Source: Pantoea deleyi
GTDB lineage: Bacteria; Pseudomonadota; Gammaproteobacteria; Enterobacterales; Enterobacteriaceae
Length of the DNA stretch: 64,000 bases
Reading direction: 5' to 3'
NCBI RefSeq assembly: GCF_022647325.1
Contig: NZ_CP071405.1
Span: forward strand, 2,108,001 to 2,172,000
The position numbers were made by a program, and so were the translations under genes. Shown here piece by piece: positions 1-64,000 of this stretch. The notes under the pieces were generated by a model that was given only the letters and a program-made list of their open reading frames with translations, ran no database searches and was not told the origin of the DNA. Every line of letters starts with the position of its first letter. Position 1 is the first letter of the stretch.

Positions 1-961
1 GTTCAGTTTTGAAGTTGTCACGGGTGATCAGCACCACATCGGTCACTTCGGTGAATTTCGCCGGTTCTTCACCTTTGCTGACCCAGTTGTAGAGCATCTG
101 GCTGCTCTTATAGCCGTGGATATCCGGGCTTGGCAGCAGCGAGCCGTAGAAGCCGGTCGCTTTGTCTTTCGACAGTTCGCTGACCGCATCCACGCCGTTG
201 ATACCGATGCCGATAACGTCAGCCGCCTTGAAGCCCTGACCTTCTGTGGCGCGCACGCCACCCAGCACGGTGTTGTCATTCATGCCGACAATCAGCCAGT
301 GTTTGATTTCAGGATGCTGAACCAGCAGGGAGTTACCGGCGTCAAACGCGCCAGGGATATCGTTGGATTTGGTCGGGACCTGATAGATCTGTCCGGCCGG
401 GAAACCGGCCGCCTTCAGCGCGTCCATGGAGCCGCCGGTGCGACGACGGGCGGTATCCAGTTCGTTAGCCGTAATCGCCATCACGCCGGTGGTTTTCACA
501 TCCCAGCCGCGCTTCTGCATCTCTTTATAGAGTTCCTGACCCTGACGCTCACCAATTTTAGTCGCCGCCATCATCACCAGCGGCACGGTGTCCATCGGTT
601 TGCCTTTGGCCGTCACGAACTGATCGTCGACCGCGATGACTTTCAGGCCGTAGCCGCGCGCTTTCGCCATGATGGCCGAGCCGAGTTTCGGATCGGGCGT
701 ACAGATCACAAAACCTTTCGCACCGTTGGCCGCGAGGCTGTCGATGGCATTCAGGGTTTTTTCCCCATCCGGCACGGCAATTTTGATGACGTCAAAGCCA
801 AGATCTTTGCCCGCCTTATCGGCGAATTTCCATTCCGTCTGGAACCAGGGTTCTTCTGGTTGCTTGACTAAAAAACCCAGCTTCATGGTCTCGGCGATAG
901 CGGATTGTGACATAACCGCTGCCAGGCCGATGGCCGCGAATGCTTTAGTGAATTTATGCAT
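1..961 (-). CDS. araF: L-arabinose ABC transporter periplasmic binding protein AraF (3' end outside window)
   Basis: Periplasmic receptor that binds L-arabinose and delivers it to the AraGH permease. The start at 961 follows a GGAGAGC ribosome site and gives a signal peptide (MHKFTKAF...SAIA, cleavage about residue 23). The mature protein contains the AraF stretches LGFLVKQPEEPWFQ, KIAVPDGEKTLNAIDS and ITANELDTARRRT. About 320 of an expected ~329 residues lie in the window; the C-terminus is cut off by the window edge. It is divergent from araB, and the shared upstream region carries AraC-type sites. Recognition is by close similarity to E. coli AraF recalled from memory; araG, araH and araC are presumably further left but are not seen. 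Confidence 0.96.
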   Translation of the reverse strand, partial: MHKFTKAFAAIGLAAVMSQSAIAETMKLGFLVKQPEEPWFQTEWKFADKAGKDLGFDVIKIAVPDGEKTLNAIDSLAANGAKGFVICTPDPKLGSAIMAKARGYGLKVIAVDDQFVTAKGKPMDTVPLVMMAATKIGERQGQELYKEMQKRGWDVKTTGVMAITANELDTARRRTGGSMDALKAAGFPAGQIYQVPTKSNDIPGAFDAGNSLLVQHPEIKHWLIVGMNDNTVLGGVRATEGQGFKAADVIGIGINGVDAVSELSKDKATGFYGSLLPSPDIHGYKSSQMLYNWVSKGEEPAKFTEVTDVVLITRDNFKTE

Positions 962-1127
962 GATGCTCTCCGGTACCAGGTTATTTTTCGCTGCTAATAA
1001 CGAATCGGTGTAAACGCTACCAGTTAGTTTTGTTTTGTGGGTACAGCCATAAATCAGTGCGTTAGGCTGCTGTAAACGGTCAGCCTGTGCAGACGCTGGG
1101 CTAGTTTTAGCGGGATTAGCGAAGAAA

Positions 1128-1149
1128 AATGTAGAGCGGTATCACATCT
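1128..1149 (+). promoter_or_regulatory. Candidate CRP site in the araF-araB intergenic region
   Basis: A perfect right half TCACA (1142-1146) lies about 27 bp upstream of the AraC half-site 1 centre, where a CRP site is expected. The left half is poor (GTAGA at 1131-1135 when 6-bp spacing is kept). A second right half, TCACA at 1215-1219, has the left half TTTGC. Both are weak and unproven. The rest of the 365-bp gap shows no gene. Confidence 0.3.
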
Positions 1150-1157
1150 TAAAATCA

Positions 1158-1195
1158 CGACAAAATGATCCATATATTCAGCAAATTTAACCGGA
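1158..1195 (+). promoter_or_regulatory. AraC operator half-site pair (araI1-araI2-like)
   Basis: Half-site 1 (1158-1174, ending TCCATA) and half-site 2 (1179-1195, CAGC then N7 then ACCGGA) fit the AraC pattern TAGC-N7-TCCATA / TAGC-N7-ACCTGA. They are direct repeats 21 bp apart, the spacing known for E. coli araI1-I2. The downstream half-site would abut a weak -35 near 1192. The role in activating araB with arabinose is inferred from this match and from the araB position. No strong -10 is visible, as expected for an activator-dependent promoter. Confidence 0.7.
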
Positions 1196-1326
1196 CCTTA
1201 ACTTTTGCAATGGATCACAAAATCACTGCCGATGACAGAAAAGTGCATATTGTCAGCCAGCCATGACTAACCGTTCCGGCGCGCCGAACCCAGGATACAG
1301 GAGTTAACTCATCACAGGAGATTCCA

Positions 1327-3030
1327 ATGCGTGCTGGAGCCATCACCCTTGGGCTGGATTTTGGTAGTGATTCGGTGCGTGCGCTGGCCGTGGATTGTCA
1401 CAGCGGCAAAGAGCTGCAGAGTGCGGTATCGAACTACCCGCGCTGGCAACAGGGCTTATACAGCGATCCACACACCAACCGTTTTCGTCATCATCCGCAG
1501 GATTACATTGATGCCATGGAGCAGGCGCTGCTTGGCGTGCTGAATGCACTGAGCGACGATCAGCGCCGCGCCGTGGTCGGTATCGGCGTGGACAGCACCG
1601 GCTCCACCCCCGCGCCGATTGACCGTGAGGGCCATGTGCTGGCGCTGCGGCCGGAGTTCGCCGACAACCCCAATGCGATGTTTGTCCTGTGGAAAGATCA
1701 CACCGCCATAGAAGAAGCGGAAGAGATCAATCAGCTCTGTCACAGCGGCCGCTTCCAGGATTACAGCCGCTACATCGGCGGCATCTACTCCTCAGAGTGG
1801 TTCTGGGCAAAGATCCTGCACGTCTCGCGCGAAGACGCCGCCGTGCGCGAGGCGGCAGTCTCCTGGGTCGAGCTGTGCGACTGGGTGCCCGCCCTGCTCA
1901 GCGGCACGACCGCACCGGATAAACTGCGCCGCGGCCGCTGTGCTGCCGGGCACAAGGCGCTGTGGCACGGCGACTGGAACGGTCTGCCCGATGCCGATTT
2001 TCTCAATGCGCTCGACCCGCTGTTAACGCAGCAGCTCGATGCCCCGCTCTTTACCGATACCTGGACGGCGGATCTGCCGGTCGGCACGCTTAGTCCGGAA
2101 TGGGCACAGCGTCTGGGCCTGACGCAGAGCGTCACGATCTCCGGTGGCGCGTTCGACTGCCATATGGGTGCCGTCGGTGGTGGCGCGAAACCTTATACGC
2201 TGGTGAAAGTCATTGGCACCTCAACCTGCGACATCCTGATTGCTGATGCTGAGCAGGTCGGCGATCGCGACATCAAAGGCATCTGCGGCCAGGTCGATGG
2301 CAGCGTCATGCCCGGTGCGATCGGGCTGGAGGCGGGTCAGTCCGCCTTTGGTGATATCTACGCCTGGTTCAGCCGCTTACTGGGCTGGCCGCTGCAGCTG
2401 GCGGCGCAGCAGCATCCGGCGCTGAAGCCGCAACTGGCGGAGATGCAGAAGAGCCTGATTAAAGATCTGACCGAAGCCTGGGCGGCGAATCCGCAGCTCG
2501 ATCATCTGCCGGTGGTGCTCGACTGGTTCAATGGTCGCCGCACGCCGAATGCCAACCAGCGACTGAAAGGGGTTATCACAGATCTCAATCTGGGAACCGA
2601 CGCACCGGCGTTGTTTGGTGGTCTGGTCGCGGCGACCGCCTTCGGCGCGCGCGCCATCATGGAGTGCTTTGAACAGCAGCAGATCCCGGTGGAGAGCATC
2701 CTGACGCTGGGCGGCATTGCCCGCAAATCCCCGGCCATTATGCAGGCCTGCTGCGACGTCATGAACCGGCCACTGGATATCGTCGCCTCTGATGAATGCT
2801 GCGCGCTGGGTGCGGCGATCTTTGCCGCCGTCGCCGCCGGCGTTCACGCCAGCGTCCCGGATGCACAGCAGGTCATGGCCAGCCCGATTGCCGTCACCCT
2901 GCAGCCCGATCCGACCCGCGTCGCCCGCTATCAACACCTTTATCAACGCTATCAACAGTGGTGCGTAGCGGCTGAACCGCAATATGCCGCGCGTCCCGCT
3001 TCCGCGACCAGCCCGTCCCGGCAGGCGTAA
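1327..3030 (+). CDS. araB: Ribulokinase AraB
   Basis: Phosphorylates L-ribulose to L-ribulose 5-phosphate with ATP, the second step of L-arabinose breakdown. The 567 residues match the usual ~566. FGGY-kinase features are visible: the N-terminal phosphate motif [16 protein letters not shown] (residues ~8-23), [13 protein letters not shown] (~95-107), [14 protein letters not shown] (~275) and the C-terminal [12 protein letters not shown] (~460). The start at 1327 follows CAGGAG with a short spacer. It lies first in an araB-araA unit driven by the AraC-type region upstream. A 164-bp gap with a hairpin separates it from araA. Confidence 0.97.
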
Positions 3031-3057
3031 TGGTTACAGACAGTCTGGACACGGGCA

Positions 3058-3130
3058 GGCGCACACGGCGTACGTGAGGATTACTCGCTGCGCTCGCCCC
3101 TTCAGGTGGCTAAAACAGCCTGTGTGCGCC
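3058..3130 (+). other. Long-range inverted repeat between araB and araA
   Basis: GGCGCACAC (3058-3066) pairs with GTGTGCGCC (3122-3130) around a 55-nt loop. It lies in the 164-nt araB-araA spacer, just before the araA ribosome site. There is no U-run, so it is not a classic terminator; an mRNA stability or processing structure is possible but unproven. Confidence 0.45.
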
Positions 3131-3194
3131 GCCCGGATTCAGACAGACAAATTAAACAGCCTATTGGGATAGGCGAAAAGTTAAGGAGTGATGT

Positions 3195-4694
3195 ATGGAA
3201 CAGTCAAACAGCTACAGCGTGTGGTTCGTCATCGGCACACAACACCTCTACGGGGCGGAAACATTACGCCAGGTTGAACAACATGCCCGTCAGGTCGTCG
3301 AAGGCCTTAATCAGACCGGCTTACCGCTACGCCTGACGCTGAAACCGCTGGTGAAATCGCCGGATGAAGCGCTGGCTCTGTGCCGCGACGCCAATTTCGA
3401 CCCGCAGTGCGTCGGTATCATTACCTGGCTGCACACCTTCTCTCCGGCCAAAATGTGGATCGGGGGCCTGAGCATCCTCAACAAGCCGCTGCTGCAGTTC
3501 CATACCCAGTTCAATGCAGAGATCCCGTGGGACAGCATGGACATGGACTTTATGAACCTGAACCAGACGGCGCACGGCGGCCGCGAGTTCGGCTTCATCG
3601 GCGCGCGGATGGGCCTGCAACACAGCGTGGTGACGGGTCACTGGCAGGACAGCGCCAGCCAGCAGCGTCTGGGGAACTGGATGCGTGCCGCCCTGGCGAA
3701 ACAGGAAAGCCAGCAGCTGAAAGTTGCCCGGTTTGGCGACAACATGCGTGAAGTGGCCGTGACCGAAGGCGATAAAGTGGCCGCACAGATTCAGTTTGGC
3801 TATGCGGTAAACGGCTGGGGCGTCGGCGATCTGGTGGAGGTCATTAATGGCGTCAGCGACGGTGATGTGAATGCGCTGATCGACGAATATGAGAGCCTCT
3901 ACCGCTTTACCGATGTCGCTGCGTCCGGCGGTGAAAAGCGTCAGAACGTGCTGGATGCGGCGCGTATCGAACTCGGTCTGACCCGTTTTCTTGAAGCGGA
4001 AGGCTGCCACGCCTTTACCACCAACTTCCAGACGCTGCACGGCATGACGCAGCTGCCAGGCCTGGCGGTTCAGCGCCTGATGGCCAGGGGTTACGGATTT
4101 GCCGGCGAAGGTGACTGGAAAACCGCTGCCCTGCTGCGCATTTTCAAAGTCATGGCCGGGGATCGTAAAGGTGGCACCTCCTTCATGGAGGATTACACCT
4201 ATCACTTCTCGCCAGGCAACGATCTGGTACTCGGCTCACACATGCTGGAAGTCTGCCCGTCGATCGCCATCGAAGAGAAGCCGTTAATCGATGTGCAGTT
4301 CCTGGGCATCGGTGACAAAGCCGATCCGGCCCGCATGATCTTCTCCACCCCGGCGGGCCGGGCAATTAACGCCAGCGTGATCGACATGGGCGATCGTTTC
4401 CGTCTGCTGGTGAACGTGGTCGATGCGATCGAACAACCAAAACCGCTGCCGAAGCTGCCGGTGGCACGCGCACTGTGGAAAGCTCAGCCGTCACTGGCGA
4501 CCGCTTCCGAAGCGTGGATTCTGGGCGGCGGCGCGCACCATACGGTGTTCAGCCAGGCGCTGACGCTGGAGGATATGTATCTGTATGGTGAGATGAACGA
4601 CATCGAAGTGCTGGTGATTGATGAGCACACCCGGTTGCCTGCCTTTAAAGATGCACTGCGCTGGAATGAAGCGTACTACCGCCTGAAACGTTAA
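3195..4694 (+). CDS. araA: L-arabinose isomerase AraA
   Basis: Converts L-arabinose to L-ribulose in the cytoplasm, the first catabolic step. The 499 residues match the family (~500). Mn-binding and catalytic residues can be placed: the Glu in [13 protein letters not shown] (~306), the Glu in [10 protein letters not shown] (~333), His in [11 protein letters not shown] (~350) and His in GGGAHHTVF (~449). The start at 3195 follows TAAGGAG. It is the last gene of the araBA unit: the expected araD epimerase is absent and a large hairpin and repeats follow instead, so L-ribulose 5-phosphate must be epimerised by an enzyme encoded elsewhere. Confidence 0.97.
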
Positions 4695-4706
4695 TCAGGG
4701 TTTAGC

Positions 4707-4755
4707 GGTGCCTTTCGCCTCTGCGACACGCGAAGTGCAGGGGTTGAAAGGCGCC
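4707..4755 (+). terminator. Large imperfect hairpin after araA
   Basis: GGTGCCTTTC (4707-4716) pairs with GAAAGGCGCC (4746-4755, one G-T pair), with an inner CCTCTGC/GCAGGGG stem. It begins 13 nt after the araA stop codon. No U-tract follows, so it may be a 3' stabilising or Rho-assisted end rather than an intrinsic terminator. Confidence 0.45.
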
Positions 4756-4866
4756 CTGTTTCAATCCTAATGCTATGCGATCCGGAACGGCGGCGTGCCG
4801 TAAAGTCGCGGTTAATCCCTTCCTCAGACCCGCCACCCTCACGTTCAGGAACGTCAGCCCTGCTCA

Positions 4867-5021
4867 TAAAGCCGCACCAAAGCCCGACCGGGCAGGAAAG
4901 GTATGCCTGAAGAGCAAAGCGTCCGCGCCAGGGATGGCGTGGCCGATCCGCAGGGATGCGGGATTCCTTTGCGGTCAGGCAGGCCTTTCCTGACCCTGCA
5001 CCCCAGCCACCCGCGAGGGTT
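4867..5021 (+). repeat. Structured intergenic repeat, copy 1 of 3
   Basis: About 155 bp, closely matching copies 2 and 3, from the CACC-AAGCCCG segment to the CCACCCGCGAGGGTT end. Four short hairpins occur in order: GCCCG-AC-CGGGC, CGCCA-GGGA-TGGCG, CCGCA-GGGA-TGCGG and GGTCAGG-N9-CCTGACC. The start-to-start distance to copy 2 is 241 bp. Short ORFs across it are not credible genes. The strand is arbitrary because no promoter was found. Confidence 0.85.
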
Positions 5022-5106
5022 CGCTTTTTAACACCTTACATACAGACTTCTGCCCGAACACTCCGAACAGCCGACTCCCCTGCGTAAGGAAACGCCACCT
5101 CAGACC

Positions 5107-5260
5107 ACAAAGCAGCACCCAAGCCCGGCCGGGCAGGAACGGCATGCCTGAAGAGCAAAGCGTCCGCGCCAGGGATGGCGTGGCCGATCCGCAGGGATGC
5201 GGGAATCCTTTGCGGTCAGGCAGGCCTTTCCTGACCCTGCACCCCGGCCACCCGCGAGGG
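5107..5260 (+). repeat. Structured intergenic repeat, copy 2 of 3
   Basis: Same order of four hairpins as copy 1, with AAGCCCGGCC replacing AAGCCCGACC in the first stem. The flank GCCACCTCAG just upstream is shared with copy 3, so the duplicated unit is longer than the conserved core. It is 240 bp from copy 3. Confidence 0.85.
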
Positions 5261-5346
5261 TTTTTAATTATCCCTCCGGCAAAGAGAGCTCAACCCAAAC
5301 GCCCCGCTCAGATCTTCTCACGCCCTCCAGAACGCCACCTCAGCCC

Positions 5347-5500
5347 TTAAAGCAGCACCCAGGCCCGACCGGGCAGGAACGGCATGCCTGAAGATAAAAG
5401 CGTCCGCGGCAGGGATGGCGCGGCCGATCCGCAGGGATGCGGGAATTCTTTGCGGTCAGGCAGGCCTTTCCTGACCCTGCACCCCGGCCACCCGCGAAGG
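5347..5500 (+). repeat. Structured intergenic repeat, copy 3 of 3
   Basis: Slightly more diverged: GCGGC replaces GCGCC beside the first GGGA-loop hairpin and the last stem flank reads GCGAAGG. The two GGGA loops and the terminal GGTCAGG/CCTGACC stem are kept. A partial echo (CACCAGGAATGGCATGG) follows at about 5547-5563. Nothing coding is seen between 5500 and the yjfF terminator. Confidence 0.8.
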
Positions 5501-5668
5501 TTTTCTTTGCAACGATAAAGCACTCACATAAAAAAATTGGATCCCCACCAGGAATGGCATGGCCTGTCAACGGCCTGCCGGGAGCGTCAAAATTGCTGAG
5601 CAATGAAAGTGGAACAGCGGCAAATCATGGGGGAAAAGGTTACGATGAGGGTGCTGCATCTGGCGCAG

Positions 5669-5695
5669 CAAAAAGGCGGCTCCTGAGAGCCGCCT
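5669..5695 (-). terminator. Intrinsic terminator of the ytfQRT-yjfF operon
   Basis: On the minus strand GAGGCGGCTC-TCAG-GAGCCGCC is followed by a U-run (A-run at 5670-5674 on the plus strand). It lies about 20 nt beyond the yjfF stop. Confidence 0.85.
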
Positions 5696-5715
5696 CTTAT
5701 CCCGAAACTGAACAA

Positions 5716-6702
5716 TCAGGAAGTGAGTCGCTTAACCGGGGCATTCTGCTGACGATCCCAGATCACGGTCAGTAACCGCTGCAGGGCGATAAACGCAAAC
5801 AGCAGAATCCCGATAGCGATCTTGGTCCACCACGAACTCAGCGTACCGTCGAAATTGATCCAGGTCTGAATCAGCCCCTGAATCAGCACTCCAAACAGCG
5901 TTCCCAATACCGTTCCGACCCCGCCCGACAGCAGCGTACCGCCGATCACCACCGAGGCAATCGCATCCAGCTCCACACCCAGCCCGGCCAGCGCATAACC
6001 CGCCGAGGTATAGATCGAAAAGACAATCCCGGCCAGCGTCGCCAGCGTGGTCGAAAGCATATAGATCTTAATGGTGGTGGCACGGGTCGATACCCCCATC
6101 AGCTGCGCCGACGTCAGGTTGCCGCCGATGGCGTAAACCCGGTTACCAAAACGGGTGCGGTGTGCCAGAATAATCCCGCCCACGACCACCACCAGCATAA
6201 TCACCGCCAACAGGCTGAGGCGCCCGCCGCCCGGCACTTTCCACGCCAGACCGGAAAGCAGTGTATAGAACGGGTGATCGATAGGAATCGAATTCTCCGA
6301 CACCAGATAGCTGCATCCGCGCAGGAAAAACATCCCCGCCAGCGTAATAATAAAGGCCGGGATCTTCAGGGCATCAATCAGCCAGCCCATCATGGCCCCG
6401 AACAGCGCCCCCATCGACAGAATCAGCACAAACGCCAGCAGCGGATTGATATGGAAATCGCCAATCGCGCGCGCCAGAAACACGCCGGTAAACGCGATTA
6501 CCGCGCCAACCGACAGATCGATCCCACCGGATAAAATCACAAAGGTCATGCCGACAGCGATAATGCCCAGGAACGCGTTGTCGGTCAGAATATTGCAGAT
6601 CACCCGCGTGGAGGCGAAGCCCGGAAACTGGCTCAGACAGAACAGATAACCCGCCACAAACACCAGCAGCGTAATCATCAGCGGAAGATGACGTTTAATC
6701 AT
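5716..6702 (-). CDS. yjfF: Sugar ABC transporter permease YjfF
   Basis: Inner-membrane permease of the BPD_transp_2 family; in E. coli the YtfQRT-YjfF system imports galactofuranose. The 328-residue product starting MIKRHLPLMITLL is highly similar to E. coli YjfF and contains the family signature VGMTFVILSGGIDLSVGAV (~50-68), the multi-pass hydrophobic body, and YALAGLGVELDAIASVVIGG toward the end. The start at 6702 overlaps the ytfT stop as ATGA, indicating translational coupling. A longer upstream in-frame extension exists but overlaps ytfT and is rejected. It is the last gene of the operon, followed by an intrinsic terminator. Confidence 0.95.
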   Translation of the reverse strand: MIKRHLPLMITLLVFVAGYLFCLSQFPGFASTRVICNILTDNAFLGIIAVGMTFVILSGGIDLSVGAVIAFTGVFLARAIGDFHINPLLAFVLILSMGALFGAMMGWLIDALKIPAFIITLAGMFFLRGCSYLVSENSIPIDHPFYTLLSGLAWKVPGGGRLSLLAVIMLVVVVGGIILAHRTRFGNRVYAIGGNLTSAQLMGVSTRATTIKIYMLSTTLATLAGIVFSIYTSAGYALAGLGVELDAIASVVIGGTLLSGGVGTVLGTLFGVLIQGLIQTWINFDGTLSSWWTKIAIGILLFAFIALQRLLTVIWDRQQNAPVKRLTS

Positions 6703-7715
6703 GTCGGACGCCTCCGTTTCAGCATCGCAATAAACCGCGGTGACTGCAGTAACAGCACGCACATCACCACCACCGCTTTCACCACCTGATTCAGCTCCGG
6801 CGGAAAACCGGAGAGCAGAATCCCGGTATTCATCGACTGGATAATCAGCGCACCAATCAGCGACAGCACCAGATTGAAGCGACCGCCCATCAGCGACGCC
6901 CCGCCAATCACCACGGCCAGAATCGCATCCAGCTCCAGCCATAAACCGGCGTTATTGGCATCCGCGCCGCGAATATCCGCCGCCACGATCAGACCGGCAA
7001 CGGCGGCACAGACGCCGCTGATCGCATAGGTGGACATCACCACCAGCCAGCCGGTCACACCCGCGTTGCGGGCCGCACGCAGATTGATCCCCACCGCTTC
7101 GATAAACAGCCCCAGCGCGGTCTTGCGCGTCAGCAGCCAGACCGCCAGCGCCACCACCAGCGTGATCCAGACCGGCACCGGCAACATCCACAGCGAGCCA
7201 TTACCAAACCAGCCGAGACTGTCGCTGTCGAAGGTCACAATCTGCCCCTGGGTGATCAGCTGCGCGATACCGCGCCCGGCCACCATCAGAATCAGCGTGG
7301 CCACGAACGGCTGGATCCGCAGCAGCGCCACCAGCACCCCGTTCCACAAGCCACAGAGTAAACCGGTGCCCAGCGTGGCGAGGATAATAAAGGGCACGCC
7401 GTGGCCGGCCACGGTCAGCGTGGCGGCAGTCGCCCCCGCAATGGCCATCACAGCCCCTACGGAAAGATCGATACCGCCCGTGGCGATGACCAGCGTCATC
7501 CCGATCGCCAGCAGCGCCACCGGTGCCGCACGGTTAAGAATATCGATCGGACTGCCAAACAGACGCCCATCCTGCAGATGCACGGCAAAAAAGTTACTGG
7601 CGACCAGGCTGTCGATCAACAGCACCAGCAGCAGCGCGGCAATCTGTGGCATCCCGGAGGGAAACTTCAGCTTACGACGTGGCGTTTTTTCAGATGACAT
7701 AGGCGACTCAAGCAT
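6699..7715 (-). CDS. ytfT: Sugar ABC transporter permease YtfT
   Basis: Second permease subunit, expected to pair with YjfF in the membrane. The body matches E. coli YtfT: VLLALVVLL-type TM segments, VALLAIGMTLVIATGGIDLSV (split motif, ~75-95), GIAQLITQGQIVTF and ADIRGADANNAGLWLELDA. I chose the start at 7715 (338 residues) because GGAGGGG precedes it by 7 nt. It overlaps the end of ytfR by 8 nt, so the ribosome site lies inside the ytfR end. A start five codons later (MSSEK) is the alternative. Confidence 0.93.
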   Translation of the reverse strand: MLESPMSSEKTPRRKLKFPSGMPQIAALLLVLLIDSLVASNFFAVHLQDGRLFGSPIDILNRAAPVALLAIGMTLVIATGGIDLSVGAVMAIAGATAATLTVAGHGVPFIILATLGTGLLCGLWNGVLVALLRIQPFVATLILMVAGRGIAQLITQGQIVTFDSDSLGWFGNGSLWMLPVPVWITLVVALAVWLLTRKTALGLFIEAVGINLRAARNAGVTGWLVVMSTYAISGVCAAVAGLIVAADIRGADANNAGLWLELDAILAVVIGGASLMGGRFNLVLSLIGALIIQSMNTGILLSGFPPELNQVVKAVVVMCVLLLQSPRFIAMLKRRRPT

Positions 7716-9228
7716 GTTGTACCCCTCCGTCCGCGATAGCATTGACGATCGACGCCACCGAAAGCTGCTCCAGCGGAATCTCTGCCACCTGCTTCAGATC
7801 GCGCATGATCAACACCCGATCGGCATAACCTACCAGCTCTTCGAGTTCAGAGGAGATCACCAGCAGCGCCAGACCATCGGCGCACAGGGATTCAATCAGA
7901 CGAATAATCTCGGCGTGGGCACCCACATCGATGCCGCGTGTGGGTTCGTCGAGGATCAGAAACTGCGGTTTCGTAACCAGCCAGCGCGACAGCAGCACCT
8001 TCTGCTGGTTGCCGCCCGATAGCAGCTCCACCGGCTGTTCGGCGTGCGGCGTGCGGATGCCCAGACTCTTGATAAAACGGTCGGCAATCGCCTGCTGCTC
8101 GCGCCGCTTAATCGGCCGTAACCAGCCGCGCTGCGCCTGCAGCGCGAGGATGATATTTTCCCGCACCGACGCCGCGCCGATAATCCCGTCCGTCTTGCGA
8201 TCTTCCGGACAAAACCCCATCCCCAGCTGCGAGGCTTTCGCCGGGTTGGGGATGCGCTGAACTTTGCCCTTGATCGTCGCGGTTCCGCGATCGGCCCGAC
8301 GAATACCAAACAGCACCTCCGCGGTTTCGGTTCGGCCCGATCCCAGCAGTCCCGCCAGGCCCACGACTTCACCCGGACGCACCGCGAGGTTAAACGGCTC
8401 GATGGTGCCTTTCCGGCCATAATCTTCAAACGACACCACCGGCTGATTACTGCGCAGCGTACTGCCCTGGCGCTGCAGCGCCGTCTCCAGCAGTTCACGC
8501 CCCAGCATCAGCTTAATTAGCTCGATCTGCGGCAGCGTGGCGGTGTCATGGGTGGCGATATACTGCCCGTTGCGCAGCACGGTAATCCGATCGGTAATCC
8601 GGTACACCTGGTCCAGAAAATGGGTCACAAAAATCAGGCTCATCCCGCGGGCTTTTAACTGCGCCATCAGGGTAAACAGCATTTCAACTTCGCTGGCATC
8701 AAGGCTGGCGGTCGGCTCATCGAGGATTAACACCTGCGCCGACAGGTCAACCGCACGGCAGATAGCAATAATCTGCTGCATCGCCACCGAGTAGTGGCCC
8801 AGCGGACGGGTGACATCGAGGGAAAAGCCGTAGTTCCGCATCAGAGCGTCGGCATCCCGCACCATCCGGCGACGGTCAATCAGGCCAAAACGGCGCGGCT
8901 CACGGCCAATGTAGAGGTTATCCGCCACCGACATGTTCGGCAGCATATTCACTTCCTGATAGACGGTGCCGATGCCCATCTCCTGCGCCTGCGCCGTATT
9001 GTGCGGCGTGATGGGCTTACCGTTCAGGGTAATGGTGCCGGCATCCCGGCTGTAAACGCCGGTCAGCACTTTGATCAGGGTGGATTTACCGGCACCGTTT
9101 TCACCCAGCAGCGCCATAATCTCCCCTTTGCGAATATCAAAAGAGACATTATTAAGGGCCTTAACGCCGGGAAAACCTTTGCTGATGCCGTGGATGGATA
9201 ACAGCGGTGTTTCACTTTGCGTGGTCAT
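7708..9228 (-). CDS. ytfR: Sugar ABC transporter ATP-binding protein YtfR
   Basis: ATPase with two ABC domains, powering the sugar importer. The N-terminal domain has Walker A GENGAGKST (~44-52), the Q-loop region YQEVNMLPNMSVADNL and Walker B VLILDEPTASLD. The C-terminal domain has a degenerate P-loop GLLGSGRTE, signature LSGGNQQKVLLSRWL and Walker B FLILDEPTRGIDVG, typical of the AraG/RbsA/MglA class. The start at 9228 (506 residues) follows GGAG by 8 nt; a GTG three codons upstream is possible. It is separated from ytfQ by an internal terminator-like hairpin that should lower its expression relative to the binding protein. Confidence 0.94.
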   Translation of the reverse strand: MTTQSETPLLSIHGISKGFPGVKALNNVSFDIRKGEIMALLGENGAGKSTLIKVLTGVYSRDAGTITLNGKPITPHNTAQAQEMGIGTVYQEVNMLPNMSVADNLYIGREPRRFGLIDRRRMVRDADALMRNYGFSLDVTRPLGHYSVAMQQIIAICRAVDLSAQVLILDEPTASLDASEVEMLFTLMAQLKARGMSLIFVTHFLDQVYRITDRITVLRNGQYIATHDTATLPQIELIKLMLGRELLETALQRQGSTLRSNQPVVSFEDYGRKGTIEPFNLAVRPGEVVGLAGLLGSGRTETAEVLFGIRRADRGTATIKGKVQRIPNPAKASQLGMGFCPEDRKTDGIIGAASVRENIILALQAQRGWLRPIKRREQQAIADRFIKSLGIRTPHAEQPVELLSGGNQQKVLLSRWLVTKPQFLILDEPTRGIDVGAHAEIIRLIESLCADGLALLVISSELEELVGYADRVLIMRDLKQVAEIPLEQLSVASIVNAIADGGVQHA

Positions 9229-9252
9229 TCTGCTCACTCCGCCTTACGTCAG

Positions 9253-9275
9253 GAAAAACCGCCCTGTGGGGCGGT
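9253..9275 (-). terminator. Intra-operon attenuating terminator between ytfQ and ytfR
   Basis: On the minus strand ACCGCCC-CACA-GGGCGGT is followed by five Us. It sits 30-50 nt after the ytfQ stop and about 25 nt before ytfR. Partial termination here would give more binding protein than ATPase and permease, a common arrangement in importers. Confidence 0.8.
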
Positions 9276-9304
9276 CTGCGGCTGGTCTGAGGCTGACGGG
9301 GGGA

Positions 9305-10261
9305 TCAGTAACCCATGCCTTTTTTGGTTTCCAGCTCCTTCTGCGCATCAGCAGGCAGGAACAGCTTCGACTCGGTCTTGATCACTTTGGGCGGCAGCGT
9401 GCCATCTTTCTTAAACTTCTCCAGCGCATCAAACGCCGGACCCGCCATATTCGGGGTCAGCTCTACGTTGGCGTTGGCCTCACCGGCCAGCATCGCTTTA
9501 TAGATATCCGGCACTCCATCAATCGAACCGGTCAGAATATCCTTGCCCGGTTTCAGGCCCGCTTCTTTAATCGCCTGGATGGCACCGATTGCCATATCAT
9601 CGTTGTGCGCGTAAACCATGCAGATGTTTTTGCCGTTGTTCTCCGCCTTGATAAAGCTCTCCATCACCTCTTTACCCTTACTGCGGGTAAAGTCACCCGA
9701 CTGCGAACGGATCACTTTGATGTTTGGATGGTTGCTGATGGCTTCTGCAAAGCCTTTCTTACGATCGATCGCCACGCTGGCGCCCACGGTGCCCTGCAGT
9801 TCCACCACGTTACACTGCTTGTCGCCCACGGTTTTCACCAGCCAGTCGCCGATCAGCTTGCCTTCCAGCACGTTGTCCGCCGTGACCACCGCCTGGTAGA
9901 GCGATTTGTCTTTCACCACAATTGCGCGGTCCAGCAGGTAAACCGGAATTTTGGCATCTTTTGCTTCTTCCAGAACCGGTTCCCAGCCGGTCTGCACGAC
10001 CGGGGCGATAAAAATAGCATCCACGCCCTGGGCGATGAATGAGCGGACAGCCTTTATCTGGTTCTCCTGTTTCTGCTGACCATCGGCGATCTTCAGGGTA
10101 ATACCGCGTTTTTTGGCTTCGCTTTTCGCGACGTTGGTTTCCGCCGAGCGCCAGCCAGATTCAGAACCGACCTGCGAGAAGCCCACCGTCATGTCCGCAG
10201 CGAGCACTGGGCCGGTTAACGCAGCGCTGACCAGCGTGGTCAGAAGTAAACGTTTCCACAT
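9305..10261 (-). CDS. ytfQ: Periplasmic sugar-binding protein YtfQ (galactofuranose type)
   Basis: Peripla_BP_4-family receptor; E. coli YtfQ binds galactofuranose and galactose. 318 residues with a signal peptide (MWKRLLLTTL...VLA, cleavage ~21). Diagnostic stretches shared with E. coli YtfQ: TVGFSQVGSESGWR, LKIADGQQKQENQIKAV, VVELQGTVGASVAIDRKKGF and MVYAHNDDMAIGAIQ. It is first in the operon. The upstream region holds a GalR/LacI-type operator and a CRP-like site, consistent with sugar control. Substrate assignment rests on similarity only. Confidence 0.95.
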   Translation of the reverse strand: MWKRLLLTTLVSAALTGPVLAADMTVGFSQVGSESGWRSAETNVAKSEAKKRGITLKIADGQQKQENQIKAVRSFIAQGVDAIFIAPVVQTGWEPVLEEAKDAKIPVYLLDRAIVVKDKSLYQAVVTADNVLEGKLIGDWLVKTVGDKQCNVVELQGTVGASVAIDRKKGFAEAISNHPNIKVIRSQSGDFTRSKGKEVMESFIKAENNGKNICMVYAHNDDMAIGAIQAIKEAGLKPGKDILTGSIDGVPDIYKAMLAGEANANVELTPNMAGPAFDALEKFKKDGTLPPKVIKTESKLFLPADAQKELETKKGMGY

Positions 10262-10336
10262 AGTTTTTTATCCTCTGAAAGGCGATTGCTGTTTAGGGTA
10301 GAGAGCCTGCTTAGACTGGACTAAAAAAGGGTGCAT

Positions 10337-10358
10337 AATGGCGACACACTTCACAAAA
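10337..10358 (-). promoter_or_regulatory. Candidate CRP site upstream of ytfQ
   Basis: TCACA (10351-10355) with GGCGA at the other half gives a right-perfect CRP-like site. On the minus strand a candidate -10 TACCCT lies at 10300-10295 with a weak -35 near 10322, placing the site about 60 bp upstream of the start, a class I position. The promoter is inferred, not proven. Confidence 0.45.
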
Positions 10359-10380
10359 CAGAGCAATTTAAAGGAGTTAC

Positions 10381-10452
10381 GTGCAGCAGGAGCGCTTCGT
10401 TGAGGGCATAGCTATGGATAAAACGGCTGAATTTCGCTACCGTGGCCGTTAA
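10381..10452 (+). CDS. Candidate 23-codon small ORF upstream of cnu (doubtful)
   Basis: A GTG start at 10381 follows a good ribosome site (AAAGGAG, 5-6 nt spacer) and runs 23 codons to TAA (VQQERFVEGIAMDK...). The product is polar with no recognised family. It lies divergently in the 687-bp region between ytfQ and cnu. A second 21-codon ORF (ATG 10479) follows but overlaps an inverted repeat. Either could be chance. E. coli has blr next to cnu; no Blr-like hydrophobic peptide is visible here. Confidence 0.2.
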   Translation: MQQERFVEGIAMDKTAEFRYRGR

Positions 10453-10490
10453 ATAATTGTAATAAACAGAGGCGCTTATGTTTCCAGCCA

Positions 10491-10506
10491 CTGGAAACGA
10501 TTACAG
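10491..10506. promoter_or_regulatory. GalR/LacI-family operator-like palindrome
   Basis: CTGGAAACGATTACAG fits the TGnAAnCGnTTnCA pattern of GalR/GalS and relatives (E. coli gal external operator: GTGTAAACGATTCCAC, recalled). It lies 230 bp upstream of ytfQ. It also overlaps an 8-bp inverted repeat, GTTTCCAG-CCA-CTGGAAAC (10480-10498). Confidence 0.5.
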
Positions 10507-10883
10507 ACAGGCGTACAAAATGGGTTATAGGCTTTGCGATTAACAAAAAACAGGTTTTGTGACTGCCCGCACACTCCCCCGCCAGGCCCGCCTCCGGCGC
10601 GAAACGTTTCTCTGACAACCAGGGTTATCTGACTAACCGCATCTGCAGGAAAACGCGGAAAAGAGGAGGCTGATTTACTGAAAAGTGTGAAATAATCGAA
10701 AAGAGTATTTTACATCACATTTTAACGCTTTGTTTATCTGGTATGATTTTCGAGTTTTATTCTGCAGACCCAGGTTCAGACGCAGACTCAGCGGCATCCG
10801 CTCCGGTAAAATACAGGATAGGCCCTTTTGCTGACCGATACGGTGCTTTTGTCTGATTTTAACCTTTTTTAACGCCTGCGATC

Positions 10884-10911
10884 TGGACAGCTTAAGCCTG
10901 CCCCCTATACT
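10884..10911 (+). promoter_or_regulatory. Predicted promoter of cnu
   Basis: -35 TGGACA (10884-10889), 16-bp spacer and -10 TATACT (10906-10911, within CTATACT). It lies 38 bp upstream of the chosen cnu start. The remaining upstream sequence back to ytfQ is AT-rich and shows no convincing gene. Confidence 0.6.
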
Positions 10912-10948
10912 GAGCACTCCTTTGTTACTTCTATCTGTTATGGCAATG

Positions 10949-11164
10949 ATGACTGCGCACGATTACCTGCTTAAATTCCGCAAAGTAAATAATTCAGACA
11001 GTCTGGAAAAACTTTTTGATCACCTCAACTACTCCCTGACTAATGATATGGACATCATCAATATGTACCGGGCGGCCGATCACCGACGCGCTGAGCTGGC
11101 CTCAGGCGGACGGCTGTACGATCTGGGCTGTGTGCCGAAAACAGTGTGGCGCTACGTGGTGTGA
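10949..11164 (+). CDS. cnu: Hha-family nucleoid co-regulator Cnu (YdgT)
   Basis: Small Hha/YmoA-family protein that binds H-NS and StpA and modulates silencing of horizontally acquired genes; E. coli Cnu also binds oriC. The 71-residue product ([15 protein letters not shown]...SGGRLYDLG...) matches E. coli Cnu over its whole length, including [14 protein letters not shown]. In-frame ATGs at 10940 and 10946 are alternatives; 10949 was chosen to match the family length. Followed by ydgK and rsxA as in E. coli, so this marks the start of conserved gene order. Confidence 0.93.
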
Positions 11165-11274
11165 TGTCTGGTTGATTTTTCGCTGTTTTACCCTCGGTTC
11201 CTGTCCGGATGGGCGCGCCTCTCTGGACATGTTATTCTGCTGCGCTTCGACTCCCCGAGACAGGAATAACTACG

Positions 11275-11718
11275 ATGAATGAACAGGTTGCTGCGCCGCG
11301 TATTGGTGGCTGGCTTCTGCTGCCGCTGGCCTGGCTGATAATGACCCTGTTAACCACCGTTCTGGTGCTGGCGATGTATCTGACCCCCCTGTTTAATCCG
11401 GACTGGCGTGTGGCGCTCTTTTCCCACGGCAGCACGCTGCTCTCTTACTGGGCCATTTCTCTGCTCACCGCCGTCGCCGTCTGGGCGTACAGCCTCTGGA
11501 TCAGCTGGCTGTTCTTCAGACGTTCGCGTCGTCTGCCGCGCCACTATCTGCTCTGGCTGCTGATAACCGTCCTGCTGGCACTGAAAACGTTTGCCTTTAC
11601 GCCGGTGGCCGATGGCCGCGCCCTCCAGACATTGCTGCTGTCGCTGCTTGCCGCGGCGGTATTTGCGCCCTATTTCAAGCGGTCGGCACGGGTAAAAGCG
11701 ACCTTTATTGCGCCCTAA
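11275..11718 (+). CDS. ydgK: Inner-membrane protein YdgK (DUF2569-like)
   Basis: 147-residue multi-pass membrane protein of unknown function. It begins MNEQVAAPRIGGWLLLPLAWL, with the APRIGGWL-type opening typical of DUF2569, followed by about four hydrophobic segments (~12-35, 55-80, 95-112, 118-133). The start at 11275 was chosen over an upstream in-frame extension because AGGAA precedes it. Its position between cnu and rsxA is the same as in E. coli, which supports the name. Confidence 0.85.
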   Translation: MNEQVAAPRIGGWLLLPLAWLIMTLLTTVLVLAMYLTPLFNPDWRVALFSHGSTLLSYWAISLLTAVAVWAYSLWISWLFFRRSRRLPRHYLLWLLITVLLALKTFAFTPVADGRALQTLLLSLLAAAVFAPYFKRSARVKATFIAP

Positions 11719-11841
11719 CGTCGTGAGTTATGTCAGGAATTTAATTCTGAGTGCGGTCTGCTGCTCTGCGGATGGCGCGGGTGTTGAGATACGCCGCGCT
11801 ATCCACGATAATAAGCCGCTTTCTGGCTCCCAGGCGAAAAA

Positions 11842-12423
11842 ATGACCGATTATCTGCTTCTCTTTATTGGCACCGTGCTGGTGAATAACTTCGTATTAGT
11901 GAAGTTTCTCGGCCTGTGTCCTTTTATGGGCGTTTCCAAAAAACTGGAAACGGCGATTGGCATGGGCCTCGCCACGACATTTGTGATTACCCTGGCCTCT
12001 ATCTGTGCCTGGCTGGTCAATCACCTGATCCTGCTGCCGCTGGACCTGGTCTACCTGCGTACCATGGCCTATATCCTGGTCATCGCCGTCGTTGTGCAGT
12101 TCACCGAGATGGTGGTGCGTAAAACCAGCCCGTCGCTCTATCGCCTGCTGGGTATCTTCCTGCCGCTGATCACCACTAACTGCGCGGTACTGGGCGTGCC
12201 CCTGCTGAGCGTCAACCTGAACCACACGTTCCTCCAGGCGGCCCTCTACGGTTTTAGTGCCTCGATTGGCTTCTCGCTGGTCATGGTGCTGTTCGCCGGT
12301 ATGCGCGAACGCCTGGTGCTGGCCAATGTGCCTGCGCCATTTAAAGGCAACTCCATCGCCCTGATCACCGCGGGCCTGATGGCGCTGGCGTTTATGGGCT
12401 TCAGCGGGCTGGTGAAATTCTGA
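11842..12423 (+). CDS. rsxA: Rsx electron-transport complex subunit RsxA
   Basis: Membrane subunit of the Rsx (Rnf-type) complex, which in E. coli keeps the SoxR iron-sulfur cluster reduced and so switches off the superoxide response. 193 residues, about six TM helices, with the conserved [20 protein letters not shown] near the N-terminus and [16 protein letters not shown] mid-protein. It is first in rsxABCDGE; rsxB follows with an overlap. Near-identical to E. coli RsxA. Confidence 0.97.
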
Positions 12424-13001
12424 TGACCGCGATCTGGATTGCTGTTGCCGTATTGAGTGCGCTGAGCCTGGTGTTCGGTGCCCTGCTGGGTTACGCCTCG
12501 CGCCGCTTCGAAGTGGAAGAAGATCCCATCGTCGAGCAGATTGATGCCATTCTGCCACAGAGCCAGTGTGGCCAGTGCGGCTATCCGGGCTGCCGTCCCT
12601 ATGCGGATGCGGTCGGCAACAACGGTGAGGCGATCAATAAATGCGCGCCGGGCGGGGAGCAGACCATGCTCAAGCTGGCCGCGCTGCTGAACGTTGAGCC
12701 GCAGCCGATTGATGGCGATGAGGCGGCGAAAGAGCCGGTGCGCACCGTGGCCTTTATCGACGAAGCCAACTGTATCGGCTGCACCAAATGTATTCAGGCC
12801 TGCCCGGTGGATGCGATTGTCGGCGCAACCCGCGCCATGCACACCGTGCTGAGCGACGTCTGCACCGGCTGCGATCTCTGTGTCGCCCCCTGCCCGACTG
12901 ACTGTATTGAAATGCGTCCGGTTGCCACCACACCAGCCAACTGGAAGTGGGATTTGAATACCATTCCTGTACGGGTGATCCCGGTAGAAACTCATGCTTA
13001 A
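12423..13001 (+). CDS. rsxB: Rsx complex iron-sulfur subunit RsxB
   Basis: Ferredoxin-like subunit carrying electrons within the Rsx complex. 192 residues: an N-terminal membrane anchor (~5-25), an RnfB-type cluster region [18 protein letters not shown] with a later CAPGG, and two [4Fe-4S] motifs, [16 protein letters not shown] (~115) and [16 protein letters not shown] (~145). It starts at 12423, overlapping the rsxA stop as TGATG, so the two are translationally coupled. Confidence 0.96.
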
Positions 13002-15708
13002 TCTGTTTAACTTCCTGAAAAAAGAGAAGGTCTGGGATTTCGAGGGCGGCATCCATCCGCCCGAAATGAAAACCCAGTCTAACGGCACGCCGCTCAGCGA
13101 ACTGCCTTTGCCGCACCGTTTTATTATTCCGCTCAAACAGCATATCGGACACGAAGGCGAGATCTGCGTGGCACCCGGTGACAGGGTGCTGCGCGGCCAG
13201 CCGCTGACCTTTGGTACGGGCCGTATGCTGCCCGTCCATGCACCCACGTCCGGCGTCATTGAGGCGATCGGTCAGCATATGACCGCCCATCCGTCGGGCC
13301 TGTCAGAACTCTGTGTTTTCCTGACACCCGATGGTGAAGATCGCTGGATACCGCGCGATCCTCTGCCGGACTACCGCCAGCATCCCCGCGCCGACATCGT
13401 GCAGCGTATTCACGATGCGGGCGTGGCCGGTCTGGGCGGTGCGGGCTTCCCGACCGCCACCAAACTCAAAGGCGGCCTGCGCGGGGTCAGCACCCTGATT
13501 ATCAACGCGGCGGAGTGCGAACCTTACATCACCGCCGACGATCGCCTGATGCAGGATTACGCCGCCGAGGTGCTGGAGGGCAGCCGCATTCTCGCCTGGG
13601 TGCTGCAGGCTGAGCGGGTGCTGATCGGTATCGAGGATAATAAACCGGAAGCGATTGCCGCGCTGAAGCAGGCGCTGGGCAGCGATCGCGATCTGCAGAT
13701 TCGGGTCATCCCGACAAAATACCCCTCCGGCGGTGCCAAGCAGCTGACCCGTATCCTGACCGGCAAGGAAGTGCCGCACGGCGGACGCTCGACCGATATC
13801 GGCGTGCTGATGCAGAACGTCGGCACGGCCTGGGCCGTGAAGCGCGCGATCGTCAACGGCGAACCGATTACCGAACGCGTGGTGACGCTGACCGGCGAAG
13901 CGATCGCCCAGCCGCGAAACGTCTGGAGCCGTCTGGGGACGCCGATCAGTCATCTGCTGCACCATGTCGGCTTTACCCCGTCGTCCCGTCAGATGGTGAT
14001 CATGGGCGGCCCGCTGATGGGCTTCACCCTGCCATCGCTGGATGTGCCGGTGGTGAAGATCACCAACTGTATCCTTGCGCCATCCGCCACTGAGATGGGG
14101 AACAACGACGACGAGCAGTCCTGCATTCGCTGTTCAGCCTGTGCGGACGCCTGCCCGGCCAAACTGCTGCCGCAGCAGCTCTACTGGTACAGCCAGGGCG
14201 GCGATCACGATAAAGCCCGCGCGCACCATATCGATGACTGCATCGAATGCGGTGCCTGCGCCTATGTCTGCCCGAGTAACATTCCGCTGGTGCAATATTA
14301 CCGTCAGGAAAAGGCCGAACTGCGCGCCATCGATCTGGAAGCAAAACGTACGCTGGAAGCGAAAGCGCGCTTTGAAGCCCGTCAGGCTCGACTGGAGCGC
14401 GAAAAACTGGCGCGCGAAGCCCGTCATGAAGAGGCGAAGCAGCGGGTCGCCCGCTCCGACAATGGTGAACTGGCCGCCGCCAAAGCACGGGTGAAAGCCC
14501 GTCAGGCGACCGAACCGGATGAAGCCACGCTGGAAGCGCAGCGCGAGGCTCGTCATGCCCAGGCGCGTCTGCGTCAGGCCGAGGCGCAGGCTGAAACCCA
14601 GCCGGTGACCCGACAGTCGGTCGATCCGCGTAAAGCCGCGGTTGAGGCCGCCATTGCCCGCGCAAAAGCGAAGAAAACCACCGAGAAGCCGGCAGAAGCC
14701 GCACCAGCTCCTGCTGCTGCGCCGGCTGCCGCTGCCGATCCGCGTAAAGCCGCCGTCGAGGCCGCTATCGCCCGCGCCAAAGCGAAGAAGGCTGCACAGG
14801 CCCAGGGCGCTGAGGCCGCACCGGCCGCTGACAACGCTGCTGCGCCGGATGCCGCCATCGATCCGCGTAAGGCCGCCGTCGAGGCTGCTATCGCCCGCGC
14901 GAAAGCGAAGAAGGCTGCGCAGGCCGAGGACGCTGAGGCCGCACCGGTCGCTGACCGCGCTGCTGCACCGGACGCCACTGTCGATCCGCGTAAGGCCGCC
15001 GTCGAGGCCGCTATCGCCCGCGCGAAAGCGAAGAAGGCCGCGCAGGCCCAGGGCGCTGAGGCCGCACCAGCCGCTGACAACGCTGCTGCGCCGGATGCCA
15101 CTGTCGATCCGCGTAAGGCCGCCGTTGAGGCCGCTATCGCCCGCGCCAGAGCGAAGAAGGCTGCACAGGCCCAGGGCGCTGAGGCGGCACCGTCCACCGA
15201 TAGCGCAGCCGAAGTCGCTTCGGATGCCGACAGCGCCGCCGCGCCGGACACCGAAACCGATCCGCGTAAGGCAGCTATCCAGGCCGCCATCGCCCGCGCC
15301 AGAGCGAAGAAAGCTGCGCAGGCCGAGGGCGCTGAGGCGGCACCGTCCACCGATAGCGCAGCCGAAGTCGCTTCGGATGCCGACAGCGCCGCTGCGCCGG
15401 ACGCCGAAACCGATCCGCGTAAGGCCGCTATCCAGGCCGCCATCGCCCGCGCCAGAGCGAAGAAAGCCGCGCAGGCGGAAAGTGACGCGGATGCCGCCTC
15501 ACGCGATGCCGCTGCCCTGGCGACCGCCGCGCATTTTGCGGTGGAAAACGCCGGGCAGGCTCAGGAGCAGGCCAACAACGCGAATGCTGAACCGGAACAG
15601 GCACCTGAACTGAATCAACCCGACGATGCGCGTAAAGCTGCAATTGCTGCCGCCATCGCCCGTGCCAAAGCGCGTAAAGCGCAGTCGTCTACGACGCTTG
15701 AGGATTAA
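12994..15708 (+). CDS. rsxC: Rsx complex subunit RsxC with extended Ala/Lys-rich repeat tail
   Basis: NADH/FMN-binding RnfC-type subunit of the Rsx complex. The core (~1-440) carries the [16 protein letters not shown] motif (~145-160) and two [4Fe-4S] sites, [17 protein letters not shown] (~376) and [14 protein letters not shown] (~415). After a charged coiled-coil stretch, residues ~543-895 are repeats opening [18 protein letters not shown], eight units in total, giving 904 residues; E. coli RsxC is ~740. The gene starts inside the end of rsxB. The repeat tail is long and low-complexity, so copy number could vary between strains or be misassembled. Confidence 0.96.
14623..15699 (+). repeat. 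In-frame tandem repeats in the rsxC 3' region
   Basis: Units opening GATCCGCGTAAAGCC start at 14623, 14737, 14860, 14983, 15106, 15259 and 15412, with a degenerate eighth at about 15622. The period is exactly 123 bp for three steps, then 153 bp for two steps, where an extra [13 protein letters not shown] segment was added. The near-identity of neighbouring units indicates recent duplication. Confidence 0.9.
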
Positions 15709-16767
15709 ATGGCTTTTCGTATCGCAAGTTCTCCCTATACCCATAACCGCCGCAGCACCGGCAATATCATGCTGCTGGTGGTGCTGGCTGCGGTGCCGGG
15801 TTTCGCTGCACAGTGCTATTTCTTTGGCTACGGCACCTTTATCCAGGTCATTCTGGCGACGCTGACCGCCTGGCTGACCGAGGCGGCCATTCTGCGACTG
15901 CGCAAAGCCCCCATTGTTCCTGTGCTGGCGGACAACTCGGCTCTGCTGACGGCTGTTCTGATCGGCATCAGCCTGCCTCCCCTGGCCCCCTGGTGGCTGG
16001 TCGTCGTCGGCACCCTGTTTGCGGTGGTGATAGCGAAACAGCTCTATGGCGGCCTGGGCCAGAACCCGTTTAATCCGGCGATGGTCGGCTATGTGGTGCT
16101 GCTCATCTCCTTCCCGGTGCAGATGACCAGCTGGCTTCCGCCTGACACGCTGCAGGCCATCCGGCCTACGCTGATGGATACGCTGAGCATGGTGTTCCAC
16201 GGCCACACGCTGGCGGGCGAAACCATGCAGCAGCTGCAGCTGGGCGTCGATGGCGTCAGTCAGGCCACACCGCTCGATACCTTTAAAACCGGCCTGCGCG
16301 CCGGACACAGTGCCGAACATCTGCTGGCGCAGCCGATCTACAGCGGCGTGCTGGCGGGCCTGGGCTGGCAGTGGGTTAACGTGGGTTATCTGGCCGGTGG
16401 CCTGTTCCTGCTGTGGAAAAAGGCGATTCGCTGGCATATCCCTGTGGCCATGCTGCTGTCGCTGGCCTGCTGTGCCGTGCTGGGCTGGATCTTCTCTCCC
16501 GGCTCGCTCAACAGCCCGCTGATTCACCTTTTCTCGGGCGCGACCATGCTGGGGGCGTTCTTCATCGCCACCGATCCGGTCACTGCCTCGACCACCAATC
16601 GCGGACGTCTGCTCTACGGCGCGCTGATTGGCCTGCTGGTCTGGCTGATCCGCAGCTTCGGCGGTTACCCCGATGGCGTCGCCTTTGCCGTGCTGCTGGC
16701 AAACATCTGCGTGCCGCTGATTGACTACTACACCCAGCCGCGCGTTTACGGCCATCAGAAGGATTAA
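15709..16767 (+). CDS. rsxD: Rsx complex membrane subunit RsxD
   Basis: Multi-pass inner-membrane flavoprotein of the Rsx complex. 352 residues, about nine to ten TM segments. The [14 protein letters not shown] stretch (~182-195) holds the Thr expected to carry covalent FMN, and [18 protein letters not shown] and [18 protein letters not shown] are conserved family segments. It directly follows the rsxC stop with no gap. Confidence 0.96.
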
Positions 16768-16770
16768 GCG

Positions 16771-17403
16771 ATGCTGGAGACGATTCGCAAAAACGGGGTA
16801 ACGCTGGCGGTTTTCGCGGCGATTACCACCGCCGCCACTGCCGTGGTGAACACGGTGACGAAACCGACCGTGGAACATCAGACCCTGCTGCAGCAGAAAA
16901 ACCTGCTGGACCAGGTGGTGCCGACCGGAATGTATGACAACAACATCCAGCAGGATTGTTACGTTGTCACGGATAGTGCACTGGGCAACGGCGCGCCGCA
17001 CCACCTCTTTGTGGCGCGCAAAGGCGGCCAGCCGGTTGCGGCGGCGCTGGAGACGACCGCGCCCGACGGCTATTCGGGTGCCATACAGATGCTGGTCGGT
17101 GCCGATTTCCAGGGTAAAGTGCTGGGCGTACGGGTCATCGAACACCATGAAACGCCGGGGCTGGGTGACAAGATTGAGCTGCGCATCTCCGACTGGATCA
17201 ACAGTTTCAACGGAAAAGTGGTTCAGGGTCCGTCAGACAAGGCATTTGCCGTTAAAAAAGATGGTGGCGAATTTGACCAGTTTACCGGTGCTACTATTAC
17301 CCCACGCGCGGTGGTGAATGCGACGAAACGCACCGCGCTGTTGATGAAAACCCTTCCGGAGAGACTCTCTTCGTTACCGGTCTGTGGAGACGCAAATGAG
17401 TGA
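16771..17403 (+). CDS. rsxG: Rsx complex FMN-binding subunit RsxG
   Basis: Periplasm-facing FMN-binding subunit. 210 residues: one N-terminal TM helix (~8-28), then an FMN_bind domain with [12 protein letters not shown] (~125) and the covalent-FMN threonine motif [12 protein letters not shown] (~170-181). It starts 3 nt after the rsxD stop and its end overlaps rsxE. Confidence 0.96.
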
Positions 17404-18100
17404 AGCAAAAAGTCTGCTGGTCGGCGGATTGTGGAAAAATAACTCGGCGCTGGTGCAGTTACTGGGCCTCTGCCCGCTGCTGGCGGTCACCGCCACCGCC
17501 ACCAACGCACTGGGTTTGGGCCTGGCGACCACGCTGGTGCTGACCCTGACCAACAGTTTTATCTCCGCTTCCCGGCGCTGGGTGCCTTCGGAAATCCGTA
17601 TCCCGATCTACGTGATGATCATCGCCTCGGTGGTGAGCTGCGTACAGATGCTGATCAACGCCTACGCTTATGGCCTCTATCAGTCGCTGGGGATCTTTAT
17701 CCCGCTGATTGTCACCAACTGTATCGTGGTTGGCCGTGCGGAAGCCGTCGCCTCGAAAAGCTCGATTCCGCTGGCAGCGCTGGATGGCTTTGCCATCGGC
17801 ATGGGGGCAACCTGCGCCATGGTGGTTCTGGGCTCCCTGCGTGAGATTATCGGCAGCGGCACGCTGTTTAACGGGGCCGATCAGCTGCTTGGCCCGTGGG
17901 CGAAATCGCTGCGTATCGAAGTGGTGCATTTCGACTCGCCGATGCTGCTCGCCATGCTGCCGCCGGGCGCTTTTATCGGTCTCGGCATGATGCTGGCGGG
18001 TAAATACCTGATCGATCAGAAGATGAAACAGCGGGCTGCCCTGCGGGCGCAGGCGGCGGAGCGCGCGGCCCCCCAGAATGCCGTCGGGAAAGCCGTGTGA
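17396..18100 (+). CDS. rsxE: Rsx complex subunit RsxE
   Basis: Membrane subunit homologous to RsxA, last in the complex operon. 234 residues, about six TM helices, with [21 protein letters not shown] at the N-terminus and [20 protein letters not shown] mid-protein. The ATG at 17396 lies within the end of rsxG; a GTG four codons upstream was rejected on similarity to E. coli RsxE. The tail (from ~212) is Ala/Arg-rich and variable. Confidence 0.95.
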
Positions 18101-18729
18101 ACCAGACCAAACGCACTGAAATCCTTCGCCGGCTGCAGCAGAACAATCCGCACCCGACCACCGAGCTCTCTTTCAGCTCACCCTTTGAGTTGCTCATCGC
18201 GGTGCTGCTCTCGGCGCAGGCAACCGATGTCAGCGTCAACAAGGCCACCGCGAAGCTCTATCCGGTGGCGAATACCCCTGCCGCGATGCTGGCGCTGGGC
18301 GTGGAAGGCGTTAAGTCCTACATCAAAACCATCGGCCTGTTTAACAGCAAAGCGGAGAATGTCATCCGGACCTGCCGCATTCTGCTTGAGCAGCACAACG
18401 GTGAGGTGCCCGAAGATCGTGCCGCGCTGGAGGCGCTGCCGGGGGTGGGTCGCAAGACCGCTAACGTGGTGCTAAATACCGCCTTTGGCTGGCCGACGAT
18501 TGCCGTCGATACCCATATCTTCCGCGTCAGTAACCGCACGAAGTTTGCGCCGGGCAGGAACGTTGAAGAGGTGGAGCAGAAGCTGCTGAAGGTGGTGCCT
18601 GCGGCCTATAAGGTTGACTGTCACCACTGGCTGATCCTGCACGGTCGCTACACCTGCGTGGCGCGCAAGCCCCGCTGCGGCTCATGCCTGATCGAAGATC
18701 TCTGCGAGTTTCCTGACAAAACCGAGTAA
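18097..18729 (+). CDS. nth: Endonuclease III (DNA glycosylase/AP lyase) Nth
   Basis: Removes oxidised pyrimidines and cleaves the abasic site by beta-elimination in base excision repair. 210 residues. The helix-hairpin-helix [13 protein letters not shown] carries the catalytic Lys (~120), [12 protein letters not shown] carries the catalytic Asp (~138), and the C-terminal [4Fe-4S] site is C-x6-C-x2-C-x5-C ([17 protein letters not shown]). The GTG start at 18097 overlaps the rsxE stop (GTGA), so nth is translated with the rsx operon, as in E. coli. Confidence 0.97.
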
Positions 18730-18743
18730 CTGCCCCGATCTTA

Positions 18744-18764
18744 AACCCGCTTCGGCGGGTTTTT
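18744..18764 (+). terminator. Intrinsic terminator after nth
   Basis: AACCCGC-TTCG-GCGGGTT followed by a T-run, a UUCG-capped stem. It begins 14 nt after the nth stop codon and ends the rsx-nth transcript. Confidence 0.9.
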
Positions 18765-18917
18765 GCTTTGCTGCCCCGCCTTTGCCCCAGCCGGTTTACC
18801 CCGCCGTCGCATCATCCTGAAAAACAACACAGTTTATCGGGTTGTTACATGGATGGCGATAATGGAAAATCGCCGCCCCTGATTATAAGAAAAAGTTATG
18901 CCACAGTGAGTAATGTC

Positions 18918-19634
18918 ATGAACAAACGCCCCTCTGCCGGGAAGCACGCGCTGCGCCTGTTTCTGGCCCGACTCTGGCCGCATCCGCTGGCGGTGAGTAA
19001 AAAGCATATCATTATCGCCGGACTGGGTGCCGGTACCGGACTGATGCTGACCAGCCTGCTTAGCCACTGGATGCTGGGCGAACTGAACCTCTGGTTTGTT
19101 GCGCCGGTCGGCGCATCGGCCGTGCTGCTGTTTGGCGTACCGGCCAGTCCGCTGGCGCAGCCGTGGGCGATCATAGGCGGTAACAGTCTCTCGGCGCTGA
19201 CGGGCGTTGTGGTCTGTCAGCTCATTCCCGATCCGGCTATCGCCTGCGGCGTCGCGGCCTGCGTCGCCATACTCCTGATGTTTCAGCTGCGCTGTCTGCA
19301 CCCGCCCGGCGGCGCGGTGGCGCTGACCGCTGTTCTGGGCGGCCCGGCGGTGCAGCAACTGGGCTATCACTTTGTGCTGACGCCCGTTCTGCTCAACTCC
19401 CTGATTCTGGCGCTGCTGGCACTGCTGATTAACAATCTGGCGGGGCGGCGCTATCCGCATCCGCTGGCTCCCGAAGAGGTGAAGCCGGAGCCGGTCGCAA
19501 TGCCGGTGCCGCTGACGCGTGACGACCTGCATCAGGCGCTACAGGGGGGGGAGCTGCTGGATATTGATGAGGATGATTTACAGGCGCTGCTGCTGCGCGC
19601 GGAAGAAATTGCCCAGCGCCGTCAGTTCGGCTGA
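18918..19634 (+). CDS. HPP-family integral membrane protein
   Basis: 238-residue membrane protein with four to five TM segments and the defining HPP-family signature CLHPPGGAVALTAV (~130-143). Members have been linked to nitrite or anion transport in some organisms, but no function is assigned for this one. The hydrophilic C-terminal tail (from ~185) is acidic (LDIDEDDLQALLLRAEE). The ATG at 18918 has a weak ribosome site; an upstream ATG at 18849 would add 23 residues. It is alone between nth and a convergent amidotransferase-like gene. Confidence 0.8.
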   Translation: MNKRPSAGKHALRLFLARLWPHPLAVSKKHIIIAGLGAGTGLMLTSLLSHWMLGELNLWFVAPVGASAVLLFGVPASPLAQPWAIIGGNSLSALTGVVVCQLIPDPAIACGVAACVAILLMFQLRCLHPPGGAVALTAVLGGPAVQQLGYHFVLTPVLLNSLILALLALLINNLAGRRYPHPLAPEEVKPEPVAMPVPLTRDDLHQALQGGELLDIDEDDLQALLLRAEEIAQRRQFG

Positions 19635-19639
19635 CGAAC

Positions 19640-19695
19640 CGGCTGACAGGCTGTCAGCCGTTCTGAGACGCATCGCTTTTATGTGACAGTGTCAC
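19640..19695. other. Two palindromes between convergent genes
   Basis: CGGCTGAC-AGGCT-GTCAGCCG (19640-19660) and GTGACAGTGTCAC (19683-19695) lie between the convergent HPP gene and the amidotransferase-like gene. Neither has a good T-run; they may end transcription from both sides or bind a regulator. Confidence 0.4.
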
Positions 19696-19714
19696 TTAAT
19701 ACGATGCGCCGCCC

Positions 19715-20407
19715 CTACTGCTGCGCCAGCGCGGCCTGCATCCAGGCCACCACCAGCGGTGAGAGTTTTTGCTGCAGCGCCGCCCGTTCCGACTGGAACA
19801 GCGTTGCCACAAAAAAGGGATGATCCGGCAACTCCACGCCGCGGACGTCACCCGCTTCATCCCAGGCCGTGATCCGCAGCGTCTTCTCACCCAGTGCTGC
19901 ACTGAACGCCGGGTTAACGCCAAAGTTGCAGTGATAGCCCTCATCGCTCTCCAGCGCGCCGTAGGCGGTGGCGATACGCGAACCGGGTTCGAACCTCACC
20001 GCACCGCGCTGCTCCAGCAGCGAACAGCTTAATGGCGCGATAACGCTGCGCCCGCCGGTGTCGGTTTCGGCATGCCCGGCATCCTGCCAGCCCAGGACGT
20101 TACGGGCATACTCAATCACCGCGTACTGAAATCCGCCACAGGAGCCGAGGAACGGCTTGCCGCTCTCCCGCGCCCAGCGAATAGCGTCATAGACGCCGCT
20201 GTCGTTGTGATAGGGACTGCCCGGCACCACCCAGAGCGCGTCGCACGCCGTCAGGTCGGTCTCATCGAGTCGCCCGGTGGCGACCCAGGTGGTTTCAGCG
20301 GTAATGTTCAGGCTGCGGGCAGCACGCGCGATTGCAGGGGGGATGGCCTGGTGCGCGACCGCGCTGGCGCGGTAGTCTCCCACCAGAAAGAGACGCAGGA
20401 ATGGCAT
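19715..20407 (-). CDS. CTP synthase C-terminal domain-like class I amidotransferase homologue
   Basis: 230 residues resembling the free-standing glutaminase-like half of CTP synthase. The nucleophile elbow GSCGGFQYAVIEYARN puts a Cys at ~90, and ALWVVPGSPYHNDSGV resembles the oxyanion region. The usual catalytic His-Pro-Glu near the C-terminus is replaced in HPFFVATLFQSE (FQSE instead of FHPE), so normal glutaminase chemistry is doubtful. A related family annotated as CTP synthase C-terminal region-related (seleno)protein is the best guess. No synthetase domain is adjacent and the substrate is unknown. Confidence 0.75.
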   Translation of the reverse strand: MPFLRLFLVGDYRASAVAHQAIPPAIARAARSLNITAETTWVATGRLDETDLTACDALWVVPGSPYHNDSGVYDAIRWARESGKPFLGSCGGFQYAVIEYARNVLGWQDAGHAETDTGGRSVIAPLSCSLLEQRGAVRFEPGSRIATAYGALESDEGYHCNFGVNPAFSAALGEKTLRITAWDEAGDVRGVELPDHPFFVATLFQSERAALQQKLSPLVVAWMQAALAQQ

Positions 20408-21081
20408 GGGCAGATCCTTTTCAGGGAAAGCAGAAGGTTACACGATCGTTAATTTTTTGTCATTTACTGCCGGGTTCCTCGCCCCTACGCCGCTAAAGCC
20501 GCGACCGGAGAGGTGGCGTCTGCCGCGGTGCGGTTCATGACGGGTGACTGCACCCTGTTCTGCACGTCAGTCCGGCGGTTCTCTGCCTCTCCGGTGCGAC
20601 GCAATCGGTTTCTTCTTTTGTTTACTGAATTAAATCCGCAGATTGTGGAGTTGATCGCGCATCGTGCATTTTTTCAGCGTCCCGGCCCGAAAAATGGTTA
20701 CGCTTTATTCAGATCGCTGGAAAAAAGCGCTGTGACTGCCCATCTGTGCTGGCGATCTGCGCTCCGGTAAACGATTCATCCACAGATTCTTTCATTAGCA
20801 GTTAATATCAATTTCATCCAGCGACGAACGGAGATTCAGTCGGATCGTGCTTATTCAGCGCTACTCATCAAAATTAAAAACTAATCAACAGCTTATTACA
20901 CGGTTTTTAACGCTACATTATCAGCTCAGGCTGGTTGTCAGAAAATTCTTGCCCTGTCGCCCGTAATCAGCCAAATTAGTCGCCCCTTTTCCCTTCTAAT
21001 AACAATCTCGCGCGTGGAAAACTCACACGACGCGGACTTAATTGCTGTCCCGAAACAGGGTATGAAAAAACTGAGGTACAT
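20408..21081. other. 674-bp gap upstream of dtpA without a credible gene
   Basis: No ORF here looks like a gene. One inverted repeat is clear: ACCGGAGAGG (20504-20513) with CCTCTCCGGT (20586-20595). The 300 bp before dtpA are AT-rich and probably hold its promoter and activator sites, but I could not identify them with confidence. Confidence 0.5.
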
Positions 21082-22563
21082 GTGTCAACTGCAAACAAAC
21101 ACACTGATGAGGCTGTCAGTCTCAATGCGTTTAAACAGCCAAAGGCGTTTTACTTAATCTTCTCGATTGAGTTATGGGAACGTTTTGGCTTCTATGGCCT
21201 GCAGGCCATCATGGCGGTTTACCTGGTGAAGCAGCTGGGATTGTCTGAATCAGACTCTATCACCCTGTTCTCTTCATTCAGTGCGCTGGTCTATGGACTG
21301 GTCGCCATCGGCGGCTGGCTGGGCGATAAGGTGCTGGGCACCAAGCGTGTGATCGTGCTGGGCGTGCTGGTTCTGGCGCTGGGATATGCGCAGGTGGCCT
21401 TCTCCGGCCATAACGTCAGCATCGTCTACACCGGTATGGCGACAATCGCCGTGGGCAGCGGCCTGTTCAAGGCTAACCCCTCTTCGCTGCTCTCCACCTG
21501 CTATGAAAAAGATGACCCGCGTATCGACGGTGCTTTCACCATGTTCTATATGTCGATCAATATCGGTTCGCTCTTCTCGATGATGCTGACACCCTGGCTG
21601 GCGGCAAAGTATGGTTACAGCGTGGCCTTCTCGCTCTGCGTCATCGGCCTGGTCATCACCCTGTTCAACTTCCTGTTCTGCAAGCGCATGGTGAAAAATT
21701 ACGGCTCTAAGCCGGACTTCGCGCCGCTGCAGGTCGGCAAACTGCTGATGACGCTGGTTGGCGTGGTCGTGCTGATCGCTCTGGCCAACTGGATGCTGCA
21801 TCATCAGGCTATCGCCCGTCTGGTGCTGGCGGTGATTGCGCTGGGCATCGTGCTGGTCTTCGCTAAAGAAGCCTTTGCGCTGCAGGGCGCGGCGCGCCGT
21901 AAGATGATCGTGGCCTTCCTGCTGATGGTCGAAGCGATCCTGTTCTTCGTGCTCTACATGCAGATGCCAACCTCACTCAACTTCTTTGCTATCCGCAACG
22001 TTGAGCACACCATTCTCGGCATTACGTTTGCGCCCGAGCAGTTCCAGGCGCTGAACCCGTTCTGGATCATGCTGGCCAGTCCGCTGCTGGCGGCGCTCTA
22101 CAACAAGCTGGGCGATAAGCTGCCGATGCCGCATAAGTTTGCCCTCGGTATGGTGCTCTGCTCCGGTGCCTTCCTGGTGCTGCCGGTAGGGGCAAAATTT
22201 GCCAGCGACGCCGGTATCGTTTCCGTTAACTGGCTGATCCTGAGCTATGCGCTGCAGAGTATCGGTGAGCTGATGATCTCAGGTCTCGGCCTGGCGATGG
22301 TGGCACAGCTGGTGCCTCAGCGTCTGATGGGCTTCATCATGGGCTCCTGGTTCCTGACCACCGCTGGCGCGGCGGTGATTGCCGGTAAAGTGGCTAACCT
22401 GATGGCGGTGCCGGAAAACGTCACCGATCCGCTGATCTCCCTGGCGACCTACAGCCGCGTGTTCCAGCAGATCGGTATCGTCACGGCGGTCATCGCCCTG
22501 CTGATGCTGATCACGGCGCCGCTGCTGAACCGGATGACCCTGGATACGGACGCGAAAAAATAA
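21082..22563 (+). CDS. dtpA: Dipeptide/tripeptide:H+ symporter DtpA (TppB)
   Basis: Proton-coupled peptide importer of the POT/PTR family in the inner membrane. 493 residues, 14 predicted TM segments, with the ExxERF motif in [17 protein letters not shown] (~28-44) and [15 protein letters not shown] mid-N-domain. Very close to E. coli DtpA. The start is GTG at 21082 after GAGGTAC, as in E. coli; an ATG two bases upstream is out of frame. Monocistronic, with its own terminator. Confidence 0.96.
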
Positions 22564-22593
22564 CGCGCAGTCCCGATAACCACCAGATAACTC

Positions 22594-22617
22594 AGCCGGG
22601 CTCTGCCCGGCTTTTTT
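22594..22617 (+). terminator. Intrinsic terminator of dtpA
   Basis: AGCCGGGC-TCT-GCCCGGCT followed by six Ts, 30 nt after the dtpA stop. Confidence 0.92.
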
Positions 22618-22721
22618 GTGGCCGATCGCCTCGCCGCGCAGATCCCTGATCCTTATCACTGGTAATTCCATCCTGAGTCTTTACTATGCTGTGATCCCAT
22701 TGCAACAAGGAGTACATGGTC

Positions 22722-23327
22722 ATGAAACTGTTTTGCAAAGCAGGAGCCTGCTCTCTCTCTCCCCACATTGTTATGCGCGAATGCGGGCTCGACTTCACCC
22801 AGGTGAGCGTCGACCTGGCCACCAAACTCACCGAACAGGGCGATGACTTTCGCCAGATCAATCCCAAAGGCCAGGTGCCTGCGCTGCAGTTCAGCGACGG
22901 CAGCGTACTGACCGAAGGCGTGGCGATTGTGCAGTATCTGGCGGATCTCAAGCCCGATCGCCATCTGCTGGCGCCGGTCGGCAGCCTGACCCGCTATCAC
23001 ACCGTGGCGTGGCTCAGCTACATCGGCAGCGAGCTGCACAAAAGCTTCGGCCCGCTGTTCCGTCCCGGCTACACCGATGAGGTGAAGGCGCAGACCCGCA
23101 GCCAGCTGGAAGCGAAGTTTCGCTATGTGGATGAGTCATTGCGTGACAGACAGTGGCTGATGGGGCTGCATTTCAGCGTGGCGGATGCCTATCTGTTTGT
23201 AGTGACGCGCTGGGCAAAGGCGCTGGGTCTGGATTTGTCCGGCCTGACGGCGCTGGAGGCCTGGTTTGAACGCGTGGCGGAACGGCCTGCGGTACAGGCG
23301 GCGCTGAAAGCGGAAGGTTTAGCCTGA
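22722..23327 (+). CDS. gstA: Glutathione S-transferase GstA
   Basis: Conjugates glutathione to electrophiles or reduces peroxides. 201 residues, the same as E. coli GstA. The thioredoxin-like N-domain has the catalytic Cys10 in [12 protein letters not shown] and the cis-Pro region NPKGQVPAL; His106 of the family falls in [12 protein letters not shown]. Residue 5 is Cys where E. coli has Tyr. The ATG at 22722 was preferred over 22716 because GGAG lies 9 nt upstream and the length then matches. Between dtpA and pdxY as in E. coli. Confidence 0.95.
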
Positions 23328-23332
23328 GAGAA

Positions 23333-23354
23333 CAGGGCCGGTTAACCGGCCCTG
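23333..23354. terminator. 22-bp perfect palindrome between convergent gstA and pdxY
   Basis: CAGGGCCGGTT and its exact complement AACCGGCCCTG form a perfect dyad between two convergent stop codons. No strong T-run adjoins either side, so its use as a two-way terminator is inferred from position. Confidence 0.6.
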
Positions 23355-23359
23355 ATGCA

Positions 23360-24220
23360 TTACAGTTTTTCTGCCGCGAAGTGGTGCACCGGCGAGGCGA
23401 TAGCATCCTGCGCCGCGACCAGCTGCAGCTCATACTCGCCCATCTGATGGGTTTTCAGCATCACCTCATAAACCGCCGCCGTAACGTGCTCCAGCGCATC
23501 CTGCAGCGATTTGCCGTGCAGCAGATTCACCAGCAGCAGGCCGCTGGTAAGATCGCCAACGCCGACCGGCTGACGCACGCCGAAATCGACCAGCGGACGG
23601 CTGATGTGCCAGGCGTCCTCCGCCGTGACCAGCAGCATCTCAAAGCGATCGCTGCGGCGACCGGCGCGCGCAAGGTGTTTCACCAGCACGACGCGCGGCC
23701 CCTGGGCAATCAGTGCCCGTGCAGCCTCCACCGCCGCATCAACATCCGTCACGGTGCGTTCGCTCAGCATCTCCAGCTCAAGCAGGTTCGGCGCGATGAT
23801 GTCACTGGCGGGCATCGCCATTTTGCAGTGAAACTCCGCGACGCCCGGTGCCACAATGCAGCCTTTCTCAGGATGGCCCATGACCGGATCGCAGAAGTAC
23901 CAGGCGTTGGGGTTCGCCGCTTTCACCTGACGAACAATCTGCAGAATCTGTTCACCCTGCTCCGCCGATCCCAGATAGCCGCTCAGCACCGCGTCACAGG
24001 TTTTCAGGCGGTCGATATCCGCAATGCCTTTAACGATGTCGGTTAAATGCGTTGCCGGCATCACCGTGCCGGTCCAGTGGCCATATTGCGTATGGTTGGA
24101 AAACTGCACGGTATTCAGCGGCCAGACGTTGGCGCCCAGGCGGCGCATCGGAAACTCAGCCGCCGCGTTACCGGCATGACCAAAAACAACATGCGACTGA
24201 ATCGCTAAAATATTTTTCAC
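23360..24220 (-). CDS. pdxY: Pyridoxal kinase PdxY
   Basis: Phosphorylates pyridoxal to PLP in vitamin B6 salvage. 286 residues of the ribokinase-like fold, with [19 protein letters not shown] at the substrate end, [16 protein letters not shown] mid-protein and the anion-hole/catalytic loop [14 protein letters not shown] (~218-231). The start is GTG at 24220. It follows tyrS with a strong terminator between them, and pdxH, another PLP enzyme, is one gene further on. Confidence 0.95.
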
Positions 24221-24245
24221 GTGTTTGCCCTGTCTGCCTTGCCAT

Positions 24246-24270
24246 AAAAAAAGGGCCGGAAACCGGCCCT
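24246..24270 (-). terminator. Intrinsic terminator of tyrS
   Basis: On the minus strand AGGGCCGG-TTT-CCGGCCCT is followed by seven Us. It lies directly after the tyrS stop and before pdxY, so pdxY depends on readthrough or its own promoter. Confidence 0.92.
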
Positions 24271-24276
24271 GAAAGC

Positions 24277-25551
<1,275 letters not shown>

Positions 25552-25690
25552 TACTGACTCCAAATTGATCAGACTGCACCTATGCTGGTACACAGCTTTC
25601 CGCTGAGTTGCGGAACCAAAAAAATGAGGGCTATAGCATAAAGCGCTGACGCTTTCTGTGCCAGCGCTGATAGGGGGGAATCGTGCAGAT

Positions 25691-26347
25691 TCAGGGTGCC
25701 AGACGGTCGATTTTCCAGCCGTCGTGGTCGCGCTGATAGATGAAGCGATCGTGAAGGCGATGTTCGCCGCCCTGCCAGAACTCCATCGTATGAAATTTCA
25801 CCCGGTAGCCGCCCCAGAAGCTCGGCAGTGGCACATCGCCCTGCTGGAACTTCTGTTTAAGCTCAAGGAACTTGCCTTCCAGAATCCCGCGCGCCGAAAT
25901 CCGGCTCGACTGCTTCGACACCCAGGCACCGATCTGGCTGTCGCGCGGACGGCTGTGGAAATATTTCAGCACCTCCAGCGGCGACAGCTTTTCCACTTCG
26001 CCCAGCACCATCACCTGACGCTCCAGAAAGTGCCAGGGGAAGTGCAGACAGATGCGCGGGTTCTGCGCCAGCTGCAGGGCTTTGCGGCTGCCAAGGTTGG
26101 TGTAAAACACCATGCCCTGGGCATCGAAATGTTTCAGCAGCACGATACGCTGCCAGGGCTGCCCCGTTTCATCCACGGTAGCCACGGTCATGGCCGTCGG
26201 ATCGGGCAGTTTTGCCTCACAGGCCTGACCCAGCCACTGTTCAAACAGCGCCAGCGGAGTGTCCGGCAGATCCTTACGACGCAGGCCGCCGCGGGTATAT
26301 TCACGCCGCAGATGGGCAATGGTGTGTAGCGTTTCGCTGTCACTCAT
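25691..26347 (-). CDS. pdxH: Pyridoxamine/pyridoxine 5'-phosphate oxidase PdxH
   Basis: FMN-dependent oxidase making PLP from PNP or PMP. 218 residues as in E. coli. [24 protein letters not shown] holds the FMN site in two conserved parts, [11 protein letters not shown] (~140) and [22 protein letters not shown] and RLHDRF near the end are the substrate-binding signatures. Same order (mliC-pdxH-tyrS-pdxY) as in E. coli. Confidence 0.96.
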
Positions 26348-26372
26348 GATGCTCGCCTATTCAGATAAAAAG

Positions 26373-26687
26373 TCAGCTGGCAGGTTGCAGCTCACAATCA
26401 TTGACGACAATTTTATCGTTACGTTCGATAAACGCGCCGTTGCCTTTGGACCAGAAAACATAGGTGCCGTCGCTGTAGCGGGCGCCGGAGGCGGATACCG
26501 TCTGCTTCAGCGTCAGCGGCTGACCATCCATGATAAAGCTGACCTGTTCCTTCGTCTCATCCAGCATGACGGTCAGAGGCAGGGTTCCGCAGCGATAGTG
26601 CAGGGTCTGCGCTGCCGGTGGCTGTTTATGCATCAGGCTACAGCCCGACAGCAGCAGCACCGCAGCCACGGTTAATCCTTTCAACAT
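26373..26687 (-). CDS. mliC: C-type lysozyme inhibitor lipoprotein MliC
   Basis: Outer-membrane lipoprotein that inhibits c-type lysozymes and protects peptidoglycan. 104 residues: lipobox LLLSGC with Cys16, then a MliC domain with paired cysteines (YRCGTLPLTVML and VVNDCELQPAS) and SASGARYSDGTYVFWSKG. The start at 26687 follows AAGGAG with an 8-nt spacer; the longer in-frame extension was rejected. In E. coli anmK is the next gene; here anmK is 31 kb away. Confidence 0.92.
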   Translation of the reverse strand: MLKGLTVAAVLLLSGCSLMHKQPPAAQTLHYRCGTLPLTVMLDETKEQVSFIMDGQPLTLKQTVSASGARYSDGTYVFWSKGNGAFIERNDKIVVNDCELQPAS

Positions 26688-26848
26688 AAGCGGGTCTCCT
26701 TTGCGAGTGAAGCTGGCATTATAAGAAGGATTCGGCGTGAAGGAAGTGAGAATCGACGCCAATCGGGCCGATGGCGTCAGCCGGCATGAATTATTGCGCA
26801 TTTTCAGGTGGTTGTCTGAATGCACAGCCCCTGTTCTCAGGCTACGCT

Positions 26849-26855
26849 CTATACA
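26849..26855 (+). promoter_or_regulatory. RpoS-type -10 element (CTATACA)
   Basis: CTATACA lies 23 bp upstream of the small gene at 26878, in the context GCTCTATACATCTTAAGC. A C just before TATAC is a feature of RpoS-preferred promoters. No good -35 is seen. Confidence 0.4.
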
Positions 26856-26877
26856 TCTTAAGCAAGGGGAATGAGAG

Positions 26878-27081
26878 ATGAAATTTGATAACGAAGATGC
26901 TTTCAAGCTGGCCGTGGCGTTTATGAACCATAAAGAGAACGCCACCATCGCCAGCAGCTACTTTAAAACCTTTATCGACACCTATCAGAAATTTGATCGC
27001 TGGCTGAGCGCCTCTGATCCGGTCAGCGCGATGAAAGCGGAAAAAGCGGCCGCCAAAGCGGGCGAGGATTCCGTGCTCTGA
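26878..27081 (+). CDS. Small hypothetical protein, 67 aa
   Basis: Not recognised. Soluble, helical and charged (MKFDNEDAFKLAVAFMNHKEN...), with an Ala/Lys-rich C-terminus. ATG 26878 is preceded by AAGGGGAATGAGAG, a plausible ribosome site. First gene of the inserted block after mliC, from which it is divergent. The RpoS-type -10 upstream suggests stationary-phase expression (inference). Confidence 0.65.
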   Translation: MKFDNEDAFKLAVAFMNHKENATIASSYFKTFIDTYQKFDRWLSASDPVSAMKAEKAAAKAGEDSVL

Positions 27082-27393
27082 TGCCATCAGCCGGGGCCGA
27101 CGGCCTGTCGTCCCCGGCTGGCGCCCCTCATCTCCGGCAGCGTCGGGCTATTATCCGGTGACAAACCGTGTCCACTCCCGTAATGGCCGCTGACCGGGCC
27201 CGTTTATATTCCGTCCTCTTTTCTTTTATTCCGGCCATCAGCCCTGATCTCTGCGCGGCTATTAACGGCGGCTGGAATTTGCAATAAATGCGATTTTTTG
27301 GCGCGCCCCCCGCTAATTTCCCGCGCACCTGCCGTTTTTGTTTAAAAAGCCGCCACCGAAGCGTGAGGCGACCAGCAAATACGATAAAGCGGT

Positions 27394-27400
27394 CTATGCT
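27394..27400 (+). promoter_or_regulatory. RpoS-type -10 element (CTATGCT) before the lipoprotein pair
   Basis: CTATGCT lies 36 bp upstream of the start at 27436. The rest of the 354-bp gap (27082-27435) holds no credible gene. Confidence 0.35.
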
Positions 27401-27435
27401 GTAGAGGTCTGGATAAAATTCACGGAGTTGAAAAA

Positions 27436-27669
27436 ATGAAAATGAAATCCCTGTCGGCCATCGCTCTGCTGGCGCTTTCTTTAGGTACGCTGGCGGGTTG
27501 CGCCTCGAATCAATCGATTAAGACCACTGATGGCCGCACAATTGTTACTGATGGAAAACCCCAGATTGATTCAGATACGGGGCTGGTTTCTTATCGCGAT
27601 GCTCAGACCGGAAAAACCGAGCAAATTAATCGCAATGAGATTAGTAATATGAGTGAACTCGACAACTAA
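27436..27669 (+). CDS. YgdI/YgdR-type small lipoprotein (DUF903), copy 1
   Basis: 77-residue lipoprotein: signal peptide with lipobox LGTLAGC (Cys ~22), then the YgdI/YgdR domain with TTDGRTIVTDGKPQID and TGLVSYRDAQTGKTEQINRNE. Function unknown; family members sit in the envelope and have an Sm-like fold. The second copy follows 15 nt after its stop, so this is a tandem-duplicate operon. Confidence 0.87.
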   Translation: MKMKSLSAIALLALSLGTLAGCASNQSIKTTDGRTIVTDGKPQIDSDTGLVSYRDAQTGKTEQINRNEISNMSELDN

Positions 27670-27684
27670 TATAAGGTGAATAAG

Positions 27685-27915
27685 ATGAAAAAAGCGCTGA
27701 TTCTGCCTCTCGCCGCGTTGATCGGTATGACCGTATTAACCGGCTGCACCCGTACCAGCTATGCAATTCAGACCAATGACGGCCGGACCATCATCAGTGA
27801 TGGCAAGCCTTCTGAGTCTGATGCCGGCCTGCTGGCCTACACCGATGCCAACGGTGTGAAGCAACAGATCAATAAAGCAGACGTTAAAGCGGTTTCTGAA
27901 GTTCCGCACAAATAA
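27685..27915 (+). CDS. YgdI/YgdR-type small lipoprotein (DUF903), copy 2
   Basis: 76-residue paralogue of the previous gene: lipobox LTGC (Cys ~21), then QTNDGRTIISDGKPSESDAG and YTDANGVKQQINKADV. The ATG at 27685 was chosen over the GTG at 27676 because the signal peptide then starts MKKALILP and AAGGTG lies about 9 nt upstream. An intrinsic terminator follows. Confidence 0.87.
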   Translation: MKKALILPLAALIGMTVLTGCTRTSYAIQTNDGRTIISDGKPSESDAGLLAYTDANGVKQQINKADVKAVSEVPHK

Positions 27916-27935
27916 ACCTGCTGCTGTCGCCTGAT

Positions 27936-27967
27936 AAATAAAGCCGCCCGTGGGCGGCTTTATTTTT
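27936..27967 (+). terminator. Intrinsic terminator of the lipoprotein pair
   Basis: AATAAAGCCGCCC pairs with GGGCGGCTTTATT around a 2-nt loop, followed by T residues. The rest of the gap to 28318 shows no gene or clear signal. Confidence 0.9.
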
Positions 27968-28318
27968 GCCTGCAGCGACGGCGAAAGCGTCGCCGCACGG
28001 ATGTGACGGCATCGCTCTCTTCATCCGGTTTTTCTGTCGCGCATCGCGATGAATTTGACAAAAGGAAAGAAGCCGGGCTTTTTGCTTATCTGAATTTCAG
28101 GCCAGCTTGCCTCTTTTAACCACCCTGACTGTTCAGCCTTCGCCAGTCTCTCAATCTGTGCCTGATTTTATGCTTAGCTTTTAGCTGTTTATCGTTGCGC
28201 TTAAAGGTTCCGTTTATTTTCAGCAATTCTGCGCCTCCTGCCCCTGTCGCCGTGGGCTTTTAGTCCGGCGCGCGGTTCACTAAACTGTCAGTGTCGCTAT
28301 TTAATCAGGAGGTAGCAG

Positions 28319-28591
28319 ATGATTTATCATGAAAAAGATGTCGGCCATATTATTCTCGGGGAAGCCACCATTAATCTGGCCTTTGAAGAGCAGGAAATTA
28401 CCCTGGCGTCCCTGATTCGACAGCTGGGCGTGATGGCGGAGAACGAGCAGAGCGACGAGCGCGTTGCGCAGATTGCCGATGCACGTAACTGGCTGAAAAG
28501 TTTTGTGGACGCCTCTTCGCGCGATCGGGCCGAACTTAACTGGCTGGTCGAAACCGGGCAGGCACCGGCTTTCCTCAAAGATTACCGGTGA
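28319..28591 (+). CDS. Hypothetical protein, 90 aa
   Basis: Not recognised. Soluble, acidic, mostly helical (MIYHEKDVGHIILGEATINLAFEEQ at the start, in two parts; LKSFVDASSRDRAELNWL toward the end). It has a strong ribosome site (CAGGAGGTAGCAG) and a clean start at 28319. It lies just before an AriR-like gene but is separated from it by a 220-nt gap that has its own promoter-like dyad. Confidence 0.7.
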   Translation: MIYHEKDVGHIILGEATINLAFEEQEITLASLIRQLGVMAENEQSDERVAQIADARNWLKSFVDASSRDRAELNWLVETGQAPAFLKDYR

Positions 28592-28736
28592 TCTTTTGCC
28601 GTTCTGACGGTCGTTCTGCGCCGGGTGCCAGCCCGTTTTCTGGCACCCATCCGTCACGTTTCGCTTACCGGTTTTGCCGTTTCGCTGTCCCGATTTCCGG
28701 GCATGAATAAAAATCATCCGGACATTGCCGAAATAG

Positions 28737-28764
28737 CTGTACAGATCACTCGTTTTTGTATAAC
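28737..28764 (+). promoter_or_regulatory. Promoter dyad (TGTACA-N13-TGTATAA) before AriR-like gene 1
   Basis: CTGTACA (28737-28743), 13 nt, then TGTATAA (28757-28763), the latter overlapping a -10 TATAAC (28759-28764). The two half-sites form an imperfect inverted repeat. The same arrangement with the same 13-nt spacing occurs at 33866-33892 before the second AriR-like gene. MlrA, a MerR-family biofilm regulator, recognises TTGTACA-type inverted half-sites (recalled), and BluR is its relative. Confidence 0.55.
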
Positions 28765-28811
28765 TTCGCGCCTGACCGAACGTTTTTACACCACCTTTCA
28801 GGAAATAAACC

Positions 28812-29051
28812 ATGTACCCGAACCAGAGACTGCCGCGGACGGCAGACGATATTGCCCGTTATTTTAACGCGGCAAGCCTGCCTTCACAGCAAGAGACGCT
28901 GGGACAGGTGGTGGTTGAAATTCTGCATGCCGGAATGAATGTGAATCGCAAGTCGATTTGCACCAAGCTTCTGCTTCGGCTTGAAACCGCCTCGACAGAA
29001 GAGGAAGAGCGTCACTACCGTACGCTGATCGGCCTGCTGTTCGGGCGTTAA
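28812..29051 (+). CDS. AriR/YmgB/YcgZ-family small regulator 1
   Basis: 79 residues resembling E. coli AriR (YmgB), a dimeric helical protein affecting biofilm and acid resistance through the Rcs and stress network. The shared pattern is an N-terminal ADDIARYFNAA, a central LGQVVVEILHAGMNVNRKSIC and a closing LLLRLETASTEEEE, matching the AriR LGQAV...GDNVNNKNII...SLETTSD pattern. Start at 28812 after CAGGAAATAAACC. Its promoter dyad matches that of the second AriR-like gene at 34049. Family assignment is by eye. Confidence 0.72.
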   Translation: MYPNQRLPRTADDIARYFNAASLPSQQETLGQVVVEILHAGMNVNRKSICTKLLLRLETASTEEEERHYRTLIGLLFGR

Positions 29052-29237
29052 GCGACCGCCACCTGCTCTTTCTCCTTGATACCGGCGTCATGTTGCGCCG
29101 ACAGATTCCTGTGGCCTGCGGGCGGATCGGGATGATGAGGCGATTTTTGCCCGGTGAAAGGGCTTGGATGTGAGGATGAGGAGAAGCCCGTTGCGAAAGC
29201 GGCAGGCCGCAGAGGATGGCGGGCGTTCTGACCGCAA

Positions 29238-29852
29238 TTATCCCAGCACTTTCAGTGCCAGTGCCAGCGTCTCCTGCTCATTGGTCACGTCACCGACCTT
29301 GCCCACCACCCGCATACCAAAGGCGATGCAGAGGATCAGACCAGCTGCCGCTTCACTGTCCAGCGTATTATCGATTGAGCCATCCTTCTTCCCCAGCTCC
29401 AGCAGCGTCACCAGAAAGCGCTGATTACGCTGAACCACGTCGTTGATGCGCTGTGCCATCGCCGCATCCAGGGTTTGTAGCGCAATCGCGCTGGCGACGA
29501 CCAGACAGCCGCGCCGTCCCTCTGCTGCCCGGGCCGAGTCCAGATAGAACTGCAGGAGTTCGGTGACTTTTTCCCGTCCGCTGACGCAGGGCGCCAGACG
29601 ACGACGCAGATCGGCGTTACGCAGCGCCAGATAGCGCTCGAACACCAGCAGGAACAGCGAACGTTTATCTTTAAAGGCTTTGTAGATGCTGCCTGCGGAG
29701 AGGTTCATCGCCTCACCCAGATCGGTTATCGAGGCCGCGTGATACCCTTTTTGCCGGAAAACGGTCATGGCGTTATCCAGAGCCTGTTCGATATCGAACT
29801 CTCTGGGGCGTCCCCGCTCTCTGTTTTTATGCGCTATGGCTGTCGTGATCAT
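29238..29852 (-). CDS. TetR/AcrR-family transcriptional regulator
   Basis: 204 residues. The N-terminal TetR helix-turn-helix is clear: FDIEQALDNAMTVFRQKGYHAASITDLGEAM (in two parts), then LSAGSIYKAFKDKRSLF. The C-terminal ligand domain is TetR_C-like, with REKVTELLQFYLDSA and RRGCLVVASAIAL, reminiscent of the YxaF/LmrA subgroup. The start at 29852 is uncertain (weak ribosome site); an ATG 8 codons upstream is possible. No obvious target gene is adjacent. Confidence 0.88.
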   Translation of the reverse strand: MITTAIAHKNRERGRPREFDIEQALDNAMTVFRQKGYHAASITDLGEAMNLSAGSIYKAFKDKRSLFLLVFERYLALRNADLRRRLAPCVSGREKVTELLQFYLDSARAAEGRRGCLVVASAIALQTLDAAMAQRINDVVQRNQRFLVTLLELGKKDGSIDNTLDSEAAAGLILCIAFGMRVVGKVGDVTNEQETLALALKVLG

Positions 29853-30049
29853 CGTTACCGGTCTGAGATCGTGCATTCCTGTCAAAATCGACAGGGATTC
29901 TATCCCAGGCACGGGCATCAAGTATAGATGGCTGGCGCGACAGCGCGTCATCTGCACCCGTCCCGCCACCGGCCATGCTGCCCGCAGACCCCGTATCCGC
30001 TGGTTCTGCCCCCTCTCCGGCAGGGGCTCCGCCGTAGCCCAATTTGCGC

Positions 30050-30325
30050 TTATTCAGACAATAACGGTATCTCTGTGCTGCCTTTTTCTTCCTGCCCGGC
30101 GCGCTGCGCAGCATTGATTTTCATCAGCCAGAAGGTGAATTGCTTTATTAACAGGCTGGCATGATTTTCGTTATCCGCCTGGCATAAATAGAGCCGGGTT
30201 TTTACCGCGCTGCTATCGTCGATCGCATAGATCTCATAGTCGGTATGATGACGGGACAGGATGATGGTAGTGAAAGAGATGGCGGGCCACTGCCTCACTC
30301 TGGCTTCAAACTGGGTAAAATTCAT
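30050..30325 (-). CDS. Hypothetical protein, 91 aa
   Basis: Not recognised. Begins MNFTQFEARVRQWPAISFTT with alternating hydrophobic residues, followed by YEIYAIDDSSAVKTRLYL, suggesting a small mixed alpha/beta fold. AGGTAG lies before the start at 30325. It stands alone between a TetR gene and umuC; no partner is evident. Confidence 0.55.
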   Translation of the reverse strand: MNFTQFEARVRQWPAISFTTIILSRHHTDYEIYAIDDSSAVKTRLYLCQADNENHASLLIKQFTFWLMKINAAQRAGQEEKGSTEIPLLSE

Positions 30326-30521
30326 GATATCTACCTGGTTACAGACCTTAACAACCCGATGATTAACTGCTCATCGAACCAGGAAAAGCATAACCTCCCG
30401 AATCATTTTACGCGTGTTAAAAAAAGCTTTTAGCGGACGTCCTTCAGCGCCCCCTTCCCCCTTTTCAGGAAATGAAAGGGTGAACGCCTCTGCTGGCTTG
30501 ACCGAAACGGCCAATCGGTAA

Positions 30522-30541
30522 TACTGTATTTATATACAGCT
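30522..30541. promoter_or_regulatory. LexA box upstream of umuC
   Basis: CTG (30524-30526), N10, CAG (30537-30539) within TACTGTATTTATATACAGCT, a near-consensus SOS box (TACTGTATATATATACAGTA). It lies 17 bp before the leader ORF described next. Confidence 0.92.
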
Positions 30542-30558
30542 ATTATTAAGGCCAGGCT

Positions 30559-30675
30559 ATGCTCGTTTTCAGACCCGCAACATCTCACCCAGTTCTGCTC
30601 CCATCATGCCGCGCCCGTCACCGCATGACAGACCAGCAGGTTGCTGATTATCCACCGCAGGCTGCAGGTCGCTGA
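30559..30675 (+). pseudogene. 38-codon leader ORF before umuC, probable umuD relic
   Basis: An ATG at 30559, 17 nt after the LexA box and after TAAGG, opens a 38-codon ORF (MLVFRPATSHPVLL...). Its TGA (30673-30675) overlaps the umuC ATG as CGCTGATG, the same junction remembered for E. coli umuDC. The first seven residues, MLVFRPA, line up with E. coli UmuD MLFIKPA. Nothing else of UmuD is present. Most likely a umuD that lost its body by deletion; the alternative is a coupling ORF that arose by chance. Confidence 0.55.
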
Positions 30676-31937
30676 TGTTCGCCCTGGTTGATGTCAACGC
30701 CTTCTATGCCTCGTGCGAAACCGTCTTCAGGCCCGATCTGAGAGGAAAGCCCGTCTGTATTCTGAGTAACAACGATGGCTGTATTATCTCCCGCTCCGCC
30801 GAGGCAAAAAAACTCGGAATAAAAATGGGTGCGCCCTATTTCAAAATAAAAGATGAGCTGCAGCGCCTGAATGTGCACGTATTCAGCTCTAACTACACGC
30901 TCTACGCGGATATGAGTAACCGGATAATGACCACGCTGGAGGCGATCTCTCCTGCCGTTGAGATCTATTCAATCGATGAGGCCTTCGTCGATCTGACCGG
31001 GGTTCACCATTGCCGTGTGCTGGAAGAGTTCGGACACGAGATCCGTAACCGCATTAAGCAGGATACTCATCTGACCGTCGGTGTCGGTATTGCGCAAACC
31101 AAAACCCTGGCAAAACTGGCTAATCATGCCGCCAAAAAGTGGTCAAAAACGCGCGGTGTCGTCGATCTCTCCAGTGTGGAACGCCAGAAGAAGCTGATGG
31201 CGCTGATACCGGTGGAGGATGTCTGGGGCGTGGGTCGCCGCATCAGCCAGAAACTGAATGGTATGGGCATCATGACCGCAAAAGATTTAGCGGACCAGAG
31301 CACCTGGGTGATCCGGAAGCACTTCAATGTCGTGCTGGAGCGCACCGTCAGGGAGCTGCGCGGCGAGTCATGCCTGGATCTGGAGTCCTGCCCGCCCACT
31401 AAACAGCAGATCATGTGCTCCCGCTCCTTTTCAGCGCGCATCACGACTTATGCGGACATGCGGGAAGCGGTTTGCAACTATGCGGTAAGAGCGGCCGAGA
31501 AACTTCGTCTGGAGGGGCAGTACTGTCGCCAGGTGACCGTTTTTGTTCGCACCAGTCCGCATGCGGAGGGCGAAGCCTTTTATGGCAATCAGGCGATGGC
31601 GCAGTTACCGTTTCCGACCTGCGATACCCGTGACATCATCCGCGTGGCGATCGACGCGCTGAATCGTATCTGGCTGGAGGGCTGCCGCTACATGAAGGCG
31701 GGCGTCACGCTGGGTGACTTCTACAGCCAGGGCGTGACGCAGCTTACTCTTTTTGATGAGTTTCAGCCCCGCCCTGACAGTGAGGCGCTGATGCGCGTGG
31801 TCGATGGCCTGAACCAGAGTGGCAAAGCGAAGCTGTGGTTTGCCGGTCAGGGTGTCCAGAAGGCCTGGGCGATGAAGCGCGACATGCTCTCTCCGGCCTA
31901 TACCACCCGCTATCAGGATCTGCCTGTCGCAAAATAG
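30675..31937 (+). CDS. umuC: DNA polymerase V catalytic subunit UmuC
   Basis: Y-family translesion polymerase, active with UmuD'2 and RecA during the SOS response. 420 residues (E. coli 422). Catalytic motifs: FALVDVNAFYASCE (metal Asp ~6), YSIDEAFVDLTG (Asp-Glu ~100), and the helix-hairpin-helix VWGVGRRISQKLNGMGI (~180). The C-terminal TQLTLFDEF (~355) resembles the beta-clamp-binding motif. The upstream LexA box is SOS-type. Unusually, umuD is not upstream: it lies convergently downstream, and umuC is translated from the overlap with a short relic ORF. Confidence 0.96.
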   Translation: MFALVDVNAFYASCETVFRPDLRGKPVCILSNNDGCIISRSAEAKKLGIKMGAPYFKIKDELQRLNVHVFSSNYTLYADMSNRIMTTLEAISPAVEIYSIDEAFVDLTGVHHCRVLEEFGHEIRNRIKQDTHLTVGVGIAQTKTLAKLANHAAKKWSKTRGVVDLSSVERQKKLMALIPVEDVWGVGRRISQKLNGMGIMTAKDLADQSTWVIRKHFNVVLERTVRELRGESCLDLESCPPTKQQIMCSRSFSARITTYADMREAVCNYAVRAAEKLRLEGQYCRQVTVFVRTSPHAEGEAFYGNQAMAQLPFPTCDTRDIIRVAIDALNRIWLEGCRYMKAGVTLGDFYSQGVTQLTLFDEFQPRPDSEALMRVVDGLNQSGKAKLWFAGQGVQKAWAMKRDMLSPAYTTRYQDLPVAK

Positions 31938-32090
31938 CGGCAGCGTTGGCGAGCCAGCACCCGGCCGCTGAGACGTTCACAGAGCCGCGGCCGCACGGGT
32001 CACAGGCAGCCCCTGGATGGGTCAGTTCACGACCTGTTCGCGCGCGCTCTGGCGGAGAGAGGCGCTCTGCATGCCGCCGGAGAGATCGCC

Positions 32091-32127
32091 TGCCGGTGAG
32101 CCTGCGCGAACCTCAGGCTCACCGGCA
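32091..32127. terminator. 14-bp stem hairpin between convergent umuC and umuD
   Basis: TGCCGGTGAGCCTG (32091-32104) pairs perfectly with CAGGCTCACCGGCA (32114-32127) around a 9-nt loop. It sits in the 244-bp convergent gap. No T-run is present, so its action as a two-way transcription barrier is inferred from position. Confidence 0.6.
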
Positions 32128-32181
32128 ATGCGCCTCGCGCCCGCATCCGGGCGGCGGCGTTGCGTTAAACCGCGCACCGCA

Positions 32182-32601
32182 TCAGTGCGTCGCTTTAATC
32201 ACAAAGGTGACAACACCAAACACCTCCAGCACATCTTCGGTCCGGATAGCGATCGGTTTGAATTGAGTATTCATCGGCATCAGTTGCAGGCAGGGGTGAA
32301 GCTGAAGACGCTTAACGGTGAACTCGCCGTCGACGGCGGCGACCACAATATCGCCGTGGGCGGCGGTAAGGGAGCTGTCGACCACCAGCATATCGCCATC
32401 GTTAATGCCCGCCTCAATCATCGACTCGCCGCTGACGCGGACAAAATAGGTGGCGCTGGGATGCTGGACCATCAGCGCATTCAGATCGATGCGCTGCTCA
32501 ACATAATCCTGCGCCGGAGAGGGAAAGCCGCAGGGCACACGTTCGATATAGAGCGGCAGAGGCAGGATAGCGCGAATGTCCGCAGGTTTAATGAATTCCA
32601 C
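32182..32601 (-). CDS. umuD: DNA polymerase V accessory protein / SOS protease UmuD
   Basis: LexA-like self-cleaving protein; RecA-stimulated cleavage yields UmuD', which activates UmuC. 139 residues as in E. coli. The cleavage site Cys-Gly lies in VPCGFPSPA (~24-25). Ser60 is in [10 protein letters not shown] and Lys97 is in GEFTVKRLQ. It begins MEFIKPAD and has its own LexA box 22 bp upstream. It is convergent with umuC rather than heading a umuDC operon, so the two subunits are induced from separate SOS promoters. Confidence 0.96.
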
Positions 32602-32622
32602 AATTTCACTCCTTTTTCAGAT

Positions 32623-32642
32623 TACTGTATATAAATACAGTA
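32623..32642. promoter_or_regulatory. LexA box upstream of umuD
   Basis: TACTGTATATAAATACAGTA, CTG-N10-CAG, differs from the SOS consensus at one position. It lies just upstream of the umuD start on the minus strand. The rest of the gap (32643-32940) contains poly-T stretches and a CCGCT/AGCGG-type hairpin near 32870-32885 but no gene beyond the one at 32941. Confidence 0.93.
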
Positions 32643-32940
32643 ATAGCTATTCCCCCTTTTAATCAAGTGACCTGGCCCTTTTTTAAGTAAAGCCTCTGAT
32701 GACCCGACACTTTTTTTTAATCGCCCTTTTTTCATTGCCGGGATAGTAAACAAAAACGGGTTACTTTCAGCGCAGCGGTGAAATATTTCCGTCATCGGCT
32801 TACAGTAATGCCACTTATTAATGACGCCGTGAATGATTCTGACTTAAGGAAAATCTGACATCCGCTTTCCGGTCCGGAGAGCGGTTTGAATATGACCGGT
32901 GAGCGGGTTATTCTGCTTTTTTTTCAGGCATGGAGGAGTT

Positions 32941-33192
32941 ATGGCAGACGACGAGCGCATCAGAAAACTGGAAGAGACGGTGGCACAGCTAACGGTGGAG
33001 ACCACGGTATTAAAGGCGATACTGGGGCAGCAAATAGCGCTGAATAATCTCAATTACAAAGGCAAATTTGACGATGTACTGGCGGCGCTGGCGAAGGAAT
33101 ATGCCGACCGCGGACTGGACGAGGGAAATAATCAGGCCATTCATGATGCCCTGCGGCAGTATATTAAGTATGAGCCTCCCGGCATGGAATAA
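32941..33192 (+). CDS. Small coiled-coil hypothetical protein, 83 aa
   Basis: Not recognised. The N-terminal half (RIRKLEETVAQLTVETTVLK) has a heptad-like pattern that predicts a coiled coil; the rest is helical and ends KYEPPGME. ATG 32941 follows GGAGGAG, an excellent ribosome site, and a longer in-frame extension lacks one. Cytoplasmic. No functional neighbours; the umuD promoter lies divergently upstream. Confidence 0.68.
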   Translation: MADDERIRKLEETVAQLTVETTVLKAILGQQIALNNLNYKGKFDDVLAALAKEYADRGLDEGNNQAIHDALRQYIKYEPPGME

Positions 33193-33286
33193 ACGCCCTT
33201 CCGGCAGCGTCTGCCTGCCGGATTGAACCGGCACGGCTGAACGCTGCCCCGGCCTGCGGCCACCGCGTCAGGCGCACGTCCCGGCA

Positions 33287-33511
33287 TTACATTCCGCTGT
33301 CACTCTCCAGCGCATCCTGAATCGCATCGGCCAGATTCGCTATTTCATTCGCCACAGCCTGCAGATCCCAGGAGGTCTTCGAGCCGGTTGCGGAAGTTGA
33401 GGCGCTGACGGACTCTTTTGCGACAGAGAGCGCAGCCGCGACAGCAACCGCGCGTTTGTGTTGTTCCTGGGTGATGCCCGCAGCGGGGATCGCGAAATAG
33501 TCGTGGACCAT
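33287..33511 (-). CDS. Small hypothetical protein, 74 aa
   Basis: Not recognised. Ala/Ser-rich, helical (AVAVAAALSVAKESVSASTS), beginning MVHDYFAIPAAGIT. The AAGGAA ribosome site before ATG 33511 is good. The C-terminus (ANLADAIQDALESDSGM) is acidic. It lies convergent to the coiled-coil gene. A TGTACA-centred 16-bp palindrome lies about 136 bp upstream. Confidence 0.55.
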   Translation of the reverse strand: MVHDYFAIPAAGITQEQHKRAVAVAAALSVAKESVSASTSATGSKTSWDLQAVANEIANLADAIQDALESDSGM

Positions 33512-33646
33512 GATCGTTTCCTTGTAATGGATAAGGGGTCAACCTTAGCTGTCTGAACCGGAGGTGTGAAGTGAATTATGCTGAGCCGCGTGCCGGACGG
33601 ACAGGAATGCGACAGCCGGATACGATCCTGCACATTTTCCGCCCTG

Positions 33647-33662
33647 AAACCTGTACAGGTTT
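33647..33662. promoter_or_regulatory. 16-bp perfect palindrome AAACCTGTACAGGTTT
   Basis: AAACCTGT/ACAGGTTT is a perfect 8+8 dyad with TGTACA at its centre. It is not a LexA box (CTG and CAG are only 2 nt apart). It lies between the small minus-strand gene and the AriR-like gene 2 promoter. A second dyad, GATAGTT-N6-AACTATC, follows at 33780-33799. Both could be operators; the proteins that bind them are unknown. Confidence 0.5.
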
Positions 33663-33865
33663 TGCGGCGATCCGCCGTCAGAAACGCGGTTCAGCACCCT
33701 GCTGTAGCGGTAAAATATCCTGCATCGCCAGCCCCTGAAATCCCCCGCTCACAGAGAATAATCATAACCCATTGTATTTGATAGTTTAATAGAACTATCG
33801 CCATAATCGCCCTTAAAGATGCATTTCAGATACACCACCGACCAGAAAATTTTTGTCAAATTTCG

Positions 33866-33893
33866 TTGTACAAGTTTGCCAATCTTGTATAAC
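33866..33893 (+). promoter_or_regulatory. Promoter dyad (TGTACA-N13-TGTATAA) before the leader of AriR-like gene 2
   Basis: TTGTACA (33866-33872), 13 nt, then TGTATAA (33886-33892), overlapping -10 TATAAC (33888-33893). TTGTAC also serves as a -35-like element with 16-bp spacing. Half-sites GTTGTACAA and TTGTATAAC form an inverted repeat with one mismatch. Spacing matches the dyad at 28737 exactly. Confidence 0.6.
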
Positions 33894-33899
33894 TTTACC

Positions 33900-33987
33900 T
33901 CGTGATATTAAATCACTCGTAACGAAAGGTGCCTTGCACCGCATCTGAAGGTGTTGTGGATTTCCACCTTCAGATGCAATTTTTTTT
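33900..33987 (+). ncRNA. Candidate ~88-nt sRNA or transcription attenuator upstream of AriR-like gene 2
   Basis: Transcription from the promoter at 33866-33893 should begin near 33900. The RNA would contain GTGAT-N5-ATCAC (33902-33916), GGTGC-CTT-GCACC (33928-33940), and a terminator with a 13-bp perfect stem GCATCTGAAGGTG / CACCTTCAGATGC (33941-33953, 33965-33977) followed two bases later by eight Us (33980-33987). The AriR-like CDS starts only 62 nt beyond. So this is either a stand-alone small RNA or a leader whose readthrough controls the gene. No match to a known sRNA is recalled. Confidence 0.55.
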
Positions 33988-34048
33988 GCGTCAGTCGCTT
34001 AGCGGACCGCAATAAACCTGTCTCCCCAATTTTTTATGAGGCCTGACC

Positions 34049-34306
34049 ATGCAAACAACGATGAACACAGAGTCTCAGATTTCTGATTACTTCATGAACT
34101 CTGGTACCGCGCTGAGCACGGAACAGCAGGTCATTACTGCCGTCCATGCCGAACTCGCTCGCGCAAAAGCCCACGTTTCCGATAAAGATATCGTACTGGG
34201 CCTGATTCACCACCTGGAGAGCGAACGTGACGTGATGAAGCAGGATATCTACCGTCAGGCGCTTGAACACGTTCTTCAGCGCGCGTCGGTGACCAGCGCC
34301 AGCTGA
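34049..34306 (+). CDS. AriR/YmgB/YcgZ-family small regulator 2
   Basis: 85 residues with the AriR-type pattern: ISDYFMNSGTAL at the N-terminus, then AHVSDKDIVLGLIHHLESERDVMKQDIYRQ, given here as a conserved region spanning ~48-77 in which IVLGLIHHLESE parallels AriR IILSLIHSLETT. Such proteins act in biofilm and acid-stress control in E. coli. ATG 34049; an ATG four codons later is possible. Its upstream dyad promoter matches that of AriR-like gene 1 and its leader has a strong terminator. Confidence 0.78.
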   Translation: MQTTMNTESQISDYFMNSGTALSTEQQVITAVHAELARAKAHVSDKDIVLGLIHHLESERDVMKQDIYRQALEHVLQRASVTSAS

Positions 34307-34366
34307 TAACCTGTGTCTGTTATGAGGGAACGCGAATTAGCACGGATGCATTTCCCGACCGGAATC

Positions 34367-34390
34367 GGCCCCATTTTTTGGGGCTTTTTT
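34367..34390 (+). terminator. Intrinsic terminator of AriR-like gene 2
   Basis: GGCCCC, ATTTTTT loop, GGGGC followed by six Ts, 60 nt after the stop codon. Confidence 0.85.
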
Positions 34391-34454
34391 ATTTCTGCCC
34401 CTCCCCGCACCTGCATCCCCTTCCCGGCACCGTGCTGACGCCGCACACATAACC

Positions 34455-34461
34455 CTATATC
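34455..34461 (+). promoter_or_regulatory. Possible RpoS-type -10 (CTATATC) before katN
   Basis: CTATATC lies in ACCCTATATCGCTCC, 136 bp before the katN start. Assigned by pattern alone. Confidence 0.25.
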
Positions 34462-34596
34462 GCTCCGCTTAAAGGCTATTTTGCCGATTATTTCACCATT
34501 AATCCCGGTTAATTGCTCTCGTTCCGCTTTATTTATCCGTTATCTGTGTCCAGGCTTTTTCTGCATCCACTGCAAACACAGACGAGGAAAATAATC

Positions 34597-35445
34597 ATGT
34601 TTCATCATTCATCAAAACTTCAATTCCCGGTTCGTGTGGAAAAACCCGATCCTGAATTTGCCATGCTGCTCCAGCAGGCCATCGGCGGCGTCGAGGGTGA
34701 GATTCGTGTAGCGATGCAATATTTTTTCCAGGCGATGGGCGCGCGGGGAGATGTCCGGATCCGCGATCTGCTGATCTCGACCGCGACGGAAGAGCTGAGC
34801 CATATCGAAATGCTGGGCTACGCCGTGGCACTGAACCTTGAAGGCGCCCCGCTCTCGTATCAGGAAGCGTCGGCGAAAGATCCGGTGGTCAACGCCATTC
34901 TGGGCGGCATGAATCCGCGCCATATCCTCTCGTCGGGGCTGGCGGCGATGCCGGTCAACGCCAACGGCATGCCGTTTGATATGAGCCACATCTACGCCTC
35001 CGGCAACGTGGCCGCCGACATGCTGGCGAACGTCACCGCAGAAGCGACCGGCCGCGTCCTGGCGACCCGGCTCTACAACATGACCGAAGATAAGGGCATG
35101 AAGGATTTCCTCTCCTTCCTGATCGCCCGTGACACCCTGCACCAGCAGCAGTGGCTGGCCGTCATCGAAGAGATGGGCGGTCTGAACGCCTCGCTGCCGA
35201 TCCCGAACAGCTTCCCGCAGGAGCATGAAGCGCAGGAGCACGCCTATTACTGCCTGAATACCTCGCTGGATAAGCCGCTGCCGGAAGGCCGCTGGAGCAG
35301 CGGTCCGGCTTACGATGGCCGGGGGCAGTTCAGCGCGAAACAGCAGCCCGATATTCTGGGCGATGAGCCGCTGCTCGGTAACGCCCGTCCCGGTTCCGGC
35401 GCCCAGTCAGAGCAGATTGACGGCATCACCCCACCAAAACCCTGA
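34597..35445 (+). CDS. katN: Non-haem manganese catalase (KatN type)
   Basis: Dimanganese catalase breaking down hydrogen peroxide. 282 residues. Mn ligands of the family line up: Glu35 in GGVEGEIRVAM, Glu66 and His69 in ATEELSHIEMLG, Glu near EATGRVLATRLYN and His in ARDTLHQQQWL. The start at 34597 follows GAGGAAAATAATC; a longer in-frame ORF starting at 34513 lacks support. A YghA-like SDR gene follows on the same strand after 63 nt. A haem catalase, katE, is 3 kb away, so the block has two catalase types. Confidence 0.93.
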   Translation: MFHHSSKLQFPVRVEKPDPEFAMLLQQAIGGVEGEIRVAMQYFFQAMGARGDVRIRDLLISTATEELSHIEMLGYAVALNLEGAPLSYQEASAKDPVVNAILGGMNPRHILSSGLAAMPVNANGMPFDMSHIYASGNVAADMLANVTAEATGRVLATRLYNMTEDKGMKDFLSFLIARDTLHQQQWLAVIEEMGGLNASLPIPNSFPQEHEAQEHAYYCLNTSLDKPLPEGRWSSGPAYDGRGQFSAKQQPDILGDEPLLGNARPGSGAQSEQIDGITPPKP

Positions 35446-35454
35446 TCGCGCACC

Positions 35455-35477
35455 GGTCCGGGCCTGATGCCCGGACC
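35455..35477 (+). other. Hairpin between katN and the SDR gene
   Basis: GGTCCGGGC-CTGAT-GCCCGGACC is a perfect 9-bp stem 10 nt after the katN stop. No U-tract follows, so it may protect or limit the upstream message rather than stop transcription. Confidence 0.55.
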
Positions 35478-35508
35478 AGCTTACCCTGTCTTTTATGGAG
35501 AAAACGTC

Positions 35509-36372
35509 ATGTCATCCACTCAGCGTCCACAGCCCCCTTTCGCAGAACAGCAGCAGAGCTGGCCTGGCAGCACCGCCGCGATGCAGCCTCAGCCCGATCA
35601 CGGCGAAGAGAGCTATCAGGGTTCAGGCCGTCTGGCGGGTAAAAAAGCGATTATTACCGGCGGCGACTCCGGCATCGGCCGGGCCGTTGCCATTGCGTTT
35701 GCCCGCGAAGGTGCCGATGTGCTGATTTCCTATCTTGATGAGCATGAGGATGCGCAGGATACCGCCCGGCGAGTTGAGGCAGCGGGCCAGAAGGCGCTGC
35801 TGGTGCCCGGCGACATTACCGAGGCGTCACACTGCAACGCGCTGGTCGACCAGGCAGTCGAGGCGTTTGGCGAAATCCATATTCTGGTGAACAACGCGGC
35901 CTATCAGATGACGCGCGAATCGCTGGATGCGATCAGCGATGATGAGTTTGATCGGACGATGAAGACCAACCTCTATGCGATGTTCTACCTCAGCAAAGCG
36001 GCCACGCGGCATATGCCGGCGGGCGGGTCGATCATTAATACCGCCTCCATCAATGCCGACCAGCCGAAGCCGAAGCTGCTCGCCTACTCCGCCACCAAGG
36101 CCGCCATCGTGAACTTTTCCGGCGGCCTGGCGGCCCTGCTGGCTGAAAAAGGGATCCGGGCCAATGCTGTCGCACCCGGTCCGATCTGGACGCCGCTGAT
36201 CCCCTCGACCATGCCGGTTGAGCAGGTGAAGAATTTCGGCAGCGAAGTGCCGCTGCAGCGTGCCGGTCAGCCTGCGGAGCTGGCACCCACCTATGTGATG
36301 CTGGCCAGCGATGAGTCCAGCTACATTTCAGGGGCCACCCTCGCCGTGACCGGCGGCGTCGCCATTATTTAA
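35509..36372 (+). CDS. Short-chain dehydrogenase/reductase (YghA-like)
   Basis: NAD(P)-dependent oxidoreductase, 287 residues with an N-terminal extension (~1-45, SSTQRPQPPFAEQQQSWPG) typical of YghA/general stress protein 39-type SDRs. Rossmann motif TGGDSGIGRAV (~53-63), NNAA (~135) and the catalytic YSATKAA (~201-207). It starts at 35509 after GGAG. Cotranscription with manganese catalase points to general stress; the substrate is unknown. Its stop codon overlaps the 3' end of the convergent uvdE-type gene by 8 nt. Confidence 0.9.
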   Translation: MSSTQRPQPPFAEQQQSWPGSTAAMQPQPDHGEESYQGSGRLAGKKAIITGGDSGIGRAVAIAFAREGADVLISYLDEHEDAQDTARRVEAAGQKALLVPGDITEASHCNALVDQAVEAFGEIHILVNNAAYQMTRESLDAISDDEFDRTMKTNLYAMFYLSKAATRHMPAGGSIINTASINADQPKPKLLAYSATKAAIVNFSGGLAALLAEKGIRANAVAPGPIWTPLIPSTMPVEQVKNFGSEVPLQRAGQPAELAPTYVMLASDESSYISGATLAVTGGVAII

Positions 36373-37372
36373 CCGGCTGTTCCCCGGCCGATTCCGCCTG
36401 CGGGTCGGCCACCAGCTGCTGCGCTATCCCCCACTCGAAGAGCGGTTCGCGCGCCAGATTCTTCATCTTCACTTCGCACATGATGTCGAACTCCCGGAAC
36501 GACAGCGCCCACGCATTCAGCGTCGGATTAAAGAAATAATCGGAGTGCGCCCGCAGTTTGCTTTTGCTCACCCCCAGCTGCTGCTGATCGGGCCAGCCCT
36601 GTGCCGGAATGATCCCCTCCTGCGAAATCGAATAGTGCAGCACCGGACGCACGCCGCGCCAGGAGTCAATCACTCTTGCCACACGCGCATCATCGGGCTG
36701 GATAAACGCGCTCTCTTTTACCCAGTGATGATGGATATCCAGCACCACCGGACAGAGCGGCGCCGCCTGCAGCACATCCTCCAGCGAGCAGGAGATCTCA
36801 TCGTTCTCCACCGTCAGCATCCGCCGCGCTTCCGGGCTGAGCCGGTTAAACGACTGCTTAAAGCCGTCGAAGCCCGCTTTGCCGTTCATATGGATGTTGA
36901 TTTTAAAATCCTGGAAGGTTTTGCCGTAGCCCATCAGGCAGGCACAAAGGGTGTGATACTCCACATCCTCCAGCGCGCGCGTCACCACATCAGGGTTGTC
37001 GGAGGCCAGCACGGTGTACTGCCCCGGATGGAAGGAGAGCCGGATCTGATGCGTCCGCGCCAGCTCGCCGCAGCGGGCAAACTGTGAATGGAGGGCCGGC
37101 AGAAATTCAGCAAACAGCGGTGCGGCTTCGGGCACCGTGTAGAGAGGCAGCAGATCGCTGCCGATACGCATCATTCTGAGGGACGGCGGTAAGGTCGCCA
37201 GCTGCTCCAGCGTCAGGAAGAGATGATTGAGGTTGGTGACGGTGATCTCATACAGCAGCTGATAGCGCTCGTCGTGCGATAAACTCAAGAAGCGTTTACG
37301 GGTGGTCGCGCGAAACGGGAAAAACTGTTTACCCTCGGGGTTGAGATACTTACATGCAAAGCCTAATTTCAT
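36365..37372 (-). CDS. uvsE: UV damage endonuclease UvdE/UvsE
   Basis: TIM-barrel endonuclease that nicks 5' of UV photoproducts, an alternative to nucleotide excision. 335 residues starting MKLGFACKYLNPEG, with LRMMRIGSDLLPLY, RLSFHPGQYTVLASDNP, FKINIHMNGKAGF and PVVLDIHHHWVKE supplying the metal-ligand Asp, His and Glu pattern of the family. GGAG precedes the start at 37372. It is uncommon in E. coli-like enterics but common in plant-surface and spore-forming bacteria, which suggests acquisition. Confidence 0.93.
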   Translation of the reverse strand: MKLGFACKYLNPEGKQFFPFRATTRKRFLSLSHDERYQLLYEITVTNLNHLFLTLEQLATLPPSLRMMRIGSDLLPLYTVPEAAPLFAEFLPALHSQFARCGELARTHQIRLSFHPGQYTVLASDNPDVVTRALEDVEYHTLCACLMGYGKTFQDFKINIHMNGKAGFDGFKQSFNRLSPEARRMLTVENDEISCSLEDVLQAAPLCPVVLDIHHHWVKESAFIQPDDARVARVIDSWRGVRPVLHYSISQEGIIPAQGWPDQQQLGVSKSKLRAHSDYFFNPTLNAWALSFREFDIMCEVKMKNLAREPLFEWGIAQQLVADPQAESAGEQPVK

Positions 37373-37672
37373 GTCTGCTCCTGATTTATGCTTATCAGAA
37401 GTGTAACAGGCCGCTGGCGACCGGCCAGTCGTGCGCCACGGCACTGAGCAGAATAACCGCAGCAGGCGGCTGACAGAGGGGGAGACGCGGCTGCCCGCCG
37501 CAGCGTGCGGCGATCGCCTGGGCCGGCCCCTTCGCTCTGTAAAGTGTGTGGAAACGTGTTCTGATGGCCGACCGGGCCGCGAAACGAGCCCGGTCGGGGT
37601 CGTGAGAAAGCCGTGCCCGGCCACGCTTAACTACCCGCCGTGTTGCGCGGATCAGCCGGGCCGCTGCCCCAC
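37373..37672. other. 300-bp gap between zinT and uvsE
   Basis: No convincing gene or regulatory site. The GC-rich ORFs crossing it lack ribosome sites. The uvsE promoter is presumably here, but no strong -35/-10 pair was found, and no LexA box was seen. Confidence 0.5.
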
Positions 37673-38323
37673 TCAGTGATGCAGCATCTCATCCACGACC
37701 TGCGGATTGGTCATCTGATAAGGGTAATAGGTCGGCCAGTTCTCCATCTCCGTCAGCAGCGCCTGCTGCGACACGTTGCCCATAAAAATATGGAAATGCG
37801 CAGACTTGCGTGGGCCGATGGTGTGATCGCTGAACTGCACAAATTTAGGCGCTTTGCTGCCGGCATCCTGGCACTCAAACAGGTAACGCACCCCTTTTTT
37901 ACCTGACGTATAGGTCAGGATTTTATGGCCCGCGTAGCGGTAGTGACAGGCGTTGACCTGCTCCCCGACGTGAAACTCCATTACGCCGTTTTCGATGCCG
38001 ATGGTCGCAACGTCGGTGGCGTAGCCTTTGCGGTAATAGTCTTTAATCGCCTCGGCTGTTTTACCGGGCGTCTGCTGCGCCTTCTTCTGCCAGACCGGGT
38101 CCAGCTCACCGCTCTGCAGCAGCGGATAGACCGACTGCCACAGTCCGTCCCAGTCGGAGAGCGGACGATCTTTCACATCGCTGTCAGCAAAAACCCCTTC
38201 TGCCGCCTTCTGCTCCATCGCAGACAACGGTTTACCCTGTGCGTGCGTGCCGTGCGCCAGCGCCTGCTGGCTGATTAACAGCGCCCCGATCACTCCAATC
38301 CACTGACCTGTCTGATTTGCCAA
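37673..38323 (-). CDS. zinT: Periplasmic metal-binding protein ZinT
   Basis: Zinc/cadmium-binding periplasmic protein that feeds the ZnuABC importer under zinc shortage. 216 residues like E. coli ZinT: signal peptide ending QQALA, then a His-rich N-terminus ([11 protein letters not shown]), the [19 protein letters not shown] motif given in two parts, and metal ligands in [18 protein letters not shown]. The family ending (YPYQM...EMLHH) is present. A perfect Zur-type operator lies just upstream. Confidence 0.95.
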
Positions 38324-38356
38324 AACCTTATCCTCACTCGCTGTTACAATGGCGCA

Positions 38357-38377
38357 AAATGTTATGATATAACATTT
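38357..38377. promoter_or_regulatory. Zur operator upstream of zinT
   Basis: AAATGTTATGATATAACATTT, near-perfect 21-bp dyad matching the Zur consensus GAAATGTTATAwTATAACATTTC. It lies 34 bp upstream of the zinT start, so zinT should be repressed when zinc is plentiful. Confidence 0.88.
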
Positions 38378-38665
38378 CTTAATTCAACGAAAAGTTTCCG
38401 GTTGTGACGTTAATTTTACTTACCGATCGATGACCGCTTCCGGCTCCTGCGCTGGCCCGCTGGCGGACGACGCCCGGACGCACCCGAACCAGGTTGCCCG
38501 TACGGCGGGCGCGGCCTGGCTCGCCGCTAAGCCAGACGGCATGCGGCCCCGATAAGCGTAGCGACAGGAGAGGCGCAGAGATAAGCGGCGGTTTTTATCC
38601 GGACAAAAAAGGAACGCGCGACGCAGTTAAATGGCCGCTTAATCCTCAGTATTGTTCAGGTTGTT

Positions 38666-38672
38666 CTATATT
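38666..38672 (+). promoter_or_regulatory. RpoS-type -10 before katE
   Basis: CTATATT in TTGTTCTATATTTAGTG, 42 bp before the katE ATG. E. coli katE is a classic RpoS-dependent gene, so this assignment is reasonable but untested. The remaining 390-bp gap shows no gene. Confidence 0.45.
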
Positions 38673-38713
38673 TAGTGTCGTCGAAAGTTAAACAACCGCT
38701 GGAGCATGGATTA

Positions 38714-40978
38714 ATGTCGAAAGATACAGAGAAGAAACCCCTGAGTGAACGTGCCCCCACCACCGGTCCCGAATCCTCAGAACCGGGTCTGGGATCGCTG
38801 GCCCCCAAAGATGGTTCGCATCAGCCCCCCGCTGAACCGACACCGCCCGGCAAACAGCCTACCGCACCGGGCAGCCTGAAAGCTCCGCAGACACACAACG
38901 CCAAACTTGACCAGCTTGAAGCCAGCCGGAAAAACGGCACCCATCAGGCGCTGACCACCAATCAGGGCACGCGCATCGCCAACGACCAGAACTCCCTGAC
39001 CGCCGGGTCGCGCGGGCCGACGCTGCTGGAAGACTTTATCCTGCGTGAGAAGATCACGCACTTTGACCACGAACGTATCCCGGAGCGTATCGTCCACGCC
39101 CGTGGTTCGGCCGCCCATGGCTACTTCCAGCCTTACCGCTCACTGACAGATCTGACCAAAGCGCAGTTCCTCAGTGATCCGGAGCAGACCACGCCTGTCT
39201 TTGTCCGTTTCTCCACGGTTCAGGGCGGTGCCGGTTCAGCGGATACCGTGCGCGACATTCGCGGTTTCGCCGCCAAGTTCTACACCGAAGAGGGTGTCTT
39301 CGACCTGGTGGGCAACAACACGCCGGTGTTCTTTATTCAGGATGCGCACAAATTCCCTGACTTTGTGCATGCCGTTAAGCCGGAGCCACACAACGAGATC
39401 CCGCAGGGCCAGAGCGCCCATGACACCTTCTGGGACTATGTCTCCCTGCAGCCGGAAACCATGCACAACGTGATCTGGGCGATGTCTGACCGTGGCATCC
39501 CGCGCAGCTACCGCACCATGGAAGGCTTTGGTATCCATACTTTCCGTCTGATCAACGCCGAAGGCAAAGCGACCTTTGTCCGCTTCCACTGGAAGCCGGT
39601 GGCCGGTAAAGCCTCGCTGCTGTGGGACGAGTCGCAGAAACTGACCGGTCGCGATCCCGATTTCCACCGTCGCGACCTCTGGGAAGCGATCGAAGCCGGA
39701 GATTTCCCGGAATATGAGCTGGGCCTGCAGCTGATCCCGGAGGAGGATGAGTTCAAATATGACTTCGATATTCTGGATGCCACCAAGCTGATCCCGGAAG
39801 CGCTGGTGCCGGTCGAGATCGTCGGCAAGATGGTGCTTAACCGCAACCCGGACAACTTCTTTGCGGAAACCGAGCAGGTGGCCTTCCATCCGGGCCATAT
39901 CGTTCCGGGTCTGGACTTCTCCAACGATCCGCTGCTGCAGGGCCGTCTCTTCTCCTATACCGACACGCAGATCAGCCGCCTGGGCGGGCCGAACTTCCAT
40001 GAGATCCCGATCAACCGTCCAACCTGCCCTTACCACAACTTCCAGCGTCAGGGGATGCATCGTCAGGATATTGATACCAATCCGGCGAACTACGAGCCGA
40101 ACTCCATCAACGATAACTGGCCGCGTGAAACCCCACCGGCGGCGAAAGGCGGCGGCTTCGAGAGCTATCAGGAGCGCGTGGAAGGCCATAAGGTACGTGA
40201 GCGCAGCCCGTCATTCGGCGAATACTATGCCCAGCCGCGTCTGTTCTGGAACAGCCAGACGGCGTTCGAGCAGCAGCACATCATCGGTGCCTACTCGTTC
40301 GAGCTGAGCAAAGTGGGCCGCACCTATATTCGTGAGCGTGTGGTGGATCATCTGGCGCGCATCGACCTGAAACTGGCGCAGGGCGTGGCGGATAACCTGG
40401 GTATCGCGCTGACCGACGAGCAGCGCAACATTCAGCCGCCTGCGGCGGTGAACGGCCTGACTCAGGATGAGAGCCTCAGCCTCTACGCCGTGCCGGGTGG
40501 AGAGATCAAAGGCCGCCAGGTGGCGCTGCTGCTCAGCGACGGCGTGAAAGCTGCCGATGTGCTGGCAATCCTGCAGGCGCTGAAGGCGGAAGGCGTTCAC
40601 GCCAAACTGCTGGCGCCGCACATGGGCCAGGTCCGGGCCGATGATGGTTCGGTGCTGCCGGTGGATGCGACCTTCGCCGGTCTGCCGTCACTGACTTTCG
40701 ATGCCGTCATCGTGCCGGATGGCAACATCGACGCCCTGCTGTTAAGCGGCGATGCCCGTTACTTCCTGCTGGAGGCCTACAAGCACCTCAAGGTGATCGG
40801 CCTGGTGGGCGACGCGCGTCGCTTTAACGCGCAGTTCGGCCTGAACGATGGCGATCAGGAAGAGGGTATCGTGCAGGGTGATTCGGCGGAGAGCGCGCTG
40901 ATGTCTGCGTTTACGCAGGCGATGAAGGCGCACCGCGTCTGGTCACGCAGCCAGAAGGCGCAGTCCGTGCCGGCCTGA
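38714..40978 (+). CDS. katE: Hydroperoxidase II (monofunctional haem catalase) KatE
   Basis: Large-subunit catalase with a C-terminal flavodoxin/DJ-1-like domain. 754 residues (E. coli 753). The disordered N-terminus is Pro/Gly-rich. Catalytic residues: the distal His in [13 protein letters not shown] (~128), Asn in [10 protein letters not shown] (~201), and the proximal Tyr in [13 protein letters not shown] (~415). The tail [18 protein letters not shown] opens the C-terminal domain. The start at 38714 was preferred over the in-frame start at 38675 on length and on GGAG 9 nt upstream. Confidence 0.96.
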
Positions 40979-40993
40979 TACCTGCCGCGAATA

Positions 40994-41021
40994 AAAAACC
41001 GCCCCCAGGGGCGGTTTTTTT
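40994..41021. terminator. Bidirectional intrinsic terminator between katE and the chemoreceptor
   Basis: AAAAACCGCCCC-CA-GGGGCGGTTTTTTT has T-runs on both strands. It serves katE (plus) and the convergent chemoreceptor gene (minus). Confidence 0.92.
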
Positions 41022-41047
41022 ATGGCACAGCGGAATCACGGCCGTTC

Positions 41048-42712
41048 TCAGAAGCTCTGCCAGTTATCATTGTCCGTGGCGGCGACAGGCTGACGAGCCG
41101 GCACCATCAGCGCCTTCGCCTTCGCCACCGGCGCGGCGGAGAACGCCGCCTGCAGGCTGCCGGTTTTAAACACCGAGACCGTTTTACGCAGGGTGCTCGC
41201 CTGATCCTCCAGCGAGGCGGCGGCGGTGGCGGACTCCTCCACCAGCGCGGCATTCTGCTGCGTCACCCCATCCATTTCCGACACCGCAATGCAGACCTGC
41301 TCAATGCCGCGGGTCTGCTCGGTGGAGGAGGCCGCGATCTCTTCGATCAGCTGCGTTACCCGGCTGACCGAGTTTACGATGCTCTCCATCGCCACGCCCG
41401 CCAGTGAAGCATGACCGGCGCCGGTTTTGATACGCTCGGCGGAGCGCTCAATCAGCCCACGGATCTCCTGTGCCGCACTGGCGCTGCGTCCGGCCAGCGA
41501 GCGGACTTCGCCCGCCACCACCGCAAACCCCCGGCCCTGCTCACCGGCGCGCGCGGCTTCCACGGCGGCGTTCAGCGCCAGAATGTTGGTCTGGAAGGCA
41601 ATGCTGTCGATAATGGCGGTAATCCCGGCGATCTGGCTGGAACTTTCGCTGATCTGATCCATGTTCGCGATAACCCGGGCGACAGTTTCCCCGCCCTGCT
41701 GCGCCGTGGCCGAGGCCTCTTTCGACACCGTGGTCGCCTGCCGGGCATTATCCGCGTTGAGCTTCACCGTAGACGTCAGCTGCTCCATGCTGGCGGCGGT
41801 CTGTTCCAGCGCGGCCGCCTGCTGCTCGGTGCGGGAGGAGAGATCGGTGCTGCCGGCCGAAATTTCCGCCGCACCGGTAAAGATAGAGCGGGTCGCCTCA
41901 TCAACCGAGGTAATGGTCACCACCAGCGCGTCGCGCATCTGCTGCAGCTCCTGCGTCAGCAGGCCCATTTCGTTGCGGCCTTCCGGCTGGATCGTCGCGG
42001 TGAGATCGCCCGCAGAGATGGCGCGCATATGGCCGGTCAGCCTGGCCAGCGGGCCAATCAGCAGCGTCTGCAGTCCAGTCCAGACCGCCACCCCGATCAC
42101 CCCGGTGATCAGGCCGATGGTCAGCAGCGCCCAGAGTGCATCCGTCAGGCTGCGCTGGTTATGCAGGGAGGTATCTTTCATCAGCTGGATGTTCACCGCC
42201 CGCCAGGCCTCATAGGCGCTGTCGAGCTGATCCTGCGCCGCCTGCGCCTCCAGGTTACCGTAGGCCGGATAGTTGCCCTGCTTCAGGAAGGTAATAGAGG
42301 CCAGCATGGTGTCACGCATCTGTTGGTAGGCTTTCTCAACCTGCGCCGACTGCGCCTCACTCTGCCCGGCTCTGCGCGGCATCACCTGCCACGCGTTGAA
42401 ATCCGCGTTGGCCCGCGCCGCAGACTGCCCCGCCTGCTCCAGCAGCGCCGCCATCGCCGCCAGCGATTTAGGGTCCTGCTGATTTTTCAGGAAACGGATT
42501 GCCACGCGGTTGATGGTGACGCGGGTTTTAATCAGGGTTTTAACCGCATCGCTGAGATGCTGCTGCTGCAGCGTCAGCTGTTCGGCCGCCACGAAGTTTT
42601 TATCGGCCTTTGAGACGCCGTTATAAAACAGAAAGCTGGTCAGGGTCAGTAACGTAATAAAAAGGGCAAGGATGGTCAGAATGCCGTGCGTAATTTTAAG
42701 ATTTTTTAGCAT
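41048..42712 (-). CDS. Methyl-accepting chemotaxis protein (4HB sensor type)
   Basis: 554-residue transmembrane chemoreceptor. TM1 (~10-30), a periplasmic four-helix-bundle-like sensor (~31-187), TM2 (~188-212), HAMP (~213-265), then the cytoplasmic signalling domain with the hairpin tip [25 protein letters not shown], given as [16 protein letters not shown] plus [12 protein letters not shown]. Methylation helices flank it. It ends DNWQSF, a close variant of the NWETF tail that tethers CheR and CheB in high-abundance receptors. The ligand is unknown. The HAMP-proximal sensor is like that of enteric Tsr/Tar paralogues. Confidence 0.94.
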
Positions 42713-42936
42713 GTCCAGAGGCTCATGTCAGAGGAGATAAGATCGTTATCGGCCGGTGCGCCATTTATCTGAGCGTCGCGCGCAGTCAGTGCCGCGCACA
42801 GAGGACAAAAACGGTGGCCGCGCGTGGCCTGCGACAGAAAAAAGCGCGGCGGCGGAACCTGAGCGCATTCGGCGCTTAACAACCGCCCTCCTGCTGTGGT
42901 TGAATTCGCCCCTCCTCTTTTTCGCACGTGGTTATC

Positions 42937-44193
42937 ATGCATTACATTCAGAGTCTGATGAGTTTTATCGAGGGAAACCGGGTGCTGTCGATCAGCTTCA
43001 GCCTGCTGCTGCTGGTGATGGCGGGCATGATCACGCACCTGATCTGCAAATTCTTCATCGTCAAAGTGATCAGGAAGGTCTTTTTCAGCAGCCATAAAAA
43101 GGGCGTGCCGCTGGATAAAGACATCCGCCTCTCTCAGAAACTGTCGAATTTTGTGCCGGTGATTGTGGTCTACAATTTCCTGCAGTTTATGCCGGGCCTG
43201 CCTGAAAATCTGAAGGTGGCCATTCAGACCATCTGCGGCATCCTGTTCTTTATCTATCTGTCGATCTTCTTTAATGAAGTGCTGGAGATCGTTAACAACT
43301 CCTACTCGCGCAAGTCCAAACGCAAAAATCACTCGATCAAAGGCTATATCCAGATTGGTAAAATTCTGGTGCATATCATTGCCGCGATCATGATTCTGGC
43401 GATCATGTCCAACAAGTCACCGGCGATTATCATCTCCTCGCTGGGTGCGGTGGCCGCGGTGCTGATGTTAATCTTCCAGCATACGCTGCTGTCGCTGGTG
43501 GCCAATATTCAGCTCTCCTCCAACGACGTGCTGCAGCTGGGCGACTGGATTGAGATGCCGGACAGAAACATCAGTGGCGAGGTGATCGATATTGCGCTGC
43601 ACACCATCACCATCCGCAACTGGGACAACACCCTGTCGCGCATCCCGACCAAAAATTTCCTGACCGAGACCTACACCAACTGGCAGGCGATGTTCTCCTC
43701 CGGCGCCCGGCGCATCATGCGCAGCTTCTGGCTCGACCAGAAGTCGATTACCTTTGTGAATCAGGAGATGCTGCAGGCGATGAGTCAGATCCGCCTGGCC
43801 GGTGAGGCGATCACGGAGCTGCTGGATGGACGTGATATCAGCGCCGTCGGCGACCGCTGGTTTATCGAAAACAACATTACCAACCTGATGGTGTTCCGTA
43901 AGTTCCTGACCGCCTGGCTGGCGCAGCGTGATGACATTCAGAAAGAGATGTATATCGTGGTGCGGCCGCTGAAGCCGTCGCCGGAGGGGTTGCCGGTGGA
44001 GGTCTACTGCTTCACCTCCTCCATCTACTGGGCCGACTATGAGAATACCCAGGCCGCGATTTTTGAGTACATCACGGCGATGACCCGTTTCTTTTCGCTG
44101 CAGATCTACCAGCATCCGGCTGGCTCCGACTTTGCCCGGCTGGCGCAGCCGCGCGCAGAGAGCCGGGAGGCGCCGCAGAACAGCGGATTCTGA
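42937..44193 (+). CDS. MscS-family mechanosensitive channel (YbdG/MscM type)
   Basis: 418-residue inner-membrane channel, about five TM segments before the pore helix. SPAIIISSLGAVAAVLMLIFQ (split, ~160-180) and IQLSSNDVLQLGDWIEMP (~195-212) are diagnostic for the YbdG branch; RNWDNTLSRIPT and IYWADYENTQAAIFEYI follow. Such channels release solutes on hypo-osmotic shock. The start at 42937 has a weak ribosome site; GTG 42928 is an alternative. It is next to the trehalose genes, which fits osmotic stress, but it is a separate transcript. Confidence 0.85.
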   Translation: MHYIQSLMSFIEGNRVLSISFSLLLLVMAGMITHLICKFFIVKVIRKVFFSSHKKGVPLDKDIRLSQKLSNFVPVIVVYNFLQFMPGLPENLKVAIQTICGILFFIYLSIFFNEVLEIVNNSYSRKSKRKNHSIKGYIQIGKILVHIIAAIMILAIMSNKSPAIIISSLGAVAAVLMLIFQHTLLSLVANIQLSSNDVLQLGDWIEMPDRNISGEVIDIALHTITIRNWDNTLSRIPTKNFLTETYTNWQAMFSSGARRIMRSFWLDQKSITFVNQEMLQAMSQIRLAGEAITELLDGRDISAVGDRWFIENNITNLMVFRKFLTAWLAQRDDIQKEMYIVVRPLKPSPEGLPVEVYCFTSSIYWADYENTQAAIFEYITAMTRFFSLQIYQHPAGSDFARLAQPRAESREAPQNSGF

Positions 44194-44201
44194 CCGATTG
44201 T

Positions 44202-44226
44202 GCCCGGTGGCAAGCCGTCACCGGGC
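44202..44226. terminator. Hairpin between convergent channel and lipoprotein genes
   Basis: GCCCGGTG-N9-CACCGGGC, an 8-bp perfect stem 8 nt after the channel stop. No T-run. Confidence 0.5.
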
Positions 44227-44245
44227 AGCGCAACGGCCGGGCCGG

Positions 44246-44536
44246 TTAACTCTTGCTCAGCGCATAATTCAGCACTCTGTCATTTTTCATCTGTACGGTC
44301 AGCGTCTGCCCCTCGGTGGTGTTCAGGGTACGCGCCTCGCTGTAAGTCCACTTCAGCAGCCGCTGCCCGTCGGTATAGGGCGTTTCACTGTCGGGCGGCC
44401 CGAACAGCGCGATCAGCTGCGAACGGGTGGTCTGACCGGCATGAATATGCTGCAGATTACCGCTGTCCAGCCGGTGTCCGACCCGGTTAGAACAGGCGGA
44501 AAGCAGCAGCACAGCTAACAGAACGCATTTCCTCAC
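44246..44536 (-). CDS. BamE/SmpA-like small lipoprotein
   Basis: 96 residues: lipobox LLLSAC (Cys ~15), then a BamE/OmlA-like domain with IHAGQTTRSQLIALFGPPDSE (in two parts; the G-x-T-x-x-L-x-x-x-F/L-G-x-P pattern) and LLKWTYSEART. Function unknown; BamE relatives sit at the outer membrane. The GTG start at 44536 follows AAAAGGAT. Upstream, GGCGCCGGT-GTG-ACCGGTGCC (~44558-44582) is a hairpin near the promoter area. Confidence 0.8.
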   Translation of the reverse strand: MRKCVLLAVLLLSACSNRVGHRLDSGNLQHIHAGQTTRSQLIALFGPPDSETPYTDGQRLLKWTYSEARTLNTTEGQTLTVQMKNDRVLNYALSKS

Positions 44537-44734
44537 GTCATATCCTTTTCAAAGTTCAGCGGCGCCGGTGTGACCGGTGCCATCATGGTTAAGCGTAGAG
44601 TGCATCCGCACCGTCCGGCAGGATTTTCTGCGCCTGCCCGGACGCGTTTGCACCGCGTGACGCCGGTTTCAGCGCAATTAACATAAATTAATGCCCCGCC
44701 ATGCCCCGCCGTCCTGCGACTGCAACATCTTAGT

Positions 44735-44741
44735 CTATGAT
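44735..44741 (+). promoter_or_regulatory. Possible RpoS-type -10 before treZ
   Basis: CTATGAT in TAGTCTATGATTACTG, about 215 bp before treZ. The intervening sequence (44742-44956) holds no credible gene on the plus strand. The assignment is weak. Confidence 0.25.
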
Positions 44742-44956
44742 TACTGTCTGTATACCCAATGGAAACGGTCTCAACGCTGGCTTCCCGCGGTATCACGCTG
44801 AATACCTGTCCGGCTTTCTGGCCGGAAGAGACGCGCCAGCCCACCTGGCATCCTGGTCTCGCTGATCGCTTTACGGTTTTTTGACGCTTGTATCATCAAC
44901 ATCCTTTTCGTGCGATGGCTGCCATCGTGCATTTCCAGGCTAAATGAGGCAACTGA

Positions 44957-46741
44957 ATGGAATCCAAATCTTTTTTTAAAAGTTGGGGCGCAGAACGGGT
45001 TGCCGACGACGAGGTGCGTTTTCGCCTCTGGGCAACCGGCCAGCAGCGCGTCACGCTGCGGCTCTCGGGTCAGGATATTGAGATGACACCCCAGGCGGAT
45101 GGCTGGTTCGAAACCCGGGTCACCGGTGTCGCCGCCAATGCCGAATATGATTTTGTACTGGCGGATGGCACCGCCGTGCCCGATCCCGCTGCCCGCGCGC
45201 AGAAAGATGAGGTCAGCGGCCCGTCGCTGGTGATCGATCCGGCAGCCTATCGCTGGCAGAACAGCGAGTGGCAGGGACGGCCGTGGGAAGAGTCGGTGGT
45301 GTATGAGCTGCACATCGGCACCTTTACCGCTGAGGGGACGTTCCGGGCGGCCATTGAGAAGCTGCCGATGCTGGCTGAGACCGGCATCACCATGATCGAG
45401 GTGCTGCCGGTGTCGCAGTTTGGCGGCAACCGCGGCTGGGGCTACGACGGCGTTCTGCTCTATGCGCCGCATGCCGCCTACGGCACGCCCGACGATTTCA
45501 AAGCCTTTATTGATGCCGCGCATGGTCATGGGCTGTCGGTGGTGCTGGATATCGTCCTGAACCACTTCGGGCCGGAGGGCAACTATCTGCCGCTGCTCTC
45601 GCCCGACTTCTTCCACAAGGAGCGTCAGACACCCTGGGGTGCCGGGATCGCCTACGACGTCGATGCGGTGCGCCGCTACATCGTGGAAGCCCCGCTCTAC
45701 TGGCTTCAGGAGTATCATCTGGATGGCCTGCGTTTCGATGCGATCGATCAGATTGACGATCCCAGCGAAAAGCATGTGCTGGTCGAGATTGCCGAGCGCA
45801 TTCGCGCCGACATTACCGATCGTCCTGTCCACCTCACCACCGAAGATTGCCGCAACGTCACCTTCCTGCATCCGCGCGATGAAAACGGCCATGCGCCGCT
45901 CTTCACCGGCGAATGGAACGATGACTTCCATAACGCCGTGCACGTACTGGCCACCGGGGAAGATCACGCCTACTACCAGGATTTCGCCGACAGGCCGGAA
46001 CAGCGGGTGGCACGCGCGCTGGCCGAGGGCTTCGTCTATCAGGGCGAAGTGTCGAAACAGTCGGGCGAACCGCGCGGCGTGAAGAGCAGCAGCCAGCCGC
46101 CCGTCGCCTTCGTTGACTTCATTCAGAACCATGATCAGACCGGGAACCGCGCACAGGGCGACCGCCTGATCACGCTGGCAGGCGCAGCGCGCACTCAGGT
46201 CCTGCTGGCAACGCTGCTGGTCTCCCCCCATATCCCGCTGCTGTTTATGGGCGAAGAGTATGGCGAAACGCGGCCATTCCTCTTCTTTACCGATTTCCAC
46301 GGCGATCTGGCGAAAGCCGTCCGCGAAGGACGCGCCAGGGAGTTTGAGGGCCATGCGGGTCACGGCGAAACCGTGCCGGATCCCAACGACATCACCACCT
46401 TTGAGCAGTCAAAACTGAACTGGTCGCACACCGGGACGCCGGAAGGTCAGCAGTGGCTGACGCTGACGCGCCAGCTGCTGGCCCTGCGTCAGACACATAT
46501 CGTGCCGCTGCTGCGTGACGCGGGCGGCGATGCCGGTCAGGTCGTGAGCACGGCGGAAGGTTTCCTCGCGGTGCGCTGGGACTTCCCGCAGGGCACGCTG
46601 TCCCTGGCGCTGAACGTCGGCAGCCACGCGCAGCCGATCCCGGATCTGCCGGGCGACACCCTGTTTGCCTGGCCGCAGGCCGGCACCGAACTGCCCCCCA
46701 ACGCTATCCTGGTGCGTCTGGCTAAGAGAGAAGCAGAATGA
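44957..46741 (+). CDS. treZ: Maltooligosyltrehalose trehalohydrolase TreZ
   Basis: GH13 enzyme releasing trehalose from maltooligosyltrehalose made by TreY. 594 residues: N-terminal CBM48-like domain (~8-95), then a GH13 barrel with YELHIGTFTAEGTF (~115), the nucleophile Asp in GLRFDAIDQIDDP (~258), the acid Glu in LTTEDCRN (~290) and FIQNHDQTGNRAQGD (~390). It overlaps treY as ATGA. With treY and glgX it forms the glycogen-to-trehalose TreYZ route, distinct from OtsAB. Confidence 0.95.
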   Translation: MESKSFFKSWGAERVADDEVRFRLWATGQQRVTLRLSGQDIEMTPQADGWFETRVTGVAANAEYDFVLADGTAVPDPAARAQKDEVSGPSLVIDPAAYRWQNSEWQGRPWEESVVYELHIGTFTAEGTFRAAIEKLPMLAETGITMIEVLPVSQFGGNRGWGYDGVLLYAPHAAYGTPDDFKAFIDAAHGHGLSVVLDIVLNHFGPEGNYLPLLSPDFFHKERQTPWGAGIAYDVDAVRRYIVEAPLYWLQEYHLDGLRFDAIDQIDDPSEKHVLVEIAERIRADITDRPVHLTTEDCRNVTFLHPRDENGHAPLFTGEWNDDFHNAVHVLATGEDHAYYQDFADRPEQRVARALAEGFVYQGEVSKQSGEPRGVKSSSQPPVAFVDFIQNHDQTGNRAQGDRLITLAGAARTQVLLATLLVSPHIPLLFMGEEYGETRPFLFFTDFHGDLAKAVREGRAREFEGHAGHGETVPDPNDITTFEQSKLNWSHTGTPEGQQWLTLTRQLLALRQTHIVPLLRDAGGDAGQVVSTAEGFLAVRWDFPQGTLSLALNVGSHAQPIPDLPGDTLFAWPQAGTELPPNAILVRLAKREAE

Positions 46742-49266
46742 ACATTCCAACCGCGACTTACCGCATCCAGTTCCGTAACGGCATGACGTTTGACCGCGCG
46801 GCGGCGCTGGTGCCCTATCTGAAAACACTGGGGATCAGCCATCTCTATGCCTCGCCGATCTTCAGCGCGACTGCAGAGTCAACTCACGGCTATGACGTGA
46901 CCGACGTTAACCAGATCGAGCCGTCGATCGGCGGCCGCGAAGGTTTTGACCGCATGGCCGCCGCCCTGAAGGCCGCCGGGCTGGGGCTGATCCTGGATAT
47001 TGTGCCTAACCATATGGCCGCCTCGCTGGAGAACCCCTGGTGGCGCGATGTGATCGAGCATGGCGAACAGAGCCGCTACGCGCACTATTTTGATATCGAC
47101 TGGTCACGCCGCCTGACGCTGCCGTTCCTCGGCGACACCTTTGAGGCGGAGCTGGAAAAGGGCGACATCCGCGTGCAGCGCGACCCAGAGACGGGCAAAC
47201 CGGCGCTGGCCTACTTCGACAACCTCTATCCGCTGGCCCCGCACACCTGGCAGGATCGCGAGGAGGCGGTACTGGCCCTGCGCGACGCCGCCGACATCGC
47301 GGCCCTGCATGACCAGCAGCCGTGGCGGCTGATGTCATGGCGCGATGCCCCCAGCGACCTCTCCTACCGCCGCTTCTTTGAAGTGACCGGACTGGTGGGC
47401 GTGCGCGTGGAAGATCCCGCCGTCTTCGATGCCGCCCACCAGCTGATCCTCGAACTGGTCCACAGCGGCGCGGTGCAGGGATTGCGTGTGGACCATGTGG
47501 ATGGCCTGGCCGATCCGCACGGTTACCTGGCGCAGTTACGCCAGGCGGCAGGCCCCGACTGCTATCTCACCGTGGAGAAGATTCTGGGCGACGATGAGCA
47601 GCTGCCTGACGCATGGCCGGTATCCGGCACCACCGGCTATGAGTTTATGGCCGCCCTCGCCAACCTGCTGGTCGACAGCGAGCGGCTGAGCGGCCTGCGC
47701 AGGGCGTATCAGGCGGTGATCGGCAAAACCGTAGATATGAAAGCGGAGCTGCGCGCGGCCAAGCTGCTGATGGCGAACCGCAATTTCGCCGGTGAGTTTA
47801 ACCGTCTGCTGCAGCTGGCTCTGAAGATTGCTGACACCGGCGGCACGCCGCAGCCGGAAACGCCCCTGAAAAATGCGCTGCGCGAACTGCTGGTGGCGTT
47901 CCCGGTCTATCGCACCTACGGCACGCCGGAGGGGCTGACGCCTGCCGATACCGCGCTGCTGGAGCAGGTCGTGACGCAGGTCAAGGCCAGCGCGCATGCG
48001 CCCGACAGCCAGGCGCTCGACTTCCTCACCGCGATTCTGCGAGCGGAAACGGCCGACTCAACCCGCGACGATGCCAGCCAGTTCCGTACCCGCTTCCAGC
48101 AGCTGACCGGGCCGCTGATGGCAAAATCGGTGGAAGATACCCTTTTCTTCCGTCAGCACATGGCGCTGGCGCTGAATGAGGTCGGCGCTGAGCCGCTGGC
48201 GCGTCACTTCTCGCTGGATCAGTTTCACGCCGAGATGCAGGCACGACGCGAGCACCAGCCCGATGCGCTCTCCGGTACCTCCACACATGACACCAAGCGC
48301 GGCGAGGATGCCCGTGCCCGCCTCTATACCCTGACCGAAGCGCCGCAGCGCTGGGCCGACGGCGTGAGCCGCTGGCGCGCGATGAACGCGGACAAGGTGG
48401 TGCGCCTGAAAGATGGCCCGGCACCCGAACCCGCCGTGGAGTGGATGCTGTATGAGGCGCTGGCGGGTGTCTGGCCGACCGATTTGCAGCCGCAGGATGC
48501 GGAAGGTCTGGCGGCGCTGGAAGCGCGCTTTGTCGTCTATGTAGAGAAAGCCCTGCGTGAAGCCAAACTGCGTACCGACTGGGCCGATAACAACGACGCC
48601 TATGAAGAGGCGGTGCTGGGCTATGCGCGTCACCTGCTCGCGCCGGCCAACCGCGCCTTCCTGGAGGAGTTCTGTGCATCGCTGCAGCCCTTTATGCGTG
48701 CCGGACTGGTCAACAGCCTGACGCAGACGGTGGTGAAACTCACCGCGCCGGGCGTACCCGATATCTATCAGGGCAGCGAGGCGCTGGACTTCAGCCTCGT
48801 CGATCCCGACAACCGTCGCGAGCCCGATTTCGATGCGCTGGCGGCGATGCTTGAGACGCCACGGTACGACGACGGCGAAGCGCACTGGCTGCGCGGCCAG
48901 GTCAATCAGCAGGCGATCGTCAGAGTGCTGACGCTGCGTCAGGAGCAGCCTGATCTGTTCCGCCGTGGCGACTATCTGCCGCTCTCCGCAGAGGGCGCGC
49001 AGCAGGATAAGGTGCTGGCCTTTGCCCGCACTCTCCAGCAACAGGCGGTGATCGTCGTCGTCTCGCGCCGGGTCTTTGACCTGCTGCCGGACAATCTCGA
49101 TCAGCCACCGGCAGAACGCTGGGCTGAGACGCATCTCGCCCTGCCGGCCGCCCTGAGCCAGCGCACCTATCGCGACCGGCTGACCGGCAAAACGCTGGCC
49201 GTGGCGGATGAGTTACCGCTTTCGGCGCTGGCGTCGCAGTGGTGCGCCGTCCTGGTGGCGGAGTAA
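46738..49266 (+). CDS. treY: Maltooligosyltrehalose synthase TreY
   Basis: Converts the reducing-end glucose of a maltodextrin to a trehalosyl unit. 842 residues starting TATYRIQFRNGMTFDRA, with DIVPNHMA (~83), the catalytic Asp in GLRVDHVDGLADP (~250), Glu in YLTVEKIL and the STHDTKRGEDARAR signature (~515) typical of TreY. ATGA overlap with treZ shows coupling. There is no strong terminator before glgX, 57 nt on, so the three genes are probably one operon. Confidence 0.96.
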   Translation: MNIPTATYRIQFRNGMTFDRAAALVPYLKTLGISHLYASPIFSATAESTHGYDVTDVNQIEPSIGGREGFDRMAAALKAAGLGLILDIVPNHMAASLENPWWRDVIEHGEQSRYAHYFDIDWSRRLTLPFLGDTFEAELEKGDIRVQRDPETGKPALAYFDNLYPLAPHTWQDREEAVLALRDAADIAALHDQQPWRLMSWRDAPSDLSYRRFFEVTGLVGVRVEDPAVFDAAHQLILELVHSGAVQGLRVDHVDGLADPHGYLAQLRQAAGPDCYLTVEKILGDDEQLPDAWPVSGTTGYEFMAALANLLVDSERLSGLRRAYQAVIGKTVDMKAELRAAKLLMANRNFAGEFNRLLQLALKIADTGGTPQPETPLKNALRELLVAFPVYRTYGTPEGLTPADTALLEQVVTQVKASAHAPDSQALDFLTAILRAETADSTRDDASQFRTRFQQLTGPLMAKSVEDTLFFRQHMALALNEVGAEPLARHFSLDQFHAEMQARREHQPDALSGTSTHDTKRGEDARARLYTLTEAPQRWADGVSRWRAMNADKVVRLKDGPAPEPAVEWMLYEALAGVWPTDLQPQDAEGLAALEARFVVYVEKALREAKLRTDWADNNDAYEEAVLGYARHLLAPANRAFLEEFCASLQPFMRAGLVNSLTQTVVKLTAPGVPDIYQGSEALDFSLVDPDNRREPDFDALAAMLETPRYDDGEAHWLRGQVNQQAIVRVLTLRQEQPDLFRRGDYLPLSAEGAQQDKVLAFARTLQQQAVIVVVSRRVFDLLPDNLDQPPAERWAETHLALPAALSQRTYRDRLTGKTLAVADELPLSALASQWCAVLVAE

Positions 49267-49323
49267 CGCCGGCCTGCATTCCTTTATTACGCGTCACTCT
49301 GTTCACTGAATAACGAGGCATGA

Positions 49324-51399
<2,076 letters not shown>

Positions 51400-51430
51400 A
51401 GCTGAATCGGGTTAAAAACCGCGCATCAGG

Positions 51431-51451
51431 CGCAGCGTATTCTGCGCTGCG
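51431..51451 (+). other. Hairpin after glgX
   Basis: CGCAGCG-TATTCTG-CGCTGCG, about 30 nt after the glgX stop, followed by CTTGAATTT, a poor U-tract. It may act as a weak terminator. Confidence 0.4.
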
Positions 51452-51525
51452 CTTGAATTTCTGGCGATCGTTGCCAGGCTTAACCGGTTGTTAATTGTGA
51501 AAATTGATGCTGATAAGGAGGCATA

Positions 51526-52290
51526 ATGTCCAGATTTACGCAGAAAGTTGTGGTTGTGACAGGTGCCGGATCCGGCATTGGTGAGGCCAGCGCGAAGCGC
51601 TTCGCTGAGGAAGGGGCATCCGTGGTGCTGGTGGGCCGCACCGCGCAGAAACTGGAAGAGACGCTGGCCGGCATGACGGCGGGCGATCATCTGGTGGCGG
51701 CCTGCGATGTCTCAGACGCTGAGCAGGTTAAACAGCTGTCAGAAAAGGTGCTGGAGAAGTATGGCCGTGTTGACGTGCTGGTCAACAACGCCGGGGTTAT
51801 CGTACAGGGTCGCGTGCATGAAGTCGGACTCGACGCATGGAAAACCCTGATGAAGACCGACCTGGATGGCGTGTTCTACGGCGTGCACTACTTCATGCCT
51901 GCCCTGCTGAAGAGCAAAGGCAATGTGGTTAACATCTCCTCGGTGTCAGGCCTGGGGGGTGACTGGGGCATGAGCATCTACAATGCGGCGAAAGGCGCGA
52001 TTACTAACTTTACCCGCGCACTGGCGATGGACTACGGCGCAGATGGCGTGCGCGTCAACGCGATCTGCCCCGGCTTTACCTTTACCGATCTGACCGAAGA
52101 GGCTAAAAACGACCCGGCCCTGCTGGAGCGTTTCTACGATCGCATCCCGCTGCGCCGTGCGGGTGAAGCGGACGATATCGCCCGTGCCATTCTGTTTGTT
52201 GCCAGCGAAGAAGCCAGTTATATCACCGGCGTCAATCTTCCGGTCGATGGCGGCCTGACGGCCTCAAATGGCCAGCCTAAACAGGCCTGA
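51526..52290 (+). CDS. Short-chain dehydrogenase/reductase
   Basis: 254-residue classical SDR with NAD(P) motif TGAGSGIGEASA (~11-22), NNAGVIVQG (~86), the active-site Ser in NISSVSGLGG and YNAAKGA (Tyr ~155, Lys ~159), and the ICPGFTFTDL segment after strand 6. The start at 51526 follows AAGGAGG. It has its own intrinsic terminator. The substrate cannot be read from sequence; it could be a 3-oxoacyl or sugar/alcohol dehydrogenase. Its closeness to the glgX end may be incidental. Confidence 0.9.
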   Translation: MSRFTQKVVVVTGAGSGIGEASAKRFAEEGASVVLVGRTAQKLEETLAGMTAGDHLVAACDVSDAEQVKQLSEKVLEKYGRVDVLVNNAGVIVQGRVHEVGLDAWKTLMKTDLDGVFYGVHYFMPALLKSKGNVVNISSVSGLGGDWGMSIYNAAKGAITNFTRALAMDYGADGVRVNAICPGFTFTDLTEEAKNDPALLERFYDRIPLRRAGEADDIARAILFVASEEASYITGVNLPVDGGLTASNGQPKQA

Positions 52291-52297
52291 TTTTCCG

Positions 52298-52323
52298 GGC
52301 AGCGTTCTGACGCTGCCTTTTTT
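52298..52323 (+). terminator. Intrinsic terminator of the SDR gene
   Basis: GGCAGCG-TTCTGA-CGCTGCC followed by six Ts. Confidence 0.9.
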
Positions 52324-52399
52324 ATTCTGAACAGCCCGCCCGCTTATTTCTTTTATTCCCGCGAATTCTGCTCTGTCGCCGAAGCCTTATTCTGTCCAG

Positions 52400-52675
52400 T
52401 TAATGACGGGGAGTATGACGGGTAGGCGTGGCCGCGCGCGCCGGTTTAATTGCCGTGCTGCTGCTGGTCGGGCAAATAAAGGTGCTCAGGCAGGCATTAC
52501 ATAATATGGCATTAGCGTGATGTATTTTCGCCACCGCCAGCGCCTGCTGCCGGGTATAAAGTGAACCAATAAAAACACGCCTGTCGTTTTTAGACAGATT
52601 AACGCAACCTTCTTTGTGTAAAATCCATCCACCCATGGGACGCGGGCACAGATAATAATAGCTGGCTTTGAGCAT
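52400..52675 (-). CDS. Small Cys/His-rich hypothetical protein, 91 aa
   Basis: Begins MLKASYYYLCPRPMGGWILH, then EGCVNL, RVFIGSLYTRQQALAVAK and CNACLSTFICPTSSS. The order of Cys and His residues (Cys10, His20, Cys24, Cys59, Cys62) could hold a metal, and the IGSLYT-x2-QALAVAK segment is reminiscent of small enterobacterial proteins of unknown function. The C-terminus is Thr/Pro-rich and low-complexity. The start at 52675 has no strong ribosome site. Confidence 0.6.
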   Translation of the reverse strand: MLKASYYYLCPRPMGGWILHKEGCVNLSKNDRRVFIGSLYTRQQALAVAKIHHANAILCNACLSTFICPTSSSTAIKPARAATPTRHTPRH

Positions 52676-53055
52676 GGCAGTTCATCCTGATAGTTGCTGT
52701 ATGTGTCGTAAAAAACGAACCAAAATTGGTAAGAGTTTTTTTTGTAATCTGAAGCATAATTAAACTAACTGAGAATTATCCCTAAAACCACTTTATTAGA
52801 TGCGCAGAACCGACTTTGAGAATATGCCCTTTTCTGCCTCCGCTATCGCTTCAGACCAGCAACATACTGGACTTCGCCGATTCCCTTCACAACCCCGCTT
52901 TCATTTGCCGGGCTAATCGATCAATAAACCGGCGAAAAAATCATTAACCCTGTAAAAACAACGTTATAAATAAAAAACCGGCAGGCCATTTCTGAGATCG
53001 CGCTCACGTTTGATTAGCCAGGATGGCGAACAAAAGCGGCTCCGCAGGGGTATTT
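52676..53055. other. Gap after the Cys/His-rich gene
   Basis: No credible gene. It is AT-rich at 52690-52810, with a T9 tract (52737-52745), and otherwise unremarkable. Confidence 0.45.
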
Positions 53056-53151
53056 ATGAGGATTGATAAACTGAGGCTGAAAATCGTAAAACGGGCCTGG
53101 CTGGCCCTGCTCCGCGCGGGGCCGGAGATCGCCACGTCAGCAGCTTATTAA
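53056..53151 (+). CDS. Candidate 31-aa cationic amphipathic peptide ORF
   Basis: An ATG at 53056 behind AGGGGTATTT opens 31 codons to TAA (MRIDKLRLKIVKRAW..., then LALLRAGPEIATSAAY). The first half is Arg/Lys-rich and would form an amphipathic helix. A CAGCCGGG/CCCGGCTG hairpin (53154-53179) follows immediately, compatible with a stand-alone small message. No similarity is recognised; a chance ORF cannot be ruled out. Confidence 0.3.
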   Translation: MRIDKLRLKIVKRAWLALLRAGPEIATSAAY

Positions 53152-53186
53152 AACAGCCGGGCGTAATTCATCCCGGCTGGCTTGAA

Positions 53187-53210
53187 AAAGTAAAACGATC
53201 GGTTTACTTT
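53187..53210. promoter_or_regulatory. 24-bp palindromic operator before the TetR gene
   Basis: AAAGTAAAACGATCGGTTTACTTT is a near-perfect dyad (one mismatched pair either side of the CGATCG centre). It ends 3 nt before the TetR ATG at 53214, so binding would block initiation of transcription or translation. It likely is the autoregulatory site of the TetR protein that follows. Confidence 0.7.
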
Positions 53211-53213
53211 TAA

Positions 53214-53756
53214 ATGATGAAAAAGAGAGATGATATCCTGCAGGCCGCCGAGCGGCTCTTCTATACCCATGGCTTCCATGCCACCAGTACCGATCAGCTC
53301 TGTCGCGAAGCGGGCGTCTCAACGCGCACGCTTTATCATCACTTCGCCTCCCGCGAAGCCCTCACCGCCGCGGTGCTTGACGCCCGTGAGCAGCGCTTTA
53401 TGGCCGACCTGCTGCCCGCGCAACAGCCGGAGGCCATCGCCCATCTGTTTAGGGTGCTGGAAACGTGGACGGCGACCAACGGCGCGCGGGGCTGCTTCTT
53501 TCTCAAGGCCTGGGGCGAATATGCCGAGCGGGACCGGGATCTGGCGTCGCAGACGCTGGCCTTCCGCACGACGATGCGCACGTACATTACGCACTGCGTG
53601 ACGCATCAGCGTGGCCAGGCCAGTCAGCCGCTGAGTGATGCCATCTGGATGCTGTTTGAGGGGGCTATTACCACGGCGCTGATTATCGGCCCTGACGCTG
53701 CCCGGCAGGCGGCGCAGGTCGCCCGTCAGTTGCTGCAGAGCGGTGCGGCCAGATGA
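53214..53756 (+). CDS. TetR-family regulator of the MFS pump
   Basis: 180 residues; MMKKRDDILQAAERLFYTHG opens the TetR domain, with the recognition-helix region TSTDQLCREAGVSTRTLYHHF (in two parts). The remainder is a short ligand domain. It is translationally coupled to the MFS gene (ATGA overlap at 53753), so it probably represses a two-gene operon from the palindrome ending 3 bp before its start. No ribosome site is visible in the 20 bp upstream because the palindrome occupies them, so start choice between 53214 and 53217 is uncertain. Confidence 0.9.
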   Translation: MMKKRDDILQAAERLFYTHGFHATSTDQLCREAGVSTRTLYHHFASREALTAAVLDAREQRFMADLLPAQQPEAIAHLFRVLETWTATNGARGCFFLKAWGEYAERDRDLASQTLAFRTTMRTYITHCVTHQRGQASQPLSDAIWMLFEGAITTALIIGPDAARQAAQVARQLLQSGAAR

Positions 53757-54904
53757 GATCGGCCACCCGTGCCCTGGCCGTGACCGGCTTCAGCCTGATT
53801 GCCGTGACCTACGGCATGGCCCGCTTTTCGTGGGGACTGATACTGCCCGCTGTCGCAGCGGATATTCCGTTCAGCCCGCAGCAGGCAGGGGTGCTCTCCG
53901 CCTGCAGTTTTGTCGCCTACTGCCTGACGATCCTTACCGCCGCCGCGCTGGCCGCGCGCTATGGTGCCCGGCTCACAGCGTTGCTGGCCGCCCTCAGTGC
54001 CGCGTCAGGTCTGCTGCTGCTCGCCTGTGCCGCGTCGCCGCTGGTGCTGGCGACCGGGCTCTTTGTTGCCGGATTAAGTTCCGGTCTGGCTTCGCCCGCG
54101 CTGGCCGCAGCGGTCAGTGAGCGGATCCCGGCGGATGCCCAGCCACGCATCAACACCCTGATCAATGCCGGAACCAGCGCGGGTATTATCCTGACCGTGG
54201 TGATTCTCAGCGTGCTGCCCGGTGGCTGGCGGAGTGCCTGCCTGCTGTTCGCCCTGCTGTCGCTGGCCAGCCTGCTGCCGGTGATGCGCGTGCTGCCCGC
54301 CTGTGCGTCGGGTCGCGCCGCCAGCACGCGTCGCGGCTACCGGCATCTGTTCCGTCGCGCCATGCTTCGGCTGACGGGCATTGCGCTGATGTCGGGTCTG
54401 GCCAGCGCGGCCTGGTGGAGCTTCGGCTCTGCACTGCTGCGCCAGCATGTCGGCGTGGATGCAGAAACCGCCCGGTTCCTCTGGCTGGTCGCTGGCGGCG
54501 CGGGCATTCTGGGTGCCGCAACCGGCCCGCTCGCGGCCCGTATCGGGCTGAACGGCGTGTATCGGCTGTCACTGTGCGGAATGGCACTGCCGTTGCTGGT
54601 GCTGGCCTTCAGCCGGGGTGAATCCGGCGGGTTACTGATTGCGGTGGCCTGCTGCGGCGCGGGATATGTGACCCTGTCGGGCGTGCTGCTGGTGTGGGGC
54701 GCACGCGTCGTCGCTGACGATCCGGCCACGGGCGTCGGCGTGCTGTTTTTTATGCTGGCTGTGGGTCAGGTGGTGGGATCGCTGCTGTTTGGTCAGCTCT
54801 ACGCCGGGCTGGGTGCCGTCACGGCACTCACGCTGTTTGCGGTCAGTGCCCTGCTGTTGCTGTTTATCGTCCCCGCCCGGACGAGCGGCGCATCAGATAA
54901 CTGA
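53753..54904 (+). CDS. MFS transporter (YbfB/YjiJ-type)
   Basis: 383-residue, 12-TM major facilitator protein. FSLIAVTYGMARFSWGLILPA (split) near the start and VLSACSFVAYCLTILTAAAL follow the MFS_4/YbfB pattern, with repeated Ala/Leu/Gly-rich helices and the RYGARL loop after TM2. It is the structural gene of the TetR-controlled pair, so an efflux role is likely, but substrate and direction are unknown. The rest of the operon end (54905-55049) shows no terminator. Confidence 0.87.
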   Translation: MRSATRALAVTGFSLIAVTYGMARFSWGLILPAVAADIPFSPQQAGVLSACSFVAYCLTILTAAALAARYGARLTALLAALSAASGLLLLACAASPLVLATGLFVAGLSSGLASPALAAAVSERIPADAQPRINTLINAGTSAGIILTVVILSVLPGGWRSACLLFALLSLASLLPVMRVLPACASGRAASTRRGYRHLFRRAMLRLTGIALMSGLASAAWWSFGSALLRQHVGVDAETARFLWLVAGGAGILGAATGPLAARIGLNGVYRLSLCGMALPLLVLAFSRGESGGLLIAVACCGAGYVTLSGVLLVWGARVVADDPATGVGVLFFMLAVGQVVGSLLFGQLYAGLGAVTALTLFAVSALLLLFIVPARTSGASDN

Positions 54905-55049
54905 GCGGCGTCAATAAACGCGTCAAGGCAGCATGACAACTCGTTATAGCGTCACTCCGCCTGGCCGTATCTGATATATCGGCCCGACGATGGACGCGAA
55001 ACATGCTGGCGCGGTCTCTGTCCCGCTGAATAAAAAGAGATAACGTAAA

Positions 55050-55286
55050 TCAGATCGCCCGGATATTTTTAACCCGCGGATTCACTTTCTGCTGGAGAAG
55101 ATCTTCTTCGGGTCCCAGATAATAAGGCACCGCACACTGCCGGCCATCTTTAGTAAATATAATCTGGTTATCATGCAGCAATAACGCCGTGAAATGACCC
55201 AGCACGACGCCATTTAATTCAAAGCAATGATTTCTGGCCGCACGCAGCCCCTGCTGATTATTCAGAAAATCAACGAATCGCAACAC
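55050..55286 (-). CDS. Hypothetical protein, 78 aa
   Basis: Not recognised. The GTG at 55286 was preferred to an upstream start because AAGGAGG lies 6 nt before it. The sequence starts MLRFVDFLNNQQGLRAARNH and continues FELNGVVLGHFTALLLHDNQ, and the C-terminal QQKVNPRVKNIRAI is basic. It is alone on the minus strand, with the 264-bp gap 55287-55550 upstream holding only AT-rich sequence. Confidence 0.55.
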   Translation of the reverse strand: MLRFVDFLNNQQGLRAARNHCFELNGVVLGHFTALLLHDNQIIFTKDGRQCAVPYYLGPEEDLLQQKVNPRVKNIRAI

Positions 55287-55550
55287 GCTGCGCCTCCTTA
55301 TAATATATTCGCCTGACCGGAACCGCAGAGATAATAGCCGCAACCCGGACCGGGATCATCCGGCGGCCGTTTTTTTCAGAATAGGCTTATCACGGATTCA
55401 TTCATGCTGTTTATCCGGCCTGACCGTTTCCTGGCGATCGCCAGCCCGCCTCCCGGCTGGCGCGGCTGTCATAAAAAGATCGCAGACTTTCATATTTGTA
55501 TTGCGTCCTCCGCCCGCCCGCTATAACGTTGCTTTTCAACCCTGTGCAGC

Positions 55551-56108
55551 ATGTCGGAACCCCATACAAACGTGGAAATTTTTGATGCAGAGCCTCGTCA
55601 CATCGCAGCGATTCAACAGATCTATGCCTGGCATGTTCTGAACGGTACCGGCTCTTTTGAGACAGTACCGCCCGACGTCACCGAAATCGGTGAGCGGATG
55701 CAAAAGATTCAGCAGGCGGGCCTGCCCTGGTTTATCGCCGTCAGCGACGGCGTGGTATGCGGCTTCTGCTATCTGGCGCCCTACCGTCCCCGCCACGCCT
55801 ACCGGCATACGCTGGAAGATTCGATCTATATCGATCCCGGCTTTCAGCAGCGCGGCGTCGGTTCAGGCCTGCTGAAGCACGCTATCCGGTGGGCTGAGCA
55901 GGCCGGATATCGCCAGCTGATTGCCAATGTCGGCGACAGCGAGAATCGCGGTTCCATCGCGGTGCACCGTGCTGCGGGTTTTGAGACCACCGGTATTCTG
56001 CGCGCGGTGGGGTTCAAACAGGGACGCTGGCTGGATACCGTTTTTATGCAGCGGGCGCTGGGATTAGGCGACTCCGCGCTGCCGGCAGGCAGCGAAACGC
56101 CACTGTAA
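55551..56108 (+). CDS. GNAT-family N-acetyltransferase (phosphinothricin/methionine-sulfoximine type)
   Basis: 185 residues. Acetyl-CoA binding motif DPGFQQRGVGSGLLKHAIRWA (split, Q/R-x-x-G-x-G/A, ~100-118). The N-terminus (EPRHIAAIQQIYAWHVLNGTGSFET in two parts) and the WLDTVFMQRAL end follow the YncA/MnaT and PAT/Bar pattern that acetylates L-Met sulfone or phosphinothricin. Substrate is inferred. The ribosome site is poor. A complex hairpin separates it from the photoreceptor gene. Confidence 0.88.
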   Translation: MSEPHTNVEIFDAEPRHIAAIQQIYAWHVLNGTGSFETVPPDVTEIGERMQKIQQAGLPWFIAVSDGVVCGFCYLAPYRPRHAYRHTLEDSIYIDPGFQQRGVGSGLLKHAIRWAEQAGYRQLIANVGDSENRGSIAVHRAAGFETTGILRAVGFKQGRWLDTVFMQRALGLGDSALPAGSETPL

Positions 56109-56116
56109 CTGGAATG

Positions 56117-56166
56117 AACACACCCGACCTCGTTCTCCGCAGGAGAACCTTCTGGTAAGGTGTGTT
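56117..56166 (+). other. Nested hairpins between the acetyltransferase and BLUF-EAL genes
   Basis: Outer stem AACACACC (56117-56124) with GGTGTGTT (56159-56166), enclosing GTTCTCC-GCA-GGAGAAC (56132-56148). No U-tract; it lies 30 nt before the photoreceptor start and could bind a regulator or shape the leader. Confidence 0.5.
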
Positions 56167-56196
56167 AACAAAAAATAAAAAATCCCGGAAACCGTT

Positions 56197-57408
56197 ATGT
56201 TGTCGACAATCATCTATCGCAGCCACATTACTGAACATGTGAAGCTTGAGACTCTGGCTGATCTGGCGCGTAAAGCGAACAGTATCAACCGCTCATCAAG
56301 CGTCACCGGCATTTTACTGTTCAATGGCACGCATTTCTTCCAGCTGCTGGAAGGCCCGGAGGCAGCAGTCAAAGCGGTTTACAGCCGGATTTGCCGGGAT
56401 CCGCGCCACCATAATCTGGTTGAGCTGCTGCGCGATTACGCGCCGTCGCGCCGCTTTGGTCACGTCGGCATGGAGCTGTTCGATCTGCGGCAGCATGACA
56501 AAGAGCGGGTGCTGGAAGCGGTTCTGGAAAAATGTACCAGTAAGTTTCAGATGACCTATACCGACCGGGCGCTGCAGTTCCTGCGTACCTTTGTCGAGGC
56601 ACGGGAAAAAGAGAACTATTTTGAGATCCCCGCCGCCAGCAACTGGCAGTTCATTCGCGATGCGTCAGAACAGCGTGCAGGCGACGCGGCGCTGGTGGAT
56701 GCAGATGCGATCACCTTCGCTTTCCAGCCCATCGTGGATCCCTTTGCCTGTGAAATTGTCTCGCTGGAGGCCCTGCTGCGCGGCCCGCGCGGGGAATCCC
56801 CGCTCGACTATTTTGCCCGGCTGACACGCGATGAGCTTTATCTGGTCGATCTGAGATCGAAAAAGAACGCCTTTGCTCAGGCGCAAAAGCTGGGCATTGA
56901 GGGAATGACGCTGTCGATCAATCTGCTGCCGATGACCCTGGTCACCGTACCTGACGCCGTGACCTTTTTGCTGAAGGAGATTGCGGCGCACGGTCTGGTG
57001 CCGGAGCAGGTCATGGTGGAATTCACCGAGAACGAGATTATTTCCCAGCCTGAAGCCTTTGAAGCCGCTATCAGGCAGCTGAAGGCCGCCGGTATCAGCC
57101 TGGCGCTGGATGATTTTGGTGCCGGGTTTGCCGGGCTGTCGCTGCTGACCCGCATCCAGCCAGACAAGATCAAGATCGACCGCGCCATTATCTCGGATGT
57201 GCATAAAAGCGGCCCCAAACAGGCGATCATTCATGCCATTCTGAAGTGCTGCGCCTCACTGGAGATTGGCGTGATCGCCGAAGGCATCGAACAACCGGAA
57301 GAGTGGATGTGGCTGGAAGCGGCCGGTGTGACGCAGTTCCAGGGGTTTCTGTTCTCTAAACCGGAACTCAATGGCATCGGGGCGGTGGCCTGGCCGGAGC
57401 TGAACTGA
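56197..57408 (+). CDS. bluF: BLUF-EAL photoreceptor, candidate active c-di-GMP phosphodiesterase (BluF/BlrP1-like)
   Basis: 403 residues. BLUF domain at 1-~95: Tyr7 in STIIYRSHI, Asn at ~30 in RKANSINRSS, and Gln49 in HFFQLLEG are the flavin-site residues. A linker then the EAL domain (~165-400): SLEALLRG, NLLPMTL, EFTENEI, LALDDFGAGFAGLSLL, PDKIKIDR, IAEGIEQPEEW and FQGFLFSKP. The spacer and flanking residues follow E. coli BluF closely, but E. coli has EAI, DHFG, KIS and AMGV at those positions and has lost PDE activity; here EAL, DDFG, KID and AEGIE are all present. No bluR-like gene is in the window. Confidence 0.9.
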   Translation: MLSTIIYRSHITEHVKLETLADLARKANSINRSSSVTGILLFNGTHFFQLLEGPEAAVKAVYSRICRDPRHHNLVELLRDYAPSRRFGHVGMELFDLRQHDKERVLEAVLEKCTSKFQMTYTDRALQFLRTFVEAREKENYFEIPAASNWQFIRDASEQRAGDAALVDADAITFAFQPIVDPFACEIVSLEALLRGPRGESPLDYFARLTRDELYLVDLRSKKNAFAQAQKLGIEGMTLSINLLPMTLVTVPDAVTFLLKEIAAHGLVPEQVMVEFTENEIISQPEAFEAAIRQLKAAGISLALDDFGAGFAGLSLLTRIQPDKIKIDRAIISDVHKSGPKQAIIHAILKCCASLEIGVIAEGIEQPEEWMWLEAAGVTQFQGFLFSKPELNGIGAVAWPELN

Positions 57409-57634
57409 CCCCTGCGATTTGGATGAATTTATCATCACCCGCCTTGCTGGATCATCCGGCCGCTGCTAAATAATTAACAGCGCCGGAAGATCATCTTTCT
57501 GTCATCTTCCCGCGGCAGAGTCAGTTATTACCCCATCAGTGATTAAATGTTTAGCAGTCAGATGTTCAGTGTTTAGGCCAGCGCAACGCGCCATGCGTGC
57601 GACGTGACTCCAGGGACAGCATTTGAGGAACTGA

Positions 57635-57868
57635 ATGAAGCAGATTATCCGTGGTGATAAAGAACCCGCCCATATCCTGGCAGCGACCCGTGCGCTCGAA
57701 GCGCACTACTCCCGCTACGGGGAAGGAAATAAGTACCATCCCATTATCTACTCCATTGCCTACCGCAGCCGCTTCTATCAGGTTGAGGTGATCACCCGCC
57801 GGGAAACCATGGTGGCCACGGTCATCACCGGCGTGCGCAAACTGTCGCATCTCTCCGGTGCCGCCTGA
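57635..57868 (+). CDS. Small protein, possibly DUF4060 type
   Basis: 77 residues: MKQIIRGDKEPAHILAATRA, then YGEGNKYHPIIYSIAYRSRF and VEVITRRETMVATVITGVRK. The alternating hydrophobic pattern predicts a small beta-rich fold and resembles DUF4060 proteins, an assignment made from memory with limited certainty. A good ribosome site (GAGGAACTGA) supports ATG 57635. The upstream gap from 57409 is AT-rich, without a recognised signal. It is convergent with anmK. Confidence 0.6.
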   Translation: MKQIIRGDKEPAHILAATRALEAHYSRYGEGNKYHPIIYSIAYRSRFYQVEVITRRETMVATVITGVRKLSHLSGAA

Positions 57869-57910
57869 CGGATCTCTATCTGCCGGGGGCGGATAGCCCC
57901 CTTTCTCCGC

Positions 57911-59032
57911 CTATCGCCGGTAGAGTGAATTAGCCGGATAGATGGCCCCAATCACGCTTTTCTCCCGTGCGCCGGTCACGGCGGGCAGATTGCCCGGCAG
58001 CCCGGAAAGCGTGCGGAACGCCAGCCAGGCAAACGCCAGCGCCTCCATATCATCACCGCTCACGCCCGCGCTGTCGGTCGTGGTCACCTCGGTTCCCGGA
58101 AGATGCGCCGCCAGTCGCGCCATCAGCAGCGGATTGCGGCCGCCGCCGCCGCACACCAGCAGCCGATCGCAGCCATCATTGAGTAAGACCTGGCGGGTAA
58201 TGGTGATCGCCGTGAGCTCGACCAGCGTGGCCTGCACATCCTGCGGAGCCAGTCCGGGGAAGTAACGCAGATGCTGCTCCAGCCAGCCCAGATTGAAATG
58301 TTCACGGCCGGTGCTCTTCGGCGGCGGCAGCGCAAACCAGGGCTCACGCAACAGCGCTTCCAGCAGCGCCGGGATCACCGTTCCGCTGCGGGCCCACTGC
58401 GCATCCCGGTCATAAGGCTGTGCCTGATTTCGCCAGATCCAGGCATCCAGCAGCATGTTGCCGGGACCGGTGTCAAAACCGCGTACCGGCTGCCCCGGGA
58501 TCAGCAGCGAGAGATTAGCGATACCCCCAATGTTCAGCACCATGCAGCGTTCGGTGGCATCCATCAGCAGCGCCTGATGGAAAGCGGGCACCAGCGGCGC
58601 ACCCTGCCCGCCCAGCGCCATGTCACGACGGCGGAAGTCGCCCACCACCGTGACGCCGGTCGCCGCGACGATCTGATTCGCATCCCCAATCTGCAGCGTG
58701 TTGGGCGCCTCGCTCTGCGGTTCATGCCAGACGGTCTGACCGTGGCAGCCAATCGCCATGATATCGCTGGCCTCCAGCGACTCACGCTTCATCAGTGTCA
58801 CCACCGCCTCAGCAAACAGCTGACCAAGACGGGTATCGAGCTGACCGAGCTGCGACAGCGTCAGCGACTGCCCCTGGCAGATCCCCAGAATTGCCTGGCG
58901 CAGCGCGGGGGGCATCGGATGGCAGTAGCTCGCCTGCTGCGCCACCATATTTTCATCGATGGCGGCCAGCACCACATCCACTCCATCCAGGCTGGTGCCT
59001 GACATTACCCCGATATAGCGTCCTGATTTCAT
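57911..59032 (-). CDS. anmK: Anhydro-N-acetylmuramic acid kinase AnmK
   Basis: Recycles peptidoglycan by phosphorylating 1,6-anhydro-MurNAc to MurNAc-6-P. 373 residues from [55 protein letters not shown] and [10 protein letters not shown] are conserved AnmK segments. The ATG at 59032 matches E. coli; ATG 59038 two codons upstream has an equally good ribosome site. In E. coli it sits next to mliC; here it marks the right edge of the 31-kb inserted block. Confidence 0.96.
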
Positions 59033-59314
59033 AGCCATTCCTTACTCCCGGCGGGATGTGCAATTCGTCTGCGGCTAGCCTGACAAATAATGATCGCTAA
59101 TTCTATGATTAATTGATTTTAATCCAATCGTGCTAACCGATAACCTCACGCAACCTTTTTTCATTCCTGATTGAATTATTGTTGTGCCTGAATAGTCTAT
59201 GCTTCGTCCAACCGTGTTTTGTCCGGACTGGGATTAATTTGCCAGGTTTCTGTCTTATACTGAGAGCAGGATACAGCGATAAACGTGGCGCCTTCTCGAC
59301 TAAAGGAGTTTCAA

Positions 59315-59782
59315 ATGATTAAGCGTGTAATTGTGGTCGCTCTGACCGGTATGATGCTGGCAGGTTGTAGCAATACCAGTACGCTGTCGGGTGACACCTA
59401 CAGTGCCAGCGAAGCCAAGCAGGTGCAGAGCGTTTCATACGGTACGTTAGTTTCTGTTCGTCCGGTGAAGATTCAGGGCGGCAGTGACAGCAACGTGATC
59501 GGGGCTATCGGCGGTGCCGTGCTGGGTGGCTTCCTGGGTAACACCATCGGTGGCGGTGCCGGTCGCAGCCTGGCGACCGCCGGTGGTGCCGTACTGGGTG
59601 GCGTAGCCGGTCAGGGCGTGCAGGGCGCACTCAATAAAAGTGATGGCGTCGAGCTGGAAATCCGTAAGGACGATGGCAACACCATCATGGTCGTGCAGAA
59701 ACAGGATGCGTCCCGTTACTCCGTCGGTCAGCGTGTTGTGATGGCGTCCAACGGCAGCCAGGTCACCGTTTCCCCTCGCTAA
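59315..59782 (+). CDS. slyB: Outer-membrane lipoprotein SlyB
   Basis: Glycine-zipper lipoprotein of the PhoPQ regulon that stabilises the outer membrane under stress. 155 residues as in E. coli: lipobox GMMLAGC (Cys ~18), then the Gly-rich NVIGAIGGAVLGGFLGNTIG and AGRSLATAGGAVLGGVAGQG segments, and a C-terminal beta part (VVQKQDASRYSVGQRV). The start at 59315 follows AAAGGAG. A -10 TATACT lies at 59256-59261 without a good -35, which fits activator dependence; I could not place a PhoP box with confidence. Confidence 0.95.
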   Translation: MIKRVIVVALTGMMLAGCSNTSTLSGDTYSASEAKQVQSVSYGTLVSVRPVKIQGGSDSNVIGAIGGAVLGGFLGNTIGGGAGRSLATAGGAVLGGVAGQGVQGALNKSDGVELEIRKDDGNTIMVVQKQDASRYSVGQRVVMASNGSQVTVSPR

Positions 59783-59796
59783 CGCCGTAAAAAAAA

Positions 59797-59821
59797 CCGA
59801 CGCCCCGGCGTCGGTTTTTTT
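59797..59821. terminator. Bidirectional terminator between slyB and slyA
   Basis: CCGACGCC-CC-GGCGTCGG with A- and T-runs on both sides, placed between convergent genes. Confidence 0.92.
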
Positions 59822-60257
59822 ATTTCTCTTTATGCTGAAGTTCGAGAATGTTTTTCTCCAGCCGGGCGATCAGCGTCACCATCTGACCGATCTCCTCCTG
59901 ACTGATGCCGGAGAGAATATCGTCGCGCGTCTCATCAATGACGCTCTCAACCTGTTCGATAATCGGTTCTGCCTGCTGCGTCAGCTTAATGCGCTTGGCG
60001 CGGCGATCGTTGGCGCAGGTCGAACGGGTGATTAACCCTTTCTCCTCCAGCTGATCCAGCGTACGCACCAGTGACGGCTGTTCAATCCCGATCGCCTTGG
60101 CTAACTGGATCTGTGACTGTTCAGGCGGCAGTTGATGAATATTGTGCAGCGTTACCCAGTGAGTCTGAGTCAGCTCAAGCGGCTTCAGCCGCTGATCAAT
60201 CAACGCGCGCCAGATGCGCACCAGGCGAGATAAATCCGTTCCGAGTGGCGTATCCAT
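59820..60257 (-). CDS. slyA: MarR-family transcriptional regulator SlyA
   Basis: Winged-helix dimer that counters H-NS silencing and responds to small aromatic acids. 145 residues: [20 protein letters not shown] and [13 protein letters not shown] form the dimer and start of the DNA-binding core, [21 protein letters not shown] is the recognition helix and wing (in two parts), [13 protein letters not shown] is the wing tip. Highly conserved with E. coli SlyA except for the N-terminus, [12 protein letters not shown] SlyA-like operator lies in its own promoter. Confidence 0.96.
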
Positions 60258-60272
60258 TTCATCTCCTTATAA

Positions 60273-60284
60273 TTAGCTTGCTAG
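60273..60284. promoter_or_regulatory. SlyA-type operator upstream of slyA
   Basis: TTAGCTTGCTAG closely fits the SlyA consensus TTAGCAAGCTAA. It lies 16-27 bp upstream of the slyA start codon, in position for autoregulation and near the divergent ydhI promoter. Confidence 0.7.
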
Positions 60285-60407
60285 CTATCAAGCCAGATTT
60301 TACACTATTCTGCGAGTTTACAGGACAAATTACAAATCCCTGACCAGAGCCCGAAAACGCGACCGCGCCCGGCATCTGCCGTCTGGGTTAACGAAGGATG
60401 TTATCAC

Positions 60408-60644
60408 GTGCTCACTCCTGCGCTTTCCGGGGCGAAACCGCTGACCGATCTGGTCGTGGGTGCCTCACTCTTTTTCCCGCCGATGTTTAAAGCGGTGATC
60501 CTCGGCTTCTTTTTCTGGCTGCTGATCCACCCGCTGGTGCGCGGCTGGATTTATTCCGGCGATGTCTGGCATCCCACCCTGTTTGATCTCTCCCTGTTTG
60601 TGCTGTGCGTTTCCGCCGCACTCTGGCTCATCGGTCATGGATAA
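60408..60644 (+). CDS. ydhI: Small inner-membrane protein YdhI (DUF1656)
   Basis: 78-residue, two-TM protein, the usual small partner of AaeX/YdhI-type export systems. It contains [21 protein letters not shown] and the [20 protein letters not shown] loop, typical of DUF1656. The GTG start at 60408 follows AAGGATG at a slightly long distance. It is divergent from slyA and first of the ydhIJK operon, all as in E. coli. Confidence 0.9.
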
Positions 60645-60649
60645 TCGAG

Positions 60650-61507
60650 ATGAAATTTAATGCGGTTAAATATTTCTCCACGCTGATTGTGTTTGCGCTG
60701 GCCCTGCTGGCTGGCGGCTGGCTCTGGAACTACTACATGCAGTCGCCCTGGACACGCGACGGTAAAGTCCGGGCGGAACTGGTGGATATCACGCCTGAGG
60801 TCTCGGGCCGGATCACACAGCTTCAGGTACGGGACAATCAGTTTGTGCATCGCGGCGATCCCCTGCTGACGCTGGATCCGGTGCCGTGGCAGATCGCGCT
60901 CGACAATGCCGCCGCTCAGCTCAGCAAGGCGCAGGCCGATCTGGCCAAAGCGCAGCATGAATTCAACCGCCGCAGCGGCCTGCCACGCAATGTCATCTCC
61001 GCTGAAGATCTTGATGCGGCCCGTCTGAGCGCCGGGGCCGCAGCGGCCAGTGCCAAAGCGGCCCAGGCGGAGTGGGAGCGGGCGCGCTGGAATCTGCAGC
61101 AGACGACGCTGACCGCGCCGGTGGATGGCTGGGTCACCAACCTGACGCTGCGGCCGGGTAACTATGCCACGGCAGGCTCGCCGCTGTTCGCCCTGGTCGA
61201 CGGACACTCCTGGTATGTGATGGGCTATTTTGAAGAGACCAAATTGCGCCATATTCAGGCCGGTGCCGCCGCGCAGGTGGTGCTCTACAGCAACGGGATG
61301 CAGCTGCAGGGCAAGGTCGACAGCATTGGCCGGGCCATCTATGACCAGAGTATCGAAACCGACAGCGGACTGGTGCCCGATATCAAGCCCAACGTGCCCT
61401 GGGTCCGGCTGGCGCAGCGCGTGCCGGTGCGCATTCGCCTTAATCCATTACCTGCCAGCGCCAATCTGGTGGCGGGCACCAGCTGTACGATCACGATTCA
61501 GCCATGA
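60650..61507 (+). CDS. ydhJ: HlyD-family membrane fusion protein YdhJ
   Basis: Periplasmic adaptor, 285 residues as in E. coli. One N-terminal TM ([17 protein letters not shown]), biotinyl-lipoyl-like segments ([21 protein letters not shown] split), an alpha-hairpin (~85-145, [19 protein letters not shown]) and a beta-barrel. It begins 5 nt after ydhI and overlaps ydhK as ATGA. With YdhK it should form an exporter for aromatic acids or similar compounds (inferred from AaeAB). Confidence 0.93.
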
Positions 61508-63504
61508 ATATTCAGTGGCTGGCCTGGGATCAGCTGCCGTGGATTAAGGCCAGCGGCGGACAGTGGCGCTATGCGTTGCGCAACGCTATCGCCATGTGTC
61601 TGGCGCTCAGCATCGCCTACGGGCTGGATCTCGACGAACCTTACTGGGCGATGACCTCGGCCGCCGTCATCAGTTTTCCCACCGTCGGCGGCGCGATCAG
61701 TAAGAGTCTCGGCCGCATCGTCGGCAGCCTGCTGGGCGCCAGCGCCGCCCTGCTGATCGCCGGGCACACCCTGAATGAGCCGTGGCTGTTTACCTTTGCG
61801 ATTGCCGGCTGGCTGGCGCTCTGCACCGGGGTCGCCAACCATTACCAGAACAACGTCGCCTACGCTTTTTCGCTGGCGGGCTATACCGCAGCGATTATTG
61901 CGTTCAGCAGCGTCAATATTACGGATATCACCACGCTCTGGACCATCGCACAGGCCCGCGTTTGCGAGGTGATCTCCGGCATTCTGTGCGCCGGACTGAT
62001 GATGATGGTGCTGCCGAGCACCTCCGATGGCGAGGCGCTGATTACGTCGCTGAAGCAGATGCACGACCGCCTGCTGGAACACGCCGTGCTGCTGCTGCAG
62101 CCCTCGGCCAGCGACAATATTCGTGTTGCGCACGAAACTGTGATCAGCCAGATCCTGACCATGAACCTGCTGCGAATCCAGGCATTCTGGAGTCACTATC
62201 GCTTTCGCCGCCAGAACAACGTGCTGAACTATGTGCTGCATCAGCAGCTGCGGCTGACCAGCGTGCTGTCGAGCCTGCGCCGCATGTTGCTGAACTGGCC
62301 GGATGCGCCAGAGTCGCTGTTCACGGCGCTGCAGCAGCTGCTGGCGGAGCTGGCGAAACCGGCGTGTGACAAGTACCGGCTGGCGCAGATCCTGCGCAGC
62401 GTGACGCCCGCGGCGGAGGGCGACTACCGGCAGCGCGCCTTCTGCCAGCGGTTGCGCTATTTCTGCTGGATGTACCTTAACGTGCTGCGCTGGATCCGCC
62501 TGCTGGAGCGGGCCGATGCGGATACCCGCTTTCAGCCGCCGCCGGTGCCCGCGCTGGCCCGCGACAGTGACAGCGCCGAGGCGGGCTGGAGCGCCCTGCG
62601 CACCTTCTCCGTCATCGTGCTGGGCTGCGCGTTCTGGATCAACACGCAGTGGTCTTCCGGGGCCGCCGCGCTGACCTTAACGGCCATCGCCTGCGTGCTC
62701 TACGCCTCCTCGCCCTCACCCGGCGGCAGCGTCACCCTGCTGCTGAAGACCCTGCTCTGGCTGTTTGCGTTTAGTTTTGTGATGAAGTTTGGCCTGATGG
62801 TGCAGATCAGTCAGCTGTGGCCCTTTCTGCTGCTGCTCTTTCCGCTGCTGGTGACCCTTCAGCTCTTTAAACTGCAGCAGAAACAGCGGGCCGGGATGTG
62901 GGGACAGTTTATCGTCTTTATGGGGTCGTTTATCGCGGTGACCAATCCACCAGACTGGGATTATCAGGCGTTCTTCAACGACAACATCGCCAAGGTCTGT
63001 GGCGTGCTGCTGGCCTGGCTGGCGTTTCAGATCCTGCGGCCCAGCTCCGACGCCCGGCGCAGCCGTCGCCATATCCGCGCGCTGCGGCTGGCGTTTCTCG
63101 ACCAGCTGCGACAGCGTCCGCGGCTCAGCGAGAGCCGTTTTGAGTCGCAGATCTATCACCGTATCAGTCAGCTCAGCCACAGCCGGGATGAGCAGGCGCG
63201 CGTCTGGCTACTGCGCTGGGGCGTGGTGCTGCTTAACTGTTCGCACATTGTCTGGCAGCTGCGCGAGTGGCGCGCCGGATCAGAGACGTTGCAGGCGTTT
63301 CGCGAGGAGAGTCTGCGTCACCTGCAGCAGATTATGAGCAGCCGGGGCGTGCAGCACAGCTCGCTGGATCGGACGCTGGCGGAGCTGGAGGCGACCATCG
63401 CCGCGTTGCTGGCGCTGAAAAGCAATGACGCCAGCGAACTGGCGGGGATTATCTGGCGTCTGCGCTGTTCGCTGGCTCAGCTGAAGCAGGCAGTACCGGG
63501 CTAA
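61504..63504 (+). CDS. ydhK: FUSC-family efflux permease YdhK
   Basis: Inner-membrane aromatic-acid exporter-like protein of the FUSC/AaeB family. 666 residues (E. coli 670): two TM bundles (~25-165 and ~355-500) separated by cytoplasmic domains. The [25 protein letters not shown] segment (split) and the [18 protein letters not shown] helix after the second bundle are family features. It is the last gene of the ydhIJK operon. Confidence 0.94.
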
Positions 63505-63972
63505 TCACTGACAATACTGCTGCTGCTGGCGGGTAAAGTCCTCCTGCAGCTGCTGCAGCGTTTTGTGGCCTTCGAAGCGGGTTTTATCCATCTCAGTCAT
63601 CGGCTCGATCACCAGCGCCTTCTCATCCGGTGAAAAGATAAACCGGCGCGTCAGTTCACTGCCGGTAAAACTCTGACCGCGGATCCCGCCACAGACCATT
63701 GTCATGGTGCGACGATAGATGGTGGTGTCGGTAAAATTGGTTTCGGTGGCGCTGCGGAAGACCTGGTCGCACCCCTGTTTCTCCAGCTTACGCACCATGT
63801 TGCGGCTCAGCCATTCACGCCCTTTGGCGATCTTTTCACAGGTGACACGCATCGGACTGGTGTCGATGGTGCGCTGAAGCTCACGACCGGTTTCGGTCAC
63901 CAGTTGCGTATCATTGGGTTTATCGCATCCCACCAGCAGCAGACACAGCAGTAATGCGCCCTTGACTCTCAT
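63505..63972 (-). CDS. Hypothetical lipoprotein, 155 aa
   Basis: Signal peptide with lipobox LLLVGC (Cys16), then a soluble domain with cysteines at ~45, 68, 94 and 154 (including VTCEKIAKG, KQGCDQVFR, MVCGGIRGQ and a final YCQ), suggesting disulfides. No family recognised. AAGGAG lies before the start at 63972. It is convergent with ydhK; the two stop codons abut. Confidence 0.75.
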   Translation of the reverse strand: MRVKGALLLCLLLVGCDKPNDTQLVTETGRELQRTIDTSPMRVTCEKIAKGREWLSRNMVRKLEKQGCDQVFRSATETNFTDTTIYRRTMTMVCGGIRGQSFTGSELTRRFIFSPDEKALVIEPMTEMDKTRFEGHKTLQQLQEDFTRQQQQYCQ

Positions 63973-64000
63973 TTTTCCAGCTCCTTCCCCGTCACGCTTT

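Follow-up and report, generated by a model that had tools for sequence, protein, structure and literature searches.

A TGTACA-type dyad shared by YcgZ/AriR-type genes and a small RNA-like element in Pantoea: candidate operators of a BluR/MlrA-type MerR regulator

The closest described counterpart of the locus studied here is the BluR-BluF-ycgZ-ymgABC system of Escherichia coli, in which BluR is described as having one physiological target operon, ycgZ-ymgABC, together with residual binding at csgD (PMC3509220). For MlrA, the csgD box is given as AAAGTTGTACA(12N)TGCACAATTTT (Ogasawara 2010, as quoted in PMC3509220), while the class II LitR operators are reported as T(G/A)TACA-N12-TGTA(C/T)A, with LitR acting as a repressor that is relieved by a blue-light photoreceptor, a short LOV protein (PMC9758184). 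The small RNA RprA belongs to the E. coli Ymg/Rcs pathway, where a signal of the same type acts upstream of it and the route to it is indirect, via Rcs (PMC3509220). The E. coli ycgZ gene is also treated in PMC5491885, PMC9604211, and PMC6900184.

Compared to the E. coli system, the Pantoea system examined here, starting from a 64,000-nucleotide stretch of the Pantoea deleyi genome (hereafter the window), appears to share a BluR-like MerR protein, targets of the YcgZ and AriR types, GTACA-type half-sites lying over the promoter, and, in many genomes of the genus, BLUF-EAL proteins near the sites (Table 1). However, the Pantoea targets are scattered single genes rather than one operon, the candidate regulator lies at the mlrA locus and not beside bluF, the regulon would include a small RNA-like element, and the half-sites at the targets are spaced by N13. 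The bluR-bluF-ycgZ-ymgAB contiguity is absent, with the regulator at C1:2741340, the targets elsewhere, and the nearest BLUF gene 22 kb from dyad 2. At the E. coli bluR-ycgZ locus, the exact N13 pattern produced seven matches with up to three mismatches (6.1 expected), which is not above chance, and none of them at the ycgZ promoter; the GTACA halves are closer together in that locus. The bluR promoter itself shares the palindrome of the Pantoea regulator promoter, with N14 (L043:4115) in place of the Pantoea N13. The LitR operators use the same half-sites, although both window sites have N13 instead of N12 and the LitR photoreceptor is of the short LOV type. The likeness to MlrA (a locus beside yehW, the half-site type, and the MlrA Pfam domains) is set against a protein that is nearer to BluR and lacks a C-terminal RxxD, and a spacing of 13 rather than 12. 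Unlike RprA, the Pantoea element has a candidate operator in its own promoter.

Table 1. Features discussed in the text, with window positions unless a contig is named.
Feature	Position	Strand	Remarks
Dyad 1	28737..28764	+	CTGTACA-N13-TGTATAAC; one of five exact sites in the genome
YcgZ-like gene	28812..29051	+	79 aa; YmgB/AriR family; PF10798, 33.7 bits, passes cut-off
Dyad 2	33866..33893	+	TTGTACA-N13-TGTATAAC; also an exact genome site
Putative small RNA gene	33898..33987	+	Ends approximate; fold z -5.5 (L004:1532-1621)
AriR-like gene	34049..34306	+	85 aa; 3' of the RNA terminator; PF10798, 64.6 bits, passes cut-off
BLUF-EAL protein	56197..57408	+	403 aa; candidate light input; BLUF 3.1e-25, EAL 6e-51
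BluR/MlrA-type MerR gene	G000:C1:2741340-2742071		Outside the window, ~600 kb away

The dyad is real and occurs above chance, and both copies lie where a first-pass annotation of the window had placed them, with the same letters and identical spacing. With up to two mismatches allowed, the window contained three matches (two of which are one site read on both strands) compared with 0.23 expected from shuffled sequences, and at least three matches were reached by none of 100 shuffles. The exact pattern TGTACA-N13-TGTATAA was found five times in the 4.68-Mb genome and its reversed counterpart not at all, while in 40 genomes of the genus the corresponding counts were 156 and 1, with at least one exact motif in 38 of the 40. 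No enrichment was observed genome-wide at up to two mismatches (29 matches versus 27 for the reversed pattern); the signal is therefore confined to sites that are exact or carry a single mismatch. Since a sigma-70 consensus scan listed neither dyad promoter, the hexamers were assigned by eye, as CTGTAC (-35) and TATAAC (-10) at dyad 1 and TTGTAC and TATAAC at dyad 2, separated in each case by 16 bp.

Rather than being scattered at random, all five exact sites in the genome sit 5' of a small gene, four of these genes belonging to the Pfam YmgB family and the fifth having no family assignment. Across the genus, a profile search placed a YcgZ/AriR-type ORF 3' of 118 of the 150 sites examined, which leave out six of the exact sites; the profile included five ORFs from the genome itself, and the same 118 were recovered after the L002 ORF was dropped. 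Of 372 control windows, one had such an ORF, and that one overlaps a site of the genome itself. E. coli seeds alone found such an ORF at 109 of the 150 sites. Five of the 150 sites fit neither this target type nor the RNA described below. The 78-aa L002-type ORF had no match to Pfam YmgB, and it resembles YcgZ/AriR only in our own alignment and profile. No exact site was listed near three of the seven YmgB-family genes of the genome. Within the window, the product of the gene after dyad 1 is identical to E. coli YcgZ at 43 of 78 aligned residues (22 of 79 for AriR), while the product of the gene after dyad 2 is identical to E. coli AriR at 29 of 83 and has eight named relatives (79-89%), all from Pantoea. 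The first-pass description of the dyads as preceding AriR/YmgB-like genes is thus borne out by Pfam for both ORFs, but at dyad 2 the small RNA-like element comes first, occupying part of the 155 nt before the ariR start together with its terminator, and a reading of dyad 2 as a simple ariR promoter is therefore incomplete.

This element, approximately 90 nt long, has hairpins at about 33902-33916, 33928-33940, and 33941-33977 and a U run at 33980-33987, which together with the terminator-like hairpin is predicted to form an intrinsic terminator. A covariance model matched it at C1:2141891-2141986 (E 2.9e-20, this copy being among the 31 used to build the model) and identified 97 copies in 39 of the 40 genus genomes. 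The element is present at 67 of 72 TTGTACA sites and at none of 78 CTGTACA sites, a comparison that ignores kinship. Two of its stems covary, with changes on both sides in six of 16 pairs; measured by further pair types, covariation was no higher than in shuffles (13 versus 12.4). The 19 further copies comprise three with an exact site, seven with one mismatch, and three each with two, three, and at least four. Strictly filtered, an order-wide model search found the RNA in four of 295 genomes, all Pantoea, while a laxer family search of one genome per genus (E up to 0.05) found it in five of 40, including the genome of the window, so its occurrence is not limited strictly to Pantoea. In Rfam the RNA had no match at E up to 1, either in window positions 27000-36000 or at nine relative loci; the matches obtained at that threshold (BjrC1505, Phe_leader, flpD, and miRNA families) lie off the RNA and below gathering scores. 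RprA, by comparison, has an Rfam family. The element may be among the 615 P. ananatis RNAs reported in PMC6749038, without a name of its own. Two pairings were considered and rejected: the terminator loop (GAAATCC) paired with none of 77 YcgZ-type leaders, and the linker (TTCGTTA) paired with 12 of 30 regulator leaders. These 12 all fall within a set of 14 loci that encode a regulator 90-100% identical to that of the window genome, and since the remaining leaders lack the pairing, the regulator leader was rejected as a conserved target.

The first-pass annotation had also proposed that one MerR-type regulator, encoded elsewhere, serves both dyads, and a suitable candidate was identified. A BluR/MlrA-type gene is found once per genome in all 40 genus genomes (broken in G014), and a perfect palindrome, TTGTACA-N13-TGTACAA, lies about 80 bp 5' of it at each of the 29 loci where the start was located and, when its leader is read, at the thirtieth. 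As the sole gene of this type, carrying the palindrome and lying well outside the window, it upholds the proposal, and its promoter has the same half-sites and N13 spacing as the targets. Neither observation that the first-pass annotation would have taken as refutation, a scattered motif or the lack of a MerR homologue in related genomes, was made. The protein is BluR-like in sequence even though it is encoded at the mlrA locus: it is 62.6% identical to E. coli BluR and 53.5% to MlrA, with 62 versus 51 of 75 N-terminal residues shared, and its sole RxxD is RQFD at residue 40, with none in the C-terminal part. A search for CsgD at E 1e-20, run without a positive control, retrieved nothing from the 40 genus genomes.

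Taken as a whole, it is probable that both dyads are operators of one autoregulated BluR/MlrA-type MerR repressor with a scattered regulon. The C1 protein would bind the dyads, most likely as a repressor, with half-sites over the -35 and -10 elements of each target promoter, so that the bound protein would block RNA polymerase. Its regulon would comprise single YcgZ-type genes about 74 bp 3' of CTGTACA sites, the structured small RNA directly 3' of TTGTACA sites, and the gene of the regulator itself. An AriR-type gene often lies beyond the RNA, where transcription presumably arrives by reading through the terminator. On release of the repressor, which a BLUF blue-light sensor might bring about as it does in E. 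coli, the small RNA, putatively a discrete transcript acting in trans, would be made along with small connector proteins.

There are several potential alternatives to this repressor model. That most targets are paralogues, and that the half-sites coincide with the promoter hexamers assigned by eye, would fit duplicated promoters of a gene family without any MerR recognition. We regard this as highly improbable, since the same half-sites and spacing recur at the promoter of the unrelated MerR gene (30 of 30) and 5' of RNA elements that stand alone, the N13 core differs at most of its positions whereas the half-sites (fixed by the search pattern) are retained, and E. coli MlrA and BluR are both reported to bind GTACA-type half-sites (PMC3509220). 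If a MerR protein is involved, it could be another one, such as that encoded on contig C2 of the window genome, where a MerR gene at 8190 stands between BLUF genes at 3279 and 9910; in other families, moreover, the motif adjoins a MerR gene whose product is ~36-42% identical over 115-128 residues (L268, L272, L275, and L293). Such a substitution seems very unlikely, given that the regulator query retrieved only the C1 gene from the window genome at E 1e-10 and that this gene, with its palindrome, occurs throughout the 40 genomes.

The mode of action of the C1 protein and the nature of the RNA can be weighed in the same way. An MlrA-like activator would agree with the Pfam domains of the protein (MlrA_helical and MlrA_C), with the ability of MerR proteins to activate from the spacer, and with the position of its gene, which adjoins a convergent YehW-like permease gene (158 of 243 residues identical), as E. 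coli mlrA adjoins yehW, the yehW match being present at all 30 genus loci, including the four Pantoea rows of the tree. Nevertheless, we consider an activator unlikely: a 26-row MlrA/BluR tree, which may be distorted by long branches within the MlrA clade, places the protein in a 12-row clade (support 96/98) with bluF-linked proteins, the by-eye spacer is 16 bp compared with the 19-20 bp described for typical MerR promoters, and E. coli BluR is described as a repressor (PMC3509220). Also unlikely, though somewhat less so, is that the hairpins serve solely as a cis attenuator (terminator/anti-terminator) in the ariR leader, in which case there would be no small RNA gene with a separate role. 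An AriR-type ORF follows 40 of the 67 RNA copies, the terminator lies only ~60 nt from the ariR start in the window, and many L005-type leaders have, by eye, a second hairpin before the ATG; however, the remaining 27 copies stand alone, with no YcgZ/AriR-type ORF within 900 bp on the strand of the site, and keep the same hairpins. Judged from sequence, the element has the traits of an Hfq-type small RNA, namely its own promoter, an intrinsic terminator, and stand-alone copies.

The shared sites point to a light- or biofilm-related circuit. Pantoea bacteria often live on leaves. It is possible, although we put this forward only tentatively, that the whole forms a blue-light/biofilm regulon whose repressor, a member of the BluR clade encoded where mlrA would stand, directly controls both the dispersed YcgZ/AriR proteins and a multi-copy family of small RNAs of its own. 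If so, light would act on an RNA directly and not via Rcs and RprA, and the BluR-type target set would be ancestral and not solely a product of the period after mlrA duplication. The findings are also relevant to the published proposal that the ycgZ target was acquired by BluR after that duplication. A switch of the BluR kind appears to govern a scattered regulon throughout the genus, one that includes an RNA missing from Rfam. Since the operators, a single candidate regulator gene, and the RNA are now defined, light or biofilm control in Pantoea is open to direct testing. Judged by title and abstract opening, none of the literature matches listed deals with this regulon or RNA in Pantoea.

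The BLUF-EAL protein noted in the first-pass annotation is indeed encoded in the window, but, with apparently intact EAL motifs, it resembles BluF less than was implied. While 233 of 402 residues are identical to E. coli BluF, it retains EALLR, LDDFGAG, and IKIDRA, compared with EAIVQ, IDHFGAG, and IKISQE in the degenerate EAL domain of BluF. Among 77 of 80 BLUF rows (two G001 rows and one G005 fragment row were left out), 29 genes lie within 5 kb of a site, compared with 0.7 expected at random placement, a statistic that ignores kinship, and a site lies within 5 kb of a BLUF gene in 19 genus genomes. This clustering supports a link to light, without showing it. In addition, the exact N13 motif is present in the ycgZ promoter at three loci from two other genera (L284-L286), where ycgZ and ariR diverge from a BLUF-EAL gene.

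Comparative evidence argues well for the dyad TGTACA-N13-TGTATAA, for a single MerR regulator encoded elsewhere and for a dispersed regulon in Pantoea. From the sequences compared, we infer binding by the regulator, the direction of control, a response to light, a discrete RNA transcript and a function for that RNA. The two dyads of the first-pass annotation were recovered at 28737-28764 and 33866-33893, and with up to two mismatches the window held three matches (two being one site read on both strands) against 0.23 expected. The whole genome (4.68 Mb, four contigs), in which the window spans C1:2108001-2172000, contained five exact matches; at up to two mismatches the real pattern gave 29 matches and the reversed pattern 27, so the signal is confined to exact and near-exact sites. 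Seven PF10798 (YmgB) genes were identified in this genome, and the three lacking an entry beside an exact site in the table had no exact site nearby among the matches listed. The named relatives of the protein encoded at 34049 (79-89% identity) are all from Pantoea (8 of 8 loci).

Features of the proposed circuit in the P. deleyi genome (C1 and C3, contigs; positions without a contig are those of the window)
Feature	Position	Remark
RNA-like element	~33898-33987	ariR start ~60 nt beyond
MerR regulator	C1:2741340	244 aa
Palindrome TTGTACA-N13-TGTACAA	C1:2741261	one mismatch to the motif, perfectly palindromic; ~80 bp upstream of the MerR gene start
Exact sites	C1:1849219, 2136738, 2141867, 2546423	each ahead of one PF10798 (YmgB) gene
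Exact site	C1:2055616	ahead of a 78-aa ORF given no family by Pfam
YmgB-family genes without a listed exact motif nearby	C1:3055453; C3:34533-35568	one on C1, two on C3

Exact sites were present in 38 of the 40 genus genomes sampled, with 156 in total compared to one reversed-pattern match; the two genomes without them were G037 (74% complete) and G014 (2.4 Mb). Downstream genes were examined at 150 of the 156 sites, those among the matches listed, and at 118 of them a YcgZ/AriR-type ORF in the same orientation lay no more than 900 bp downstream (109 when the seeds were restricted to YcgZ and AriR of E. coli), compared to 1 of 372 control windows, that one overlapping a site of the P. deleyi genome (L017). 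These counts argue against a motif scattered among unrelated places, the outcome that the first-pass annotation had named as damaging to its proposal.

The base preceding TGTACA, C at 78 sites and T at 72, separates two classes. C sites were followed by the ORF in 77 of 78 cases, at a median offset of 74 bp, while an RNA-like element of ~90-100 nt followed 67 of the 72 T sites and none of the 78 C sites (Fisher p 4e-37, a value that ignores relatedness). An AriR-type ORF came next at 40 of the 67 RNA-bearing sites and was absent at 27. Neither ORF nor RNA was present at 5 of the 150 sites, namely one of two in locus L062 and those of L119, L161, L193 and L218. Each of the latter four lies close to where a convergent gene ends; by eye, that gene resembles one for a KGG-repeat (YciG-like) stress protein, and a terminator-like hairpin separates it from the site.

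The putative RNA under the same operator is an addition to the first-pass annotation. Fold z-scores of five copies ranged from -4.3 to -5.5, and an alignment of 31 non-redundant copies out of 66 retained hairpins 2 and 3; hairpin 1 was present in single folds and absent from the consensus. Changes on both sides occurred in 6 of 16 pairs versus 3.3 for shuffles (a level reached by 4 of 500) and in 37 cells versus 11.7 (reached by 0 of 500), while the number of further pair types did not exceed shuffles (13 versus 12.4), and pairing was lost when the structures were slid. Among the stretches without variation are AACG, part of the linker, and TGGATTT, part of the loop of the terminator. A model built from this alignment found 97 copies in 39 of the 40 genus genomes. 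Under strict filters it matched 4 of 295 genomes across the order, all of this genus; a laxer search of the family, sampled at one genome per genus, matched 5 of 40, the window's genome among them. No Rfam family matches the element. Among 19 further copies with upstream DNA, the operator was exact in three and carried one mismatch in seven, two in three, three in three and four or more in three. At L005 (1640-1672) and related loci (L051, L056, L113, L137 and others), an extra hairpin lies between the RNA terminator and ariR. By eye, its CTGTCC loop is conserved, its stems vary and a T run is often present; it is possibly a second attenuator or RNA. Elsewhere in the window, a strong bidirectional terminator-like hairpin past a DUF903 lipoprotein gene (27910-27967 / 27934-28071), with weak Rfam matches below threshold, is probably an ordinary terminator.

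The expectation of a single MerR-type regulator outside the window was borne out: one close orthologue occurred in each of the 40 genus genomes (78-100% identity; 71% for a broken copy in G014), and second matches, in four genomes, reached only 18-26%. Its own promoter carries TTGTACA-N13-TGTACAA in all 29 loci with a located start and in a thirtieth by reading the leader (30 of 30 fetched). In 30 of 30 genus loci the regulator gene adjoins that of a yehW-like permease, the position occupied by mlrA in E. coli; however, the protein is 62.6% identical to E. coli BluR versus 53.5% to MlrA, and 62 versus 51 of its N-terminal 75 residues are identical. A 26-row tree grouped it with bluF-linked proteins (12-row clade, 96/98) and outside the group formed by the five MlrA proteins linked to yehW (100/98), although the position of the MlrA branch could be an artefact because that branch is long. 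A similar upstream palindrome was found in three of four fetched bluF-linked genes of other genera (spacing 13 or 15), in E. coli bluR (spacing 14) and in none of four fetched yehW-linked MlrA genes of other genera. Loci L305, L306, L314 and L315 contain palindromes as well; among these, L306 is linked to yehW and falls close to Pantoea in the tree.

According to PMC3509220, BluR is a repressor that binds GTACA half-sites over the ycgZ promoter, is antagonized by BluF and was proposed to have arisen by duplication of MlrA and to have gained a new target. The class II LitR operator, T(G/A)TACA-N12-TGTA(C/T)A (PMC9758184), has a spacer one base shorter than that of Pantoea. In the available text, these two papers mention no dispersed regulon and no RNA controlled by an operator of this kind. 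Among the papers listed in literature searches, judged by title and start of abstract, none dealt with this regulon or RNA in Pantoea, and the supplement of a P. ananatis RNA catalogue (PMC6749038) could contain the RNA. Two defining features of the E. coli system, a contiguous locus and a degenerate EAL domain, are not shared by the Pantoea genes and the window's BLUF-EAL protein, respectively; the circuit is therefore filed as a variant working like BluR's system. That protein is 58% identical to BluF. It has the EAL motifs EALLR, LDDFGAG and IKIDRA, absent from BluF, and may therefore be an active, BlrP1-type phosphodiesterase and not solely an antirepressor. Loci L284, L285 and L286, from two other genera, each have a BLUF-EAL gene (57-64% to BluF) oriented divergently from a cluster of ycgZ and ariR, and the exact N13 motif stands in the ycgZ promoter; this connects the motif with the canonical arrangement of the BluR system.

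BLUF genes were found in 37 of the 40 genus genomes, and 29 of 77, in 19 genomes, had an exact site no more than 5 kb away compared to 0.7 expected with random placement, a count that leaves out G001 and one fragment row; the distance in P. deleyi is 22 kb. G037 contains the regulator, and searches there returned no BLUF or RNA match. In the reduced genome G014 (L259, L260), the regulator gene gave an incomplete match interrupted by two stop codons, a search for a BLUF gene found none, and the single RNA copy has a one-mismatch operator and a terminator stem that appears damaged by eye, an apparent joint decay of the circuit. On the smaller P. deleyi contig C2 (3279-10182), two BLUF genes flank a MerR gene (260-aa open frame) of a different type, and BLUF gene pairs with a spacing of 6-7 kb are a repeated feature of several genus genomes. 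At L268, L272, L275 and L293, from other families of the order, the exact motif stands immediately ahead of a gene resembling ybgA, which in L272 encodes 2-thiouracil desulfurase and DUF1722 domains; a MerR gene in the vicinity shows 36-42% identity to the regulator of Pantoea.
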